From Strobilurus pachycystidiatus (Eukaryota; Basidiomycota; Agaricomycetes; Agaricales; Physalacriaceae), in NCBI GenBank assembly GCA_019915135.1, contig JAHLMK010000001.1:2666001-2730000 (forward strand): a stretch of DNA of 64,000 bases, written 5' to 3'. A program made the position numbers and the translations under genes. The first letter of the stretch is position 1. Every line of letters starts with the position of its first letter. Positions 1 through 64,000 of the stretch are shown here, piece after piece. The notes beneath the pieces were generated by a model. That model saw only the letters and a program-made list of their open reading frames with translations, ran no database searches and was not told where the DNA came from.

Positions 1-1940
1 ACACAAGAGCCGACTGCCCTTGCCCTTGCCCTTGAGCAGATCCGTCAGAGTGCATCGCGATGAAGGCTCCACGAACAGCATCCTGCGTAACGCCGGACGC
101 GTTTCGCGGGGCAAGAGACGGAAGATACTCTCCGCGCCACCTCCGTGGAACGTAGCTACACTGTCGCTCCGCTGACGACGCTTACTAGGCGTTTCGCGAG
201 GAGTCTCGGCGTTGAGAGTGTTGACGGCATCGGCAACGGCCTTGCGGTCGACAACGGCCATAGTAGAAGCGCGTGTCCGTTCAGGCTGGGGTTTGGGCTT
301 GGTCGTTGAGAGCACTTCTTCGCTGGGGCTGCCACCCGTCGGGAAGACCTGCACAGCATAGGCCGCGCGTGGGCTGAGAGGGAGAGACTCCGTGGAATCA
401 CCCGGACGGTCAAAGACGCGAACGGAGGGATCCTCGGGAGCGAGGGAGGAGCCGGGGGAAAGGATGTCCGCCAAATGAGGACTGCCCATATGGGGAGTCA
501 TCATGGGCAGCGTCGCGGTGCTGTGGCTGATGGGGCCATCGTACTCGTTGAAGGCAGCAAAGTCGCGGATATTCACTTTGGCATCACGTGAAGGAGGATC
601 AGTTATGGCGGTGGACTCGGTGTCGGTGACATCATCGGAGTCGCTAGAATGCAGGGACGATGTTGTTTCCGGCTCGGTGTTGAGAGTGGATGAGGTAAAA
701 GTGGGGTGGGACGTGTTTGCTCGCTCTGGGGAAGCAGGCGGCGGTATCGACATCGTGAGAGCAGTGGGCGCGGTGAGCCCGCGCTGGGGACTCTTGCGTT
801 TGGGCGGGTCGGCGCAGGCCACGGAGAGATCCGGGTGCGCCTGCACGAACGCCCGGAAGGAGGGATCCTGCTTGGGATCTGGGATCTTCCACGGGAAGCG
901 GCGCAGAACCATGCAGAGGAATATAATCGCCACACTCCAGACATCAGACTTGCGAGGGTCGTACGAATCCGAAGACAGGACCTCCGGTGCAAGGTAGGGG
1001 TCACTGCCCACGATGCCGGTAGCGGGCGTATGCGATGATTTGCCCGGGTAGTGGAACACGGTCGCCGTCCCAAAGTCAATGAGCTTGACGATGTTGTCCG
1101 TCGTCATCACGCAGTTGTCGAGCTTGATGTCGCGGTGGGCGAGCCCGAGCTCGTGCAGGTAGTCGACGCCGTCGCAGATCTGGCGGAAGACGCAGTATAT
1201 CTCTGGCCGACACATCTTGCCGGACATGACAACCGAAAAGAGGTCGTACGGGGCATACTCCATCACCTGCGCAGAATTAGCTATCGGGGGCACTGTTGCA
1301 AGCGGGGCTGGGCTACCTCGTAGTAATGGCCGTGGTCGGAGACGATATCGACTGTCTCGATGATGTTCGGGTGCTTCAGCGTCGAGCCCACGCAGAACTC
1401 TGCAGTCACTTTTTTCTGATACTCTTTTTCCGACTCGCCTGTGCGCTTGGGCCGGAACTCTTTGACGGCAAAGATGGACCCGCCGTTCTTGGGGCTAGCC
1501 TTGATGAGCCGCACCGTGCCACCAGCGCCCGATCCAAGCACTCGTCCCCATTTTCCGTACTTTTTCGACAGGTGGGCGTGCGTCGCTTCCTGCAGGGACG
1601 GGACGGGCGTCGAGATACCCGATGCGCGGGTAGGGTGGGGCGTCGAGGGCGGGTGAAGGTTTATAACGTCCGGCGACGACCGCTGCGACACGGTCGTCGA
1701 TGCCGACGGTGATGGCGTGCGCTGCTTGCGAAATGGGTGCTCGTCGTGGATGTGGTGGTTCAGGAAGCGCTTCAGGTCGTGCAGTGCGCCGTGCTTGGCC
1801 GCTGCCGGCGTGGCGGGCGGCGCAGTGGGGCTGCCGCTCACCGATGTCTTGCGGGGGAATCGAAAGCGGGATTCACTGCGCGGCGACGGGGGTGCTTCTA
1901 CCATCGTTGGCGAGGAAGGGGCGAGAGACGATGAGGGCAT
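1..1940 (-). CDS. Ser/Thr protein kinase, Hal4/Sat4-Npr1 type (C-terminus outside window)
   Basis: About 630 residues are visible, read from the ATG at 1940; the gene runs off the left edge. A Ser/Pro-rich N-terminal region of about 125 residues precedes the kinase domain. The glycine loop reads GSGAGGT, the ATP lysine is in FAVKEF, the catalytic loop is HRDIKLDN, the metal site is DFG and the activation segment ends in APE. All catalytic residues are therefore present. One 50-nt intron (1267-1316) splits the domain between HYYE and [10 protein letters not shown]. After the RFPWKIP motif comes a low-complexity insert of about 200 residues, and then the last lobe resumes with [15 protein letters not shown]. 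Yeast members of this family regulate plasma-membrane transporters such as Trk1 and nutrient permeases; the same role is inferred here. Only 100 bp separate its ATG from the end of the upstream Prp28 gene. Family placement is confident; the exact paralogue is not. Confidence 0.85.
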
Positions 1941-2040
1941 AACGAAGGTTTTCGGCCCGATTTAAGGCTTAGGAATTGGACTTGAATTGCGATGTGACGC
2001 TTCTGTGACATCTTATCTAATATGTCCTGACCCACACGGC

Positions 2041-4436
2041 CTACTCTGTCTCGTCCTCCCTCTTTCGCTTCATCTCCCGGCTAACCTTGTGCTGCGCCGC
2101 CTCGTGTTTCGCCAGCTCGTTCGGTACTTTACTCACTGGGCTCTTGCTGATCTCTTGGCGGAGCTCGTACATTACCTCGTCATCCTCGTTCGTCAAGAAC
2201 GTGATCGCTGTGCCCAACTTTCCTGCTCGGCCAGTACGTCCAATTCGGTGAACATACGCCTCAATCGTGTTGGCCATCTGGTAATTGATGACTAAGCCAA
2301 CGTCCTGCAGTTTCGGGTTAGCATTGTGGCATCTCTATGAAGCAATACATAACCGACCTTGACATCAATTCCGCGACCAGCCAAGTCAGTTGCGACGAGG
2401 ATGTCACTTTCGCCGGAGCGGAGAGCCTGTAGCGCTGCCTCACGCTGTTCCTGGTTCTTGCCGCTGTGTAATGTTGACGCATTCCACTGCAAACGTCCGT
2501 CAGTAAAAATAGAACATGAAACAAACAATACCCACGTTAGCCCGTTGCAAGTCCTTGGCCACCATATCGGCCGTCTTTTTCTGGTTCACAAACACAATTA
2601 TGGGTGAGGGATATTCGCCGCTGTTCAATATCTCCAACATTCGTTGCCTGATTGAGTCGGTTAGTTTCTGTATTTCTCGACCATGGGTGTTCACGTACTT
2701 CTTCTTCTCGTCCCCGCTGACAAACTCGACTCTCTGCTCGACAGTGTCCACTGCTCGGCCGGCTTCTCCGATAGTGATTATCGCTGCCTTCTTGAGGTAC
2801 TTACGGGCCAGCCGCTCTACCGCCGCAGGCATGGTCGCGGAAAACAAGGTAGTCACTCGTGTCCGCCCTTTCCGTACCACGGCCCCATCTACATCCATAG
2901 CGCTCCCGGCGTCTTCCCCAACCATCGTTTCCGTCGGGAGCGCGTCCAAGATGAAATTCAGGTCGGCCTCAAACCCGAGATTGACCATCCGGTCCGCCTC
3001 ATCCATAACCACATATCGACACTGTGATAAAACCAACACATGCCTCTCTATCACGTCTTTCAGACGCCCAGGTGTGGCTATGATAATCTCCGCTCCCTCG
3101 CGCAGATTGAACTGTTGTTCCTCAACAGCACGCTAGATAACACAATCAGATCTGTCCATCAATTTCAATTTGACAGAGCGCTTACCCCTCCGACTATCGA
3201 TACGCATCGGTACCCCAGCGGACTGGCAAACTTGCGCGCCTCACTCTCAATCTGTTGTGCCAGCTCACGCGTTGGCGCAAGAATGAGCGCGTAGGGACCC
3301 AAGTGTCGGTTGTCGTCATTAAACCTCGGGAGATTCAGGATAAATGACAGCATAGGTATCACAAACGCTGCCGTCTTACCAGAGCCTGTAAATCCAATCA
3401 TTGAACACAGTCCCTTTGATGAACAAAAATAGACGCACCAGTCTCTGCGATACCGATGATGTCGCGGTTCATCAACCCAATGGGAATAGCCTGCCGTTGG
3501 ATAGGTGAAGGCTCTTTGTAGCCAATACCCTCTATGCAGTCCAATATTTGCTTTGGAATATCGGATTCGTTCCAACTTCTGAGAGGATGGGGTATGTTGC
3601 CGCCACGCGCACCGATACTGAAGTCTTCCCTGAAAATGCGCCAATCACGTTCCTTCATCTCATTAAGCGGCTTCTCAGACCAGTGCCGTTCATCGACCAC
3701 TGTAGACCTCCTTTCCATGGCATCCCGACCTCCGTCATCGATGCCAGCAAGACGTCCCCGGCCAAACATGACCTGAGGTGCATTTTGTTGGAGAGGCACG
3801 GAAGCTTCAGCAGAGAACGTGTCGTCGGTAGCGTCCCAGTCGAAGACGAACTTGCGGTCGTTCATTTTGCGAATCTTGCGCTTCTTGGGTCCGACGCCGA
3901 GATAACGAGAGCGAACAGCATCTAGTTCTGAGGATGACATAGAGGTGACTGGGGCAGTCGACGTAGGTGCGGTCGGCTGAGGTGGGGGAGGCATAGACAT
4001 GGAAGAGGGCCCTGTTGGGGTTGACCGGCCACGGTCTGCACGAGGTCCAGTAGGTGCATTGGCAGGAGGAGGTCTCTGCTGCCTTGGATTTGAGTGGTCT
4101 GATGTGTGGATTGTTTAGTGATGAGGTTAATCGTAGTTCGATGTAATGTAACGCACGTCTGGAGGGGGGTCCGCGGTTGTCCTTGGGCCGAATTTGAGCC
4201 TCCAAAGCCTCTCTGTCTCGACGAGCATTTTCCTCTCGCTCTTTCGCTTCGCGGATCTCAGCTGCCCGCTTTGCAATTGCGACCTTGGCGCGTTCCTCTT
4301 TCGACAAAAACTTGGGCTAACGACGGGTGAGTGTACGCAGGTATATTAAGAGCGATCTTACCTTAGAAGCAGCCTCTTTCTCTGCTTTCTGCTTCTGTAG
4401 GAGAGTCTCGATTGAAAGAGGGCCGGACCCGCTCAT
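2041..4436 (-). CDS. PRP28: Prp28-type DEAD-box RNA helicase (DDX23 homologue)
   Basis: This is the spliceosomal ATPase that exchanges U1 for U6 at the 5' splice site. The N-terminus begins [20 protein letters not shown] and continues into [19 protein letters not shown], a pattern characteristic of fungal Prp28. A charged and Pro-rich linker follows. The helicase core contains ETGSGKT (interrupted by an intron between ETG and SGKT), [39 protein letters not shown] and [10 protein letters not shown]. The protein ends with a short basic and acidic tail, KRKREDETE. About eight short introns are implied by frame changes between exons; their junctions were placed by eye. The start is the ATG directly before SGSGPLS, because sequence upstream of it is the divergent promoter shared with the EF-hand gene, whose ATG is 77 bp away. 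Confidence 0.93.
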
Positions 4437-4513
4437 TGCGTCAAGAGTCAAGTACGAACACGTGGGTTCGATCACTCTCATCTTCCACTGTGACTTTTGT
4501 TCACCTTCGACCA

Positions 4514-5013
4514 TGTCCAGCGTAAAGCTACTCGATGAAGAGGGCGACATGACACTAGAGGTATTCACAACACTATTCCATGTCTGGATTCTCTAACACC
4601 TGATTCGATTAGTTTGAAGCCGCTCTCAAGCACATCTTTGAAAAATACGCCGTCAATGGAATCATGACGCGCGAAAAAATACAGCAATGGTCAAGGGATA
4701 CCAACGGCGAAGAGAACGCGCTCAACGAGGACAGCATCGACGAGATCATTGAATACTTCGATGTAGACGACGATGACAACTTGACGTGAGTGTCTCTACG
4801 TCGCGTACTGAGATTACTGATTGATGTTCAATGACTGCAGATACAAGGGATTTCTTTCCATCTTCCAACTCCAAACCGAGAACGATCCTGCTGAGACCTG
4901 GCGAGACCTTGTACGTTTGCTCTGAGTCTTACCGCTCATCAGCACCATCTGATAAGCAATCCCATTCTCAGGCAAAACACGGGTTTAATAATGAACTGCA
5001 ACTTGAAAAATAA
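4514..5013 (+). CDS. Small EF-hand protein
   Basis: Four exons give a 110-residue protein starting MSSVKLLDEEGD and ending GFNNELQLEK. Exon joins are GAG|TTT, AC|A TAC and CTT|GCA, each with GT..AG introns. The middle holds a helix (EAALKHIFEKYAVNG), a second helix (REKIQQWSRD) and an EF-hand-like loop DVDDDDNLTYKGF. Position 12 of that loop, normally Glu, is Gly, so calcium binding by this loop is doubtful. The first helix-loop-helix has no clear calcium ligands at all. It resembles EF-hand-only proteins found in many fungi, but I do not recognise a named function. It is divergent from PRP28 and probably shares its promoter. Confidence 0.75.
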
Positions 5014-7425
5014 ATATCTTATTGTTTATTTCCCCGGCTCAGTCTCGGCTCGAAGGCCGGAACACGGAAGATAGCACCCTGCGGCGGAAGTCTGGGGCTG
5101 CGGACCTACATGTGTCTACAACCTTGAATGACGGAATGCTTGGCCTTCGGTTCAGACTCCTTGGCTTCTGCCAAGTCCCCCATACGAGCCCGCCTCGCAC
5201 ATTGGTCACTGCCATTTGTTCTTGGATGTTACTGAATACACATGCAGCAAGGACAGAATTCCAGCTTGCCTTGGCACTTTGCCACGCGATCGAGGCTGCG
5301 CTGAATCTGGCCGGTCATTTTCCTATTGGACGCCACCGACTTCGTCGACGCTCGCCTATCATCCAACCTCATCTGTCATTCATCCGACATCGGATGTATG
5401 CTAGTACCAGGCTGGATCTGATATTGCGCCCGCCCATCCAAGATGCACATTGAACAAAGTACTCACATTCTCTCACAATGCCGCTGACGCCGCCCTCCGA
5501 TCGTGGCGTATAACACTCAGCTCGCGGACAAGTCGCTTGATGTCTTCCGGCGGGCGGGTTGACATCATGCGGTTGATTCAAGCTTGTGCGCTCGCAAGTG
5601 TATTGGGATTCTCCCGCTTCGATGATCGATTTCAATTGACAGAATTCATCAGCGCACCAGTCGTCGGGCCGCTGACTGTTGGTGGGAGCTCGACAATCTG
5701 ATCCACAGGCTGAATCACCAGGTAGGCAGCATGGCAGACGTTCAGGATTGCCCTCGCGGGGAAACAAATCTCAAAACATCTGCTTCAGAAATGTGGAACG
5801 CTTGACATGTCAACTCTCAAACCTGCATACGTACTCTGACCCAGGATTCTAGATGGCGTGTGATCATTCTGGAGACTCTTCCACTATACCCTCGAGGAGT
5901 CTTCTTGCCCATCTGAGTATCAGCACCCACCCACATGGTGGTGTTCAAAGTTTCCTGGCAACACCGCGTACCCACTGCGCACTCTATGCGGTTAACATGG
6001 AAAGGTGAGCACACTGCAACCCACTCGACCACGCTGCGACGTTATGATCGCTCGAACTTGGTGCCTTGGTTGGAGAGAACCCACTCCAGATCTTGTGTTC
6101 GAACTTTCTGTCAATGTTGGGGACGGCCAGCCTGAGTAGCCAAGACTCGGGGGCTATGTGGCGCTGTGTAATTCTCAGGCTTCATAACTCACGCAAGTCA
6201 GTTGTTTCGATGCCGTCAAGAGATCTAGTATCATGTTACCCACAGCGTCCTTGGCTTTGCCAGAAATCTGGGCATGGTAGTACACTGACTTTGATCACTG
6301 TCATCTAAGAATTATTTCTGTTGTCGATCCAGCGAAAGAGAGTAAGATGCTTTCCGGTGACAAACGGGCTTCGTGATCATCGGCGTCCGCTTTCTACAAA
6401 GAATCGTCTTGGAAGGGCACGATGGAAACGCTTTGGCTGTGGTTACGTTCTTCGAGCACCTCACTCCATGCTGTCGCTGTCCCATGGCGGTGCAACACCT
6501 CAAGAACAAGAATAAATCTATTTCTATGCACAAGGACTTCCTTATTCGTCAAGGAACCGGTAAGTGACGTTAGTGGCGACATGTGCAGTTGTAACTCTTC
6601 GACTTCCAGATCTATTGTAGCGAAGGCAGCAGGTGCCTTCTTACTCGCCCTGCGCCTTTTATGGGACCGTCTCCTGGCATGGCCGAATTATATAGTACCT
6701 CTCTACTACTGGCCTGAGTTCTCGCGCCCCGACTGAAACTTGTCGACCCATCCTTCTTGTTTGATATACCGTCAGCGCACTCTCCGGATGTCACGTCTCG
6801 TCTCGTCTATCCCGGAACGCTCGTAGCAGTATAATAATGACTGCTTCCCGAACAACCCCAAGGAATTGGCCATCATTCACATATTTGATCTATCAGTTGG
6901 GTGTGTCTACCCACTTTTCGGGATCTGTCCAACGCCGTGTCGCGTCGTAGTGCGTGGTATTTCGTCAGGAATCTCAGGATTGGTTTTTTCCATTGATTGC
7001 TGTCACATTTTTACGAATAAAAAATCGTCACCAGGCCGGCTATGATATCAATTACCTTCCGACTTCGCCTTGTTCGAAGCCACCGCTCGAGCTCGTGGCG
7101 TAACTTGATATTCCCGGGGAGCCTCCGGCATTTCGCATATATTGATATCGGGGGTTTTTCCCTCGCGAATTCGAAGGGTTGATGTTGTAAGGGTAACGTT
7201 TGATCGAGGACATTCATCATTGTTTCCAAGGTTGTCGACGTCGGCGTCGGCGTCGCTGTGACACTTTTTAATTATACGCGCTCGCAACTCACCTCTCCAG
7301 TACCTTGTGAAGATGTGCAGAACTTGATGAATTCGAAACGAGTGGTTCCTGCGTTGCTGTATTATTCCACTCGTGACCAATATTGTACATTCCGGAAATA
7401 CGACCAATACTCACAGAAGACGACG
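5014..7425. other. 2.4 kb stretch without a recognisable gene
   Basis: No open frame here shows a domain, a plausible exon chain or sensible composition. The longest frames (about 130-140 codons at 5022-5453 plus and 5369-5767 minus) overlap on opposite strands and are not convincing. I see no long terminal repeats, transposase or reverse-transcriptase motifs, and no tRNA. The stretch may be a decayed mobile element or long untranslated sequence between the EF-hand gene and the 3' end of YOS9. Confidence 0.5.
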
Positions 7426-8979
7426 CTACAGCTCATCCAGTGGTCGAGAGTCCTCTTCATCATAATAGTCTTCCTCGTCGTCTTCGTCTCTTTCCCTGAC
7501 CTCAATCCCCGCCGACTTCAAGACGTCCATGAGCCGATCCATAAGAGCCCCGTTGTCTCCCGCCTCGTCACTTTCCATCAACTCTTCCAACGGCAGATCA
7601 TCCACAAACTCCACCATCACTGCACCATCATCGGAAACGACGACCTTTCCGTTTGAGAGGTCTACACCCTGACCTGAGCCCAGAAGCATGTTCATGGCCT
7701 TCTTGATGATATCGTCGTACTGTTGTTGATTAGCGTTGGGGCCCGGCTTCCCATTCTCCTTGGTCGGAGGAGGGAGCTCGGCTGTAGGTCGAACCAGCTT
7801 CCACGGGAAATCCTGCGGTTCCTTCCCTTCGATGGTGTTCGCCGCCACGTCTGAGTTGCTGACGATTTCGCGACACTGGATGTAGGCCTGTTCGTTGACA
7901 TCGCGCGTGCTCTTGAATCCTGGCTCACTACAGAGTCTCGGGGTGTTGATCACGAGCACGTAGGAGCATGTTTTGGCTTCCTTGACGAATAGGATGGTGT
8001 CCGACATGGCCATCGAACAATGGAACTGACCAGGAACATGAGAATATAATTACAGTAGTTGAATTGAATGGGGCGGAACCTGAACTTGGACCTCGCGAGG
8101 TTTTCCTGACTTGTCGCACATCGTGCCGTCACCCCAAGTTTGGACGAGGTAGCGGGAACCACCTGCGCCACCATGTGCCAGTTCTATGGAACCCTCACGG
8201 ACGGCGACATCGGTGCTGGTTTGTGGGGCTTTGCCGAGAGTGTACGCTTCCCACTGCAGATATGATGGGTAAGATGGAGGCGTCAGCGTGGGAGAGAGAA
8301 CGCGCCTTGGGATCTTCCTCGGGTTTGTAGCCGCCTGCGAAATAAAGAAGGACAATAGTCAATTGGTGAGGTGCGATATTAGAAATAGTAGGACGGACCA
8401 GGCGCGGCGCCGTGTTGGTGGACACGCTCTTTGAATTGGCGGATCTCTGCGTTGTGACAGTAAGAGTAGGTGAACCAGCCTTGACGGTGCTGCAGCGGAG
8501 AAGGTGTGAGCAGAGGCGATCGAGAAACACGTGCGAAGGCGACGAACGTAAAGGCAGCTGCCGGCGAGAGGTTGCAGCAGTGACCAACTGTGCGCCGGAG
8601 AGGCTACGATTTCTGGTTCGGGGGTGGACGCAGCGGGTGGATCGAGTGCCTTGGGAATCAGACAGAGATACGTGTCGTTGGGGCCCATCCGCATGTGTTC
8701 GAGCGAGTAGTTGTTGGACACTGGCTGCGGAGCGGCGTCCTCCACGTCCCCCGACGCGATCTCCTTGTGTGTGGGGAGCGGCTGGCCGAGAAACTCGAGT
8801 TCGCCGCCAGAAAGACCGCCATTGAGCCATTTCTGAGCAGTCTCGTTCTGCAGCGGCAGATGGGAGAGAAAAGACACTTTGTATTTGGGAAAGGCATATG
8901 TATCCTCCGGCAGAGAATGGAGCAGGCGGGCAAAGGAGAGGCGGCAGCAGAGGGCAGAGAGCAGCAGGATGCCGTGCAT
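7426..8979 (-). CDS. YOS9: Yos9/OS-9 family ER lectin
   Basis: This is a luminal lectin of ER-associated degradation that reads trimmed mannose glycans on misfolded proteins for the Hrd1 ligase. The start at 8979 gives a hydrophobic signal peptide (ILLLSALCCRLSFA). The MRH domain is spread over several exons: GWFTYSYCHNAEIRQF, then GGYKPEEDP, then RYLVQTWGDGTMCDKSGKPREVQVQFHC, then KEAKTCSYVLVINTPRLC. These include the Cys pairs and the Gln, Arg, Glu and Tyr positions expected for glycan binding. A region rich in acidic residues follows. The last four residues are LDEL, an HDEL-like ending compatible with ER retention. Length is about 460 residues. The intron after HQHGAAPG begins GTCCGT. Confidence 0.9.
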
Positions 8980-9211
8980 GATGGCAGACGTGTCAAAAAG
9001 GAAGTGACCGCCGCGCTGAACTTCGGCGGATTGGAAGGGGCCGGCCGATGTGATCAGCAGTTACGTGACAGAGTCCCCAAACCGAGAGCTGCAGCTGAGA
9101 TAATAAAGGCAGCTATGCTGCAATTCATTGGCGAATTCTTCTAAATCCGGGCAAGGTGCTGTCCTGCCATTAAAGCCGTTCACCAGCCTTTCCCCCGTTT
9201 CCCTCCCGACC

Positions 9212-9708
9212 ATGTCTGCGTCCCCGCGTGAGGCCCAGGACGAGTCCCCAGACAAGCTCGAAGACGAGCTCGACGAGAACGCACCCTCGGCCGAGCCCAG
9301 CGAGCCCGGTGGGTGCCCACCGATGCCTGTGTGGTTCATCTTGCTTATCGTGCCTGCACAGCGCCGCCAGCAGCCCCCGCGTCGCCCGAACAGCCGCCCA
9401 AGCGCGGCCGCGGCAGGCCCAAGGGCTCCAAGAACAAGGGGCCCGCCGCCTCGGCCTCTGCCGCGCCCAAGCGTCCGCGCGGGCGACCTCCCAAGGTTCG
9501 TCCCTCCGTTCCGACGTGTCGCGCGTTGTTCACCGCCCGTTCGCAGGAGAAAAAGGATGACGACGAGCCCGCAGAGTCATCCACCACAAAACGCGGTCGC
9601 GGCAGGCCCCCGAAGCACCCTCGCCCCGCTGCTGAATCCAGTGGCGAGGGCGACGCTGCGGAACCGCCGCCCAAACGAAAGCGCGGCCGGCCAAAGAAGT
9701 CGGCGTGA
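9212..9708 (+). CDS. AT-hook (HMGA-like) DNA-binding protein
   Basis: Three exons (introns near 9310-9361 and 9496-9547) encode about 130 residues. The N-terminus is acidic (EAQDESPDKLEDELDENAPSAEPSEP). Four AT-hook cores follow: KRGRGRPKGSK, KRPRGRPPK, KRGRGRPPK and KRKRGRPKK. Each has the central GRP that inserts into the minor groove of AT-rich DNA, and linkers rich in Ala, Ser and Glu separate them. There is no other domain. This fits a small nuclear architectural protein. The gene is divergent from YOS9 (232 bp between ATGs). Confidence 0.82.
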
Positions 9709-10086
9709 TTGACCACGCTCGCCGCGATCCACGTTTCTCCTCTCAAGTTGGTTTGCTGTTGTACGCCCTGTCACGATCGATATCCACTTTATCTCGCCTC
9801 ACTCGAACTCTTTCTTCCACCTTTCTTGGGTTACGCGCTAGTCGTCTTGCTCTGCTCTGTCTTGTATTTATCTTGGATTGTACATACGCTTTCTTCACAA
9901 ACGAGCATCATCTGTACGCATTCAATCAACGAAATTGGGACGCTCTCCGTGCGAGCCTCATGGGAATTTCCCAGTCCTTTTTGCACATGCCTTGTCAAAT
10001 CGCGATTTAATTCGTTTACAGCATTCTTCTATATCGATAGCACTTTTCCAACACGGCCCACTCGCTTGGTCCATCGACTCAATGAC
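9709..10086. other. Intergenic, convergent 3' ends
   Basis: This 378-bp pyrimidine-rich stretch lies between the stop of the AT-hook gene and the stop of the kynurenine 3-monooxygenase gene. It probably holds both 3' untranslated regions. I see no RNA gene or repeat. Confidence 0.5.
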
Positions 10087-11969
10087 TCAGGCTTGCGTCC
10101 TGTGAGACACCGCCATGCGCACGCCTCTCAATGCCCATAAGCCCGCCATGCCGACTATTGCCGTCCCTGTCCATCCTACAGTCGTCAACATGCGAGACTG
10201 TCGGGCGGCCTTGTGTTTCGCAATAGCGTAACTGATGTCCGGCCGAAAGGTCACCATCGTGTAGAGAGGGACCCACCCCTTCGGCTCCCCTTCATAGAGC
10301 ACACGAGAGAACAGCTCGTTGAACGACTCAAAGGCCATATTTCTCCGCTTACTCCACGAATACAGGAAATTGTCCAGCGCCTTTTTGAATAAGAACATCG
10401 GAGAAGTCACCAGGTGGCGCATCTCTATGCTGGAAGAAAAAAAAAGGGAATTTATAACATCATCAGGAAACGTAGCTTTCCACGCCTGTCAAGGGAACCG
10501 CTTACTAGTTGTTCATCGCCAGATCACAGATGGCGACCAGATCTTCGTGGCGATTCTCAGAATACCTATTCAAGGCACGTGCCATTCCCTCGTCGACGTC
10601 CTGGCGGGGCGCGCTAGTCACCGGATACACAGCCTCTTGACATAACATGAAATCAAGCACCCGCACGTCCTCCAAGCCACAATTCAGTCCTTGTCCGTAA
10701 AAGGGCACCATTGAATGCGCGGCATCCCCCAGAAGGATCGCTCGATCCAAATAATGATATGGTTTGGACTGCGCGGAGGATTATAATTTCGGAGAAATCG
10801 AAAAGGAATTATGAATACCTTCGTGCAGATTAGGGGACTGCGAGGATTAGACGTAAAATCATGCAATAGTGCCTTCTCGCCCATGAGGGTGACAGCATCC
10901 GGGAAATGTAATTTAAACCATGAGAGGATTAGTTCGGGGTTGGTGAGGCGATCCAGTTCAGTCGTAGGTGCGAACAATGTGCATGTAAAAGTTTTGTCCT
11001 AGAGTGAAATGAAATGAAATTTAATAACGCGGCGAACCAGATGAATGTGGAGGCACCCTTACCTGGTTCGGGAGCGCGATGAGCATAAATGAATGGCGCG
11101 GCCAGATATGAAGGTGGTTCGGATCGAGCAGAAAAGTTGGTTCCCCGTCCGAACTGCGTCCTGCCGGAAGCTTCAGCTCGATATATTCGTCGGTGATGTA
11201 CTCTTGCTGGTAATTCATTCTGTGACCATATGCTCTGTGAACATGCCCCCAGTATTATCCCTGAGGAAGAGAGACCCACCTCACGACCCGCATCATCTGT
11301 CGGCGAACCGTCGAGAAGCTGCCATCCGCACCAATGCAGAAGTCAAAGCCAACAGAGACGTCTTTCTCCGCACTAAGATCCCGGAAAGTCATCACGCGTG
11401 CCTCGAAATCGACATGGAGCAGTTTGTGCGTGAAATATACATTCACGTTCTCCGAGGTAAGCGCTTCTTCTAACAGGGCCTCGTTCAGCAGTCCCCGGTC
11501 AATTGAATTGATACACTATGGGGGACAGACAGTCGTGAGTATATAGAGAGCAAGAAGGAGGATAGCTAGAGAAATGGAACAAGCTAGAAAGCACCAACCT
11601 GTCCATCGCGGTCATACAACTGACTATCAAGGTCGCCGTCTAGATGGTGTATCATTCGCCCGCGCATGGGGACGACGGACTGGAGAAATCTTTGCGCCGC
11701 TCTGGGATCTATGGCATTGATCGCGCACAGGCCTCGGTGCGAGATGGCCAGATTTATGGAACGGGCGCGGGCCGCTGCCCTCGATGACGCGAGGCGAGGA
11801 TCTGTTAATGATGATTGGCAGGGGGAATGGTGTGGGTGACAAGAAGACGGGACGGACCTGGCCTGCCTTCGTAAAGTGACACACGCCAGCCACGCTTGGA
11901 GAGTGCTAATGCGGCAAGACAGCCCACCGGGCCTGCACCCACGATGACTGCTTCGCGCGGCGAAGCCAT
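10087..11969 (-). CDS. BNA4: Kynurenine 3-monooxygenase
   Basis: This FAD- and NADPH-dependent enzyme hydroxylates L-kynurenine to 3-hydroxykynurenine. The start at 11969 gives MASPREAVIVGAGPVG, with the GxGxxG dinucleotide fold at the very N-terminus. Further family blocks are RSINLAISHRGL, CIGADGSFSTVRRQM, the substrate-side YIELKLP and HLHIWPR, and the second FAD motif LGDAAHSMVPFYGQGLNCGLEDV. The C-terminus has a hydrophobic segment (TAIVGMAGLWALRGVRMAV), consistent with the outer-mitochondrial-membrane anchor of this family. Several short introns separate these blocks. It is divergently paired with the kynureninase gene across 307 bp. Confidence 0.93.
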
Positions 11970-12276
11970 TCCACAGGTATTAAAACTCGTATCGGATCAA
12001 GTGCCACAGAGAAAAGGAAAAGCTCCGAGTTCTAGCGAGAGTGCGGGAGAATCAGCAGAGGTGGCGGTCAAAAGGAATTCCTGGCAAGGCGAGTCACTGG
12101 CCAAGAGCAAGGAGCATCTGGGTCGCGTCCCAGTGAAATTTCCGTGAATGACAAACAGCCCCGGGATGTGCCCGGGATCTAATCTCATCGCTCAATCTTG
12201 TAATGTGATCGTTCTTATCCCCGCACCCACTGAAGCCAACTTGAAGGCTTTCTCCTCGACTCTCATCGTCCCCACA
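11970..12276. promoter_or_regulatory. Shared divergent promoter of BNA4 and BNA5
   Basis: The 307 bp between the two start codons must hold both promoters. A GAGTCA motif (TGACTC on the minus strand, a Gcn4/Cpc1-type half site) lies at 12091-12096. No clear TATA box is seen. Co-regulation of the two enzymes is inferred from the arrangement only. Confidence 0.55.
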
Positions 12277-13944
12277 ATGGCCACACCGTTGAGTAACGAA
12301 TTCCTTCTGCCCACCAACAAGGAAATCGGTGCAGGCAGAGCACAAGAAGCGGGCAAGTAACAGCTAGATCCGGTCGAGATTTGGCTGACCTGCATCCCTA
12401 GACGGGTCGTGCACCTATCTCTGCGGCAATTCTCTCGGTGCTCTGTCGACTCGATCCCAGAAACTCGTTCAAGAGGAGCTCGATGTCTGGTCGAAGAGGT
12501 GGGTTCTTACTTACGTGGATCCTGATTGCCTTGTTCACCCTCGCAATACCAGGGCCGTCGTGGGCCACTTCTCACACCCACACAAGAGAGGCTGGGTCAC
12601 CATCGCAGATCATGTTACTCCCTTACTCGCTGAAATCGTAGGCGAGTAGCGGGATTCCCGCTACTACTACTACTAGCTCTTGGCTAATCCTGCGCGGTTA
12701 CAGGAGCGAAAGAACAGGAAGTAGCATGCATGAGCACTCTAACCGCCAACCTGCATCTCATGATGGATTCCTTCTATAAACCCTCTACCGAGCGCTATAA
12801 AATCCTCTGCGAAGCGCATGCATTTCCCTCGGACCAGGTAAACAAAAATCTAGGTGGAATTAATCGCCGTGGTTCTGACGCGTTCCATCCTCGCTTTCTA
12901 GTATGCCCTTGCCTCGCAGGTGCGCGCGCACGGTCTAGACCCCAAGCATGCTATCCTCGAGATGTCTCCACGCCCGGGGGAATTCACGCTCCGCGAAGAG
13001 GATATCCTGGACACGTTGGAGAAAGAGGGATCCTCAATCGCACTGGTGCTCTTTTCAGGAGTGCAATACTACACCGGCCAATGGTTCCCCATGCAGAGTG
13101 TCACAGCAAAGGCTAAGCAAATGGTAAGAGCCTTTAGCGCGAACTAAAACTAGTCGTTGACGAGTCTCCGGCGTAGGGCTGCATATGCGGCTGGGACTTG
13201 GCCCACGCTGTCGGCAATGTGCCATTAGCCCTTCACGACTGGAACGTCGACTTCGCTGTGTGGTGTACGTACAAGTACCTCAATTCCGGTCCGGGTGGAA
13301 TTGCAGGTCTGTACATTCACGAGAAGTGGGATAACGTTGAATTGCCCAAGTGGGTTTCTTTTCATGTCGTCCCCGCAGTTATTCCTGAGACTGATCGGTT
13401 GTGTCCATTCTTTAGATACGCAGGGTGGTGGGGCACCGACCCATCGAGTCGCTTCAGAATGGGGTCGGAATTCTCGCCCGTTGTAGGAGCGCAGGGATTC
13501 CAGCAGTCGAATCCATCAGCGATATGTGTCGCTGCGCTTCTTGGCTCTCTGCAGATTTTCAAAGAAGTCGGCATGATGCCCGCTATCAGGGAACGTTCCT
13601 TGCTTCTGACAAACAATTTGGAAACGCGTCTCAAAAAGTCACCGTACTTTGTGCAAGTCGCCGATATATCCTCTATTGGCCAGACGGGAACCAAACCGCT
13701 GGGTTTTACCATCATTACTCCGCAGGAAGCTAAAGAGCGAGGTGCCCAGCTCTCTCTCTTATTCTTGCCTGCTGGTTCGGGTGTCATGCAGAAAATATAC
13801 GCCCTCCTCGGTGAATATGGTGTCGTGGGTGACGAGCGACAGCCGGATGTCATCCGCCTCGCGCCTATCCCACTCTACAATACATTGGCGGACTGTGAAG
13901 TCGCAGCGGCACGTCTGGATCAGGCCTTCGAGGAGATTCAATGA
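12277..13944 (+). CDS. BNA5: Kynureninase
   Basis: This PLP enzyme cleaves 3-hydroxykynurenine to 3-hydroxyanthranilate and alanine. Exons read [14 protein letters not shown], then [85 protein letters not shown] and [14 protein letters not shown], and then [22 protein letters not shown], which contains the PLP lysine. [21 protein letters not shown] and the C-terminal domain follow. Total length is about 455 residues. The start at 12277 is chosen as the first in-frame ATG before the conserved [10 protein letters not shown]. The N-terminal helix is shorter than in many homologues, so an extra upstream exon cannot be excluded. The stop lies 17 bp from that of the next, convergent gene. Confidence 0.94.
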
Positions 13945-13961
13945 TTTATGTATTAGTCAAT

Positions 13962-14881
13962 TCACATCGTTGTGCTTTCTCGCACGAATGTTGCCACCAC
14001 ATCCAAGTACTCGTCCGTCTCGAGCATGTCACCGTGCTGTCCGTAGCTACCAACGGTATTTGTGACGAAACTGTCGGATTGCGGCACGGAGGCATACAGA
14101 TGCCGCAAATGTTGAAACATCTTCTCGCTTTGACCTAGGTCAACGAGCTCGTCGTTAGTGGAATGGGCGATAAGCCATCGAATGGACGTAGAGCGGGCGG
14201 GAAGATTGGTCGCTGAGAACTGTTCGTATGCCTCGCGCTCCCCGAAGGCGTGGGCAATGAACCACTTGCGGTACGAGGGAAAGCGCTCGAGGAGTGCATC
14301 AATATCGTAGATGCCCGCGGATAGGATGACACCCTTTACCGCCTGGAGAACGTGTGGTGAGGGCGTAAGCGAAGGCGTAACCTCGGAGGAGTCAAGCAGG
14401 ATGGAGCTGAGCATATGTGCGCCACAGCTGTGACCCATGAGGTAGATGTTGGCCGGATCGTACACGCGCGGGCGATCCTGCGGACCTGACCAAGCAGTGA
14501 TGAAGGCCAACAACTGCAATGCGTCCTGTGCATGGCCCGGATGCAGGAACGCGGTCTCGGGAGTGGGCTGTGAGGGCGTGAGCCTGTAGTTGCCGACGAC
14601 GATGGCGCATCCGGTGACGGCTGCTAGCTTACGCGCGAGGAGGGCATGGTCGCGCTTGTCTTCGCTAATGAACGATCATTGATAAGTGTTGATTACGTCG
14701 ATCGGATGCGGGGCGCTACTCACGAGCGCCATGCACCGCCATGGATGAAGCAGATCAAGGGCCGCACCGCAGCGACGCCAGCGCGGGGCACGTAGAGGTC
14801 GAACTGGAGACGTGGATCCTCTGCATTGTCCGTGTACGGCACGTTGGAGACAATGTCGACATTGGCGGAGGACTGCATCAT
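13962..14881 (-). CDS. Arylformamidase-like alpha/beta hydrolase (probable kynurenine formamidase)
   Basis: The enzyme probably hydrolyses N-formylkynurenine to kynurenine. The oxyanion motif is FIHGGAWRS, matching the HGGxW signature of kynurenine formamidases. The nucleophile serine is in GHSCGAH, the acid is in HSTNDELVD, and the catalytic histidine is probably in YGQHGDM. One intron follows GAWRS, and the reading frame resumes at EDKRDHALLARKLAAVTG. Substrate assignment rests on the HGGAW motif plus location next to BNA4 and BNA5; a general esterase is the alternative. The chosen start is the MMQSS methionine at 14881. An in-frame ATG at 14968 would add about 29 residues with a weak mitochondrial-presequence look. 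The gene is divergent from PMP3. Confidence 0.82.
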
Positions 14882-15065
14882 GCTTGGCGACTGTGCACAC
14901 TGCTTTGATGATGCAAACAGGCACCGCCACGGAAAGACTAATCCGGCAGCCAGGAGCGGTGATGTCATCGAAAACGCCTCTACAAAAAGGCCCTTTTTTC
15001 GCCCACTGCTGCTCTTTACCCAACCACCACCTTACGAATTTCACGCAAACTTCGCCCTCCACACA

Positions 15066-15440
15066 ATGCCTTTCACCGCTTCAGACATCTGCAAGGCAAG
15101 CTTGTCTTCTAGCCTGCTCATCTTGTGGCTCATCCCATCCTCAGATCATCTTTGCCGTCCTCCTACCACCTCTTGGTGTGTTCCTCGAACGAGGATGTGG
15201 CGCTGACCTGGTGCGTGTCTCTCGCTATCGACCATGCCTAGCCTAACATTGTGGTCTAGCTCATCAACATCCTGTTGACCGTCCTCGGTTACATGTAAGT
15301 CGCCTCCGCCCACGTTGTCTCAAACCACTTACTCATTGCCTCCCCTAGTCCCGGAATCATCCATGGTACGTTCCGCTATCCCCGAATCTCGCCACCCGCC
15401 AACCCCTCCACTAGCTCTGTACATCATATTGAAGTACTAG
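15066..15440 (+). CDS. PMP3: Pmp3-family plasma membrane proteolipid
   Basis: Five small exons encode a 57-residue protein, MPFTASDICK-IIFAVLLPPLGVFLERGC-GADL-LINILLTVLGYI-PGIIHALYIILKY. It has the two transmembrane helices and the PPLGVFLERG motif of the Pmp3/RCI2 (UPF0057) family, whose yeast member affects membrane potential and salt tolerance. The first intron (15096-15144) begins GC instead of GT: the exon ends CTGCAAG and the intron starts GCAAGC. Without this GC-AG intron the start of the protein does not join the conserved IIFAVLLPP exon. The remaining three introns are GT..AG. Confidence 0.93.
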
Positions 15441-15642
15441 TCGCACGTCGACGGACATGTAGTCGGACTCATTCCACAATCTTATGTACATTACCCATGC
15501 CAGTCCGCGTAATTTTGATACCAACGGCCTGTGCTTAGTCTCGATTGACATTTCTACATTCTTCATTGACTTGATCCGTCCCCTAAATTGCTATCGAACT
15601 CTATTCAGCTCAGAACGTCTCAAGAACCAAGCGTACATGACA

Positions 15643-18600
15643 TCATGAAATTGCTTGGCCCGTCCGATCTGAAGTCGCACTGACAAGCGGGGCGCGTGTA
15701 GCAGCCACCGGAGGAGCGGTATCGTCCTCCTCCTCGCTGCTCTCTTCCTCGTCACTCTCCTCGTCATCGTCGCTCTCGTCATCCTCTTCATCGTCATCTG
15801 CCTCGGCCTTGGTGCCGGGTCCTGGATTAGACGATGACGGTGTGGTAGGTCCATGACTAGCATGGGTCGCTGGTGGTCCATCCTCAAGTTCATCCTCGTC
15901 ATCTTCATCCTCCGACTCCGACTCGGCCTTGTTGCCGGATCCTGGTCCTGGATTGGACGATGACGGTGTGGTAGTCTGTCCTTGACCAGGATGGGTAGCC
16001 GGTTGTCCATCTTCTTCACTATCTTCCTCATCTTCATCTTCATCTTCGTCCTCGTCCTCGTCCTCCGTATCGTCTTCGTCCTCGTCTTCATCCTCTTCCG
16101 GTGTCGTCTTTGAGGGCTGTTCCTTCGCCTGGCTAGGACCCGCCGTGCTTTCTTCGTCGCTCTCGAGTTCGTCTTCGTCCTCATCCTCTTCACCTTCACT
16201 ATCGCTTTCCTGATCGTCTATATGTTCAAGCAACGCCTTTCCAACCGTCCAGCATTTCTTGACATTATCCGCCTGCGTACCAGGCGGTAATTCAGTTCCT
16301 TTCGCCGACGGAAGATCCTGCCAAGCGCGTATATCATCCTCATCGACGATGTCCTGTTCGTAGAGCGAAACCAGAAGTTTGCCGAACAAATGCGTGCGTT
16401 CAGTCGACGCGCAAAATGTCTAAACAATAACTCAATGTCTGCACTCACGTCCATATTTTGACGCGTTCTTACCTGCAAGATGGATATACTCTCAACAGCG
16501 TCCGCACCGCCAATGTGCACAATGAGACCGCCCCACCGCTTCATGACCAGCGCGATCTCCTGCGCCTGCTGAGCGCCATTGTCCACAATCTTGATCCTCT
16601 CCACAATAGCAGCGATGACCGCCTCCCTCACGCGAGACAACGGCACGTTGCTCGCCATGCGGAGCGTCTTGAGCTCAACCGCCGCATTGTCGATAGAGTG
16701 GCCCTCCGAAAACGCACGCTCGAGGGACTGGTTGACCTCCGCGCGGAACTCAGACTCCGCAATAGCGTCTGACGAGGGAAGATTCAGCGCGTCCGAGCTC
16801 TCCGAGGTCAAGTGAGCGCCTTGCACGTCATCTTCGCTGCTCTCGTCAGAGTCGGACTCGCTATCCTCATCCGAGTCCGAGCCATCGTCCGAATCATCCA
16901 AATCGGAGCAAGTATCGCCTGGGAAGCAATTTGATGAGCCAAACCGCACCCTTAAAAGTGGTAAATTAAAAGAAAATACCTATGCGCATATATCGCTGAT
17001 TTCTGTAATTCTCGACATCCTCTTCGTCGTCGTCGTCAGGTGGTGCTTTGGGCCATATGATTGCGTTTGTATCTGGGCCTAATCGCGCACTCGAGGATGG
17101 CTGACCTGGGTCATGCGTATACATCAATATCAAACGCTTTAATTATATCCAGTCAGAGATAACGTACTCGCTTCGACTTCCTCTAGATCAGAATCAACGT
17201 CCTCGTCGTCTGTATTGGGTGGTTGATTTTTTTGCCGTTTCGATAAACGATCGAACGGCTCGAGGATGGCCTCCGGTCCTACTATCACTTCGTCGCCGAT
17301 TAGACAGCCCTTTGGTATCCGCGTGCTATCTTTCACGACAGCATTCTCTCCAATGATACTCCCCTCGACGGTGCACTCTGGTCCTATGGTGACACCATCA
17401 AAGAGGTACGAGTCGATAATGATGCTTCCAGGGCCTATGATACAGTCGCGTCCAATGACTGAAGAAGATATCTGCGTGTCTTCTGACACATGGGTGGAGG
17501 ACCCAATCAGCGTGTTGTTGCCGATTTTACTAGTTCTGTCGCCCAAATTTAGGGTGTGAGTGACAATCAATCAGGAGGAGGAGAGGAACGCCATACCGTC
17601 CGAGGGTTACTGAGGAATCCTTCGCGATGTACTTGTTTCCACGGATATGCTCGTAAGCGTGACTGCCGGGGTAGTTGTTATCTGGCACCAAGGGAAACGT
17701 CCATCGTGATAGGATGTCCTTGCTGTGAAATGGAAGGCGTTCGTAATCCCGCTGTGAAAAGCCACTAATGAGATGATTACCTGACAGAGTCATAGCTCTT
17801 CGTGTCTTTCACTCGAGCCGCATAACCATCCTGGGCGATATAACAGTATATATTTTTCTCAAGAAGATCCGAGGTCAGCACGCCGTGGAGGAAATCACGG
17901 CGCAAATCGAGATAGTCAAAGTTGTCCTGAAAGAGTGAGGGTACCTGCAAATGGCATAATTGGACAAGAGATGCAGATATTCGCATGAGAAATAGTACCT
18001 CGACAGAGCATATGTCTATGGAGCAGTCGATCAGGTCGTTCCGGATGTCCAGCTCGGAATGTTTCTCCAGAATCTCTCGAGGAATGCGAACCTTGTCCGT
18101 CACTGGGTATCCGGTGACAGCCTCATAATGCAGACACTCGGACGTCTCGGCGTCCAGAACGAATATTGAAGAATCGCCTTGGGATCTATACCCACACACG
18201 GTCATGAGAGCCCCGGTCTGCCAGGACAACGAGAACCGCTGACCTGCTCCGATGCTTGCCACCGCTTTCCTTGACCACCATGGTCATGAGCGCGTTCGGA
18301 TTCGCCTTGCGCCGCTCCTTGTGGAGGCGCACGACCTCGTCGATGCGGATATTGCTGACCAGGTCGCCCATGACGAGCACAAAGTCGCTCTTGACGAGCC
18401 CGCGCGTGTAGATGTCGCGCATGGCGTCGCCCGGGGAGAACGTCTCCTTTGCAATCATAACGGGTATGATCTTGATTCCAGATCCAGGCTTGCTCCATCG
18501 CGAGTCACTGTGAGCGGGGGTGTCATCGAACCGAGGAGGAGGCGGAGATTGGGCAGAGCGGGCCTACGCGATGACTGTTTTGATCTGCTCGGAATGCGAC

Positions 18601-18863
18601 CTGCAGATGACAAAGATCTCCTGGACGCCTGCGAGAGCCAAACTTTCGAATGTCCAATCGAGGAGTGGTGCATTGCACACTTTGAGAAGACACTGGCATC
18701 GTCGACTGTCAATGAGGCGCTATCGATGAAGAAGTAAAGCACGCACTCGAGGTTTGCGCGTCGTCAGCGGCCGGAAGCGTTTGTTGAAGCTGTCAGCGAG
18801 GACCACCGCCTGCAGAACGTCGTCGTCGCCGCCCAGTTTTTCTGGTGCTGCCTTGGGTGCCAT
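15643..18863 (-). CDS. GCD6: Translation initiation factor eIF2B epsilon subunit (Gcd6)
   Basis: This is the catalytic subunit of the guanine-nucleotide exchange factor for eIF2. The N-terminus MAPKAAPEKLGGDDDVLQAVVLADSFNKRFRPLT is the nucleotidyltransferase-like domain. The left-handed beta helix follows (SSSVIGRDCIIGPGSIIID, GVTIGPECTVEGSIIGENAVV, RIPKGCLIGDEVIVGPEAILE). An acidic linker leads to the C-terminal W2/HEAT domain (FRAEVNQSLERAF ... VMKRWGGLI ... LFGKLLVSLYEQDIVDEDDIRAW ... VGKALLEHI). Beyond the point where homologues normally stop, the frame stays open for about 170 acidic residues containing a duplicated Pro/Ser/Gly unit. Multiple introns are present. The ATG at 18863 is preferred because VLQAVVLADSF lies close behind it. 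Confidence 0.93.
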
Positions 18864-19343
18864 GAGTCAAGATGAACGAGACGATCAGTTTTGCCACCGC
18901 CAAATCAAGTGCCTGCCGCCATATATTATGACTCATTTTCTAAGCTTCGAGCTTCAGCTCAACTTGTTGAAGTTGTTCACTCTAGAGATGCAGAGCGTGC
19001 CAAAAAATGTATATTGAATGGATGACATGAAACCAGATAACATGGAGCACGATCCAACAAACGAGGGAGGGGGTATGCAATGAAACAGTGAATTGGGAAA
19101 TTAGGAGGAGTACGGAGTGGGCTCATCATGGGTAAAGATGTTCGTAAAAGAAGTAAGCGTGAACCATTCCGAAGGTATATGTACTAGAGAAGAGAAACCA
19201 AAAGAGAACTCAAGGACCTATCCTGAGCAGGGTAAAAAAGGAGGACAGTGAGAGCGAAGAGAGAGAGAGAGAGAGTAATAAAAAGCTCATAAAGGTCGTT
19301 CATGATGATAGAGATGGTCCAGACATGCGCAAGCCAAGGGCGA
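18864..19343. other. Intergenic between GCD6 start and the 3' end of the next minus-strand gene
   Basis: This 480-bp stretch presumably contains the GCD6 promoter and the 3' untranslated region of the Ala/Glu/Pro-rich gene. Apart from a short GA microsatellite it shows no gene or repeat. Confidence 0.5.
19259..19275. repeat. GA microsatellite
   Basis: An uninterrupted run of about eight GA dinucleotides is visible in the intergenic stretch downstream of the Ala/Glu/Pro-rich gene. Confidence 0.9.
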
Positions 19344-20689
19344 TTATGCGGTGGCGGCGACGACGGGTGTTGCTGCAGGTGCGGCGGCAGTCACTTCAGT
19401 AGAGGTCTCCTCAGCGGGCTTGGTCTCCTCGGCCTTGACCGCCTCGATAGCAGCTTCAGATTTTGAAGCCTCAACAGGCGCAACGGCGGTCTCGCCGGCG
19501 GTCTCCTCAGCCGGGTTCTCGAGAGGAGCGATGGGCGTAGGCTCATCGATCTTGGGAGGGTTCTCGTCAACCTTGGCGGGGGTGGACACCTCCTGCTTGG
19601 GCTTGGCCTTGAAGAACTCGCCGACGCGAGCAGAAAGGCGGCGGCCGACCTTGGTTGGCCTCTTCTCCTCCTTTTTCTCATCCTTCTGAATCACGGTCAG
19701 CTGACTTGTAGGACTGCGGTAGACAGACACAATGTACCTTCTCCTCCTTGGTCTCCTCGACGGCCGCGGTCTCAGCGACGGGAGCGGGAGTCTCCTCGGT
19801 TGCGGGGGCAGCCTCAGGAACGACCTCACTAAGAGCGAGAGTCAGGACCAGTAATCAGATAGTAGAAAAGAGCTGTGCGACGTACGCCTCCTTCACGGCC
19901 TCGGGAGCAGGGGTCTCTTCAGCGGTCGCGGGCTCAGGAGCAGCCTCCGCGGTTTCAGTAGCCGGAACAACAGCAGTCTCCTCCTTGGCGGGCTCTTCGG
20001 CGGTAGCAGGAGCGGACTAAGGCGAGGTGATAAGCACATGATGAACTGAACAGGCGTCTAGAGGACGCACTTCAGAAGTTTCCTTCTTTTTCTCCTTCTT
20101 GGGGCTCTTGGGCGCCTTAACCTTCTTCTCGACCTTGGTCTTCTCGTTCTTGAAGGGCGCAAGGAGTTTGGCAAGGAGACCAGGGCTCTTGGGGCGGTCC
20201 TCCTTCTTGGGGGCCTCGGCTTCGGCCTCAGTCTGGGCGGAACTCGTGAGTCTCGTGACAGGATGGTATCATGAAACGAGATACATACGGGCTTGGCGTC
20301 GTCCTTGGGGGTCTCCTCGGTGGCGGCGGTCTCCTCAGCGGCAGGCGCGGCCTCCTCAGCAGGCGCAGCAGCAGCAGGGGTCTCCTCAGCGGCAACAGCA
20401 GGGGGCTCGGTGGCTGGCTCGACCTTGGCAGCCTCCTGATAACGAAATGAGTCAGGGCGAGTGGGAGAGAAATGAAAGACACTGACCTCTACCTTGGGCT
20501 CTTCAACGGCGGGTGCCTACGCGGGAAGGAGATGAGACAAGTGGAAAAAGAACAGAGAACAAAAGAACGCACGGGAGCAGCCTCCTCGACGACGGGCGCG
20601 GCCTCCGGGACAGCGGGGACGGCAGTCTCGACGGCCTTGACCTCCTCGGCGGGAGGGACAACGGTGGCAGCAGCTTCAGGTGCAGACAT
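19344..20689 (-). CDS. Ala/Glu/Pro-rich low-complexity protein, unknown function
   Basis: The start at 20689 gives MSAPEAAATVVPPAEEVKAVET. About six exons encode roughly 370 residues composed mainly of Ala, Glu, Pro, Lys, Thr and Val. Two short less repetitive segments stand out: PKSPGLLAKLLAPFKNEKTKVEKKVKAPKSPKKEKKK and KRPTKVGRRLSARVGEFFKAKPKQE. Both are basic, could form amphipathic helices, and look like the functional cores of an otherwise disordered chain. No signal peptide, membrane segment or known domain is visible. Strong purifying composition and regular splice joins (each GT..AG, about 50 nt) support a real, probably abundant protein. Function is not assigned. Confidence 0.75.
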
Positions 20690-21640
20690 TATGGCAGAAA
20701 GCTGGGAAAAGACGCGATAAAGGTGTGAGATGATAAGGAAAAAGAGAGAAAGGCAGAGCAGGACGCACATGAAAGGGGTATTAACTGGCAACCTAAAAAG
20801 AGAGAGGAATATGCGTGCTACGCAGCCTTGAGACCCGCTGGGAAAATAGTGGGGATGGAAGAGGTGAGAGAGCCGCAGGCGCAAAAGGATCTTCTTATAC
20901 CGGGTGCCGTTGCCACGCCTGTGCACAACACCGCCAAATAGTTCTCGCCCTTCTGCGAGTCAGGGTCCTCAGGTTCGCCATCGTCTTTTTGTCCTGATAG
21001 AAGGCTTACATTCCCACAGACAGCCCACAGAGGGCAACCGTAGCTGTCTAAACCGGCCCTGCTGGCGTGCACTGCACCTCCTGCCAGCTGCAGCCAGGTG
21101 CCTGCATACAGCTTTGGCCTCGTATCTCCCTCTGGTACTGCAATTGTGTGAAATCGAAGCCATCAATTGTGTGTATTCCGCAAATCACGAGAAATCACGT
21201 CAGAAAATTTGCTCTCCTGTATCACGAACGCGACGCTTCCGACTTCTGCTCTCCCGCCCATCCTGAAACGCATCTGGAGGCTGTGTGGCGCATTTTCTGC
21301 ATCCGCATAACATTCGGATCCTTTGCCCACGGGCCCGCGTTCAAACAGAGCGTCCGGGCCAGAAGGCATGCAACATGTCGCTTTGACTCAGGCTTTGCGA
21401 CCCTTCCCCAACCGGTCTTCCAATGGCCTTTCGCGTTGTTCCATTTCTGATAGACTCGCAGCGACCCTGCATTCCCACCTCCATTCCGCAGAAGGCTTTG
21501 CAGACGTCATGCACTGTGTGTCCAGTCCAGGACCATTGATGCCAATGGAGCCTGCATGTCATTGTCCTCGTCTGGTATAAAGGTCTTCGCCTCTGCTTTG
21601 CATTACTCGGCCGCCACTCTAACGACCCACTCAACTCATC
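20690..21640. other. Divergent intergenic region with a TATA box for the SUR7/PalI-like gene
   Basis: These 951 bp separate the Ala/Glu/Pro-rich gene from the SUR7/PalI-like gene. The only clear signal is the TATA box listed separately. No ORF in it carries a recognisable domain. Confidence 0.5.
21576..21581 (+). promoter_or_regulatory. TATA box (TATAAA)
   Basis: TATAAA lies 65 bp before the ATG of the SUR7/PalI-like gene. That places the expected transcription start about 30 bp downstream and leaves a short leader. Confidence 0.6.
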
Positions 21641-22700
21641 ATGAAATCTTTCAACCCCAACTCCCACCACCTGTCTCTCCTGACGCCCTTCCTGCTCTTT
21701 GTGGCGTTTCTCCTCCTCTTGCTCGTGTCTCTGTCTGTTCCCATCATTCACAGCATCTACCTCTTCACCATCACCAGCCACTTCAAAGAACTCGGCGTTT
21801 CGCTCACTGGAAACGCCCACATCGGCGTGTGGGGTTACTGCGTCAGTCAAGTCGACGTCTCGTGAGTCCACCGGCCCTTCTCTTCCCACTCCAAGTAACC
21901 TCGTTTGCTGTGTTTTAGGTCGTCCTTCCTTCCAAAGGGCGCCATTGATCTCGCGGACGCGGTCTGCTCTCATCCCAAACTGGGGTACACCTTTGATAAT
22001 ACGCTAGCCACTGCTCTGTACGTACACTCCATCGACGCTCTATCCCAGCACTCTCAACAAGTCTACATCTAGCCGTGTCGACGACATCACGGACTTCATC
22101 AGCGGGGCTCTAGCGGCAGCGCTAGTGCTGCACCCCATCGGTAAGTGATTGGAAACCATACCAACAGTTTGGGATCGACGCTTCCTAACCCTTTACCTGC
22201 TAGTCTGCGCCTTAACCTTCCTTGCTTTGGTCATGACGCTGTACTTCTATTTCCAGCAACGAAAGCAAGCCCGCCTAGGGCAAAGTTTCCTTGCGCGCAG
22301 GTCTAAGCTCCTCGCTATGGGCGCAATTCTCCCAGCAGCCGTCCTCGCAACCATTCTGTTCATCATCGATATCGCGTTGACTGCTTCGATCAAGAAACAC
22401 ATCAAGCACTCGAGTGACGGCGCAATCGCAGGTGCCATTGGCAACGCAGTACGTTCACATTGTCAATTCGCTCTCGACATGAATGATGGACTGATTGCTG
22501 ATTCCACAAGACTTGGATGGTCCTTACTGCTTGGCTCCTCTTGTGGCTCGCGCTCGCTATCCCGACCTATGGATGGTACACCGCAAAGCGCGAAGAACGG
22601 TAGGTGTACATCCTCACGTTCCTCCTGATCGCTGTGCTGATAGTTGTTCCATAGACTTGTGCAAGAGAAACAACATCTTAATGGCGCCGGATCGTATTAG
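21641..22700 (+). CDS. SUR7/PalI (Rim9)-type tetraspan membrane protein
   Basis: The exon chain starts MKSFNPNSHHLSLLTPFLLFVAFLLLLLVSLSVPIIHSIYLF and ends RLVQEKQHLNGAGSY, about 240 residues. There are four predicted membrane helices: near the N-terminus, then ALAAALVLHPIVCALTFLALVM, LLAMGAILPAAVLATILFIIDIAL, and VLTAWLLLWLALAIPTYGWY. The first extracellular loop carries GVWGYC, the G-W-G-x-C signature of SUR7/PalI proteins, plus a second Cys downstream (DAVCSHPKLGY). Relatives act in eisosome organisation or in alkaline-pH sensing (PalI/Rim9); the sequence does not decide between them. Five introns are inferred, the last one joining GAACG to the LVQEKQ exon. Confidence 0.8.
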
Positions 22701-23010
22701 GATACCCATCGATCCCATGGACGATAACTGTATAAGCATATACCTCTTTGAAGGCTTCTGATGAACGAACGAACAATCGCATGTAATGTCTAGCTCTCCC
22801 CATACTGTACACTGTGATAATTGCCTCGCGTACCATACCTATGCCCGGGCCGGCGTGTTGAACCCGCGAGATGCGACGATACCCTTTGATGAAACTTTGG
22901 AAGAATTTTCAATGACACGCTCCTGAGTTGAGATACACATGTGGTAAACCTATCTGTCACACGAAGGAGAGGCACGCAGAACTGTCGTCGTATAAAACGG
23001 TGGCTAAACA
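22701..23010. other. Intergenic, convergent 3' ends
   Basis: These 310 bp lie between the SUR7/PalI-like stop and the NOP2 stop. They presumably hold two 3' untranslated regions; nothing else is recognised. Confidence 0.5.
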
Positions 23011-25346
23011 TTAAGCACTCGCCTTTACAGCAGGTGTAGCAGGCGGGGGCTTGGCGCGGGGAGGCGGCTTCAAGCCCTTCGCCTTCATGCGGCGTCTTTT
23101 GGCCTCTGCACAGTCGTGTCAGCAAAATGAAAACAGATCGAACACACATGGACACGAACCTTCGAGGTATGGCTTGTCTTCGTCCGAGTCGAATCCAACA
23201 TCTTCCTTCGGCCCATCCATCTCAACGTCCGCATCGACAGCAACAGGCTCGTCCTTCTCAACCGCAGCCGCCTTTGTCTTTGCCTTCTTCTCGACCTTGA
23301 ATTTCGCAACGAAGAATCCATCCATGTTGTGCACATGTGGGTAGAACCTCCGAGTCATCTTGACGCTCGGATGGAAGTTCTTTCCGCGGTACTTGGTATA
23401 TCCCTCCCGTCCAAAGTCCAGCCCCGTCTCAACAAGCTTGACATTGGGCCGTTTTTTCAGAGCATAGTCCACGACGGCCTCGTTTTCGTCGACGGTTACC
23501 GAACACGTCGAGTAAACGAGATAGCCGCCAGTTTTCGACTCCGGGCTGACACTGTCAATTGCACATAGAATGAGCTGTTTCTGTAGATGCGACAGCAGCG
23601 CGAAGTCTCGCTCAGACTAGGAGAAAGGTTCAATGACAAGTCGACGCCACATGGACTAGAGACATGAACCATACCTTATTGACCTTGACACTAACATCTT
23701 TGCTGATAACGCCCGTTCCACTACATGGAGCATCCAACAGGACGCGGTCGAAGCCTCCCATAACCTTGGGGAACTCTCGGCCGTCATGCGAGCACACGAT
23801 GACATTTTTGCAACCCAGACGATGAACATTGGCCGTTAGACTCTTGGTCCTCGCTTTATTAGCATCGTTTGCGAACACGACCCCGGTATTCTGGAGAAGT
23901 GCGGAGATATGCGTAGTCTTTCCACCAGGAGCGGAAGCCATATCCAGGACACGCTCATTAGGCTCAGGTGCTAGAGCGATGACAGGAAGGAATGATGAGG
24001 CTGCTTGAAGCATATAATGGCCAGCGAGGTATTCGGGCGTCGCACCTGCACGCTACTTAGTTTGCACAGTCGTTGATGCGGGAGAGAACTAACCGATGGG
24101 AACACTACTCTCGAAGACCTGCAGACCGACATTGGTCCATTTGCCGATAGGCTCCAAATTGACGCCGCGGTTCACCAATGCTTGCGCAAGATCTCGGCGG
24201 CGGGTGCGTAGAGTATTTGTTCTGATGGTGACTGGCCGTGAAACCTCGTTCGACTCGAAGAATTCGATAGCCTATGCAACCGTTAATAGCTAGACAAAGT
24301 TGCGGGCATCTGGACACTTGCTTCGTCAACGGGGAACAATTGGAATAGCTTCTCCGCGAGGAAGTCATTATAGCCGTAGTAACTGCAGATGTCGGAGAGT
24401 ACTTGCTCAGTGTATTCTGACCGTGAACTATAATAAAGGAAATATCAGAAATGCCGCGACACGCCTTCCATGAAAGTTACTTACCGCCCAGGCTCTGCCA
24501 ACTTCTTGAACCTGCCCAATACCCGCGCGCACTCCCGCATGCGCCGTTGCACGACTTGCACATCGGGGCCACCTTGAGACTTCTCTTCCTCCCGCTCTTC
24601 TGGTGTAGGAAGGTGGAACTTTTCCTCATCGCCGACCTCTTCGTCGGCATCATCCATGTCGAATTCATCGTCATCGTCCTCGTCGTTGAGAGCGTTTTGT
24701 TGCAGCTCTTCCGCGTCGAGTTCGGCCTCCGCGAGGGCTTGGGCATCCAATGCACGCGAACGAGCTTCCATGTTGGCCATAGTAACGGGCTCGTCTTCGT
24801 CTTCGTCTTCGGAATCATCCTCTTCATCGGACGATGCATCTGAGCCCGTTGGTATTATCTTCGTGGGCCGTTCGCTCTGCTTCGACTTTTTGGATTTCAA
24901 CTTGGGAAGGGGAATTTCTTCGTCTTCCTCGGCGTCACTCCAGTCGAACTCCTGCACCGGCCCGCGTAAAGGTTCGTTGCTGGACAAGTTGAGGATCTGA
25001 GAAGTTAGACAAAGAAGGGTAGACGCACTCATCCAAGCCCTCAAATTCATCGTCAACATCATCTCTACAATAAGCGTAAGACAACGTTGAACAGACGATA
25101 TGTAACACACTGTTCTTGATCCTGGACATCCTCCCAAGCGTCAGCGTCCGAGGATTCGTCAACGGGCTGTTTCTTGCTTTTCGGTTTTGGTGCAGACTCT
25201 TTTATCTTGGAAGCCTTGGGTTTTGAAGCGTCTTTTAGCTTCTTCGCTGGTCGGCCGTCTTTTTCATCTGTCGCCTTGCGTTTTCGGAAAGGCTCTTGGT
25301 GCAACGGCTCAGGCGCGGCCTGCTTGTTTTTGGCACGACGACCCAT
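23011..25346 (-). CDS. NOP2: Nop2/NSUN1-type 25S rRNA cytosine-C5 methyltransferase
   Basis: This nucleolar enzyme makes m5C in large-subunit rRNA and is needed for 60S assembly. The N-terminal third is highly charged ([20 protein letters not shown], long Asp/Glu runs), typical of Nop2. The NOL1/NOP2/Sun domain follows: [54 protein letters not shown] sequence, SAM motif [30 protein letters not shown] (catalytic-release Cys), and [24 protein letters not shown] (nucleophile Cys in TCS). [11 protein letters not shown] closes the domain. A lysine- and proline-rich tail ends [15 protein letters not shown]. About 690 residues with several short introns. Confidence 0.94.
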
Positions 25347-25445
25347 AGTGTGAACGGAGGCGAATGGAGGTAAGACGAAAACAAAAAACTTGCATTCGAT
25401 CATTTGTTTGGTTGTATGTACAACTTAGCAGCTCTTTCAATTCCA

Positions 25446-26122
25446 TCAACCTATCCTCAATCCCAGCGCCAACCCGGCCACGAACGACGCCCTCGGCTGG
25501 AAATCCGCCGTAAGGAAGTTCGCCAACCAGCGGAACAGTGAATATATGGTTGGCGATTTTCTTTGCCCAGCTGCGTCCGTCGAGTAGAACATCCGTTCGA
25601 ACCTGCCTGCCATGGCTCCCCAGTCGACTTTGAAGACGGAGAAGGACACGAAATACTACACGAAGATCCTCAGGGTGATAAGTATACTACTGGAGGTGCG
25701 ACTGACCTGTAGGAGCACAAAGACTCCACCCAAGAGAAATGCAGCGGCTTTGGCACCCTTCTTGATGAATACACCAGCGCATATGCCAGCCACGGTGCCG
25801 AACGAGAGTTCGTAGAGTGATATAGCCGACGTCGGAGGCGGTGGGAGCTCGTCCAACTCTAGCGTAGGCGTCCTCTGCGCTTCAACCTTAGCCGGAGCTA
25901 GATGTACATTAGCTGACGATCTTCTCTCAAAGCGTAGACTCCCGCACCTTCGGAATGAACAACCGGCAGATTTGCCAGATACGCGCCGATTCCCACACCA
26001 ACGACGCTCGCGCCGGCGCCTTTGAGGAATGAAACGCGTGGCTTTGGTTGGGATCTCAGTGCATCGGTCGTCAATTGGCGATACATCCGCAAAGTGCTCT
26101 TGAACGGCGCAGGCCGTGCCAT
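25446..26122 (-). CDS. FUN14-family mitochondrial membrane protein
   Basis: Three exons give about 190 residues, starting MARPAPFKSTLRMYRQLTTDALRSQ, a basic Ser/Thr-rich leader compatible with mitochondrial targeting. A glycine-rich helix (GAGASVVGVGIGAYLANLPVV) follows. The FUN14 signature is clear: LSFGTVAGICAGVFIKKGAKAAAFLLGGVFVLLQ, then DWGAMAGRFERMF, and a last hydrophobic stretch ASFVAGLALGLRIG at the C-terminus. Human FUNDC1 of this family is a mitophagy receptor at the outer membrane; no obvious LC3-binding YxxL motif is seen at this N-terminus, so that role is uncertain. The gene lies 100 bp downstream-facing of the NOP2 start, in tandem. Confidence 0.85.
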
Positions 26123-26407
26123 TCTGCATGACAGTCCTATACCGCAGCGCGACGTTGAAGAAAATAGTGAGGCGAACATGACGGCGGGAAGGAAGAACAC
26201 GGTGGAGACCCCACTTGACGTCACACATGTACTGTAGGTCCCAGTGTACACATTTGCACGATCTTCTGCACTTGCACTTGCACTTCTTGGCATACAAATA
26301 TCATAAACCTCTCTGTCGATTCGCGCAAACAAATATACGCACAAATGTAGGTGATTGATGTCAGCTAGCTATATTTAGTGTGAATCACTACTTGTTCATT
26401 CACACTC

Positions 26408-27143
26408 ATGTCCAATAACTCGGACCCAGAACAGCAGCCTCTCCTCAACGGGAGCGGCCACACCGAAACCGGCTGGCGAACCAGACTTGGCCATTTCCTC
26501 GAAAACCCATGGTTTCACAGAGTAGTCATTGCTCTGGTAGGCGCCCCAGGAATATCTTGCACTCGTGCTCACTTCCGCGTTCCATAGATCATAATTGACG
26601 CTGGCTGCGTGCTGGCCGACTTGGCCTATACCCTTCTCACCCCCGGATGCCAACCCCCCAGCCCAGAAGGCCCTATGTGGCTGGAAGTGCTTTCCAACAT
26701 CTCCCTCGTCATCACCATCTTCTTCCTGGTTGAAATACCTCTCGCACTATGGGCGTTTGGGTTCACATACTACAATCCATTTGGGGAGACCCCGCATGCC
26801 ATCTTGCATGATTTCGATGCTGCTATCATCATAACGACGTTCGTGTTGGAGATTGTCTTGAAGGGCAAGGAGAGAGAGCTCGGATCACTCCTCATTGTGC
26901 TTCGTCTCTGGCGCTTGATCAAACTGGTTGGCGGTAAGTCCCTTTTTGAAATGCGATGTCCAGTCTGAATCACCATCCACTTCAGGCGTAACTGTTGGCG
27001 CGGGGGAGCTCACAGAGGACGATGCACACGAATTGTATGAGAACAGGCGGTTGATCGACGAAATGAAGATACAGGTCCAAGACCTCCAGGCCGAAAACAA
27101 GCAACTTCGTCTTCGCCTGTCGTCTTCGTCTGACACATCATAA
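26408..27143 (+). CDS. Voltage-gated proton channel (Hv1/HVCN1-like)
   Basis: Three exons encode about 210 residues forming only a voltage-sensor domain. S1 (HRVVIALIIIDAGCVLADLAYTLL) has Asp at about residue 47, in the place of the proton-selectivity Asp of human Hv1. S2 contains ISLVITIFFLVEIPLALWAFG, with an acidic residue (VEI) at the conserved charge-countering place. S3 holds LHDFDAAIIITTFVLEIVL. S4 reads LLIVLRLWRLIKLVGG, with two arginines and then lysine where animal Hv1 has a third arginine. The C-terminus is a coiled coil (DDAHELYENRRLIDEMKIQVQDLQAENKQLRLRL), as in dimeric Hv1. It likely moves protons outward across the plasma membrane to protect cytosolic pH. Introns are at 26541-26590 and about 26935-26985. 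Confidence 0.9.
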
Positions 27144-27482
27144 CTACAATGAACAGTTTTACCGTCATTTCGCGAATGAATGTATAATTAAGAGGGTATA
27201 ATGACGTCCACGGTCCGGATAACATTACCATATACTCGAGTATGAGAGCACATTACAGTAGTGAAAAAGAGAAAAAAAAAACAAGACCAAACGAGCGCAG
27301 CGAATATAAAGAGTCCACGGAAATACGTATGTCAAGCACACTCATATACCCTGTCATGGATAGATCGATGGGGAAGTGAAGTCCAACTAAGTACTTGGAC
27401 ACTTGCTGTCTACTACAGATAAAATATCAGCGACGGTCGGGCGATTAGCAGATAAAAACAACTCACAACCGACGAACTTGAA
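27144..27482. other. Intergenic, convergent 3' ends
   Basis: These 339 bp lie between the proton channel and syntaxin stops. A run of A residues is present near 27271; nothing else is recognised. Confidence 0.5.
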
Positions 27483-28905
27483 CTACTTCTTGTTGTTGTT
27501 GGTTATCACCACGGCAATAACAATTGCTGCGACAATGAGCAGGAGCATGATGATGCCGAAGCAAATCCATCGCTTCTTGCGCGCCGCCCGAGCTGACGTG
27601 ACGGCCTTTTCGGTGTATCCGAGACTATTCCGCAGTCAGCAAACAAAGAGGTAACAAGTGACGAGTTCATACCCAGCTTCAGTATCCCGTTCGACAGTAG
27701 CAGCTTGTGTCTCGATAGCATTGATGGTCTCGTCCTGTTGCTCGACGAGCACACTCATCTATTGCACGTCATTGGGCGGTTGGCGAACGCGGTTGAGGAG
27801 TGACTCACATCATTGAAGAGTTGTGCGAGTTCTCCGAGAGTCTTTTCGATACGCTTGATATCCTCATGGCGTTCTTGGACTTCACGGTAAGCAGCGCGCG
27901 ACTCGCCGTAACGGTTTGAGCTAAGGAGCTATTGATTCCGATAAGGCCGACTGTCAATCAATTGTGCGGGGAATGAAACACACCGCCTGACTGAATATCT
28001 GGCCACCGTTCTCGTCGTTCACAACTGCTCGCACTTCCTCCGGCGATGCATCGGGTTTCACTATTTGAGGTGAGCTGGAGTCTGAAGACGAAACAGAAGT
28101 GAACACGCACCAATCTTGAACTGGCGTTCCATGCGCTGCTTGTACTTTGTGCGGTATTGCTGCTCGACAGTCTGGTAGCTCTGAATCGCTTCCACAAACT
28201 TGGACTTGACCAATGCAGTCTGTTTGGCTGTAAGACATAGTCGAAATTGTGATAAGTCGTGTAGCATACCTGTTGTTTGCGAATTTGCCCGTCGCGTCCA
28301 GGCCCACCCTGTCGTTCCAACGCCTTGATGCGCCTCTTCAGCGTAGCGCTGAGCGCGCTGGTGTCCTCCACCAGTTCGTCAAGATGTGAGGCATTTCGCT
28401 GGGCAGCAGCGTCGTCCATGTTGTTCAATGATCGGGAATGCAGGTCTCCAATGCGAGCAACATTGTCGTTGAATGTCCGTAGGCTGTCTTGAATGGAGGA
28501 AATCTAGCAGGAGCTGAGTATGCATGCCAACACAACGCATAAGGCTGGCGCACCTCGCTGTAGAACGCCGACATGCTATCCCCGCCAACTCCTGAACCCG
28601 TCAACTGCGTCGTGCTTTTGACGTCGCCCATCTCGTAGCTTTTGTCGTCCTGCTGGGCATACGGATTTTGCTGGCGTTGGTATCCTCCTCCGCCGCCGCC
28701 TCCACCTCCGTAGGAAGCCTGTGTGGGATAGGAGTCGCTAATAATGACATTGAGACCATTGCTGGCGTGGAAAATTTACGAGACATACTTGCTGAGGTTG
28801 CCCGCGCCCTGCTGCTGGGCCTGTGAGACGAAGTCAGTACACGAGGACGGCGTGCAGAGCGCCGGGAACGCTCACCCTCATTGCTGCGAGACGGTCTCTG
28901 GCCAT
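27483..28905 (-). CDS. SSO1: Plasma-membrane t-SNARE syntaxin (Sso type)
   Basis: This Qa-SNARE mediates fusion of exocytic vesicles with the plasma membrane. The start at 28905 gives MARDRLAAMR, followed by a Gly/Gln-rich linker. The regulatory Habc bundle includes DSMSAFYSEISSIQDSLRTFNDNVARIGDLHSRSL and ALSATLKRRIKALE. The SNARE motif ERHEDIKRIEKTLGELAQLFNDMSVLVEQQDETINAIE contains the central zero-layer Gln in LFNDMSVLVEQQ. A single C-terminal membrane anchor (WICFGIIMLLLIVAAIVIAVVI) ends in NNNKK with almost no luminal tail. The protein is about 340 residues, and six or more introns are implied by frame changes. Confidence 0.93.
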
Positions 28906-29219
28906 GGCGGTGTGTTGTTGTGGTGGTGGTGGTGTGAAACAAAGGCGCGAGTAAGGGGGAAAGAGAGGAAATCAACAAAGTCAAGATTCTTGGCAAAGCC
29001 GAGTTTGCGTGTCGAGTCGACGACGAGGAGAATCAATATTCGTGGAGGAGAACAACGTCGTTTGGAGCAGTGATGGCACTGCGTGATGGCGATACTTACT
29101 TGCGTGGTACTTGCGGTAAACAAAGGCAAACTCGTTCGCCGCACTTCCGACACAGCATCATGTATTGAGCTATGGTTGGGTAAACGAGGCTGTTCTCTTT
29201 CTATATGTCACGGGCTACT
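28906..29219. other. Intergenic between SSO1 start and ARG4 end
   Basis: These 314 bp should contain the SSO1 promoter and leader. A TGGTGG/TGTTG-type run lies just upstream of the SSO1 ATG. No TATA box or gene is clear. Confidence 0.45.
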
Positions 29220-30973
<1,754 letters not shown>

Positions 30974-31282
30974 GGCGGTTGAGAGAAGGATGTAAAAATG
31001 ACTCGGTCTCAAAACGGCATCTCCGATACCACCGATCGCGTACCGGATCAGTCTCCTCCTTTCATTCTCCTCCCACCTAGACACGATGCATGGCGGAAGC
31101 AACGGAATGAAACTGTACTGAAATGGCTGTGCACTGTAACAATGAACGGACCATACACATGGGCCACTCATGGCCCGACACTATGACGTCGCAAAATGAA
31201 CAATGAGCCTATTGTCCTTCCTTGGACAAAGAGCAACACACTCGGCGCCCGTCTGCTCTCTCTTTCCTTCATTCACGACGAA
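30974..31282. promoter_or_regulatory. Divergent promoter of ARG4 and the four-helix membrane protein
   Basis: The 309 bp between the two start codons contain TGACTC at 30999-31004, the core of the Gcn4/Cpc1 amino-acid starvation site. A single hexamer is weak evidence by itself, since such sites are expected about once per 2 kb by chance. Confidence 0.4.
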
Positions 31283-32458
31283 ATGGCTGGTCCACCTTCA
31301 TCGACCTCTTCAAAACCCACTCTTACGAACGTCATGCCCAAACCACCGTACTCACCTGTATTTTTACGCACCCGTTCATTTGCTTTCGGTCAGTTTCTTG
31401 GCGAATCTCATTCACAACTTTATCTTATCATTTCTCCAGCTCTCATCTGTTTTGTCAGCTTCTTATGTATTATTGTACTATGCGTTCAAGTCTACCTGGA
31501 ATGGGACATCACTTCCAAGTCCGAACGTGTGTCTCCCCGTGCGCCACTTTCGCATGTCTTGATTATCACCACTAGGCTCCCTCGTCGCCGTAATGCTCCT
31601 GACTCATGCCATCACAATCATAATACTTCCCATCTTGTGGGTCCTCTTTGATGCATCCCATGGTAGATATACTCACTTTGCAGAATGATCCTCGAATTCC
31701 GACCGTGGCTAGATGCCCTTCGGTTCTTGCTGCTTCTCATGTTACATATTGGTATGTAGTGCTTGATCTATAAGAGACTACTCGCTGACATCTTGAAAGG
31801 GATTGGCACGCTCTTCACTGTCTGGTTTCAGCAATTCCAGTCGAAATGCCCAAGTAAGCTCATTTGCTATTATCTCGACAAAGTTTTGAACCTACGCTAT
31901 TTAGAATCGAACGAGTCGTGCATCATTTTTAACGCCTCTATCCTTTCCAGTAGTTGGATCGTCTCAGGCCTCCGTAAGTATGCCTTCATATGCATGGCAG
32001 TCTACTGACGGGTCATTCAAGTCGTACTATATGCTGCTGGACTTGCTTTCATGGTGCATAGACGGGCGAAGATGATGAAGACTCTCGGGGACGACGAATC
32101 AGCGACGGTCGTGAATAGACGGACGTCTTTCCTGCCAATGATGACACCTCCCGCTACTTCGCCGTTACCTGTAGCCTCTCGTTTCGCACCAGACTGGCGC
32201 TTCAGCGCTCCGCGGAGTCATCTCAGCATGACGCCAAGCAACGAAAGACGCGTAACAATGCCTCCATCGCGCTTTAGCAGCGTGCCTTCGCGTGTATCCA
32301 TGCTTCCTCCTACACCCACATTTGATAGACGAATGTCACCAATGGCAGCACTGCCGTCTCCTTGGAGTCCGACCTATTCACGACACATGTCAATGAATCA
32401 GCCGTTCGCCGACAGACGGATGACGATGGAGAGTGTACGATATGGCGTGGCGGTTTAA
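31283..32458 (+). CDS. Four-helix (MARVEL-like) membrane protein, unknown function
   Basis: The six-exon chain can be read through consistently. Joins are GAAC|GC, TT|A, G|GG, A|AA (intron ending CTATTTAG) and C|TC, with introns of about 46-56 nt. The protein is about 275 residues. Membrane helices are ALICFVSFLCIIVLCVQVYL, SLVAVMLLTHAITIIILPIL, RFLLLLMLHIGIGTLFTVW and ILSSSWIVSGLLVLYAAGLAFMV. A possible N-glycosylation site (NES) lies in the second outer loop. A long cytosolic tail follows, rich in Ser, Pro, Met and Arg, with repeated DRRM-like motifs (FDRRMSP, FADRRMTM). The topology recalls MARVEL-type proteins, but no signature confirms it. Confidence 0.72.
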
Positions 32459-32622
32459 TACCATACTGTATTGTTCGTTTGTATAGTAGCATAATCAATT
32501 GTGGCTCAACAGGAGGTTTCGTGGCCAAAAAAGCAAGAACTTTCTCATGGCGTGACTCCGGCCGTCAGCGCGATTACGATCCCGACGACGATGACTGGCT
32601 GATTTGCAACCCCTCGCACACC

Positions 32623-32630
32623 TATTTAAG
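32623..32630 (+). promoter_or_regulatory. TATA-like box (TATTTAAG) of the pirin gene
   Basis: The element lies about 120 bp before the preferred pirin ATG at 32750 and only 24 bp before an upstream in-frame ATG at 32654. It therefore supports the downstream start codon. Confidence 0.5.
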
Positions 32631-32749
32631 AGGGCTGATATTGCGGATAGTTCATGTTCAAAACCTCTCTGCTTTTCCTCCTTTGTGTTACATTCTTATC
32701 TTGGCTTGCACTTCCTCACTGGCAGTCTGCTTCCGATCAACAACTTCCA

Positions 32750-34294
32750 ATGGCAGCTTTATCGTCTATCACTCGACAGGTCGCGAGGAAGGTCCTTGCA
32801 GTTGAGACGCCCGAGGTCTGTCTTGATCTTGGTACCGTTGAGCCGTTGTTCATCTTGTCTAGGGCGCGGGTGCTCTCGTTCGGCGGAGCATTGGGTCTAT
32901 GACTCTCCGCAATCTCACCCCATTCTTGATGCTCGATCACTTTCACGTCTCTAAAGGAGCGGTATGGTCCCAAGTTTCTACGCCTCAGCCTGTTATTGAT
33001 ACTTGAGTAGGGATTTCCCGACCATCCCCATCGTGGCCAAGCCACAGTCACGTACATGCTCGAAGGGTTCGCACTGTCGACTATGGTCCTCTACATAACG
33101 CTGACATGTAGACGAATAACTCAGAACGAGTCGACATGAAGATTCTGCAGGTCATAAGGGGACGATAGGCATGAAATTTTCTGCGTTTCTCTTCACTGTG
33201 AAAGTGATCAACTTCTACAGAGACCGGCGGCGTTCAGTGGATGTGTGCCGGTAAAGGTATCATACACGCAGAGATGCCTGTACACCTGAACGGCGCGCCT
33301 GATCCCAGAGGTTCGTCTATTGATACTTCCACAAGTACACAATTATAATGCCTTGCCATCCTCAGGCCTCCAACTTTGGATTGACCTGCCCAAACAAGTA
33401 TGTGCATTCCTCTTAGCCCATCCTCGCGTCAACAACTCACATTTCTGTATTGTCTAGTACAAGATGGTGGTATGTGCACCAGGTCTCAAACGAAGTCAAA
33501 GGTTGAGTCAGATACTCTGCAGGAACCCTCATATCAAGAACTGGGTCCCAGCGGGTACGTTCATTGCACCCAGCTTCTCTGTGGCAGACTGTTTAACGTG
33601 TTCAGAATCCCGACCGCATACCCAGAAGGAGAAGACGGCCCAGTAAGAATCAAGGTCATCAGTGGCAAGACCTACGGAGTCGAGTCTCCCGTCAGGCCCC
33701 TCGGAGGCTGCTGGTACTTCCATATCATCTTCGACAAGGCTGGGTCGACTATCTTCCCAGAGCTTCGTAAGTAGTGCTCAGCAGTTACTACCCGTGACTG
33801 ACGTTGGGTAACGATAGCCTCGAACTGGACTGCTTTCATATACAGTAAGCATCCACACATTCCCGCCTCTGGTTCGTGCTAATGGAGGGGACAGTCTGGA
33901 AGGGCGCTGTTCTCATTGGCGATGACCCGACTCCCACAGAGGCCTTCCACACCATTACCCTCACGGGAGAGAAGGAAGCCACTGGTGTGAAGCTCAAAGC
34001 TGCCGCTGACAAAACCGAGTTCATCTTGGTGTCTGGAGAACCACTGGTGATTATCACCTTACTATTGCTCTCTGCGCGATCCTGATACTGAAATGGCTGT
34101 AGGACCAAACCGTCTTCCAGTATGGCCCATTCGTGATGACGACGCGCGAGGAGATCCAGAAGACGTTGATTGATTGTGAGTAACTACCCCTCATGAGCCT
34201 CGAGTGGAAAGTTACAAGGTCCTCTGTAGATCAAACGGGTCGGAATGGTTTCGAAAAGGCGCATACCTGGCAGAGTGAAATCGGACGGGCTTGA
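32750..34294 (+). CDS. Pirin family protein (iron-binding bicupin)
   Basis: About ten exons give some 300 residues. After MAALSSITRQVARKVLAVETPE come GAGALVRRSIGSMTLRNLTPFLMLDHFHV and FPDHPHRGQATVTYMLEG, then SRHEDSAGHKGTIETGGVQWMCAGKGIIHAEMPV, LQLWIDLPK, EPSYQELGPSG and GPVRIKVISGKTYGV. The C-terminal cupin is ILVSGEPLDQTVFQYGPFVMTTREEIQ. The metal ligands of human pirin match the His pair in DHPHRG and His/Glu in IIHAEMP. Family members are nuclear co-regulators or quercetinases. The intron at 33169-33220 begins GC, not GT, and is required to join HKGTI to ETGGVQW. An in-frame ATG at 32654 would add a signal-peptide-like MFKTSLLFLLCVTFLSWLAL; the TATA position argues against it. Confidence 0.92.
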
Positions 34295-34469
34295 ACTTAG
34301 TTCGAGTCCTTATTCCTGCTGAACCTGTTCCACTGTGTCTTTGAGCTGAAGCGTAATCATATAAATACACACTGCAGACTGGCCCTTGCAGACACTATCT
34401 GTCCAAAAATCTGAGTTGTGTGCGTTCAATTACATTATTGTCCTTATATTCTTCTATTCAAGTACGATC

Positions 34470-36029
<1,560 letters not shown>

Positions 36030-37248
36030 GCTGTCTGGTTGTGCGAGATGGCTTATTATCTGTTTTACTCTGGATGCCATGGATGTTAACGGGATAGCTT
36101 GTGGATGGCAAAACACGGCGCGTACGATAGGACCGGGTCTGCATGTGATTGCGACTGTCGGTTATCAAGACTGGTGGAGCTGCGCGGACGGACAGACCTG
36201 GTTCTGTGCTTCAGAACGTTGCCGTGGATGTTGTTGGATGTAGAAGAACTGAACGATGAGCTTTATTTCGTGACTCGTCGATCCAGACCCTTTTATGGAT
36301 CCTTTACTAAATTGAACAAGATCATTACTCTAGGGTCGGGACCCCGTCTGGTCCGCATACCTGGCGCGCGCGGCGCTCAATTGCCGCCAGATTGCCGCAC
36401 GACAGGTAGGCGGAAATACGACCTTATAGATAATCTATATAGATAACTATGTACGAGCCCATCTGGGATGATAAGCAATGGAAAGTCTCGGGATATGTCT
36501 GACGGCCAGAACTGACTTCAAGCTCACAGAATGAACGATGTGAGGTAAGGCGGCAAAGAAACAGCGCATCAACGATCCAGGCCCGTCTCGTGAAACTTTT
36601 GAGAGGCAGCACGGAACGTACATAGCACCGGTGCATGAGATACTAGGACGACGGTATGATTCATGAAGAGTGATGGTCTACATACAGTAGGCCTATAGGC
36701 AAGGCAGATCATGGGATTTTGACGCTGGGAGAGGACAAATACAGTGCTTAAGCTTCAAGACCTTGTAGTCATATTAAATCATCGAAACTTCGCCAGTTCC
36801 CAGCATCCTGGCAATCATAAGACAAGATCACTGTCTAAGCAAGAATGTTCAACATATTTGTGAGAAGGATGGGGATCATGGGTGGAAAGAAGTTAATTCG
36901 TTATATCAAACTTTATGACTCTGGTTGTAGTGAAGAGACGCGTGTCGCCCAATCGAGATTTGGATTGAAAGCCTGGTCTAATCAACGCCAACGCCTTGTG
37001 CCACTGCTATCACCCGCCAAGGCCACTCGGATCAGACTCATGCTATGTTTATTCTATACAGACAGCAAAGGAAACAAGTCGTCGTAAAGCAGTTGATGCA
37101 TATTAAGGCAGGTGTGTATAGATACGTCCGTGTACAAGTAAGGGGATAGGGGATATAGGCGTCAGAGACTGGTGCTTCTGGCCGCCGTGGATGGATCTGG
37201 AAGGGATGGGGATGGAGGTGGGGGTGTAGCGGTGGGGTGATGCGTGTC
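36030..37248. other. 1.2 kb intergenic stretch
   Basis: This region holds the AAT promoter side and the 3' side of the AN1 gene. A TGACTC motif occurs at 36271-36276, 242 bp upstream of the AAT ATG. Short frames here (up to 115 codons) show no domain or exon structure. No repeat or RNA gene was recognised. Confidence 0.5.
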
Positions 37249-37546
37249 CTAGGCCGTAGCCATCTTGGAGGCGACAGTGCGCTCGCTCTCCAGTCTCTCC
37301 TTGTTCTTCTTGAACGCCTCTTGCCGGCAGTCCTCAAGGTTATTGCAACTGTGGTGCTCGGGTAGACGATGCTGATGGGAGAGTTCGAGTCAGAAATCAT
37401 ACTAACAGCCCGGATATAGACGATGAGCTCACCGTTGAACAGAACTGCGACGAGCAATGCGGGCAGGTGCCTACGAGGCGGAGCGCGGCAGAGTTGCACT
37501 GCGAGGCAGTGCCGAGCTGGAATTGGCAGCGCTTCTTGGCGGGCAT
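37249..37546 (-). CDS. Small AN1-type zinc-finger protein
   Basis: Two exons encode 79 residues: MPAKKRCQFQLGTASQCNSAALRLVGTCPHCSSQFCST, then HRLPEHHSCNNLEDCRQEAFKKNKERLESERTVASKMATA. The spacing C-x9-C-x10-C-x2-C-x4-C, followed by H-x4-H and a final C, is that of an AN1 zinc finger, with RCQF and HRLPEHHSC as landmarks. The finger is followed only by a basic helix. AN1 proteins of this minimal kind are linked to ubiquitin and proteasome stress responses in fungi; the precise role here is unknown. The intron lies between CST and HRL. Confidence 0.85.
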
Positions 37547-38608
37547 TGTCGTCGTGTGATAGGGTGAGGGGTGTGGATGGGTCTGCAGAGCGGTGGAGTC
37601 AACAACGGGCGAGACAGGTGCGCCACACGACGACGACGTACAGAGAGATGGGGGCGGGATGAGAGATGGAGGGGTAGGACAGGGCAGGGCGTGGGTGGAA
37701 GAGGGCAGGCAGAGGTGGCTGAGATAGTGTGCCCCGCGCTTGCGCGTCCAGCCCTTATATAATGGTGCAGGCCCGATCAGATCTCCTCCACGTGGCTATG
37801 CTCGGTCTCCTCCGTTCTTTGCCTTTCCACTGGCCTTAGTAACCGCTCGGTGGCCTTGTTTTCATCCACTCTTACAAAGAAATGTCTATTTTCGCGTACA
37901 ATGTTTGAATATATTCCTGCGCCCTTGTTCTGCTCTCGACCACGCACTCCCAACGTGTGCATCGCCTGTCTCGAACTCTCCTGAGTCCTTTGTTCCAGAC
38001 TCGTCGGACCAGTCGGATTTCCGACCGTTCTATTTCATCCGACGACGGATCACTTCCCCTCAAGTTCCTATCTCTCCGTTTCTTCACGTACTTACTACCG
38101 CGTTCTGCCATCCAGTTCTTGCCGTCCTGAATCCCGAGTCCTCAGTGATTTTCAGGCAGCGGTCCCCACACCGGTCTGGCTGCCGTATCACCTCAGCGGG
38201 CAGCCTACCTTTGCGAACATACCCCGCACATACCCCGGGAGCTCGAGCTCGAGCTCGAGAAATCACTTCCAGGCATGCACCCTTGTCCTGCCACTGGACC
38301 GTCCTCAATTTCCGGCCGCCGACATCACTTGCTATTGCGTCCCGGTCTCCTCTCATGGCGTCATCAGATACAACCGGCGGCTGCAGAGAAAACGATACAA
38401 TTCAAAGCTGAAAAGACGCGACGCCCCATTGGCGTCATTCATGCAATGTAACCGATTCCGAGATGGCGCATTGAATTGAAGCAAGGGGTCGTGAGTCCTT
38501 CATCCTTGAGTTTTGTATTGCGAAGCGGACATCACCCACGGACACAGCCCTCCTCCGCTTCAGCCGTGATCCCAAATCCCAATATATTCTGCGAAAATAG
38601 AAGAGCAT
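37547..38608. other. 1.06 kb intergenic stretch with TATA box and GAGCTC repeat
   Basis: The TATA box of the AN1 gene lies in this interval. A short GAGCTC hexamer run is near 38240-38262. A plus-strand frame stays open from about 37740 to 38411 but begins without an ATG, overlaps the AN1 promoter and has no recognisable domain, so it is not annotated as a gene. Confidence 0.5.
37755..37763 (-). promoter_or_regulatory. TATA box of the AN1 zinc-finger gene
   Basis: ATTATATAA on the minus strand lies about 210 bp upstream of the AN1 ATG. The element is almost palindromic, so orientation is taken from the neighbouring gene. Confidence 0.45.
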
Positions 38609-40124
38609 TTATCTTTTATGTTTGAATTGGCGTTTTCGAGGCATGCCAGCCTCCACCTGGTCGTCGTCTCTATCGTTGTCGTCGCCTCTACGATCACTTC
38701 CATGTCCATGCTTCCTCTTCCTGTTGTTCACCTTACTATCCTCCAGCCTAAGCTCTGCCACCGCCAGCCGACTCGCCTCGTTCACACGCTCCTTCAACAG
38801 TGCGATCTCCTCAGCATCGGAAGGCCACAGCTCCAGCTTCTTGTCGATGACCTGCTCGATCCGCTGGAGGAGTTCCACGTCGTATTGGGTCACTAATGTG
38901 ATGGCTTTTCCGGCTCGCCCGGCGCGGGCGGTACGTCCGACACGGTGGATGTAGTCCTTGGAATGTGTAGGGATGTCGAAGTTGATGACGATGTCGACGG
39001 AGGGGATATCGAGACCGCGACTGGCTACATCTGTGGCGACGAGGATGCTCCGGCCGCCACTTTTGAACTTCCCGAGAGCACCCAGACGTTGGCTTTGGGT
39101 CAACTTTCCGTGTAGCGGCAGAGCGGGGAAACCGAGGATTCGTAGAATGATTGCCAGTCTGAGAGATGTTGGATATGAGAATGTTGAGGTGTTACTCGGA
39201 GACTCACCTAGCGGCATCGTGCACTGTCCGTGTGAAGATTATCATGGAATTCTGTGCGAGGGTGTTGGCAAGATAGATAAGATAGGTATCCTTGTCTTTC
39301 AGCGGCATTAATAGATAATTCTGCTGAAGTTTTGCGTTCGTTTGGTATCTGTCCAAGTATTATTGACTATCGGTGAACCCGCAAAAGGAGTGTCTCTTAC
39401 CTGGTTGATGCTTCTACGCGTACAGGGTTCTGTAAACTGGCCCTTTGTAGTTTTTCAACCTTTGTGGTCATGGTCGCGGAGTAGAGATACGTCGTTCGCT
39501 CTTTCGGTATCAGTCGCAGAATTTTGTCAATTACTGGACCGAAATCCATGTCCAGAAGACGATCAGCTTCGTCGAGAACCTACGCTTGACACTTGTAAGA
39601 GGATATCAGAGATGAGCAGGAGTAGAACGCACCAGAAACTTCAGACTTTTAAGGTTGAACCCTTTGGTGTTCTCGAGATGGTATTGCAGACGACCGGGAG
39701 TAGCCACGACGATGTGTGGGCGCTTTGCCAGAGCGACGGCCTGCGCAATAGGATCGACACCACCAATCAATACCACACAGCGTGCGCCCATGTCGGAGCC
39801 TAATGCCTCAAACTGCTCTGAGATTTGGAAAGCGAGTTCACGAGTGGGAGCCATTATACACGCAAAGAGACCTTTAGGATCTTCCCATAGCTTCTGAAGA
39901 ATCGGAAGAGCAAAGGCAGCCGTTTTTCCCGAGCCGGTTTCTGCGACGCCGATGATGTCTTTTCCTTGGAGAGCTGAAGGCAAAGCTTGGACCTGGATCT
40001 CGGTGGGCGTGGTGAACTTCATCTGATCCAAGGCCTTCAGCAGGGGGTCTATCAGCCCCAGTTCCTTGAACCCCGGGGCAGTGGGAGGAGGAGTGGACGG
40101 CCCAGCTTCATCTGAGGACGGCAT
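38609..40124 (-). CDS. RRP3: Rrp3-type DEAD-box RNA helicase (DDX47 homologue)
   Basis: This nucleolar ATPase is required for 18S rRNA maturation. The start at 40124 gives [44 protein letters not shown], with the Q motif. Further motifs are [94 protein letters not shown] and [11 protein letters not shown]. The C-terminus carries the Rrp3-like [18 protein letters not shown] and a basic tail [11 protein letters not shown] ... RKRQFKHKR. It is about 460 residues. It is divergent from TRS130, with 90 bp between the ATGs. Confidence 0.93.
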
Positions 40125-40214
40125 TCTGATGGTGGTGGGAAGGAAAGAAAAAATAAAGCACCTCGGGCCGACATCCGATCCACCTGTTGTACCGCGACCG
40201 CCAACGGAATCCGG

Positions 40215-43200
40215 ATGGCGTCCTCCAGCCAGCCAGTCCTGGTTTCCTATTCCGGAGCGCCGTCGTTCCTCGCCTCTCCGAGCTGGTCTCAGATCCAACG
40301 TGCCTTCCGCGCCCAGTTTCCCCTGCGCAACATCCACTGGAAGTCGGCGTCCCGCGTCGCACTGCGTACCATCCAGGAACTGGACGTCAGTCTCGCGCAT
40401 ATAGACGGCCTCAAGGACGAGCATGCGTCGCAGATACCGGGCAACCTGCTGGGGAAACCGCTGCTGAACATCTACTTGGTGAATTGTGATGTACGTGGCC
40501 GATAATTTGTCTCGTTCTCGAGCACAGTGAGCGAACCTTCTGCAAGAACAACGACCTTGAAGGATACCGAACGACGATCAAGAGACAGGTGAAGGACTGG
40601 CATACCACCGTGTCGTCGCGCAAGAACCAGGAATGGCTTATCATCCAGGTCTTGAAGCCGGACGCGAAGGCGCCGGCTGGGAGCTTCTTTCAGCTGAAGG
40701 GCTCTGTCCTGGACAAGCTACGCGCGGATTTCAACTCTGATAAGCGGGACAGGTTCGTTGGCAGTCAGTCCTGTTGAAAGTCGCCTCATGAAGCGTATAA
40801 GATGCGTACACCTTGCCTGGTCTGGCGATAATACACCAGACAGCCCCATTATATGGGCGGAGGTCATGAACAAACTGAAAGATGGCTTATTGTTGGCTTT
40901 CGAATCTGCACTTGTTCAGCGTGAAGACGAAGTCAAGCGATCAGAGAGTCAGCGGTTGATGCCAGGCTGGAATTTCTGCACCTTCTTCATCCTGAAGGTT
41001 AGCATTACATAGGTGACGCATACATTCTGCTGATACCGCGCCAGGAAAGTTTAGCAATCTCTTTCCGAAGCATGAACCTACTTTCAGAAGCCTTACTGCA
41101 GTACGATGAACTGGAGGCTTCATTCTTCCAGGTGTTGAAGGAGAAGAATTTGTCGTGGTTTGGAACGCTGATCACCCCAACACCAACCGACGACTTCTGC
41201 TCTCTGCTTTCCGTGTCCAGAAAGTCATACAGGGATCTCATCTTGGCAAACACTATCTCTGTCTTTGACTTCCGCATCTACCTCCTTGCACGCCAATGTG
41301 AGCTATTGGCCGAAATGAACCGACTCCAGGACGTCTGTCGTAGATCAGTCGCGTTCTTGGGAGCTTTTGGACGTCGTCTGAGGGAGGTCCAGGAAACACT
41401 ACCGTCATATTTCATTGAATCATGGACATATTCATCCTCGATGAGTGCTGTAGATCAATGCACTCTGTGGGAGGATGAGCATCTACCGGAGAAAGGACAG
41501 GTCGCTCCAATCAACGCGGGTAAAGGTGAGCTTCTCGAGCTGGCAAGAACGCAGGTTTGTGACTTTCTTGCTGTATGAGTTTGCCTGATATTGAAACTGT
41601 GGTAGTTAGATCTAGTTGGCGTGCGACAAGGCCATCTACCACCGACTCCACCCTTCGCCAATGACACTCGAGACTCTTCTCCCGCACTGGATAGCGTAGA
41701 CGGCATCAGCAACGTCGATTTCAAGACAGCTCTTCTGGACAAGGACGCATTCTATGACCTGTACATCGGCGTAACCAATCGCTCAATTGACATGTATGTC
41801 AAAGCGGGGCGTCGCAAATTCGCATTGAAGTTGCACGGCAGTCTGGCTGCACTAGATATGTAAGTTAAAAAGCTTCAACCTCCCGAGACGCTTCTCAGAT
41901 GATTCCACAGTCATCGCAATCGATTAGATGCCGCCCTCGCGACATACACCTCATTACCAGCTCACTATGCGCCACACAAATGGACCTCTTTAGAGGGTCT
42001 CATGATTTCTCGAGCCTTAGACACTCATGGAGCATTAGATCGTCGGAAAGATGGAGAATGGATACACCTGCTGTTATCGTTCTTGGCGACATACGTTGAG
42101 CATGGTACTGAGCTTCTTTTGTCGAAGGAGGATGTAACGACGTACCTCGGTCGGTTAATACTAGCCATGCGTGAGGCTGCTGGGCAGTTAGATCAAGGTA
42201 GAATTTCCTCCACGCATCGCATACCATTTGAACCGTCTTTGATTGTACCCTCCAGATCTTCTCCACTCTGAGCATCCGACAATTACTGTCAAGGTTGAAC
42301 CGACGGCACGAATTGACACTGACAAGGACGGCGCACTTTTGACCGTCATCCTCCTGAACCGTCTGCCTTGCGTATGCTGCATATCTTGACTTGTCAAATT
42401 ACTGCTAACCCTCCTCCGCCGAACAGGATCTGCCAATCGACGATGTCACCGTAACGTTAGCGGGCGCTGATAACAGGCACCTAAGATTCACCACTCCGTG
42501 CAACTCTCTGCCGCCGGGAAGGACTGAACTTACTCTGTCTTGCTCGGTAAGTCCTGATCAGTGCCTACATACGCTAATTTTGACTGGTCCAAGGCGTCAT
42601 TACCTGGTGTTTATGTGCTTGACACGACTGAAATACATCTATCGCGGGTCTTGTTCTCGTGGTCACATCGCAAGGACGCGTCCTCGAAGTCACCTCGAAC
42701 TACCAAAGAGAAGTTGCAACTGGTTCGTATACCGAAAGACCCCTTCGCTTTGAGTGTCCGAATAGCACAGCCCAATAAGGGTGAGCTTGTCGGGCGCAGA
42801 GGTGTTTCTTGATGTTGAACGACTTTGCAGTAGTCTTGGGAGAGCCTGCGACGATTCGGGTGTGCGTGGACACAGGACGGAACGACGTGGAACGATTGAC
42901 TTTGACTTTGGTCTCGCAATCTGTGGCTTTCCAACTGAAGGACGCTAAAGTAGAGGAACCACCTGGTTAGTTCCACTTTCATATTTGTTTTGTGGACGCT
43001 GGCCTGAGACGATCCTAGATCTTGAGATTCTGACGACGAGCGACGAAATATCGCTGGCTGAAATTGAGAACAACAAGCAGATTTCTCTTCTGGTCTCCCA
43101 TACACATATCTCCAGTCCCACCATGGTTCGTGAGCTGTCTTTTGATCAAGACAAGGATCTAATAGATCCTAGAAAGTCACCGTGCAAGTGCAATATGTCA

Positions 43201-44625
43201 CTAAGGCAGAGCCCACGATTACTCGGTCCACCTCAGTCACTCAAACTGTTCTTGTTACGCTCCCAATATCCGTGAACGTCGAGGACTTCTTTCGTGGAAC
43301 TCGGTAACATTGGTTGTGTCTCGTTAGAGGAGGCAGACTCAGAATCTCTCTAGGTTATTTTCGCGCTTCACTGTGTCTTCTACAAGTCATCAGCATGTTC
43401 GGATCGCGTCCACGAGCCTCCAACCCGAGCGGGAGTCTGATCTCAAAATCGTATCTTGTGCTTCTAAGAGTCGGGGAATCATTGTAAGACGCGAAGACCA
43501 TATAACGTCTTCATGGCTTGATCTTGTTTTAGACCGTCACACCCAATCAATCGGCGGATTTTCTGTTCTATATCGACTCTACACAGCCAGGTTTGTTCGA
43601 ACGACGGTTCAGGTAAGTAGAGTACTCACTCCAAAGTAGTGCGAGAGTCTCTTAGGTTGCACGTGCGGTATCGCATGCTACGCGATGGTAAGCCCATTGT
43701 ACTCAAACCAACAAAGAACGTGACTGAATAGGACTGTAGAGGTCCACGCCATTATTGTATCTGCCGTCGATGTCATTGAGGAGCGGTCGATTCGGAATGT
43801 TCTCCTCGACACGATTGTTCGCGCCTTGGAGAGTGATGCCACCTGGATTGAGAACTATGGGTTGACGGGGGAGATCATTCTGCCCAAATGTTCGACTCCA
43901 GATGCTGAGGATGTGGACTTGATGAATAGGTCACTGGAGCGCATAAGAAAGGTCAGGGCTGTGAATAGAGTTCCCATTGTCTTTATCTTATCCGCGTCTC
44001 TTTTAGATTCTTAGCTCGAAAGAGACGATTCCAAATCCAGGGGTGTGGAGAGAGATGCTCATACCGGTGGACATTCCGTCGATGAATGTAGGAGGAACCG
44101 GATGCCATTGTTATTGAAGCTCACACAATGGACAGATCATTGCGTCGGTCCACATCGACATTCCTTCGAAGACAGATGTGTACAGGTTCTATGCTGGGCA
44201 GCCAATATGCGCCACACTGTCAATCCACACATCTTTTAGCTGGGACAGCAGCTCGACCTCGGATGATCGTCAGTATCAGATGCAGTATGACATAGAAGAA
44301 GTGCTGCGGGACTGGCTTGTTAGCGGGCCCAAACGGGGTGCCTTTGTGGCCAAGGTAAAGCAGGATCTGCCTTTTTGGGTCGCCTATTGTTTGCTAATAT
44401 TTGCAGGACAACGAGACGCATTCGGTCCCATTGACTCTAATCGCATTACATCACGGCGAAGTAGTGCTCCCAAAGGTTTCTGTCTCTGCGTCGCCCCAGG
44501 GAGGTCTACTGACCATGGGTTCGATGAGTATACCGACCACAGAGACCTACCAGAGACATGGCGCGGAGAAGATCCTCGTCCTACCTCGAGGAGGGAGGAC
44601 TACTTTTGTTACCGATTTGGCATAA
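40215..44625 (+). CDS. TRS130: TRAPP II complex subunit Trs130/TRAPPC10
   Basis: This is a large tethering and GEF-complex subunit acting in late Golgi traffic with Ypt31/32. The N-terminal blocks [64 protein letters not shown] and RCVHLAWSG are typical of TRAPPC10. Also seen are MLGWNFC-like [44 protein letters not shown] and [18 protein letters not shown]. The C-terminal half is beta-rich ([34 protein letters not shown]), ending [16 protein letters not shown]. About 20 exons yield roughly 1,200 residues; not every junction was checked. No second start is needed: the ATG at 40215 directly precedes the conserved N-terminus. Confidence 0.88.
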
Positions 44626-44768
44626 TAAGTATACTAATTGCCCATTATTCGACTGATTGGGCCACTTCCAACTTTTACGCGATCACGAGTGCCATTGTTC
44701 TAAGTTGAACGACCCTATTCATCATGGCATGCTATCCTACCCAATCTGGACATCCGACTGAGCTGGAT

Positions 44769-44777
44769 TATTTAAAG
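44769..44777 (+). promoter_or_regulatory. TATA box (TATTTAAAG)
   Basis: The element lies 62 bp upstream of the ATG at 44831. Transcription would then begin near 44800, which excludes a longer protein start. Confidence 0.55.
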
Positions 44778-44830
44778 GCTTGCTCTCTGTACGCATTTCC
44801 CCAAGTCCCCGCTACTTCTGCATATCCAAG

Positions 44831-46060
44831 ATGCTCAACCAAATATTCGCCCTCGCGACTATCATCAACTTTTACGCCTTCCCCCGCAACGTTAACAATG
44901 CCGCCTTTCGCACATCCGCCTACATAGTGGAAGATATCCCGACCGCCTCGCTCCCCATCGGTTACTCCAGCCTGTTCACAAACCTCTTGTGCATCTCCGC
45001 CTTTTTCGTCATCGGTCTCATCACTGTCACTGTCCTCCTCCGCCGCTCTACCGCCCTCATCCCACAACTCGCCCACAACGACGATGCGCCATCCACGTCC
45101 AACGCTGTCCACCACCATGATGCGCCGACCGTCGCGATTGTCGCCATTTACATGTTGATGGCCATCGCGTTGGCATTCTCCGCTATTGGCGCTGGGTTGT
45201 TGGTGGTATATGTCGCACGTGATGCAGACATTTCAGCCTGGGCCATTGTTCAACACGCCCTATCTGCATTCATCGTTTTGCTTGGAGCGTTCCATGGGCT
45301 TGATGAGAACCTTTGCATTGTCGCGTCCTCCGAGTCGGCACTGGCCACCACCACACTAATGTCGACCTCCGATGCAGTTGAAATTGACGAGAAAGATTTC
45401 GAGTCGGTACAGTCTGGTACGTCAATTTCTGAGGTCTCTGGGCTGATACTAATTACATGCGTAGCCGTCAAGGACGAACCTCATTCCCCATCCGTTGACG
45501 AAGCAGCCACCGTCAGCGAAGTCGCAGAATCTGAGACTCAAAATGGTACGTCGTTTCCATCGACTTATCAAACGAAATTAATCGCCTATCTCGTAGTCGA
45601 TAACGGCGACTCTCAGTCCACCACCGTTCATGAAGCAACCGCTCATCCTGCTACCGCTTCTGCCCCCGTTCCCGACCCTCGCCTCCAGATTTCAGTTGTC
45701 GAACCTGTGAAATCTTCCCAACCTGCCTCAGTTCCCCCTTCTCCCCCGAACTATGGCACTCTCCCCTCCTCTCTCCCCAGCTCGCCGTCGCCAACCCATA
45801 CCTCTGTGGACCAAACCCAACTTCCCAGTTCTTCCCCTTTGTTTGCTCAGGACCAGGATACTTCTCATGCTTCCTCCGACACCGACGAAGACGAAGACGA
45901 CGACGAGGAGCTAGAAGCCACTTTAGCCTTCTACGAACGCTACATCGATGCGAAGGTCTCTGGTGACACCGCAACGCAACTCGAACTTGGGGCACAAATA
46001 TGGCCTGAGAGATATAGGGGGGCGTGGCTTGTCTATAAAGAGAACCACGGCTGGGCATGA
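44831..46060 (+). CDS. Membrane protein with acidic Ser/Pro-rich tail, unknown function
   Basis: One frame stays open from 44831 to 46060. Helices are LFTNLLCISAFFVIGLITVTVLL, VAIVAIYMLMAIALAFSAIGAGLLVVYVA and AWAIVQHALSAFIVLLGAFHG, preceded by a hydrophobic N-terminus MLNQIFALATIINFYAF. The cytosolic part is rich in Ser, Pro, Thr, Glu and Asp, and ends in a compact block LEATLAFYERYIDAKVSGDTATQLELGAQIWPERYRGAWLVYKENHGWA. Two stretches inside the frame (about 45418-45465 and 45546-45596) have GTACGT donors and TAG acceptors, and lengths divisible by three. They look like introns, so the spliced product would be about 377 residues and the unspliced one about 410. No family was recognised. Confidence 0.65.
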   Translation: MLNQIFALATIINFYAFPRNVNNAAFRTSAYIVEDIPTASLPIGYSSLFTNLLCISAFFVIGLITVTVLLRRSTALIPQLAHNDDAPSTSNAVHHHDAPTVAIVAIYMLMAIALAFSAIGAGLLVVYVARDADISAWAIVQHALSAFIVLLGAFHGLDENLCIVASSESALATTTLMSTSDAVEIDEKDFESVQSGTSISEVSGLILITCVAVKDEPHSPSVDEAATVSEVAESETQNGTSFPSTYQTKLIAYLVVDNGDSQSTTVHEATAHPATASAPVPDPRLQISVVEPVKSSQPASVPPSPPNYGTLPSSLPSSPSPTHTSVDQTQLPSSSPLFAQDQDTSHASSDTDEDEDDDEELEATLAFYERYIDAKVSGDTATQLELGAQIWPERYRGAWLVYKENHGWA

Positions 46061-46390
46061 ACACGACTTGAATCTAGTGTAAGTTCTCATATTCAAAATC
46101 CTTTCGACTGTTTCTCAATTGTTCCCTCTTTCGTAGGTTTCTGACCTTGAGCCACTGTTGCTCTCTTTTCTCTTTTTTTTTTCGCCAGGGAATACCCCTC
46201 GCCACATCTCTCTTACTTTCCATTCTCGTATCTCGGCACACATCTACCACCTCTTCGCTCTCGCCACTTTCGGATACCGATCCCACTGCCACCCTTGCCG
46301 ACCATGCATTTTCACACGCATTCTCATCTCTCAACCACCAGTAACCAGTCAGCTCGCCTCTTCAACGACAATAACAAGACCCGGACGACC

Positions 46391-46521
46391 AGGAGCATCT
46401 CGCCGATGACTACCGAGCGCGTCACGCCGTTGTCTGTTATATGGCATCGATTAAAGATGGACGAAAGCGTCCCAGTCACACGACTGGGATTGTTTCCTAT
46501 CTTGTCGTTTTGCCGTCGTTG
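46391..46521 (+). ncRNA. Candidate structured RNA, copy 1
   Basis: This unit can fold as a long irregular hairpin. P1 pairs CGATGAC (46404-46410) with GTCGTTG (46515-46521). P2 pairs AAGATGG (46454-46460) with CTATCTT (46497-46503). P3 is an 8-bp stem TCCCAGTC/GACTGGGA with loop ACAC (46470-46489). P2 and P3 are joined by ACGAAAGCG on one side and TTGTTTC on the other, where GAAA and TTTC may also pair. The copy at 46575-46706 preserves these pairings through different bases. G-U pairs make sense only for plus-strand RNA. It could be a free RNA or a 3'-UTR element of the upstream gene; it matches no RNA family I know. Confidence 0.6.
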
Positions 46522-46574
46522 AACGCCACAGGCGAATTGTAGGTTTCACCGACAGGAAGAGGACATCTGCAGCC

Positions 46575-46706
46575 AGGAGCGTCTCCACGACGACTACCGA
46601 GTGCGCTGGACAGTGTCCTTTCCCCGTGGTTCCCGATTAAAGTTGGACGAAAGCGCTTTGGCCTCACGGCCAGGGTTGTTTCCTGACTTGTCGAGGAGCC
46701 GTCGTT
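46575..46706 (+). ncRNA. Candidate structured RNA, copy 2
   Basis: This is the second copy, starting 184 bp after the first. P1 pairs CGACGAC (46588-46594) with GTCGTTG (46700-46706). P2 pairs AAGTTGG (46639-46645) with CTGACTT (46682-46688). P3 is CTTTGGCC/GGCCAGGG with loop TCAC (46655-46674). Compared with copy 1, P3 shows four pairs changed on both strands (U-A to C-G twice, C-G to U-A, A-U to G-C) and two pairs changed from C-G to U-G. P2 has one double change (A-U to U-A) and one U-A to U-G. The internal loop ACGAAAGCG/TTGTTTC and the sequence GATTAAAG are unchanged. Confidence 0.6.
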
Positions 46707-47218
46707 GAAGTTTACTGGACTTGAGGTTTATGAGTTTGTATCTCGCTGAGGTTGCGTCTTGGGTGTATTTGGGTTTGCTGTCCGTTACTTGTTAGATCTG
46801 AGTAGAAGTTGTATGTATCAGTGTAGTGTCATTTGTCGAGTTTGCATTTTATTCCATTTATTTCTTGTCATCGTTTCAACTCTCTGGCGGTCGGGGCGCT
46901 CTTCCTGCGCGAAGATGTAAGTATGACACGATGGTGACTGAACCAAGGTCCGGTTTGGCCGCCCCATCAAAGGTCAATTGTGTTTAGCGTGATGGCGTCC
47001 CCATTGAAAAGACTGTTTCCGGGAAACTTCCATTCACCTGACCCCGTTCACGAACAATACGGCTGAGGCAAACACAATAGCGAGCCATCTGGGGCCATAC
47101 TGTGGAAGGTCTTTTTGTGTTGGTCCCTTCCCTGTTACACCACCACTGCATTCCGGCTTACGCAAGGGGCAGACAATAACATTGTTGTTGAACCCGTCAC
47201 TCAGGCGCTAGAGATCCC

Positions 47219-47226
47219 TATATATA
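47219..47226 (+). promoter_or_regulatory. TATA box (TATATATA)
   Basis: The element lies 42 bp before the ATG at 47261 but only 13 bp before an ATG at 47232. The earlier ATG would probably be outside the transcript, so 47261 is used as the start of the arrestin-like gene. Confidence 0.6.
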
Positions 47227-47260
47227 CAACAATGAGTCGACCTGTTGCTGTACGTTTCTT

Positions 47261-48854
47261 ATGGACGTGGCGTCCCCCCCTCGGTATCGCAGATACTCCA
47301 GAGCAGGTCCGGTACCTGCGACTGGCTCGGAGCTTCCTGCATATTCTCGTCGTAACACTTTGGCTGCACCATTGCAGCCTCCACGAGATCCTACCGAGCA
47401 CCTCTTTCAGCTCGCTGGTAGCAGTGGAAAGCCCTGGGCGACGCTGAGGGTCTTTAGCAGTGCCAAGTCTGCAAAGTCTCTGCCCACATTTTACGAGAAG
47501 GAGAAACTCAACGGATCTGTTGAGCTCAACATCAAACCAGGGGACGCGATCAGTATCTCTGGTGTCACTGTCCGCGTGAGTATTCCCGCTCGTTCATGGC
47601 ATCCCGTACATATCTCATCCCTCGTTGTAGATAACAGGCCGGCTCATTACTGGATCTCTCTCGGATAGCGCCTTCACGTTCCTTGACATGATAACGCCAC
47701 TTTGGGGCAAGTCCTCGAGCAGCAGCCGCACTCCGTCTCCGACAGACTCGAATAAATTAAATGGCCGCCACACTCTTCCATTCTCTATCTCACTACCACG
47801 CACGATTGACATTGCGACGAACAACGATACCCACACCTACTCTTTACCCGAAACCTTTCTTGAAAGGGACGCCCCCGTTACCGTTCAATACGACATCACG
47901 GCGACACTTTCACGCGGCAAACTGCGAGCAGATAGCCAGTGGGTCCCATACAGCACTCTGTGTGTATGGATCTAACCAAGCCTTTACAGCATTACGACTG
48001 CTTTTGGATATGTCCCCAGTTCACGACCTGACGCTCCTTCAATACTGCGCCAATACGCCTACGCGCATAACCTTCCTCTCTCCGGACCTGACGCTGATCC
48101 TCAAGGCTGGCATTCTAGTGACCAGATCAGGGTTCGCGGCTCCATGAAGGCTAGCATCGTCGATGTCGCATGCAGCGTACGTGAACCTCTCTCTTGTCCT
48201 AATACCACTTTCTTACCCGTATACTTGTCTAGTTATCTCTACCGAAACCAGTAAGTTCAATGATCATCTCGCCCTTGCGTTCATCGCTAATACCCATTTC
48301 AGTTGTGCTATACGCGAGGTAGTGTCATCCCCTTCATGATGCGCTTGGAAAGCAACAGTACGGCTGCCCTCGATGCTCTGTGTTCGCCTGGCTCCATCGT
48401 TGTCTCACTGCAGAGATGCGTGAGATACACGACCAGATCCAAGAAGGCCAGGGTATCCGAAAGTGTCGAGACAGTCGCAACTGCCGCCTGGTGGCTCTCG
48501 GCGAGCTCTCAAAGCACTACCAAGTGCCGCTTCATGGAAGGAGAACTCGCCCTCTCCAAGGACATGCGATCCTCCTCTGACATAGGGACATTCAGCGTTT
48601 CCGTAAGTCTAACCTCGTTCCTCCTCCTGATGGAGTACTGCATGCTTATTGTCCTCGAGTATTGTGTTGTCCTCAGCCCGTTCGACGCATTAGGAACGAC
48701 CGACCCAAAACCTCTCGCTATTGTTCCTGTAAAGATAGCGACCATGCACGCAAAGGGCCCGCGTGCCCAGATCTACGCACCCCCGGCATACGACACGTCA
48801 CGAACATCGCGAGACCTCGCAGAAGGACTCCGATACATGAACTTTTGCCCTTAA
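47261..48854 (+). CDS. Arrestin-like protein
   Basis: Exons read MDVASPPRYRRYSRAGPVPATGSELPAYSRRN, then PTEHLFQLAGSSGKPWATLRVFSSAKSAKSLPTFYEKEKLNGSVELNIKPGDAISISGVTVRV, FTFLDMITPLWGK, LPFSISLPRTIDI, YSLPETFLERDAPVTVQYDITATLSRGKLRADS, LCYTRGSVIPFMMRLES and GTFSVSYCVVLSPFDALGTTDP-like sequence. The total is about 430 residues in six or more exons. The alternating beta strands, the FLERDAPVTVQYDI segment and the late CYTRGSVIP segment resemble arrestin-fold proteins that are common in mushroom-forming fungi. It is expected to be a cytosolic trafficking adaptor. There is no clear PPxY motif to show recruitment of a Rsp5-like ligase, so the functional assignment is tentative. Confidence 0.6.
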
Positions 48855-49455
48855 GCAGTCCACCCATTACAGCATATACTTAATCAGTAATTATTCGATG
48901 CTGCGCATCCACTCCCTATCGCTTTCGTCATGTTTTTACGAAGTAACCGCACCTTATACCTCTAGTCGTAATCGCATTATACCTATATGTATCATCCCCG
49001 TCAAGAACATGTTGTATGGACACTAGCTTGCATTGAATCGGAAGAGACGGCCACGCACCCTGACGCGACTTATTCAGTTGTCCGCCCATAGCAAGGAGGA
49101 CATACATAGTCGAGCTGACGGATCTTAACGGTGTCGAGGAGGATATCATGCCGTTTATGAACAGCCTCGGATTTGTTGTCCGCACATAGCAAACTGGACA
49201 TGCAAGTTACGAATCTTGACAATGTCGAGAGGGATGTTAATCCGTGTGTGAAAAGCTTTGGACTTCGCATTTCTTGGCCGACCAAGCTGAGCATGTGAGT
49301 GTGCATACTCTGTGTCAAGAACTTCTCCAACATATGTCGCATAGACAAGGGCTCAGCCGCGGTGTATGAACACCAGCTTCGATGATTGATGCGTCTGATA
49401 GTATACAGTGATTGATTTGCAGCAGTTGAGGCCGCGCGATTTTAGTCCCTTTCAT
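48855..49455. other. 600-bp convergent intergenic region with degenerate tandem repeats
   Basis: The region lies between the stops of the arrestin-like and phosphoserine aminotransferase genes. It holds the 98-bp repeat listed next; no gene is supported. Confidence 0.55.
49077..49272. repeat. Degenerate tandem repeat, 98-bp period
   Basis: Two units begin GTTGTCCGC at 49077 and 49175. They share blocks such as CATAGCAA, GGACAT, TCTTRAC and TGTCGAG in the same order. A third, more degraded unit seems to start near 49273 (GACCAAGCTGAGCATG, GTCAAGA). The period is not a multiple of three and the units contain no shared open frame, so they are unlikely to be protein-coding. Confidence 0.65.
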
Positions 49456-50720
49456 TCAAGCTTCCTCCAAGAACTCGCGAATGTAGTCGATGAGGCGATC
49501 CGTCTGTTCCTCTGAAATCGCATTGTAGAGCGAAGCACGAATACCTCCAACCGATCTACGGATAGGAATAGTCAGCGTCAAAATACAGATGAGGAGGTTG
49601 AGATGCGAACGAACCGATGTCCTTTCAGAGCCTTCAGCCCCTTCGCTTCCGCCCCAGAAAGAAACTTCGCCTCCGCACCGTCTCCCAAGACGTCAAAGAC
49701 CACATTCATCCAGCTCCCAGATCCCTCCTGCACCTTCGCGTGCAGCTTGCCTTTTGCTTCGCCCTCTTTGACCACAGCGTAGAGCTTCTCTGCCTTTTTG
49801 CGGTTGATCGTTTCATAATACTCTACCCCGCCGAGCTTGCTCATCCGCTCGAGGACCAGGCCAGACATATAGATGGGCAGGACCGAGGGAGTGTTGTAGA
49901 GGCTCCCCGAGTCCGCAAGGGTTTTGTATGACAGGGACAAGGGTACGGGGATGGCCCCGAGCTTGGCAGCCGCGTCTACGTCGACGAGGCAGTCCTGGCG
50001 GACGATGAGGATGGTGAGGCCGGCGGGCCCGATGTTCTTCTGCGCCCCGGCAAATATCACAGCGTGATCTGCGAGGTTAGGGATGGGCCGCGACATGAAG
50101 GACGAGGAGTAGTCCGCGACCAGCGGGAGGAGGGTGTTCTTGGGGAGGAGACGGAAAGGGAAAGACGCAGGAGACGCGAGGTCATGCGAGAACTGGACAC
50201 CGTCCACGGTCTCGTTCTCGCAGTAGTAGACGAGCGCCGGTTCGGGGGAGAACGCGTACACATCGTGAGCGGGGATGTTGTCGAATGCCTTTCCGTTACT
50301 CGAGTACGGGCGCGCGTCGGCCGCGACGTTGACACGCGCACCGCCAGCAAGACGGCGGGCCTCCTCGGCGGCCTTTTTGCTCCAGGAGCCGGTCACGACG
50401 TAGTCCATGACTCGCTCCTCGTCGGGCAGATCGGGATGGAGAAGGCGGTGGCGGGCCAGCATGTTCAGCACAACGGCGGAGAACTGGCCGGTCCCGCCAC
50501 CCTGCGTGAGGAGGATGGAATGGGTGGGCGGGACGACCAGCTGGACGCGGATGAGGTCCTCGACCTTTTTGACAAACGCGGTGAACTCCTTGGAGCGATG
50601 CGAGATTTCAGCGATGCCGATGCCAGTTCCGGCAAAGTCAAGGAGGCCCTTCGCTGCCTCTTCCAGCACTGATTCAGGCAGCGCGGACGGTCCCGCGCCA
50701 AAGTTGATAGGACGCGACAT
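49456..50720 (-). CDS. SER1: Phosphoserine aminotransferase
   Basis: This PLP enzyme converts 3-phosphohydroxypyruvate to phosphoserine in serine synthesis. The long first exon encodes MSRPINFGAGPSALPESVLEEAAKGLLDFAGTGIGIAEISHRSKEF, the conserved phosphate and PLP contacts LLTQGGGTGQFSAVVLN and VTGSWSKKAAEEA, and the PLP lysine in FAGAQKNIGPAGLTI. Then NTPSVLPIYMSGLVLERM and GVEYYETINRKKAEKLY follow. A single short intron near the 3' end joins LKALKGHR to SVGGIRASLYNAISEEQTDRLIDYIREFLEEA. Length is about 404 residues, as expected for the family. The promoter carries a palindromic TGACTC pair. Confidence 0.96.
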
Positions 50721-51233
50721 GATGGTGGTGATGATCTGAGATGGAGACCACTGCTATATGGCGATGCGGACTTAAGAGGCCAACCAGGAATGGCAACCTG
50801 ACTCGCGCGCTGGCGAGTCATACAGCCCAGTCGGTCGTCGAATTCAGTCACTGGAGTCCATCGTGTAAAGCAGCATTCACGTAGTAATTATATGGAGGAC
50901 AGACTTCTAAATCGACATACATGGTGATGATATGTAGCATACGAAACGCAGTAAGTAACTTGGAGCAGATTATTGTATATATATACCCTGTCCGTCGAAT
51001 AACAATATTGCAGTGATTGGAACGCGGGTTTCGGGGAATGGAGTAGGAGGTACCGAAAGGGAACACAAAGCAGTCGACAGCGGCCAGATAACTAAGTAAT
51101 AAATCATGATGGAGATGTGTGTGAGCGTAAATTGGACTTGATGGTTGTGCAGCAGAAATACAATGATGCAAGGGCGTTGGTACAGCTGGGGCAGCCAGCG
51201 ATGCTGTGAATATTAAGTCGTGATGCAGATGAT
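50721..51233. other. Intergenic, SER1 promoter side
   Basis: These 513 bp hold the palindromic site described next and a TA-rich stretch near 50975-50990. No gene is supported. Confidence 0.5.
50799..50820. promoter_or_regulatory. Palindromic Gcn4/Cpc1-like site upstream of SER1
   Basis: TGACTCGC and its exact reverse complement GCGAGTCA face each other across 6 bp, about 79 bp before the SER1 ATG. TGACTC is the half-site core recognised by Gcn4/Cpc1-type bZIP activators of amino-acid biosynthesis. Confidence 0.5.
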
Positions 51234-51731
51234 TCAAAGCCAGTTCTGGGGCATGAGATTTTCGAATCGGATGTCCGCATAGTCGCGCGGACGCGTGGAC
51301 GGAGGTGGGGGAGTAGTGCAGCGCTCGGTGAGGAAGGATGGGAGCGCGATTGGGGAGGGATCGTCGGCCGGTGGCCGGGACGGCCTGCTGCTGGAGCGCA
51401 TCGGGCTGGTGCGCAGCGACGTCTTGCGTCGGCGCACGGGGCCAGAGCTCTCGGTGGGCAGCTGGGAGAGATCTGCGATGTCGAGAATGGAAGACGGGGC
51501 TTCCGTGTCCATGACAGAGATCCAGTCGAGGCTGTCAAACGGATGCGACGCGGGTTCCGGGTGGGCACGACCGCGGCGGTGGCGCGGAGGCGAGCGAGCA
51601 GGTCGCCGCTTGATGAAGGAGCTGGCAGTCTGTGACGTGCTGTCAGTCGGACGATCCATTGCGCGCGTCGGACGGCGACTTGCCGTGCATGGGGATCGCA
51701 GAGCGGATCCAGTGAGTGTGGCGGGGGGCAT
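51234..51731 (-). CDS. Short Pro/Ser/Arg-rich protein, unknown function
   Basis: A single open frame from 51731 encodes 165 residues, MPPATLTGSALRSPCTASRRPTRAMDRPTDSTSQTASSFIKRRPARSPP and onward. The core HPFDSLDWISVMDTEAPSSILDIADLSQLPTESSGPVRRRKTSLRTSPMRSSSRP looks less random than the flanks, with acidic-hydrophobic stretches that could be short binding motifs. The C-terminus is DYADIRFENLMPQNWL. No domain, signal peptide or membrane helix is seen. A later ATG at MDRPTDS (51659) is possible. A TATTTATT element on the minus strand at about 51835-51842 could be its TATA box. Existence is moderately supported; function is unknown. Confidence 0.45.
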   Translation of the reverse strand: MPPATLTGSALRSPCTASRRPTRAMDRPTDSTSQTASSFIKRRPARSPPRHRRGRAHPEPASHPFDSLDWISVMDTEAPSSILDIADLSQLPTESSGPVRRRKTSLRTSPMRSSSRPSRPPADDPSPIALPSFLTERCTTPPPPSTRPRDYADIRFENLMPQNWL

Positions 51732-51873
51732 TAGCAGCGATGCAGAGTACTGGGACTGCAGCGACGGTCAGCGCGCGGCAGAGTGCGGGAGCGGGAGAGC
51801 GTACATCGTAGGCGTCGTTGTCGACGCTGAACCAATAAATAGACGGGGCAGATTGGGCGGCAGCAGCAGGCAT

Positions 51874-51996
51874 TACTCGTTGCGTGCAAAAGTGAGCGAG
51901 GTACAGCCACATCCGGCAACTCGGCACCACCCAAATGTGGTGAGGAGCGCCACGTGTTTGTGGCTGTACCTCGCTCACTTTTGCACGCAACGAGTA
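51874..51996. mobile_element. MITE-like element with 36-bp perfect terminal inverted repeats
   Basis: The arms at 51876-51911 and 51959-51994 are exact reverse complements. Each begins CTCGTTGCGTGCAAAAGTGA, and the element is flanked by TA on both sides (51874-51875 and 51995-51996), the target duplication used by Tc1/mariner-type elements. The 47-bp centre has no coding capacity and contains a small CACCAC/GTGGTG hairpin. Total length with the TA pairs is 123 bp. The perfect arms imply recent insertion or recent gene conversion. It sits about 32 bp upstream of the putative TATA element of the neighbouring minus-strand gene. Confidence 0.75.
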
Positions 51997-53488
51997 TAGC
52001 AGATATGTGGTGTTGCAAGGGGGCAAAAGCAGTGGGGCGTCTCTGAGAGCGAGGGATTATATGGGCGATGGTAAGCAAGGACGGTAGCGCGTTAAGAGGG
52101 TCTGAAAATGATGGAGAAAGCGTGTGTCATGAACAACAATGGTGGTGGAGGACAAAAGGCGTAACGTGGGTTTGCTCGGCCTGCGTTCGGCGCCATTGTT
52201 GCTCGGCAACGCGTCCGTTTATGGAAACGCATTAGGTAATCTTTGACTCACCGCCGCGCGATCGCCAGGCGATGACTCGCTTCCATCTCACGCACAACAC
52301 GTTCCCACCGCACATTCAAGACATAATCTAAATGATGTATACCATGCTTCCGCCAAGAACGGCTCCCCAGTACAGAAGTGCGGCGCTAATCTAGCAAGCT
52401 AGTACGCCCCACGACCTCACCACCTTGCTCAAGTTCAGTATCTCATCTCCGTTATCTTCATTTCCCTCAGATGAGATACAACTCTATGAAAAGCCGTTGT
52501 TAGTCGGGCTCAAAGGCGCGTGTATCACTGCTAGCCACGTATCATCTAGCTGCTAGTCATGGATAGAACCCAGTAATATTCCATTCTACAGGCTTTCTGT
52601 TAGAAGATTGGCGTCCCGCTCATTGTTCACCTAGTAAAGAAAATGTCACGCGTCGCAACGCGATCGGATGCCACTGGCACAAATTAATGTCGGGCATCTC
52701 GCTGACGCGTCAATAACTGGCCAGTCCTTACTGGAAGTTTCCTTGACATGGGCGTACCATACCGGTGCCGCTGGTTATGGTTAGGCCCCAACGCCAGTCA
52801 ACGTAATCTCACAGCACACGGCTGCTCGCAATTCAGTCCTGCCTATTCAGGACTCAGAGCAGACGCAGCAATGCAGAGCTCGAGTGACTCACTCATTCAA
52901 TTGGTGAATAACTTGATAAGATTGCTGTCAACCTCTTCAATGGCGTAGCTCATGGCTCTGCCTATGTTAGCTGTGAGTCCTGGGGCCTGAGTCCGGATCC
53001 GGATGGCCTGAGAGCGCCTCCCATGAGTAGCACGCAGCATAGTCCGAGAGTTCCCAGCCCAGATGTCCTGGTGGAGAATATCAGCTATGTACTATGCGAT
53101 GAATGTACCATCAAAAATTAAAATTAGCAATGGAGACACGAGTGAACGCTGCAACAATCGATGCGAAATGGATGATCAGGTGCAGCTGTTCAGAAACATC
53201 GACTTGGTAGCTTCGCTCGCCAGTGTAGCGCGGTTGCGAACGTTGAGGATTCCGTGGCTCAAAGTCAATGCACATACCTGTGGTACACAGGGCACTAGGT
53301 GCAAAAACGAAGCAAGGAAGCTCGCGTCAAGGAGTGTCCCAACCCTCAGTCTAATAGCGAATGGATCTAATACAAAGCATTTTTCATTTAGTGCGGGAGA
53401 TATGATGCGTGCAGATATAGAGATACAAGAGAAATGTGAAAACAATGCGACAACCCTCAAACCGTCAGTACAGGTAAATTTTTTGTGT
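51997..53488. other. 1.5 kb intergenic stretch
   Basis: No coding region is convincing here. A frame at 53063-53638 overlaps the 3' end of HSP90 on the opposite strand and is a shadow. A small hairpin AGTCCTG/CAGGACT lies at about 52836-52855. Nothing else is recognised. Confidence 0.45.
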
Positions 53489-55976
53489 CTAGTCAATCTC
53501 CTCCATGGCAGAGGTCGACGCGCCCTCGAGAGGTGGGGGAGCATCGTCTTCCTCAGCAACAGCGGCGGTCTCCTCCTCCTCGTCGACGTCAAGACCGAGC
53601 CTGTTCACAGCGCGTCAGCAAACGCGATAGTATGGTGAAGAGAACGGATAACTCACGAGATCATCCTGTGGATGCGCTTGGCGAATGATGAGGGCTCATC
53701 GAGGGCAAAGCCGGAAGTGAGGAGGGCGGTCTCGAACAGGAGGTAGGTCAAGTCGCGGACAGACTTGTCGGCCTTGTCCTCCGACACCTTGCGCTTCAAC
53801 TCCTTGACGATGGGGTTTGTGGGGTTGAGCTCGAGGGTCTTCTTCGAGGCCATGTAGGAGGACATCGAAGAGTCACGGAGAGCCTGCGCCTTCATGATAC
53901 GCTCCTACGAAGACAGTCAGCATCAAGTACGAGATTGAAACACAAGAAGGCGTACCATGTTCGAGGACCATCCGAACTGGCCAGTGACGAGGACACAGGG
54001 CGAGTCGGTGATACGGTTGGAGACGACGACCTTCTCGACCTTGTCACCGAGGGCATCCTTGACGACAGTGCAGAGCTCGTTGTACTCGGTGATGGTGGTC
54101 TCACGAGCGGCCTTCTCCTCGTCGGTCTCCTCGAGCTCGAGACCCTCCTTGGACACGCAGACCAACTTTTTGCCATCGAACTCCTTGAGCTGGGTGATGG
54201 CGTATTCGTCGATGGGGTCAACGAGGAGAAGGACTTCGAAGCCCTTCTTCTTGAGGACCTCAAGGAAGGGAGACTCCTTGACGGAAACGAGGGATTCACC
54301 GGTGAGGTAGTAGATGGACTTCTGAACCTCGGGCATGCGGGTGATGTAGTCTATACGAAGCAGTCAGTAAAGTCAAGATAAAGGCAACAAGAACAAGCTT
54401 ACCCTTGAGGGACACCTGCTCCTCAGTGGACTTGGTCGAGAAGAAGCGCAGGAACTCAGCGAGCTTGCTGCGGTTCTGGGCGTCCTCGTGGATACCAAGC
54501 TTGAGGTTCTTGCCGAACGCCTCATAGAACTTGCCAAAGTTGTCCTTGTCCTCGCTGATCTCGGTCAAGAGGTCCATGCACTTCTTAACGATGTTCTTGC
54601 GGATGACCTTGAGGATCTTGTTCTGCTGGAGGGTCTCACGGGAGATGTTGAGAGGGAGATCCTCGGAGTCGACGATACCCTTGACGAAGTTGAGGTATTC
54701 GGGAATGAGGTCCTCGCAGTCGTCCATGATGAACACGCGGCGGACGTACAACTTGATGTTGTTGCGCTTCTTCTTCGACTCGAAAAGATCGAAGGGGGCA
54801 CTGAACACGTCGTATTGTTGAGTAACGGGCGAGCGACGCGCGCGAATGAGACTTACCGCTTGGGAATGTAGAGGATAGCCTTGAACTCAAGCTGACCCTC
54901 GACGGAGAAGTGCTTGACAGCGAGGTGGTCCTCCCAGTCGTTGGTAAGCGACTTGTAGAAGGCAGCGTACTCCTCCTGGTTGATCTCCTGAGGGTTACGA
55001 GTCCAGATGGGCTTCGTCTTGTTGAGCTCCTCGTTGGTGGTCTCAACCTCCTTGATCTTCTTGGTCTTCTTCTCCTTGGGCTTGTCCTCCTCATCGTCGA
55101 CCTCCTCGATCTTGGGCTTCTCAGCGTCCTCGGCGACTTCCTCGTCGTCCTCAACTTCCTGAACGAAGCCGTTAGAGCCGCGAAAAAAAGGATTACGCCA
55201 CAAATCGACATACCTTCTCGACCTCCTTGGTCACAGCCAACTGGATGGGGTAGGAGATGAACTCGGAGTGCTTCTTGACGATCTCCTTGATCTTCTTCTC
55301 CTCGAGGTACTCGAGCTGGTCCTCCTTGAGGTAGAGGCGCATCTCAGAGCCACGTCCGAGGGGAGGGTTGACGGTGTCGGGGGTGATGGTGAAGGTGCCA
55401 CCGGCAGCAGACTCCCAGATGTACTGCTCGTCGTCGTTGTGCTTGGAGATGACCTGGACGCGCTCGGCGACGAGGTATGCAGAGTAGAAACCGACACCGA
55501 ATTGACCAATCATGGAAATGTCAGCGCCAGAGCTAAGCGCCTCCATGAAGCCCTGAAAGGAAGGCGATCGCGATCAGCAACTGCTGTGGCGCCTAAGAAA
55601 AAAAAATTGTGGCTCACCTTGGTGCCAGACTTGGCGATTGTGCCCAAGTTGTTGACCATGTCGGCCTTGGTCATACCGATACCAGTGTCGCGGATGGAGA
55701 GCACCTTGCCCTCCTTGTCGGGGATGATGCTGATGACAAGGTCCTTCCCGGTGTCGAGAGCGGTGGGGTCGGTGAGGGAAGCGTAGCGGATTTTGTCGAG
55801 CGCATCGGATGCGTTGGAGATCAGCTCACGAAGGAAAATCTCCTTGTTCGAGTAGAAGGTGTCTGCGCCACGAATCAGACGGTATTCCAACGTAGATGAA
55901 AGGGCGGCTCACTGATAATCAGGTCCAAGAGCTGACTGATCTCAGCCTGGAATCCGAAGCTTTCAGTGGCAGCCAT
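53489..55976 (-). CDS. HSP82: Cytosolic Hsp90 chaperone
   Basis: This dimeric ATP-dependent chaperone matures kinases and receptors. The start at 55976 gives [48 protein letters not shown]. ATPase motifs include [25 protein letters not shown] and [17 protein letters not shown]. The charged linker runs through [39 protein letters not shown]. Middle-domain blocks are [47 protein letters not shown] and [36 protein letters not shown]. The C-terminal block is [20 protein letters not shown]. About 700 residues in eight exons or so. The final five residues read MEEID, where Hsp90 normally ends MEEVD. Heat-shock elements lie upstream. Confidence 0.97.
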
Positions 55977-56128
55977 GTCTACTGGTGAGGCGTCAGCGCG
56001 AGCAAGAGGCGATGGCAAAGGCTACTCACATTAGATGATGGTGAAGAAAAAAAGACGGTAGGGCAAAAAGTTGAGTTTTTGGCGCCCTTAGTGCGAACGC
56101 GTTTTTTGTACCGTCTGGCTGTCGACTT

Positions 56129-56136
56129 TTCTCGAA
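56129..56136 (-). promoter_or_regulatory. Heat-shock element, TTCnnGAA
   Basis: TTCTCGAA, the basic inverted pair bound by heat-shock factor, lies about 155 bp upstream of the HSP90 ATG. Confidence 0.55.
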
Positions 56137-56224
56137 ATCCTGTCCCGAATGGGGTATCGGCAGCAGCCCTGTCAGGGCACAATAGAATAACAGCGAATGC
56201 CGTGGAAGGGCGCAGCACAGCATT

Positions 56225-56254
56225 GAACAGGTTTGAAAGCTGTCGAAACAGTTC
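56225..56254 (-). promoter_or_regulatory. Step-type heat-shock element
   Basis: GAA triplets start at 56225, 56235 and 56245, exactly 10 bp apart, followed by TTC at 56252. Regular 10-bp spacing of nGAAn units is the step arrangement recognised by fungal heat-shock factor. It lies about 250 bp upstream of the HSP90 start. Confidence 0.5.
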
Positions 56255-56326
56255 AACAGATGTACGTTCAGTTTGTACAGTACAAAAAATGAGAGTGGTT
56301 AGTAGAAACTACTATACATAGATCGA

Positions 56327-59109
56327 TCAAGTTGTGCTCTGTCGAGCCTTCAAAATCTCTACCATCGCCTCCAATTCTTCAATCGTCTCAATCTGCTCAC
56401 GATTCTTCTTGCGCAACTCATCATTCACCTTCTGCAGAGCAGTCTGTTGTGCAGTTATTGCGCTCAGCATCTGTGATGGATCGGCGACTTTTGGCCTCGT
56501 TGGCCGTGAGTGAGAATGTACCGCTTGTCGAAGTTTGCTGTACCATCACTGTCAAAAACGATACAGCACGAAGAGCGAAGGAACACACCGGTTTTCGTTC
56601 TCCAGATCCTTCTGATACGCTGACTGACTCTCCATCTGGAGCCTCATCTGCTGTGTCTGGGTGATCACATCAGCCATCTGGTCTTTCTGTTCATTAAACT
56701 TTCTGAAGTCGGCCTCCCTGGGAAGCCGTCAGAGAGAATCGGGAATATAACGTGAAGCTCACCATAGTTGCTGTATCTTGACGTGTTGATCGATTTGGTT
56801 CTCATAGTCCCGAAGACGATCAACCTTGTGCTGTGTCTCCTTCCTTTTTGTCTCAAGCTCAAAGACACGTTTGTTGGCATCCACCAATAATGCGTCTTGA
56901 CCGTCATACAGAGCCTGCAGACAAAGAATGAGAGTACAATCAGCGAAAGGAGCATATCAGCCAACCTTTGCCTGTTTCGCTTCTGTTCGCAAAGCAGCGG
57001 CTTCGCTTGTCCACTGCTTCTTCTCTTCACGCAAGTTCGTCAACTTGCTTGAAAGCTCGTTGTTCCATTCCACGTATTTGCTTTTAGCCGAAGCGGCCAA
57101 CTGCTTGTGCTCCTTCAACTCATTCTCCAGCGCAAGGACTTGCGTGCGATAATTTCGCAATTTATTGAACTAGATGCTCTCTCAGTACAAAGTAGCACGA
57201 GTGAGCATAAGAAATGCACATACCAGACCCTGCCGCTCAACTTCAACATTGTTGGAGACTATACGATCCTGGTAAAGACGACCGATATGCTGAACGTTCT
57301 CTCGGGACAACCAGACTTCAAAATTCAGCTCCGTACGGAGAAGGACGACCTCCCGCTGTAGCGAAGCGATCGCTTGGGTTATATGAGGAGGCACTTCATC
57401 TGAGCTGGATCGTGATCGCGATGAAAAGACGCTAGCAGGACGCGAGCTCCCTTCGCTGCCAGGGGGGTTTTGCACAAAGATCGAGGAGGGCCATTGCGTC
57501 GTAGGATTTACAATCTCCACGTTTAACTCGGACTTCAGTGCGACGGAGGTGGCGACCATGTCTTGAAGCGAAATGCGAGGGACACTGCTGGTTAACAGAC
57601 TACCATTTTGCACTGACACAGAGTCGCTGACCACGGATGTAGCGTCCGAGCTAGGTTCTGTCTCAGCGGCGCGTGCGCGTATAGCCAGGGCCATATTGGT
57701 GCTGTCGAGCATCATAGCCTCACTTGTGATGCGAGCCGTGTCATACTTCGCCCAGAAGTTTCGTCCCGAACGTTCCTCCTCGGCGTCGCGCCACATAATC
57801 AACGGATGGCATTGATGCACCCTCAACAGATTCTAGACAAAGGACGTACTTCAAGACCACTCGTGAACATAAACATTAGGTTGTATACCTCAGCTTTCTC
57901 CTTGAGTTCCCTCTCGTCCATTACGTCGCACCAGTCCAAAGCGAATAGGGAAGGAAAATCCCATTCGGTGAGGCACAAGATAGGTGCACGTAGAAAGCGT
58001 AGCAGATTGCAGGGAAAGAGGTAGTAAAGGAAGGTGAAGTATCGGTGCGGGGAGGGCGGGGTTGCTGCAGCAGAGTAGAAGGTTGCTTCCAGATGTTCCC
58101 AGCCAAGATCATCTCTCGATGGTATTGGCTTCCATGCCGACGGGTCCACCAAGGATGCGTCTGAATCTGGAGAAGGTATGCCACGTTCCTTCCAGCAGAT
58201 GACGCGCGAAAGGATTATCAACAGCTGAGGTATGATATTCTTGAGGATATCGGGTGCATGAACAGCAAAGAGAGGTAGAATTTTCACAAGTAGAGTCAAT
58301 CCAACACTACACATTGTTGAGGAATTGTCGAATATCAGCGACAGCAGCAGCTGCGACATTAGCGGATGTGAGGCGAGAGTCAGTGATGACCTCTGAAACT
58401 CGGGCATAGACGTGAAGAGATTGAGGAGCATGAATATCTGGAGGCGGGAAGTCGGCGTTGAGAACTGGGAGTGTAGTTCGGTCATTAGTGCCTAGGGACC
58501 GAGGGTTAGAAACAGTATTATGAGACGGTCTGAACGCGCCTCTGGGTGCTTTATCCCGTGTTTAAGTAGTAGGTTTTCAAGATTACTCTTCCAACGATCT
58601 CTCTTTTCGCGGTCAACTTTGTCCAACTCGGCCTTAGCGATCACGTCGTCTCCGGAGGCATCGTTGAACGCATCTAACAGGTACAGATCAACGAGACGGC
58701 GGCGGAAAGCTGATACCATAGATTCCTGCTGCTCGTCGCCGTCATCGACATCGGGTTCAAGAGCCAGCACAACGAGGTCCGATGCCTGTTCTGTTGCAGG
58801 AAGCGGTAGATTGGGCTCCCGCAATGCCGGTCGTAAGATGAGGTCGAACCACAGCGTTATGACAGACGCTGTCGGAAGGACGACTCTGAGATGGTAGAGG
58901 ACTGCGAGGAAGACTTGGGTCTCGCGGGGAGAAAGGTCGTGGCCGACATCTCGATGGATGGCCTGGAGTTCTTCCTCAATTTCGTCGGCGGCTTCGTCAT
59001 CGGCGGCCTGGGCAAATTCGTCGGCGAACGTGGCGAGCTCGGCGAGTGATATCTTCTCCTCGAGGGCGGCGCGTATCCGCCGGAAGAGGGTCGGGGTGGC
59101 CGATGACAT
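56327..59109 (-). CDS. TSC1: Hamartin (TSC1) homologue
   Basis: The chain is about 830 residues. The N-terminal half is helical (MSSATPTLFRRIRAALEEKISLAEL, LFRLQIF-like FMLLNLFTSMPEFQRSSL). It contains the hamartin-like block VGLTLLVKILPLFAVHAPDILKNIIPQLLIILSRVICWKERG, comparable to the LPDLF..YSRL.W block of animal TSC1. A disordered Ser-rich middle (SSRPASVFSSRSRSSSDEVPPH) follows. The C-terminal third is a long coiled coil: IASLQREVVLLRTELNFEVWLSRENVQHIGRLYQDRI, VLALENELKEHKQLAASAKSKYVEWNNELSSKL and EQIETIEELEAMVEIL. Hamartin stabilises the TSC2 GTPase-activating protein that restrains Rheb and TORC1; no TSC2 gene is in this window. The start at 59109 is 71 bp from the divergent RRM-like gene. 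Confidence 0.78.
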
Positions 59110-59180
59110 ATTGGCAAGAGCCAAGGCGCGTACTACGTAGTCACGTAATCACATTTTCACTTTTCCGTTCCGCGCCCATC

Positions 59181-59932
59181 ATGCAGTCTGCTCGTCGAGG
59201 CGTCGAGAGTGCGCGTTTGTCCTTCAATCCTCGCAACACAACTAACAAATGTTCCACCAGGTGCTATACAGCAAGGCAAATATATACTGCTCAGAAATGT
59301 GCCGCGCTCAGCCACCAGCAGCGACATGCACAGGATGATAGCTAGCGCGGAACTGGAGGGCGTCTCCTCTTGTGAGTTTCGAAATACACATACAGAAGCG
59401 CTGCCTCATTCCCAACAGGCGCCATACAGTACAACGACCAAATGCAACCGACAGGCTCTGCTGTCCTGACACTTGCCGTTCCCACTCTCCTCCGGGACAA
59501 TCTCAGAAAGCTTGAACGAGCGCACATAGGCGGCCAGTTCCTTCAAGGAGCCGTCCCAGTACCTCGACCTGGTGCTTCTCTGCCGGACGAATCTGGGACA
59601 TTGGTCCTTATATCTGGTGTCAGTGGAAAGGCATTCTTTACCGACGCGTATGAGATGTGCAAGGGGTACGAGCTCCATGACGGTGGAAAGGACGCGATAA
59701 GAAAACTGTACGTGTCTTGCGCAGATTTATTGCTGTATTGACTCAGAAGCTTGCCAGCGTTGTACCCCCAAAAACATTCACGCTCTACTCCCAATTCCTC
59801 GTCCGTTTCGCGACAGAGACTGAGGCGCAACGCTTCGTCCTGAACAGGCATCAGACACCTGCTGGCCAACAGACCATCCGAGCACACGTCGTGTACGGGT
59901 CAAATCCTACACAGCTCTCTCTACACTCATGA
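59181..59932 (+). CDS. Predicted RRM-like protein, possibly mitochondrial
   Basis: Four exons were resolved. MQSARRGVES joins AIQQGKYILLRNVPRSATSSDMHRMIASAELEGVSS after an intron (59209-59262) that contains the branch-like CTAAC. Next is AIQYNDQMQPTGSAVLTLAVPTLLRDNLRKLERAHIGGQFLQGAVPVPRPG ... GGKDAIRKL. The last intron ends at the CCAG near 59757, giving VVPPKTFTLYSQFLVRFATETEAQRFVLNRHQTPAGQQTIRAHVVYGS and the stop. KYILLRNVPRSATSSDM resembles the first strand and helix of an RNA-recognition motif, and the C-terminal half resembles a second RRM-like fold. The arginine-rich N-terminus without acidic residues before ES suggests mitochondrial import. About 190 residues; the name is tentative. 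Confidence 0.6.
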
Positions 59933-60477
59933 GTACTCTTCCCGCCTCTGTAATTCGCCTTGTGCGGTGTTGGTGTATTTTGAGCTGCACTCAATAAACA
60001 ACATTTACGCGAAATCCGCCTGATTTCAAGCGCGTACAACGAGTCGTATTGTGCGTCGCAGGGCACCGTCGATCTGGCTTCTAACACTCGATATAAAAAC
60101 GCCGCACCCTAAACATGGAACCCCAACTTCATAGTCTCGAGTGTATCTGAAGAGTCTGTCTTTGCAGTGTAAGAGATCAGTGAGATCTGAATCAATTCTC
60201 TCCGAGTTAAGTATTCACATCCCAGCCACATCCTATCAACGATCCTGTTCCATGCTCTCACAAATGTAGGATAGATTACATCCAAGATTTACAGCTATGG
60301 ATTTGGTTTTTCGTCGTGTCGGCGAGTCTGATAATGCGTTGTTGAAGGGGAATCTTAGTGGCGCCACGCAGGTTGGCGCGAAAGCATGAACGTGTAGTGT
60401 AACAAATGAGAGAAATATATATAAATTATTCCGTTAGGGTATACAAGGTTTCGGGGAACATTGGGCTCTAAAACATA
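59933..60477. other. Intergenic, convergent 3' ends
   Basis: These 545 bp lie between the RRM-like and GH128-type stops. AT-rich stretches near 60415-60430 may hold 3'-end signals; no gene is recognised. Confidence 0.45.
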
Positions 60478-61773
60478 AGGTTTCCGACAGCTGAAGGGGA
60501 GCCGTCATCGTTGTAAAGGCACGAGCCAGTACCGACGTAGGATACGGCACCAGCGTCGTTTCCTTGCAATAAGGAAGGACTTGTAGCTACGAAGGGGAAG
60601 TAGAGCGTCACGTAGTCCTGGGCATCTAGCCAGGTAAATGCTCCTGAGAAGAAACTGGCCCTGGAGGAAGAGTATTCAGTATTGAGGTTGAGGTCGTGAG
60701 GAATACGACGACAACGTACTGGTCAGATGCGCCGCCAGAGGGGTTTGTGAGGGCGAACTCCGTGATGACCATGGAGTAATCCTATCAAGTCATGGTAAGA
60801 GAAACATATGTCGGTCAAAGGTCTGAAGTCCTACCGGGAACTGTGCGTGTGCGGCAGAGACATGGGATTTGAAGTCATCCAAGCTCGTTCTGAGAAGAAT
60901 GAAGATCAATATTTTGTATATTTCTCAACGGTCAAATGTTTGAGCTTACCCATACCAGTGCTATAGACGTCGAATTAAGTCATGTATACGATTGAAAGAT
61001 TGTATATGCTTACCAGGTTGATGTAGTCGGCATAACACTGCCCACCACATGCAGAGATGAACTGGGCAAGCCAGTCAAGACCTGAACCAGACGAGGTGCT
61101 GGAGGTGATGGCCGGGAAAGCCTTCTTAATCTCCTGCTCGAACAGAGTCAAGCACTGCCAGAACCGATCGTGAGATGCTCTCAAACATACCAAAGGGTTG
61201 ATGTACTGGATATACCAGGAAGCCGCCTGAGAAGGCGAGATACCGTTGAGATCTGGCTCGTTCAGACTGAAGACGGCTATCGATATGACAGAGTGAGAAC
61301 CAAGCCTTGGGAGTACGAAAGGTCACTTACTGCTCCATCCTTGATCCGCCTGACGAGACGCCAATGAAGCAACAGGGCTAGAGTCGCTGTCCAGTTTTCC
61401 TTGCATACCAATGAAGCCTAGTCCTCCAGCGCCATTCGTCCTTGATAAAGTGCTTCAGTCGATAGCTCGAAGATAAATCATCTGGGATCTTACGATGGTG
61501 GCGAATAGGTCTCCCAGTCGTAGATGGCCACGACTTGCCCGTCACCGTTGTTGAGAACTCCGGGATCCCTGGGAGGTAACAAGTTTAATGAGAAACATCT
61601 CCAGAAGACCGTTTGTCCTCACAAAGGGCTGTTGTCTGTGGATAGACGTTCAAGATTGTCGACAATGATGATCTGAATGAACAGGACGTACACCAAGGCC
61701 AGGCGAGACCACGCTTGCCAGCGGAGGCAGCAGTGACAAAGAGGGAAAGAGAAAGAGCGACTGAACCTTTCAT
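60478..61773 (-). CDS. Secreted GH128-type (Asl1-like) beta-glucanase
   Basis: The N-terminus MKGSVALSLSLFVTAASAGKRGLAWPW has a clean signal peptide. Exons then give YNNSPLDPGVLNNGDGQVVAIYDWETYSPP, GLGFIGMQGKLDSDS, DQGWSTVFSLNEPDLNG (acid/base Glu in NEPD), SASWYIQYINPL-like sequence, LDWLAQFISACGGQCYADYINLHWYG, SHVSAAHAQFPDYSMVITEFALTN (nucleophile Glu in TEF), FPFVATSPSLL and LYNDDGSPSAVGNLMF. This layout matches the glycosyl-hydrolase catalytic core of Asl1/GH128, enzymes that cut beta-1,3-glucan of fungal walls. About 270 residues in eight or more exons. It ends without a GPI or membrane tail, so the enzyme is probably released or loosely wall-bound. Confidence 0.88.
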
Positions 61774-62678
61774 TGCAGGTAAGAGAGCGAATCGAATACT
61801 GGAGGTCAATATCCTTCGTGATTTCCGAGCATTTTATAGAAGTTCAATGAAACATATGGATTTGAAATATCAAGATGCTTGTTTGTTACTCGATGATTTG
61901 GCTTGATCTTCTGGCAACCACAACCACGCTGGGTGTGGGGCGATCCATCTGGAATCACGGATATTGGATAAGAATGTCAAACGAGGTCAAACGTCGTGGG
62001 CTGGTTCATGGACCTGAAGCAAGGACACTGAAGCGAAGAGACAGTCAATAACCGACGAATGAGCCAGATTGGGGGAATGAACATTCGTAACCGGTCCTGC
62101 AAGCGTTTGGTTAGCAACCATTGACCAAGAGGATTTGTGCCACCCTTTCTGAAACAGACCGTGATGCGAAGGAAGAACCGATGGCGTTGAGACAACGGTC
62201 CGCAGCTAAGGTACTGACATCTGTTCTATCACGATTCACGGCAGGAGGAGGAAAGAATTGACCCGCTGCGAGACGCTTCGCGCAGGGTCTACAGGTTTCG
62301 AGCAGTTTCAGACCGCCACAAAGATCCAAGATACTCCACGAATGCGTTGAATTTCAATTTGAGATAGTCGCGAGTAAGTACGCTGCAAGGCGCCGACGCG
62401 ACAACAATTATGGCCCTCCTGTCGCACTTACTCGTCGCAACAGAAATATAGACGGAAGCCAGGGCAGGAAGGTGCCCTTTTGTCGCAAGTCGAAGAGAAC
62501 GCTTCAGTCGTTGAAGGTCCAGAGAGCTAGAACAGTCATCAAAACCAAATGAGAATAAGTGCCATATAAATTATTCGTTGTGAAGACAATGATGACCGGC
62601 GCACAAGATTTCGCTAGCTTTCCGCGGTCAAGAAGTAGAGTTGACAAGTCTGAACAAGGTCGTGTCTGCAAGAGAGTA
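61774..62678. other. 905-bp intergenic stretch
   Basis: It holds the promoter of the GH128-type gene (TATA box listed next) and the 3' side of CBC2. An imperfect inverted repeat CGAGTAAGT/ACTTACTCG occurs at 62371-62379 and 62426-62434. No gene is supported. Confidence 0.5.
61832..61838 (-). promoter_or_regulatory. TATA box of the GH128-type gene
   Basis: TATAAAA on the minus strand lies about 60 bp upstream of the ATG, so transcription would start near 61803 with a short leader. Confidence 0.6.
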
Positions 62679-63506
62679 TTACATGCGCTCGCCTTCCATA
62701 TCATCATCGAGCCGCGTTCGTTGACCCTGTTGAGGTTTGAATTCGGGTTCGACATGCTGTGGACCAGACCTACCAATCTGCTGCTCTCGTCCTCGTCGTC
62801 GGGTGATCTGCCGCGTTTGAGCTTGCCTTCAACCGATTCTGCCTCCTTCCAGTCTCCTCCACCGCCGGCGACGGCGCCTGGGCCGTCTTGGGCATCGGCG
62901 TACCGCTCCTCGACCTCTCTCCTCCTCTCGATCTCCAGTCGCTGCGCCTGTGCACCCCATCCACCGCGACCTGGATCATAATCCTGCCTGTGCTCATCCC
63001 TTACCTGCCCGCCGCTCTTCCCACGCCCGAACTGTCTGCCCTCTTTATAGCCGAGATCCAAGTCGCAGCGTATAATCCGCTCGTCCAGCTTTGTCCCACT
63101 GACATAACGCATGCTTGCCAGTGCTTCTGTGTGCGTGTAGTACTCAACGAAGCAAAACCCACACGGTGTCCTGAAGCTTTAGTTGAGAGATATGCATAAC
63201 CCATTACCTGGTGAAATGCGCACCTAGTATTCCGGTCCAGACCCATGATTATGCGTTTGATACCACCACCGTCCTCTGGGGTGGTGCATTTTGTAAAGAG
63301 CTCGTATATCTGCTCCTCGGTCGTATAAAAGCTCAAATTACCTGGGAAAGATAAATAATGAAAATTGAGACTGAGTTCCCCAGCAGCTTACCTACATAAA
63401 GCGTTGTCGATTTTGCCAGCAAATCATTTTGACGACTGCGGTCGAGCCGAGCCTGCGAGTCCTTGTAGTTGGACGGCTGGTCCAGCGGCTGCACGACATG
63501 GGACAT
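62679..63506 (-). CDS. CBC2: Nuclear cap-binding complex small subunit (Cbc2/NCBP2)
   Basis: This subunit binds the m7G cap of nuclear RNA together with the large subunit Cbc1/NCBP1. The start at 63506 gives [54 protein letters not shown], with the two family tyrosine-bearing segments. The RRM continues [54 protein letters not shown]. The usual glycine-rich arginine tail follows ([30 protein letters not shown]). The last exon is joined through a 47-nt intron (62727-62773, GTAGGT..CAACAG), so the protein ends [15 protein letters not shown]. Without that intron the frame would run on into an implausible hydrophobic tail. It is divergent from RPT3, 112 bp apart. Confidence 0.93.
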
Positions 63507-63618
63507 GGTCGAGGTGGTCGAATTAGCAGGAGTGCCTCGGGATTCCCACGGCCCTGACGCGGTAAAGTCGACGCGTCACCCACTCACTTCCAACTACCTT
63601 GTCGTTATCACCTTCACC

Positions 63619-64000
63619 ATGGATGAGATCGGTATTGAGCTGCAGAAACAGGTGCGCCACACGTCCTGTTCGTCGTCGTGCGCATGCTCAGCGCCGCGCA
63701 GGAACCGACCTTCGAGTCGGTCGTGACAGAAAAGACAGCGCTCTACCAGGAACTGCAGGAGGAGGACCTGTACACCAAGTACAAGAAGCTGTCCCGGCAT
63801 CTGGAGCTCCTGGAGATCCAGGAGAGCTATATCAAAGACGAGCAGGCGAATCTCAAGCGCGAACTCATCCGGGCGCAGGAGGAAGTCAAGCGCATTCAGT
63901 CTGTCCCGCTCGTCATTGGCCAGTTCCTCGAACCCATAGACCAGCACACTGGCATCGTCGGCTCCACCACCGGCTCGAACTATGTCGTCCGCATCCTCTC
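63619..64000 (+). CDS. RPT3: 26S proteasome regulatory ATPase Rpt3 (PSMC4), 5' part
   Basis: The gene runs off the right edge. Exon 1 gives [11 protein letters not shown], and after a 45-nt intron exon 2 gives [99 protein letters not shown]. The coiled coil and the OB-fold start ([29 protein letters not shown]) match Rpt3 in particular among the six base ATPases. The AAA module lies outside the window, so Walker motifs cannot be checked. It unfolds and threads substrates into the 20S core. Confidence 0.95.

Follow-up and report, generated by a model that had tools for sequence, protein, structure and literature searches.

We found that two similar units in the 64-kb window (the whole stretch of DNA analysed here) belong to a family of doubled, structured RNA domains that lie behind protein-coding genes of four unrelated families in one fungal genome. 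Compensatory changes maintain the pairing of the main hairpin of these units beyond chance and relatedness, and the sequence comparisons presented below show that the whole block bearing the doubled domain has apparently moved between unrelated genes at least once. With slightly better than even confidence, we interpret the module as a transferable, tandem, structured 3′-UTR element acting in cis, and infer its molecular effect.

The first-pass annotation had reported two copies within 46391..46706, and both were located there, 184–186 bp apart, with the listed changes present. Six of the eight Watson-Crick pairs of the terminal stem differ between the copies (GTCCCAGTC/GACTGGGAT at 46469–46490 versus GCTTTGGCC/GGCCAGGGT at 46655–46676), four by double changes and two by C-G to U-G, and the block GATTAAAG and the internal loop ACGAAAGCG/TTGTTTC are invariant between them. 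The upstream stop codon ends at 46060, 331 nt before 46391 (330 bp had been given). The location was thus right but the extent too narrow, as inclusion of the closing helix TTCAACGAC/GTCGTTGAA extends unit 1 to 46361–46523 and unit 2 to 46545–46709. The fold proposed at that stage was mainly the long hairpin P3, and the closing helix, a second arm, 18 further loci and the gene-to-gene transfer had been overlooked. Group-wise folding gave a three-way junction composed of the closing helix P1, the arm P2a-P2b and the hairpin P3, which on the 3′ side abuts P1 without an unpaired base. The features of the window module are as follows.

44780..46060, + strand: upstream ORF listed at 426 aa, looks by eye like a membrane protein, no Pfam family
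46061..46360, + strand: pyrimidine-rich stretch from the stop codon to unit 1, by base composition
46361..46523, + strand: unit 1, whole three-way-junction domain, by fold, repeat and family alignment
46361..46369, + strand: unit 1 P1 5′ strand TTCAACGAC, pairs with 46515–46523
46371..46376, + strand: unit 1 P2a 5′ strand ATAACA, pairs with TGTTAT
46384..46423, + strand: unit 1 hairpin P2b, GGAG-CATC / GATG-A-CT-A-CC with two one-sided bulged A, by folding and motif recognition
46435..46440, + strand: unit 1 P2a 3′ strand TGTTAT, by duplex energies
46443..46514, + strand: unit 1 P3, a long hairpin whose one-sided bulges and internal loop are conserved, 83 bits with the P3 covariance model R1, and covariation
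46515..46523, + strand: unit 1 P1 3′ strand GTCGTTGAA, by folding and native-versus-crossed duplexes
46545..46709, + strand: unit 2 of the tandem pair, by fold, repeat and family alignment
46545..46553, + strand: unit 2 P1 5′ strand TTCACCGAC, one mismatch, pairs weakly with 46701–46709
46555..46565, + strand: unit 2 P2a 5′ strand GGAAGAGGACA, −12.4 kcal/mol with TGTCCTTTCC
46570..46608, + strand: unit 2 hairpin P2b, by folding and motif recognition
46614..46623, + strand: unit 2 P2a 3′ strand TGTCCTTTCC, by duplex energies
46628..46700, + strand: unit 2 long hairpin P3, 80.2 bits with R1, and covariation
46701..46709, + strand: unit 2 P1 3′ strand GTCGTTGAA, by native-versus-crossed duplexes

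Folded as a whole, the 370-nt region has a z of −5.29 with none of 100 shuffles as stable, and the single units folded alone reach only −2.2 and −2.4. Separately, positions 46080–46189, between the stop codon and unit 1, contain GTAAGT and a polypyrimidine-CAG sequence and could be a 3′-UTR intron.

When the reported region was used as a DNA query on the fungus's own genome (51.8 Mb, 61 contigs), 14 matches were obtained, and two units were seen at each of ten loci whose surroundings were inspected. Family members were then located by three short patterns and an improved DNA query, all of which agree on 17 two-unit loci, giving a total of 19 loci and 36 units (35 distinct sequences), namely 17 exact tandem pairs and two single-unit loci. 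The latter, L067 and L068 on contig C1 (4335–4347 kb), are 98% identical over 341 nt and lie about 11 kb apart on opposite strands; they are inverted near-identical group-A gene copies, and their downstream sequence may hold a strongly altered second unit. R1, the covariance model of P3 built on 20 units, recovered all 36 at 63.8–106.2 bits, compared with 12 antisense hits at 12.0–18.8 bits, which agrees with the earlier assignment of the covarying structure to the plus strand; minimum energy does not settle the strand, the antisense being slightly lower in two of the four modules folded. R1 was scored on the located units rather than genome-wide, and further, more diverged copies may exist. 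Viral contigs searched with the 19-mer of the P3 3′ arm, UUGUUUCCUACUUGUCGAU, gave no match, a looser pattern found 18 contigs of which none matched R1 at E up to 10, and the prokaryote genomes searched gave no match. Two other repeats were encountered: one 21-mer occurs three times at exactly 8456-bp spacing (G000:C14:321863, 330319 and 338775) in a tandem array, perhaps of ribosomal DNA, and CGTAGAGTACAGATATGTGC, with ten unchanged occurrences on contigs C1, C2, C4, C7, C9, C14, C16 and C18, is a dispersed repeat.

At all 19 loci the module lies downstream of a coding sequence on the same strand, beginning 36–389 nt past its stop codon. The upstream ORFs form four protein families, between which no similarity was detected at E 1e-4.

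Family A: the window, L067 and L068; membrane-protein-like by eye; module in 3 of 3 members, both genomic paralogues of the window's upstream ORF also preceding the RNA
Group 1: subgroups 1a and 1b joined by a weak match; coiled-coil-like by eye; module in 4 of 4 members of 1a and 3 of 4 of 1b
Group 2: acidic, low-complexity proteins; module in 7 of 8 members, counted at E up to 1e-5
Zinc-finger family: C2H2; L089, a paralogue, matches zf-C2H2 at E 1e-7, and L054 and L055 show this exon by eye; module in 2 of 5 members

In the five module-less family members, R1 found no unit over 1.3–1.9 kb downstream. The dN/dS ratios were 0.23–0.30 for the zinc-finger genes, 0.12–0.19 and 0.51–0.70 for the 1b exons, 0.49–0.58 for 1a and 0.29–0.66 for group 2, with 1.03 found in L059/L062, where the coding parts hardly differ. 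This indicates that the genes are real, since the ratio is below 1 in most comparisons (0.12–0.70 in 18 of 19). Pfam gave weak below-cut-off matches only for five flanking ORFs and none for the group-A paralogue L068, and no protein homologue reached E 0.001 among the candidates scored, which numbered 7995 (those with most words in common) for the upstream ORF of the window and 531 for the zinc-finger exon.

To assess selection on P3, we examined its 26 pairs across the 36 units, where 98.5% of 908 pair cells are standard pairs in an alignment that, being fitted to the model, is biased towards structure, and where nine pairs show at least one double-sided change, 13 cells in total. Column shuffles gave 96.5% paired with 0.9 pairs and 0.9 cells having a double change (0/500 as high), and sliding the partners by 1–3 columns lowered P3 pairing to 33–61%. 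A tree-aware null was also used, which retains the tree, the changes per branch and the column rates and takes the reconstructed ancestor as root. Its paired fraction averaged 78% (0/1000 as high as observed), its pairs with a double change averaged 2.15 (0/1000 reaching 9) and its double-change cells 2.97 (5/1000 reaching 13); this ancestor-rooted null replaced a simulation from random root sequences (mean 3.1 cells, maximum 16, observed 13), which was unsuited. The covariation is clearest in the window's own units and in L067/L068, whose tip stem CACGACC/GGTCGTG is wholly unlike CCCTCGCC/GGCGGGGG. P3 is retained in 36 of 36 units, and its pairing is intact among these within-genome homologues. 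Compensatory changes therefore maintain pairing beyond chance and relatedness, so that the module is a structured RNA, and the selection on RNA structure claimed from two copies in the first-pass annotation now extends to 36 units at 19 loci and exceeds two nulls.

Within P3, hardly any variation is seen at the unpaired A positions or in the strand TTGTTTCCT-ACTTGTCG. MicroRNA-like precursors are hairpins of about 70 nt with small bulges, a shape like that of P3, and the 3′-arm 19-mer is kept exactly in 19 of the 36 units and with one mismatch in nine more, with the stem tip varying under compensation. However, the two arms, and the unpaired A positions on the 5′ side as well, are equally conserved, and the P2 arm, which is also conserved, would be left unexplained by a small-RNA precursor; we thus regard this reading of P3 as very improbable.

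Beyond P3, the units appear to be three-way junctions whose two outer helices are less well supported. For P1, native duplexes beat crossed ones in the u2 units of group 1 (−18.7 versus −12.7 kcal/mol) and group 2 (−20.3 versus −15.0 kcal/mol), but not in other types, such as group-1 u1 (−14.0 versus −16.0 kcal/mol) or the window's unit 2 (−8.7 kcal/mol native versus a cross-type mean of −11.8). P1 is therefore supported for u2 of these two groups and tentative for u1. P2a reads GGAAC/GTTCC in group-1 u2 and GGACT/AGTCC in u1. In unit 1 of the window it is ATAACA/TGTTAT, a native duplex of −6.7 kcal/mol, and pairing its 5′ strand with 3′ strands taken from other groups yields −0.8 to −2.5; in this comparison, which covered 27 of the 36 units, the native combination was not the best in group-2 u2 units. 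P2b follows the consensus GGRG-CGTC / GACG-A-CT-A-CC with two bulged A, recognised in 24 of the 36 units and missing or unrecognised in 12, and its apical stem varies (CGTC/GACG, CATC/GATG, CGTTC/GAATG) and is broken in one unit.

A 3′-UTR element and a free RNA had been proposed side by side for the window's units, and the evidence leans to the 3′ UTR, with the free RNA still conceivable. As an independent noncoding RNA gene, the module would be transcribed by RNA polymerase II from a separate promoter within the pyrimidine-rich stretch and would owe its proximity to the genes to co-duplication. In the 150-nt segment 46150–46300, the pyrimidine content and C-minus-G excess are together equalled in just 0.016% of such segments on either strand. 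Ordinary 3′ regions do not resemble the stretch before unit 1, but the comparison set, four ordinary genes with both ends and three single ends, is too small to decide. All 17 paired loci measured have C-rich, G-poor upstream flanks and T/G-rich downstream flanks, which is the pattern of gene starts and ends. Moreover, two loci have retained the RNA beside a damaged coding part: the coding part of L056 has an in-frame stop, and in L057 an insertion of about 0.9 kb in the upstream gene (C10:510137–511079) splits the protein match near residue 93–95, with the RNA pair intact. Such observations count against the 3′-UTR reading. Nevertheless, at the zinc-finger loci unit 1 starts 36 nt past the stop codon, and the cassette extends upstream by only about another 95 nt, into the coding region, which leaves scant room for a shared promoter. 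A same-strand ORF ahead of the module at 19 of 19 loci is also unexpected for a free gene, although only the four gene families are independent, and no polymerase III pattern was found, with box A-like sequences in 1 and box B-like sequences in 2 of 19 modules and an early T-run absent from most. An independent gene is accordingly rather unlikely, though to be taken seriously. The stretch 46061..46360 would be the start of the 3′ UTR in the preferred reading and a promoter or 5′ leader in this rival one.

The cassette and its boundaries are best seen in the zinc-finger genes L054 and L055, where the module lies inside a cassette of about 570 bp that begins at the end of the coding sequence. 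The zinc-finger modules are 75–85% identical to those of group 2 (L057–L062), but the upstream 650 nt are only 21–37% identical, which is the background level. L054 can be aligned with the module-less paralogue L089 in two parts, at 88% as far as L054 position 1352 and at 78% from position 1928 onwards; between the aligned parts, L054 has about 575 bp and L089 26 nt. In the zinc-finger genes the common block is bounded approximately by TCTATACCCAGC and CTCTAGCAT, and in group 2 its approximate ends are the same. The last codons and the new stop of L054 and L055 come from the block, with unit 1 following, and past the cassette the gene's own 3′ sequence, common to the module-less paralogue, resumes. 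The module thus sits between the coding sequence and the original 3′ region. Because the block occurs in other contexts, the L054/L089 difference is read as an insertion, although loss of the block from L089 is conceivable. Two further module-less fragments were read for empty sites: L092 (group 1b) is rearranged, and in L093 (group 2) similarity is lost close to the cassette start, which is ambiguous. Taken together, these alignments are what show the apparent transfer of the whole block between unrelated genes.

That one locus pair shows the block can be inserted also raises the question of a transposon. Dimeric SINEs are a known kind of element, and a block of about 570 bp could be a small non-autonomous mobile element, SINE- or MITE-like and dimeric, whose fold served movement and whose position behind genes was tolerated. 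The filled and empty zinc-finger pair and the nearly coincident block ends in the group-2 genes are in line with this. On inspection by eye, however, the two L054/L089 junctions, whose sides are both diverged and partly deleted, showed no terminal inverted repeat, target duplication or A-tail. The block is present at merely 19 loci, old, diverged and always in sense orientation behind an ORF; 34 of the 36 units are paired, with no unpaired strays; all eight occurrences of the cassette's 3′ part adjoin units; and the fold is conserved even at loci 50–60% diverged. We found no likeness to a described transposon in a comparison made without a transposon library. A mobile element is therefore improbable. 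The internal box A and box B of a SINE, searched for by simple patterns, never occur together in the 19 modules.

The rates of change in P3 and in the coding parts were also compared. In the zinc-finger pair, P3 sites differ by 1.3–5.1% versus a dS of 0.27, and P3 is slower than synonymous sites in the group-1b exon-1 comparisons as well. In L049/L050 and L059/L062, it is not slower: divergence of the module there equals or exceeds that of the coding part, which is best explained by exchange between loci. L049 and L050 are 92% identical upstream and 78% in the module, and the L049 module is nearer to those of L047 and L051 (82%). Near-identical coding parts with differing modules may be signs of gene conversion or exchange. 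As side observations, dS is 0.10 for L049/L050 and 0.009 for L059/L062, yet divergence between the modules amounts to at least several per cent, and in all pairs similarity stops 300–450 nt past unit 2. In the 3′ flanks of group 2 (L057–L062), about 200–250 nt past the cassette end, a further hairpin TCGGG..GTGCACGCCTTCGGTGCAC..CCCGA is conserved, near-unchanged amid varying surroundings.

Based on the natural pair with and without the block, the four gene families, the single orientation and the hairpin under selection, a cis-acting 3′-UTR element is the simplest reading. The two units of the window would constitute one functional module of tandem structured RNA domains, each folding as a three-way junction with P1 as closing helix, the P2 arm and the long bulged P3, and the module would be transcribed within the mRNA of the upstream gene. 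The bulged P3 and its doubling may provide a platform that one trans-acting factor, most likely an RNA-binding protein, binds twice, and such binding could set the stability, translation or localisation of the carrier mRNAs together, so that a gene gaining the block would join a co-regulated group. A bolder version, which we put forward tentatively and consider possible, is a doubled RNA domain that recombination carries from one gene to another, unrelated one within a single fungal genome, each host gaining the same post-transcriptional control, possibly through a new class of fold that senses a ligand or protein. Described structured mRNA elements are few in fungal genomes. With 36 copies in one genome, located behind genes without exception, nearly always doubled and including a filled and empty version of one gene, the gain of 3′-UTR control by whole genes becomes directly testable. 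Should a protein or a small molecule prove to be bound by the three-way junction, the latter would represent a new class, and if the module stops an exonuclease, a trick best known from viruses would extend to cells.

As far as Rfam and the open-access literature reach, the family appears to be undescribed, in agreement with the first impression from the window. Rfam 15 (4227 families) had no match at gathering score in the 64-kb window, and a permissive search of three modules returned sn2343 (E 0.23) and RAGATH-32 (E 0.52, antisense), both at chance level and far below gathering. SECIS, TPP riboswitch and hammerhead were considered and set aside, none being reported by the Rfam searches, which were the sole test. 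No matching RNA element was found in the open-access literature, and in searches by exact sequence words the 8-mer GATTAAAG alone recurs among the matches listed.

Flavivirus-type exoribonuclease-resistant RNAs (xrRNAs) are defined by a ring-forming pseudoknot that blocks Xrn1. Like the tandem xrRNAs of flavivirus 3′ UTRs, the module consists of duplicated three-way-junction-like domains in a probable 3′ UTR, but it lies in cellular genes and has no sequence or Rfam match to them. Tandem riboswitches, such as the glycine type, likewise place two similar domains in a row on one mRNA; they occupy the 5′ regions of metabolic genes, whereas the module is 3′ of regulatory-looking or unknown genes and no ligand is suggested. 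Dimeric SINEs share two related structured RNA units travelling as one block, but the module has no polymerase III boxes or A-tail, few and old copies, and one orientation to genes. Among fungi, structured-RNA candidates with conserved folds adjoining genes have been found by covariation (Li and Breaker 2017, PMC5640933), and the module resembles these motifs as a conserved fungal RNA fold beside genes found in the same way. It differs in that the 15 motif headings of that paper, compared by headings and text rather than by consensus drawings, contain no tandem pair common to unrelated genes, and the word ‘tandem’ is absent from its main text. A structured cis-element is a known kind of RNA; the transferable, tandem form is the unusual part.
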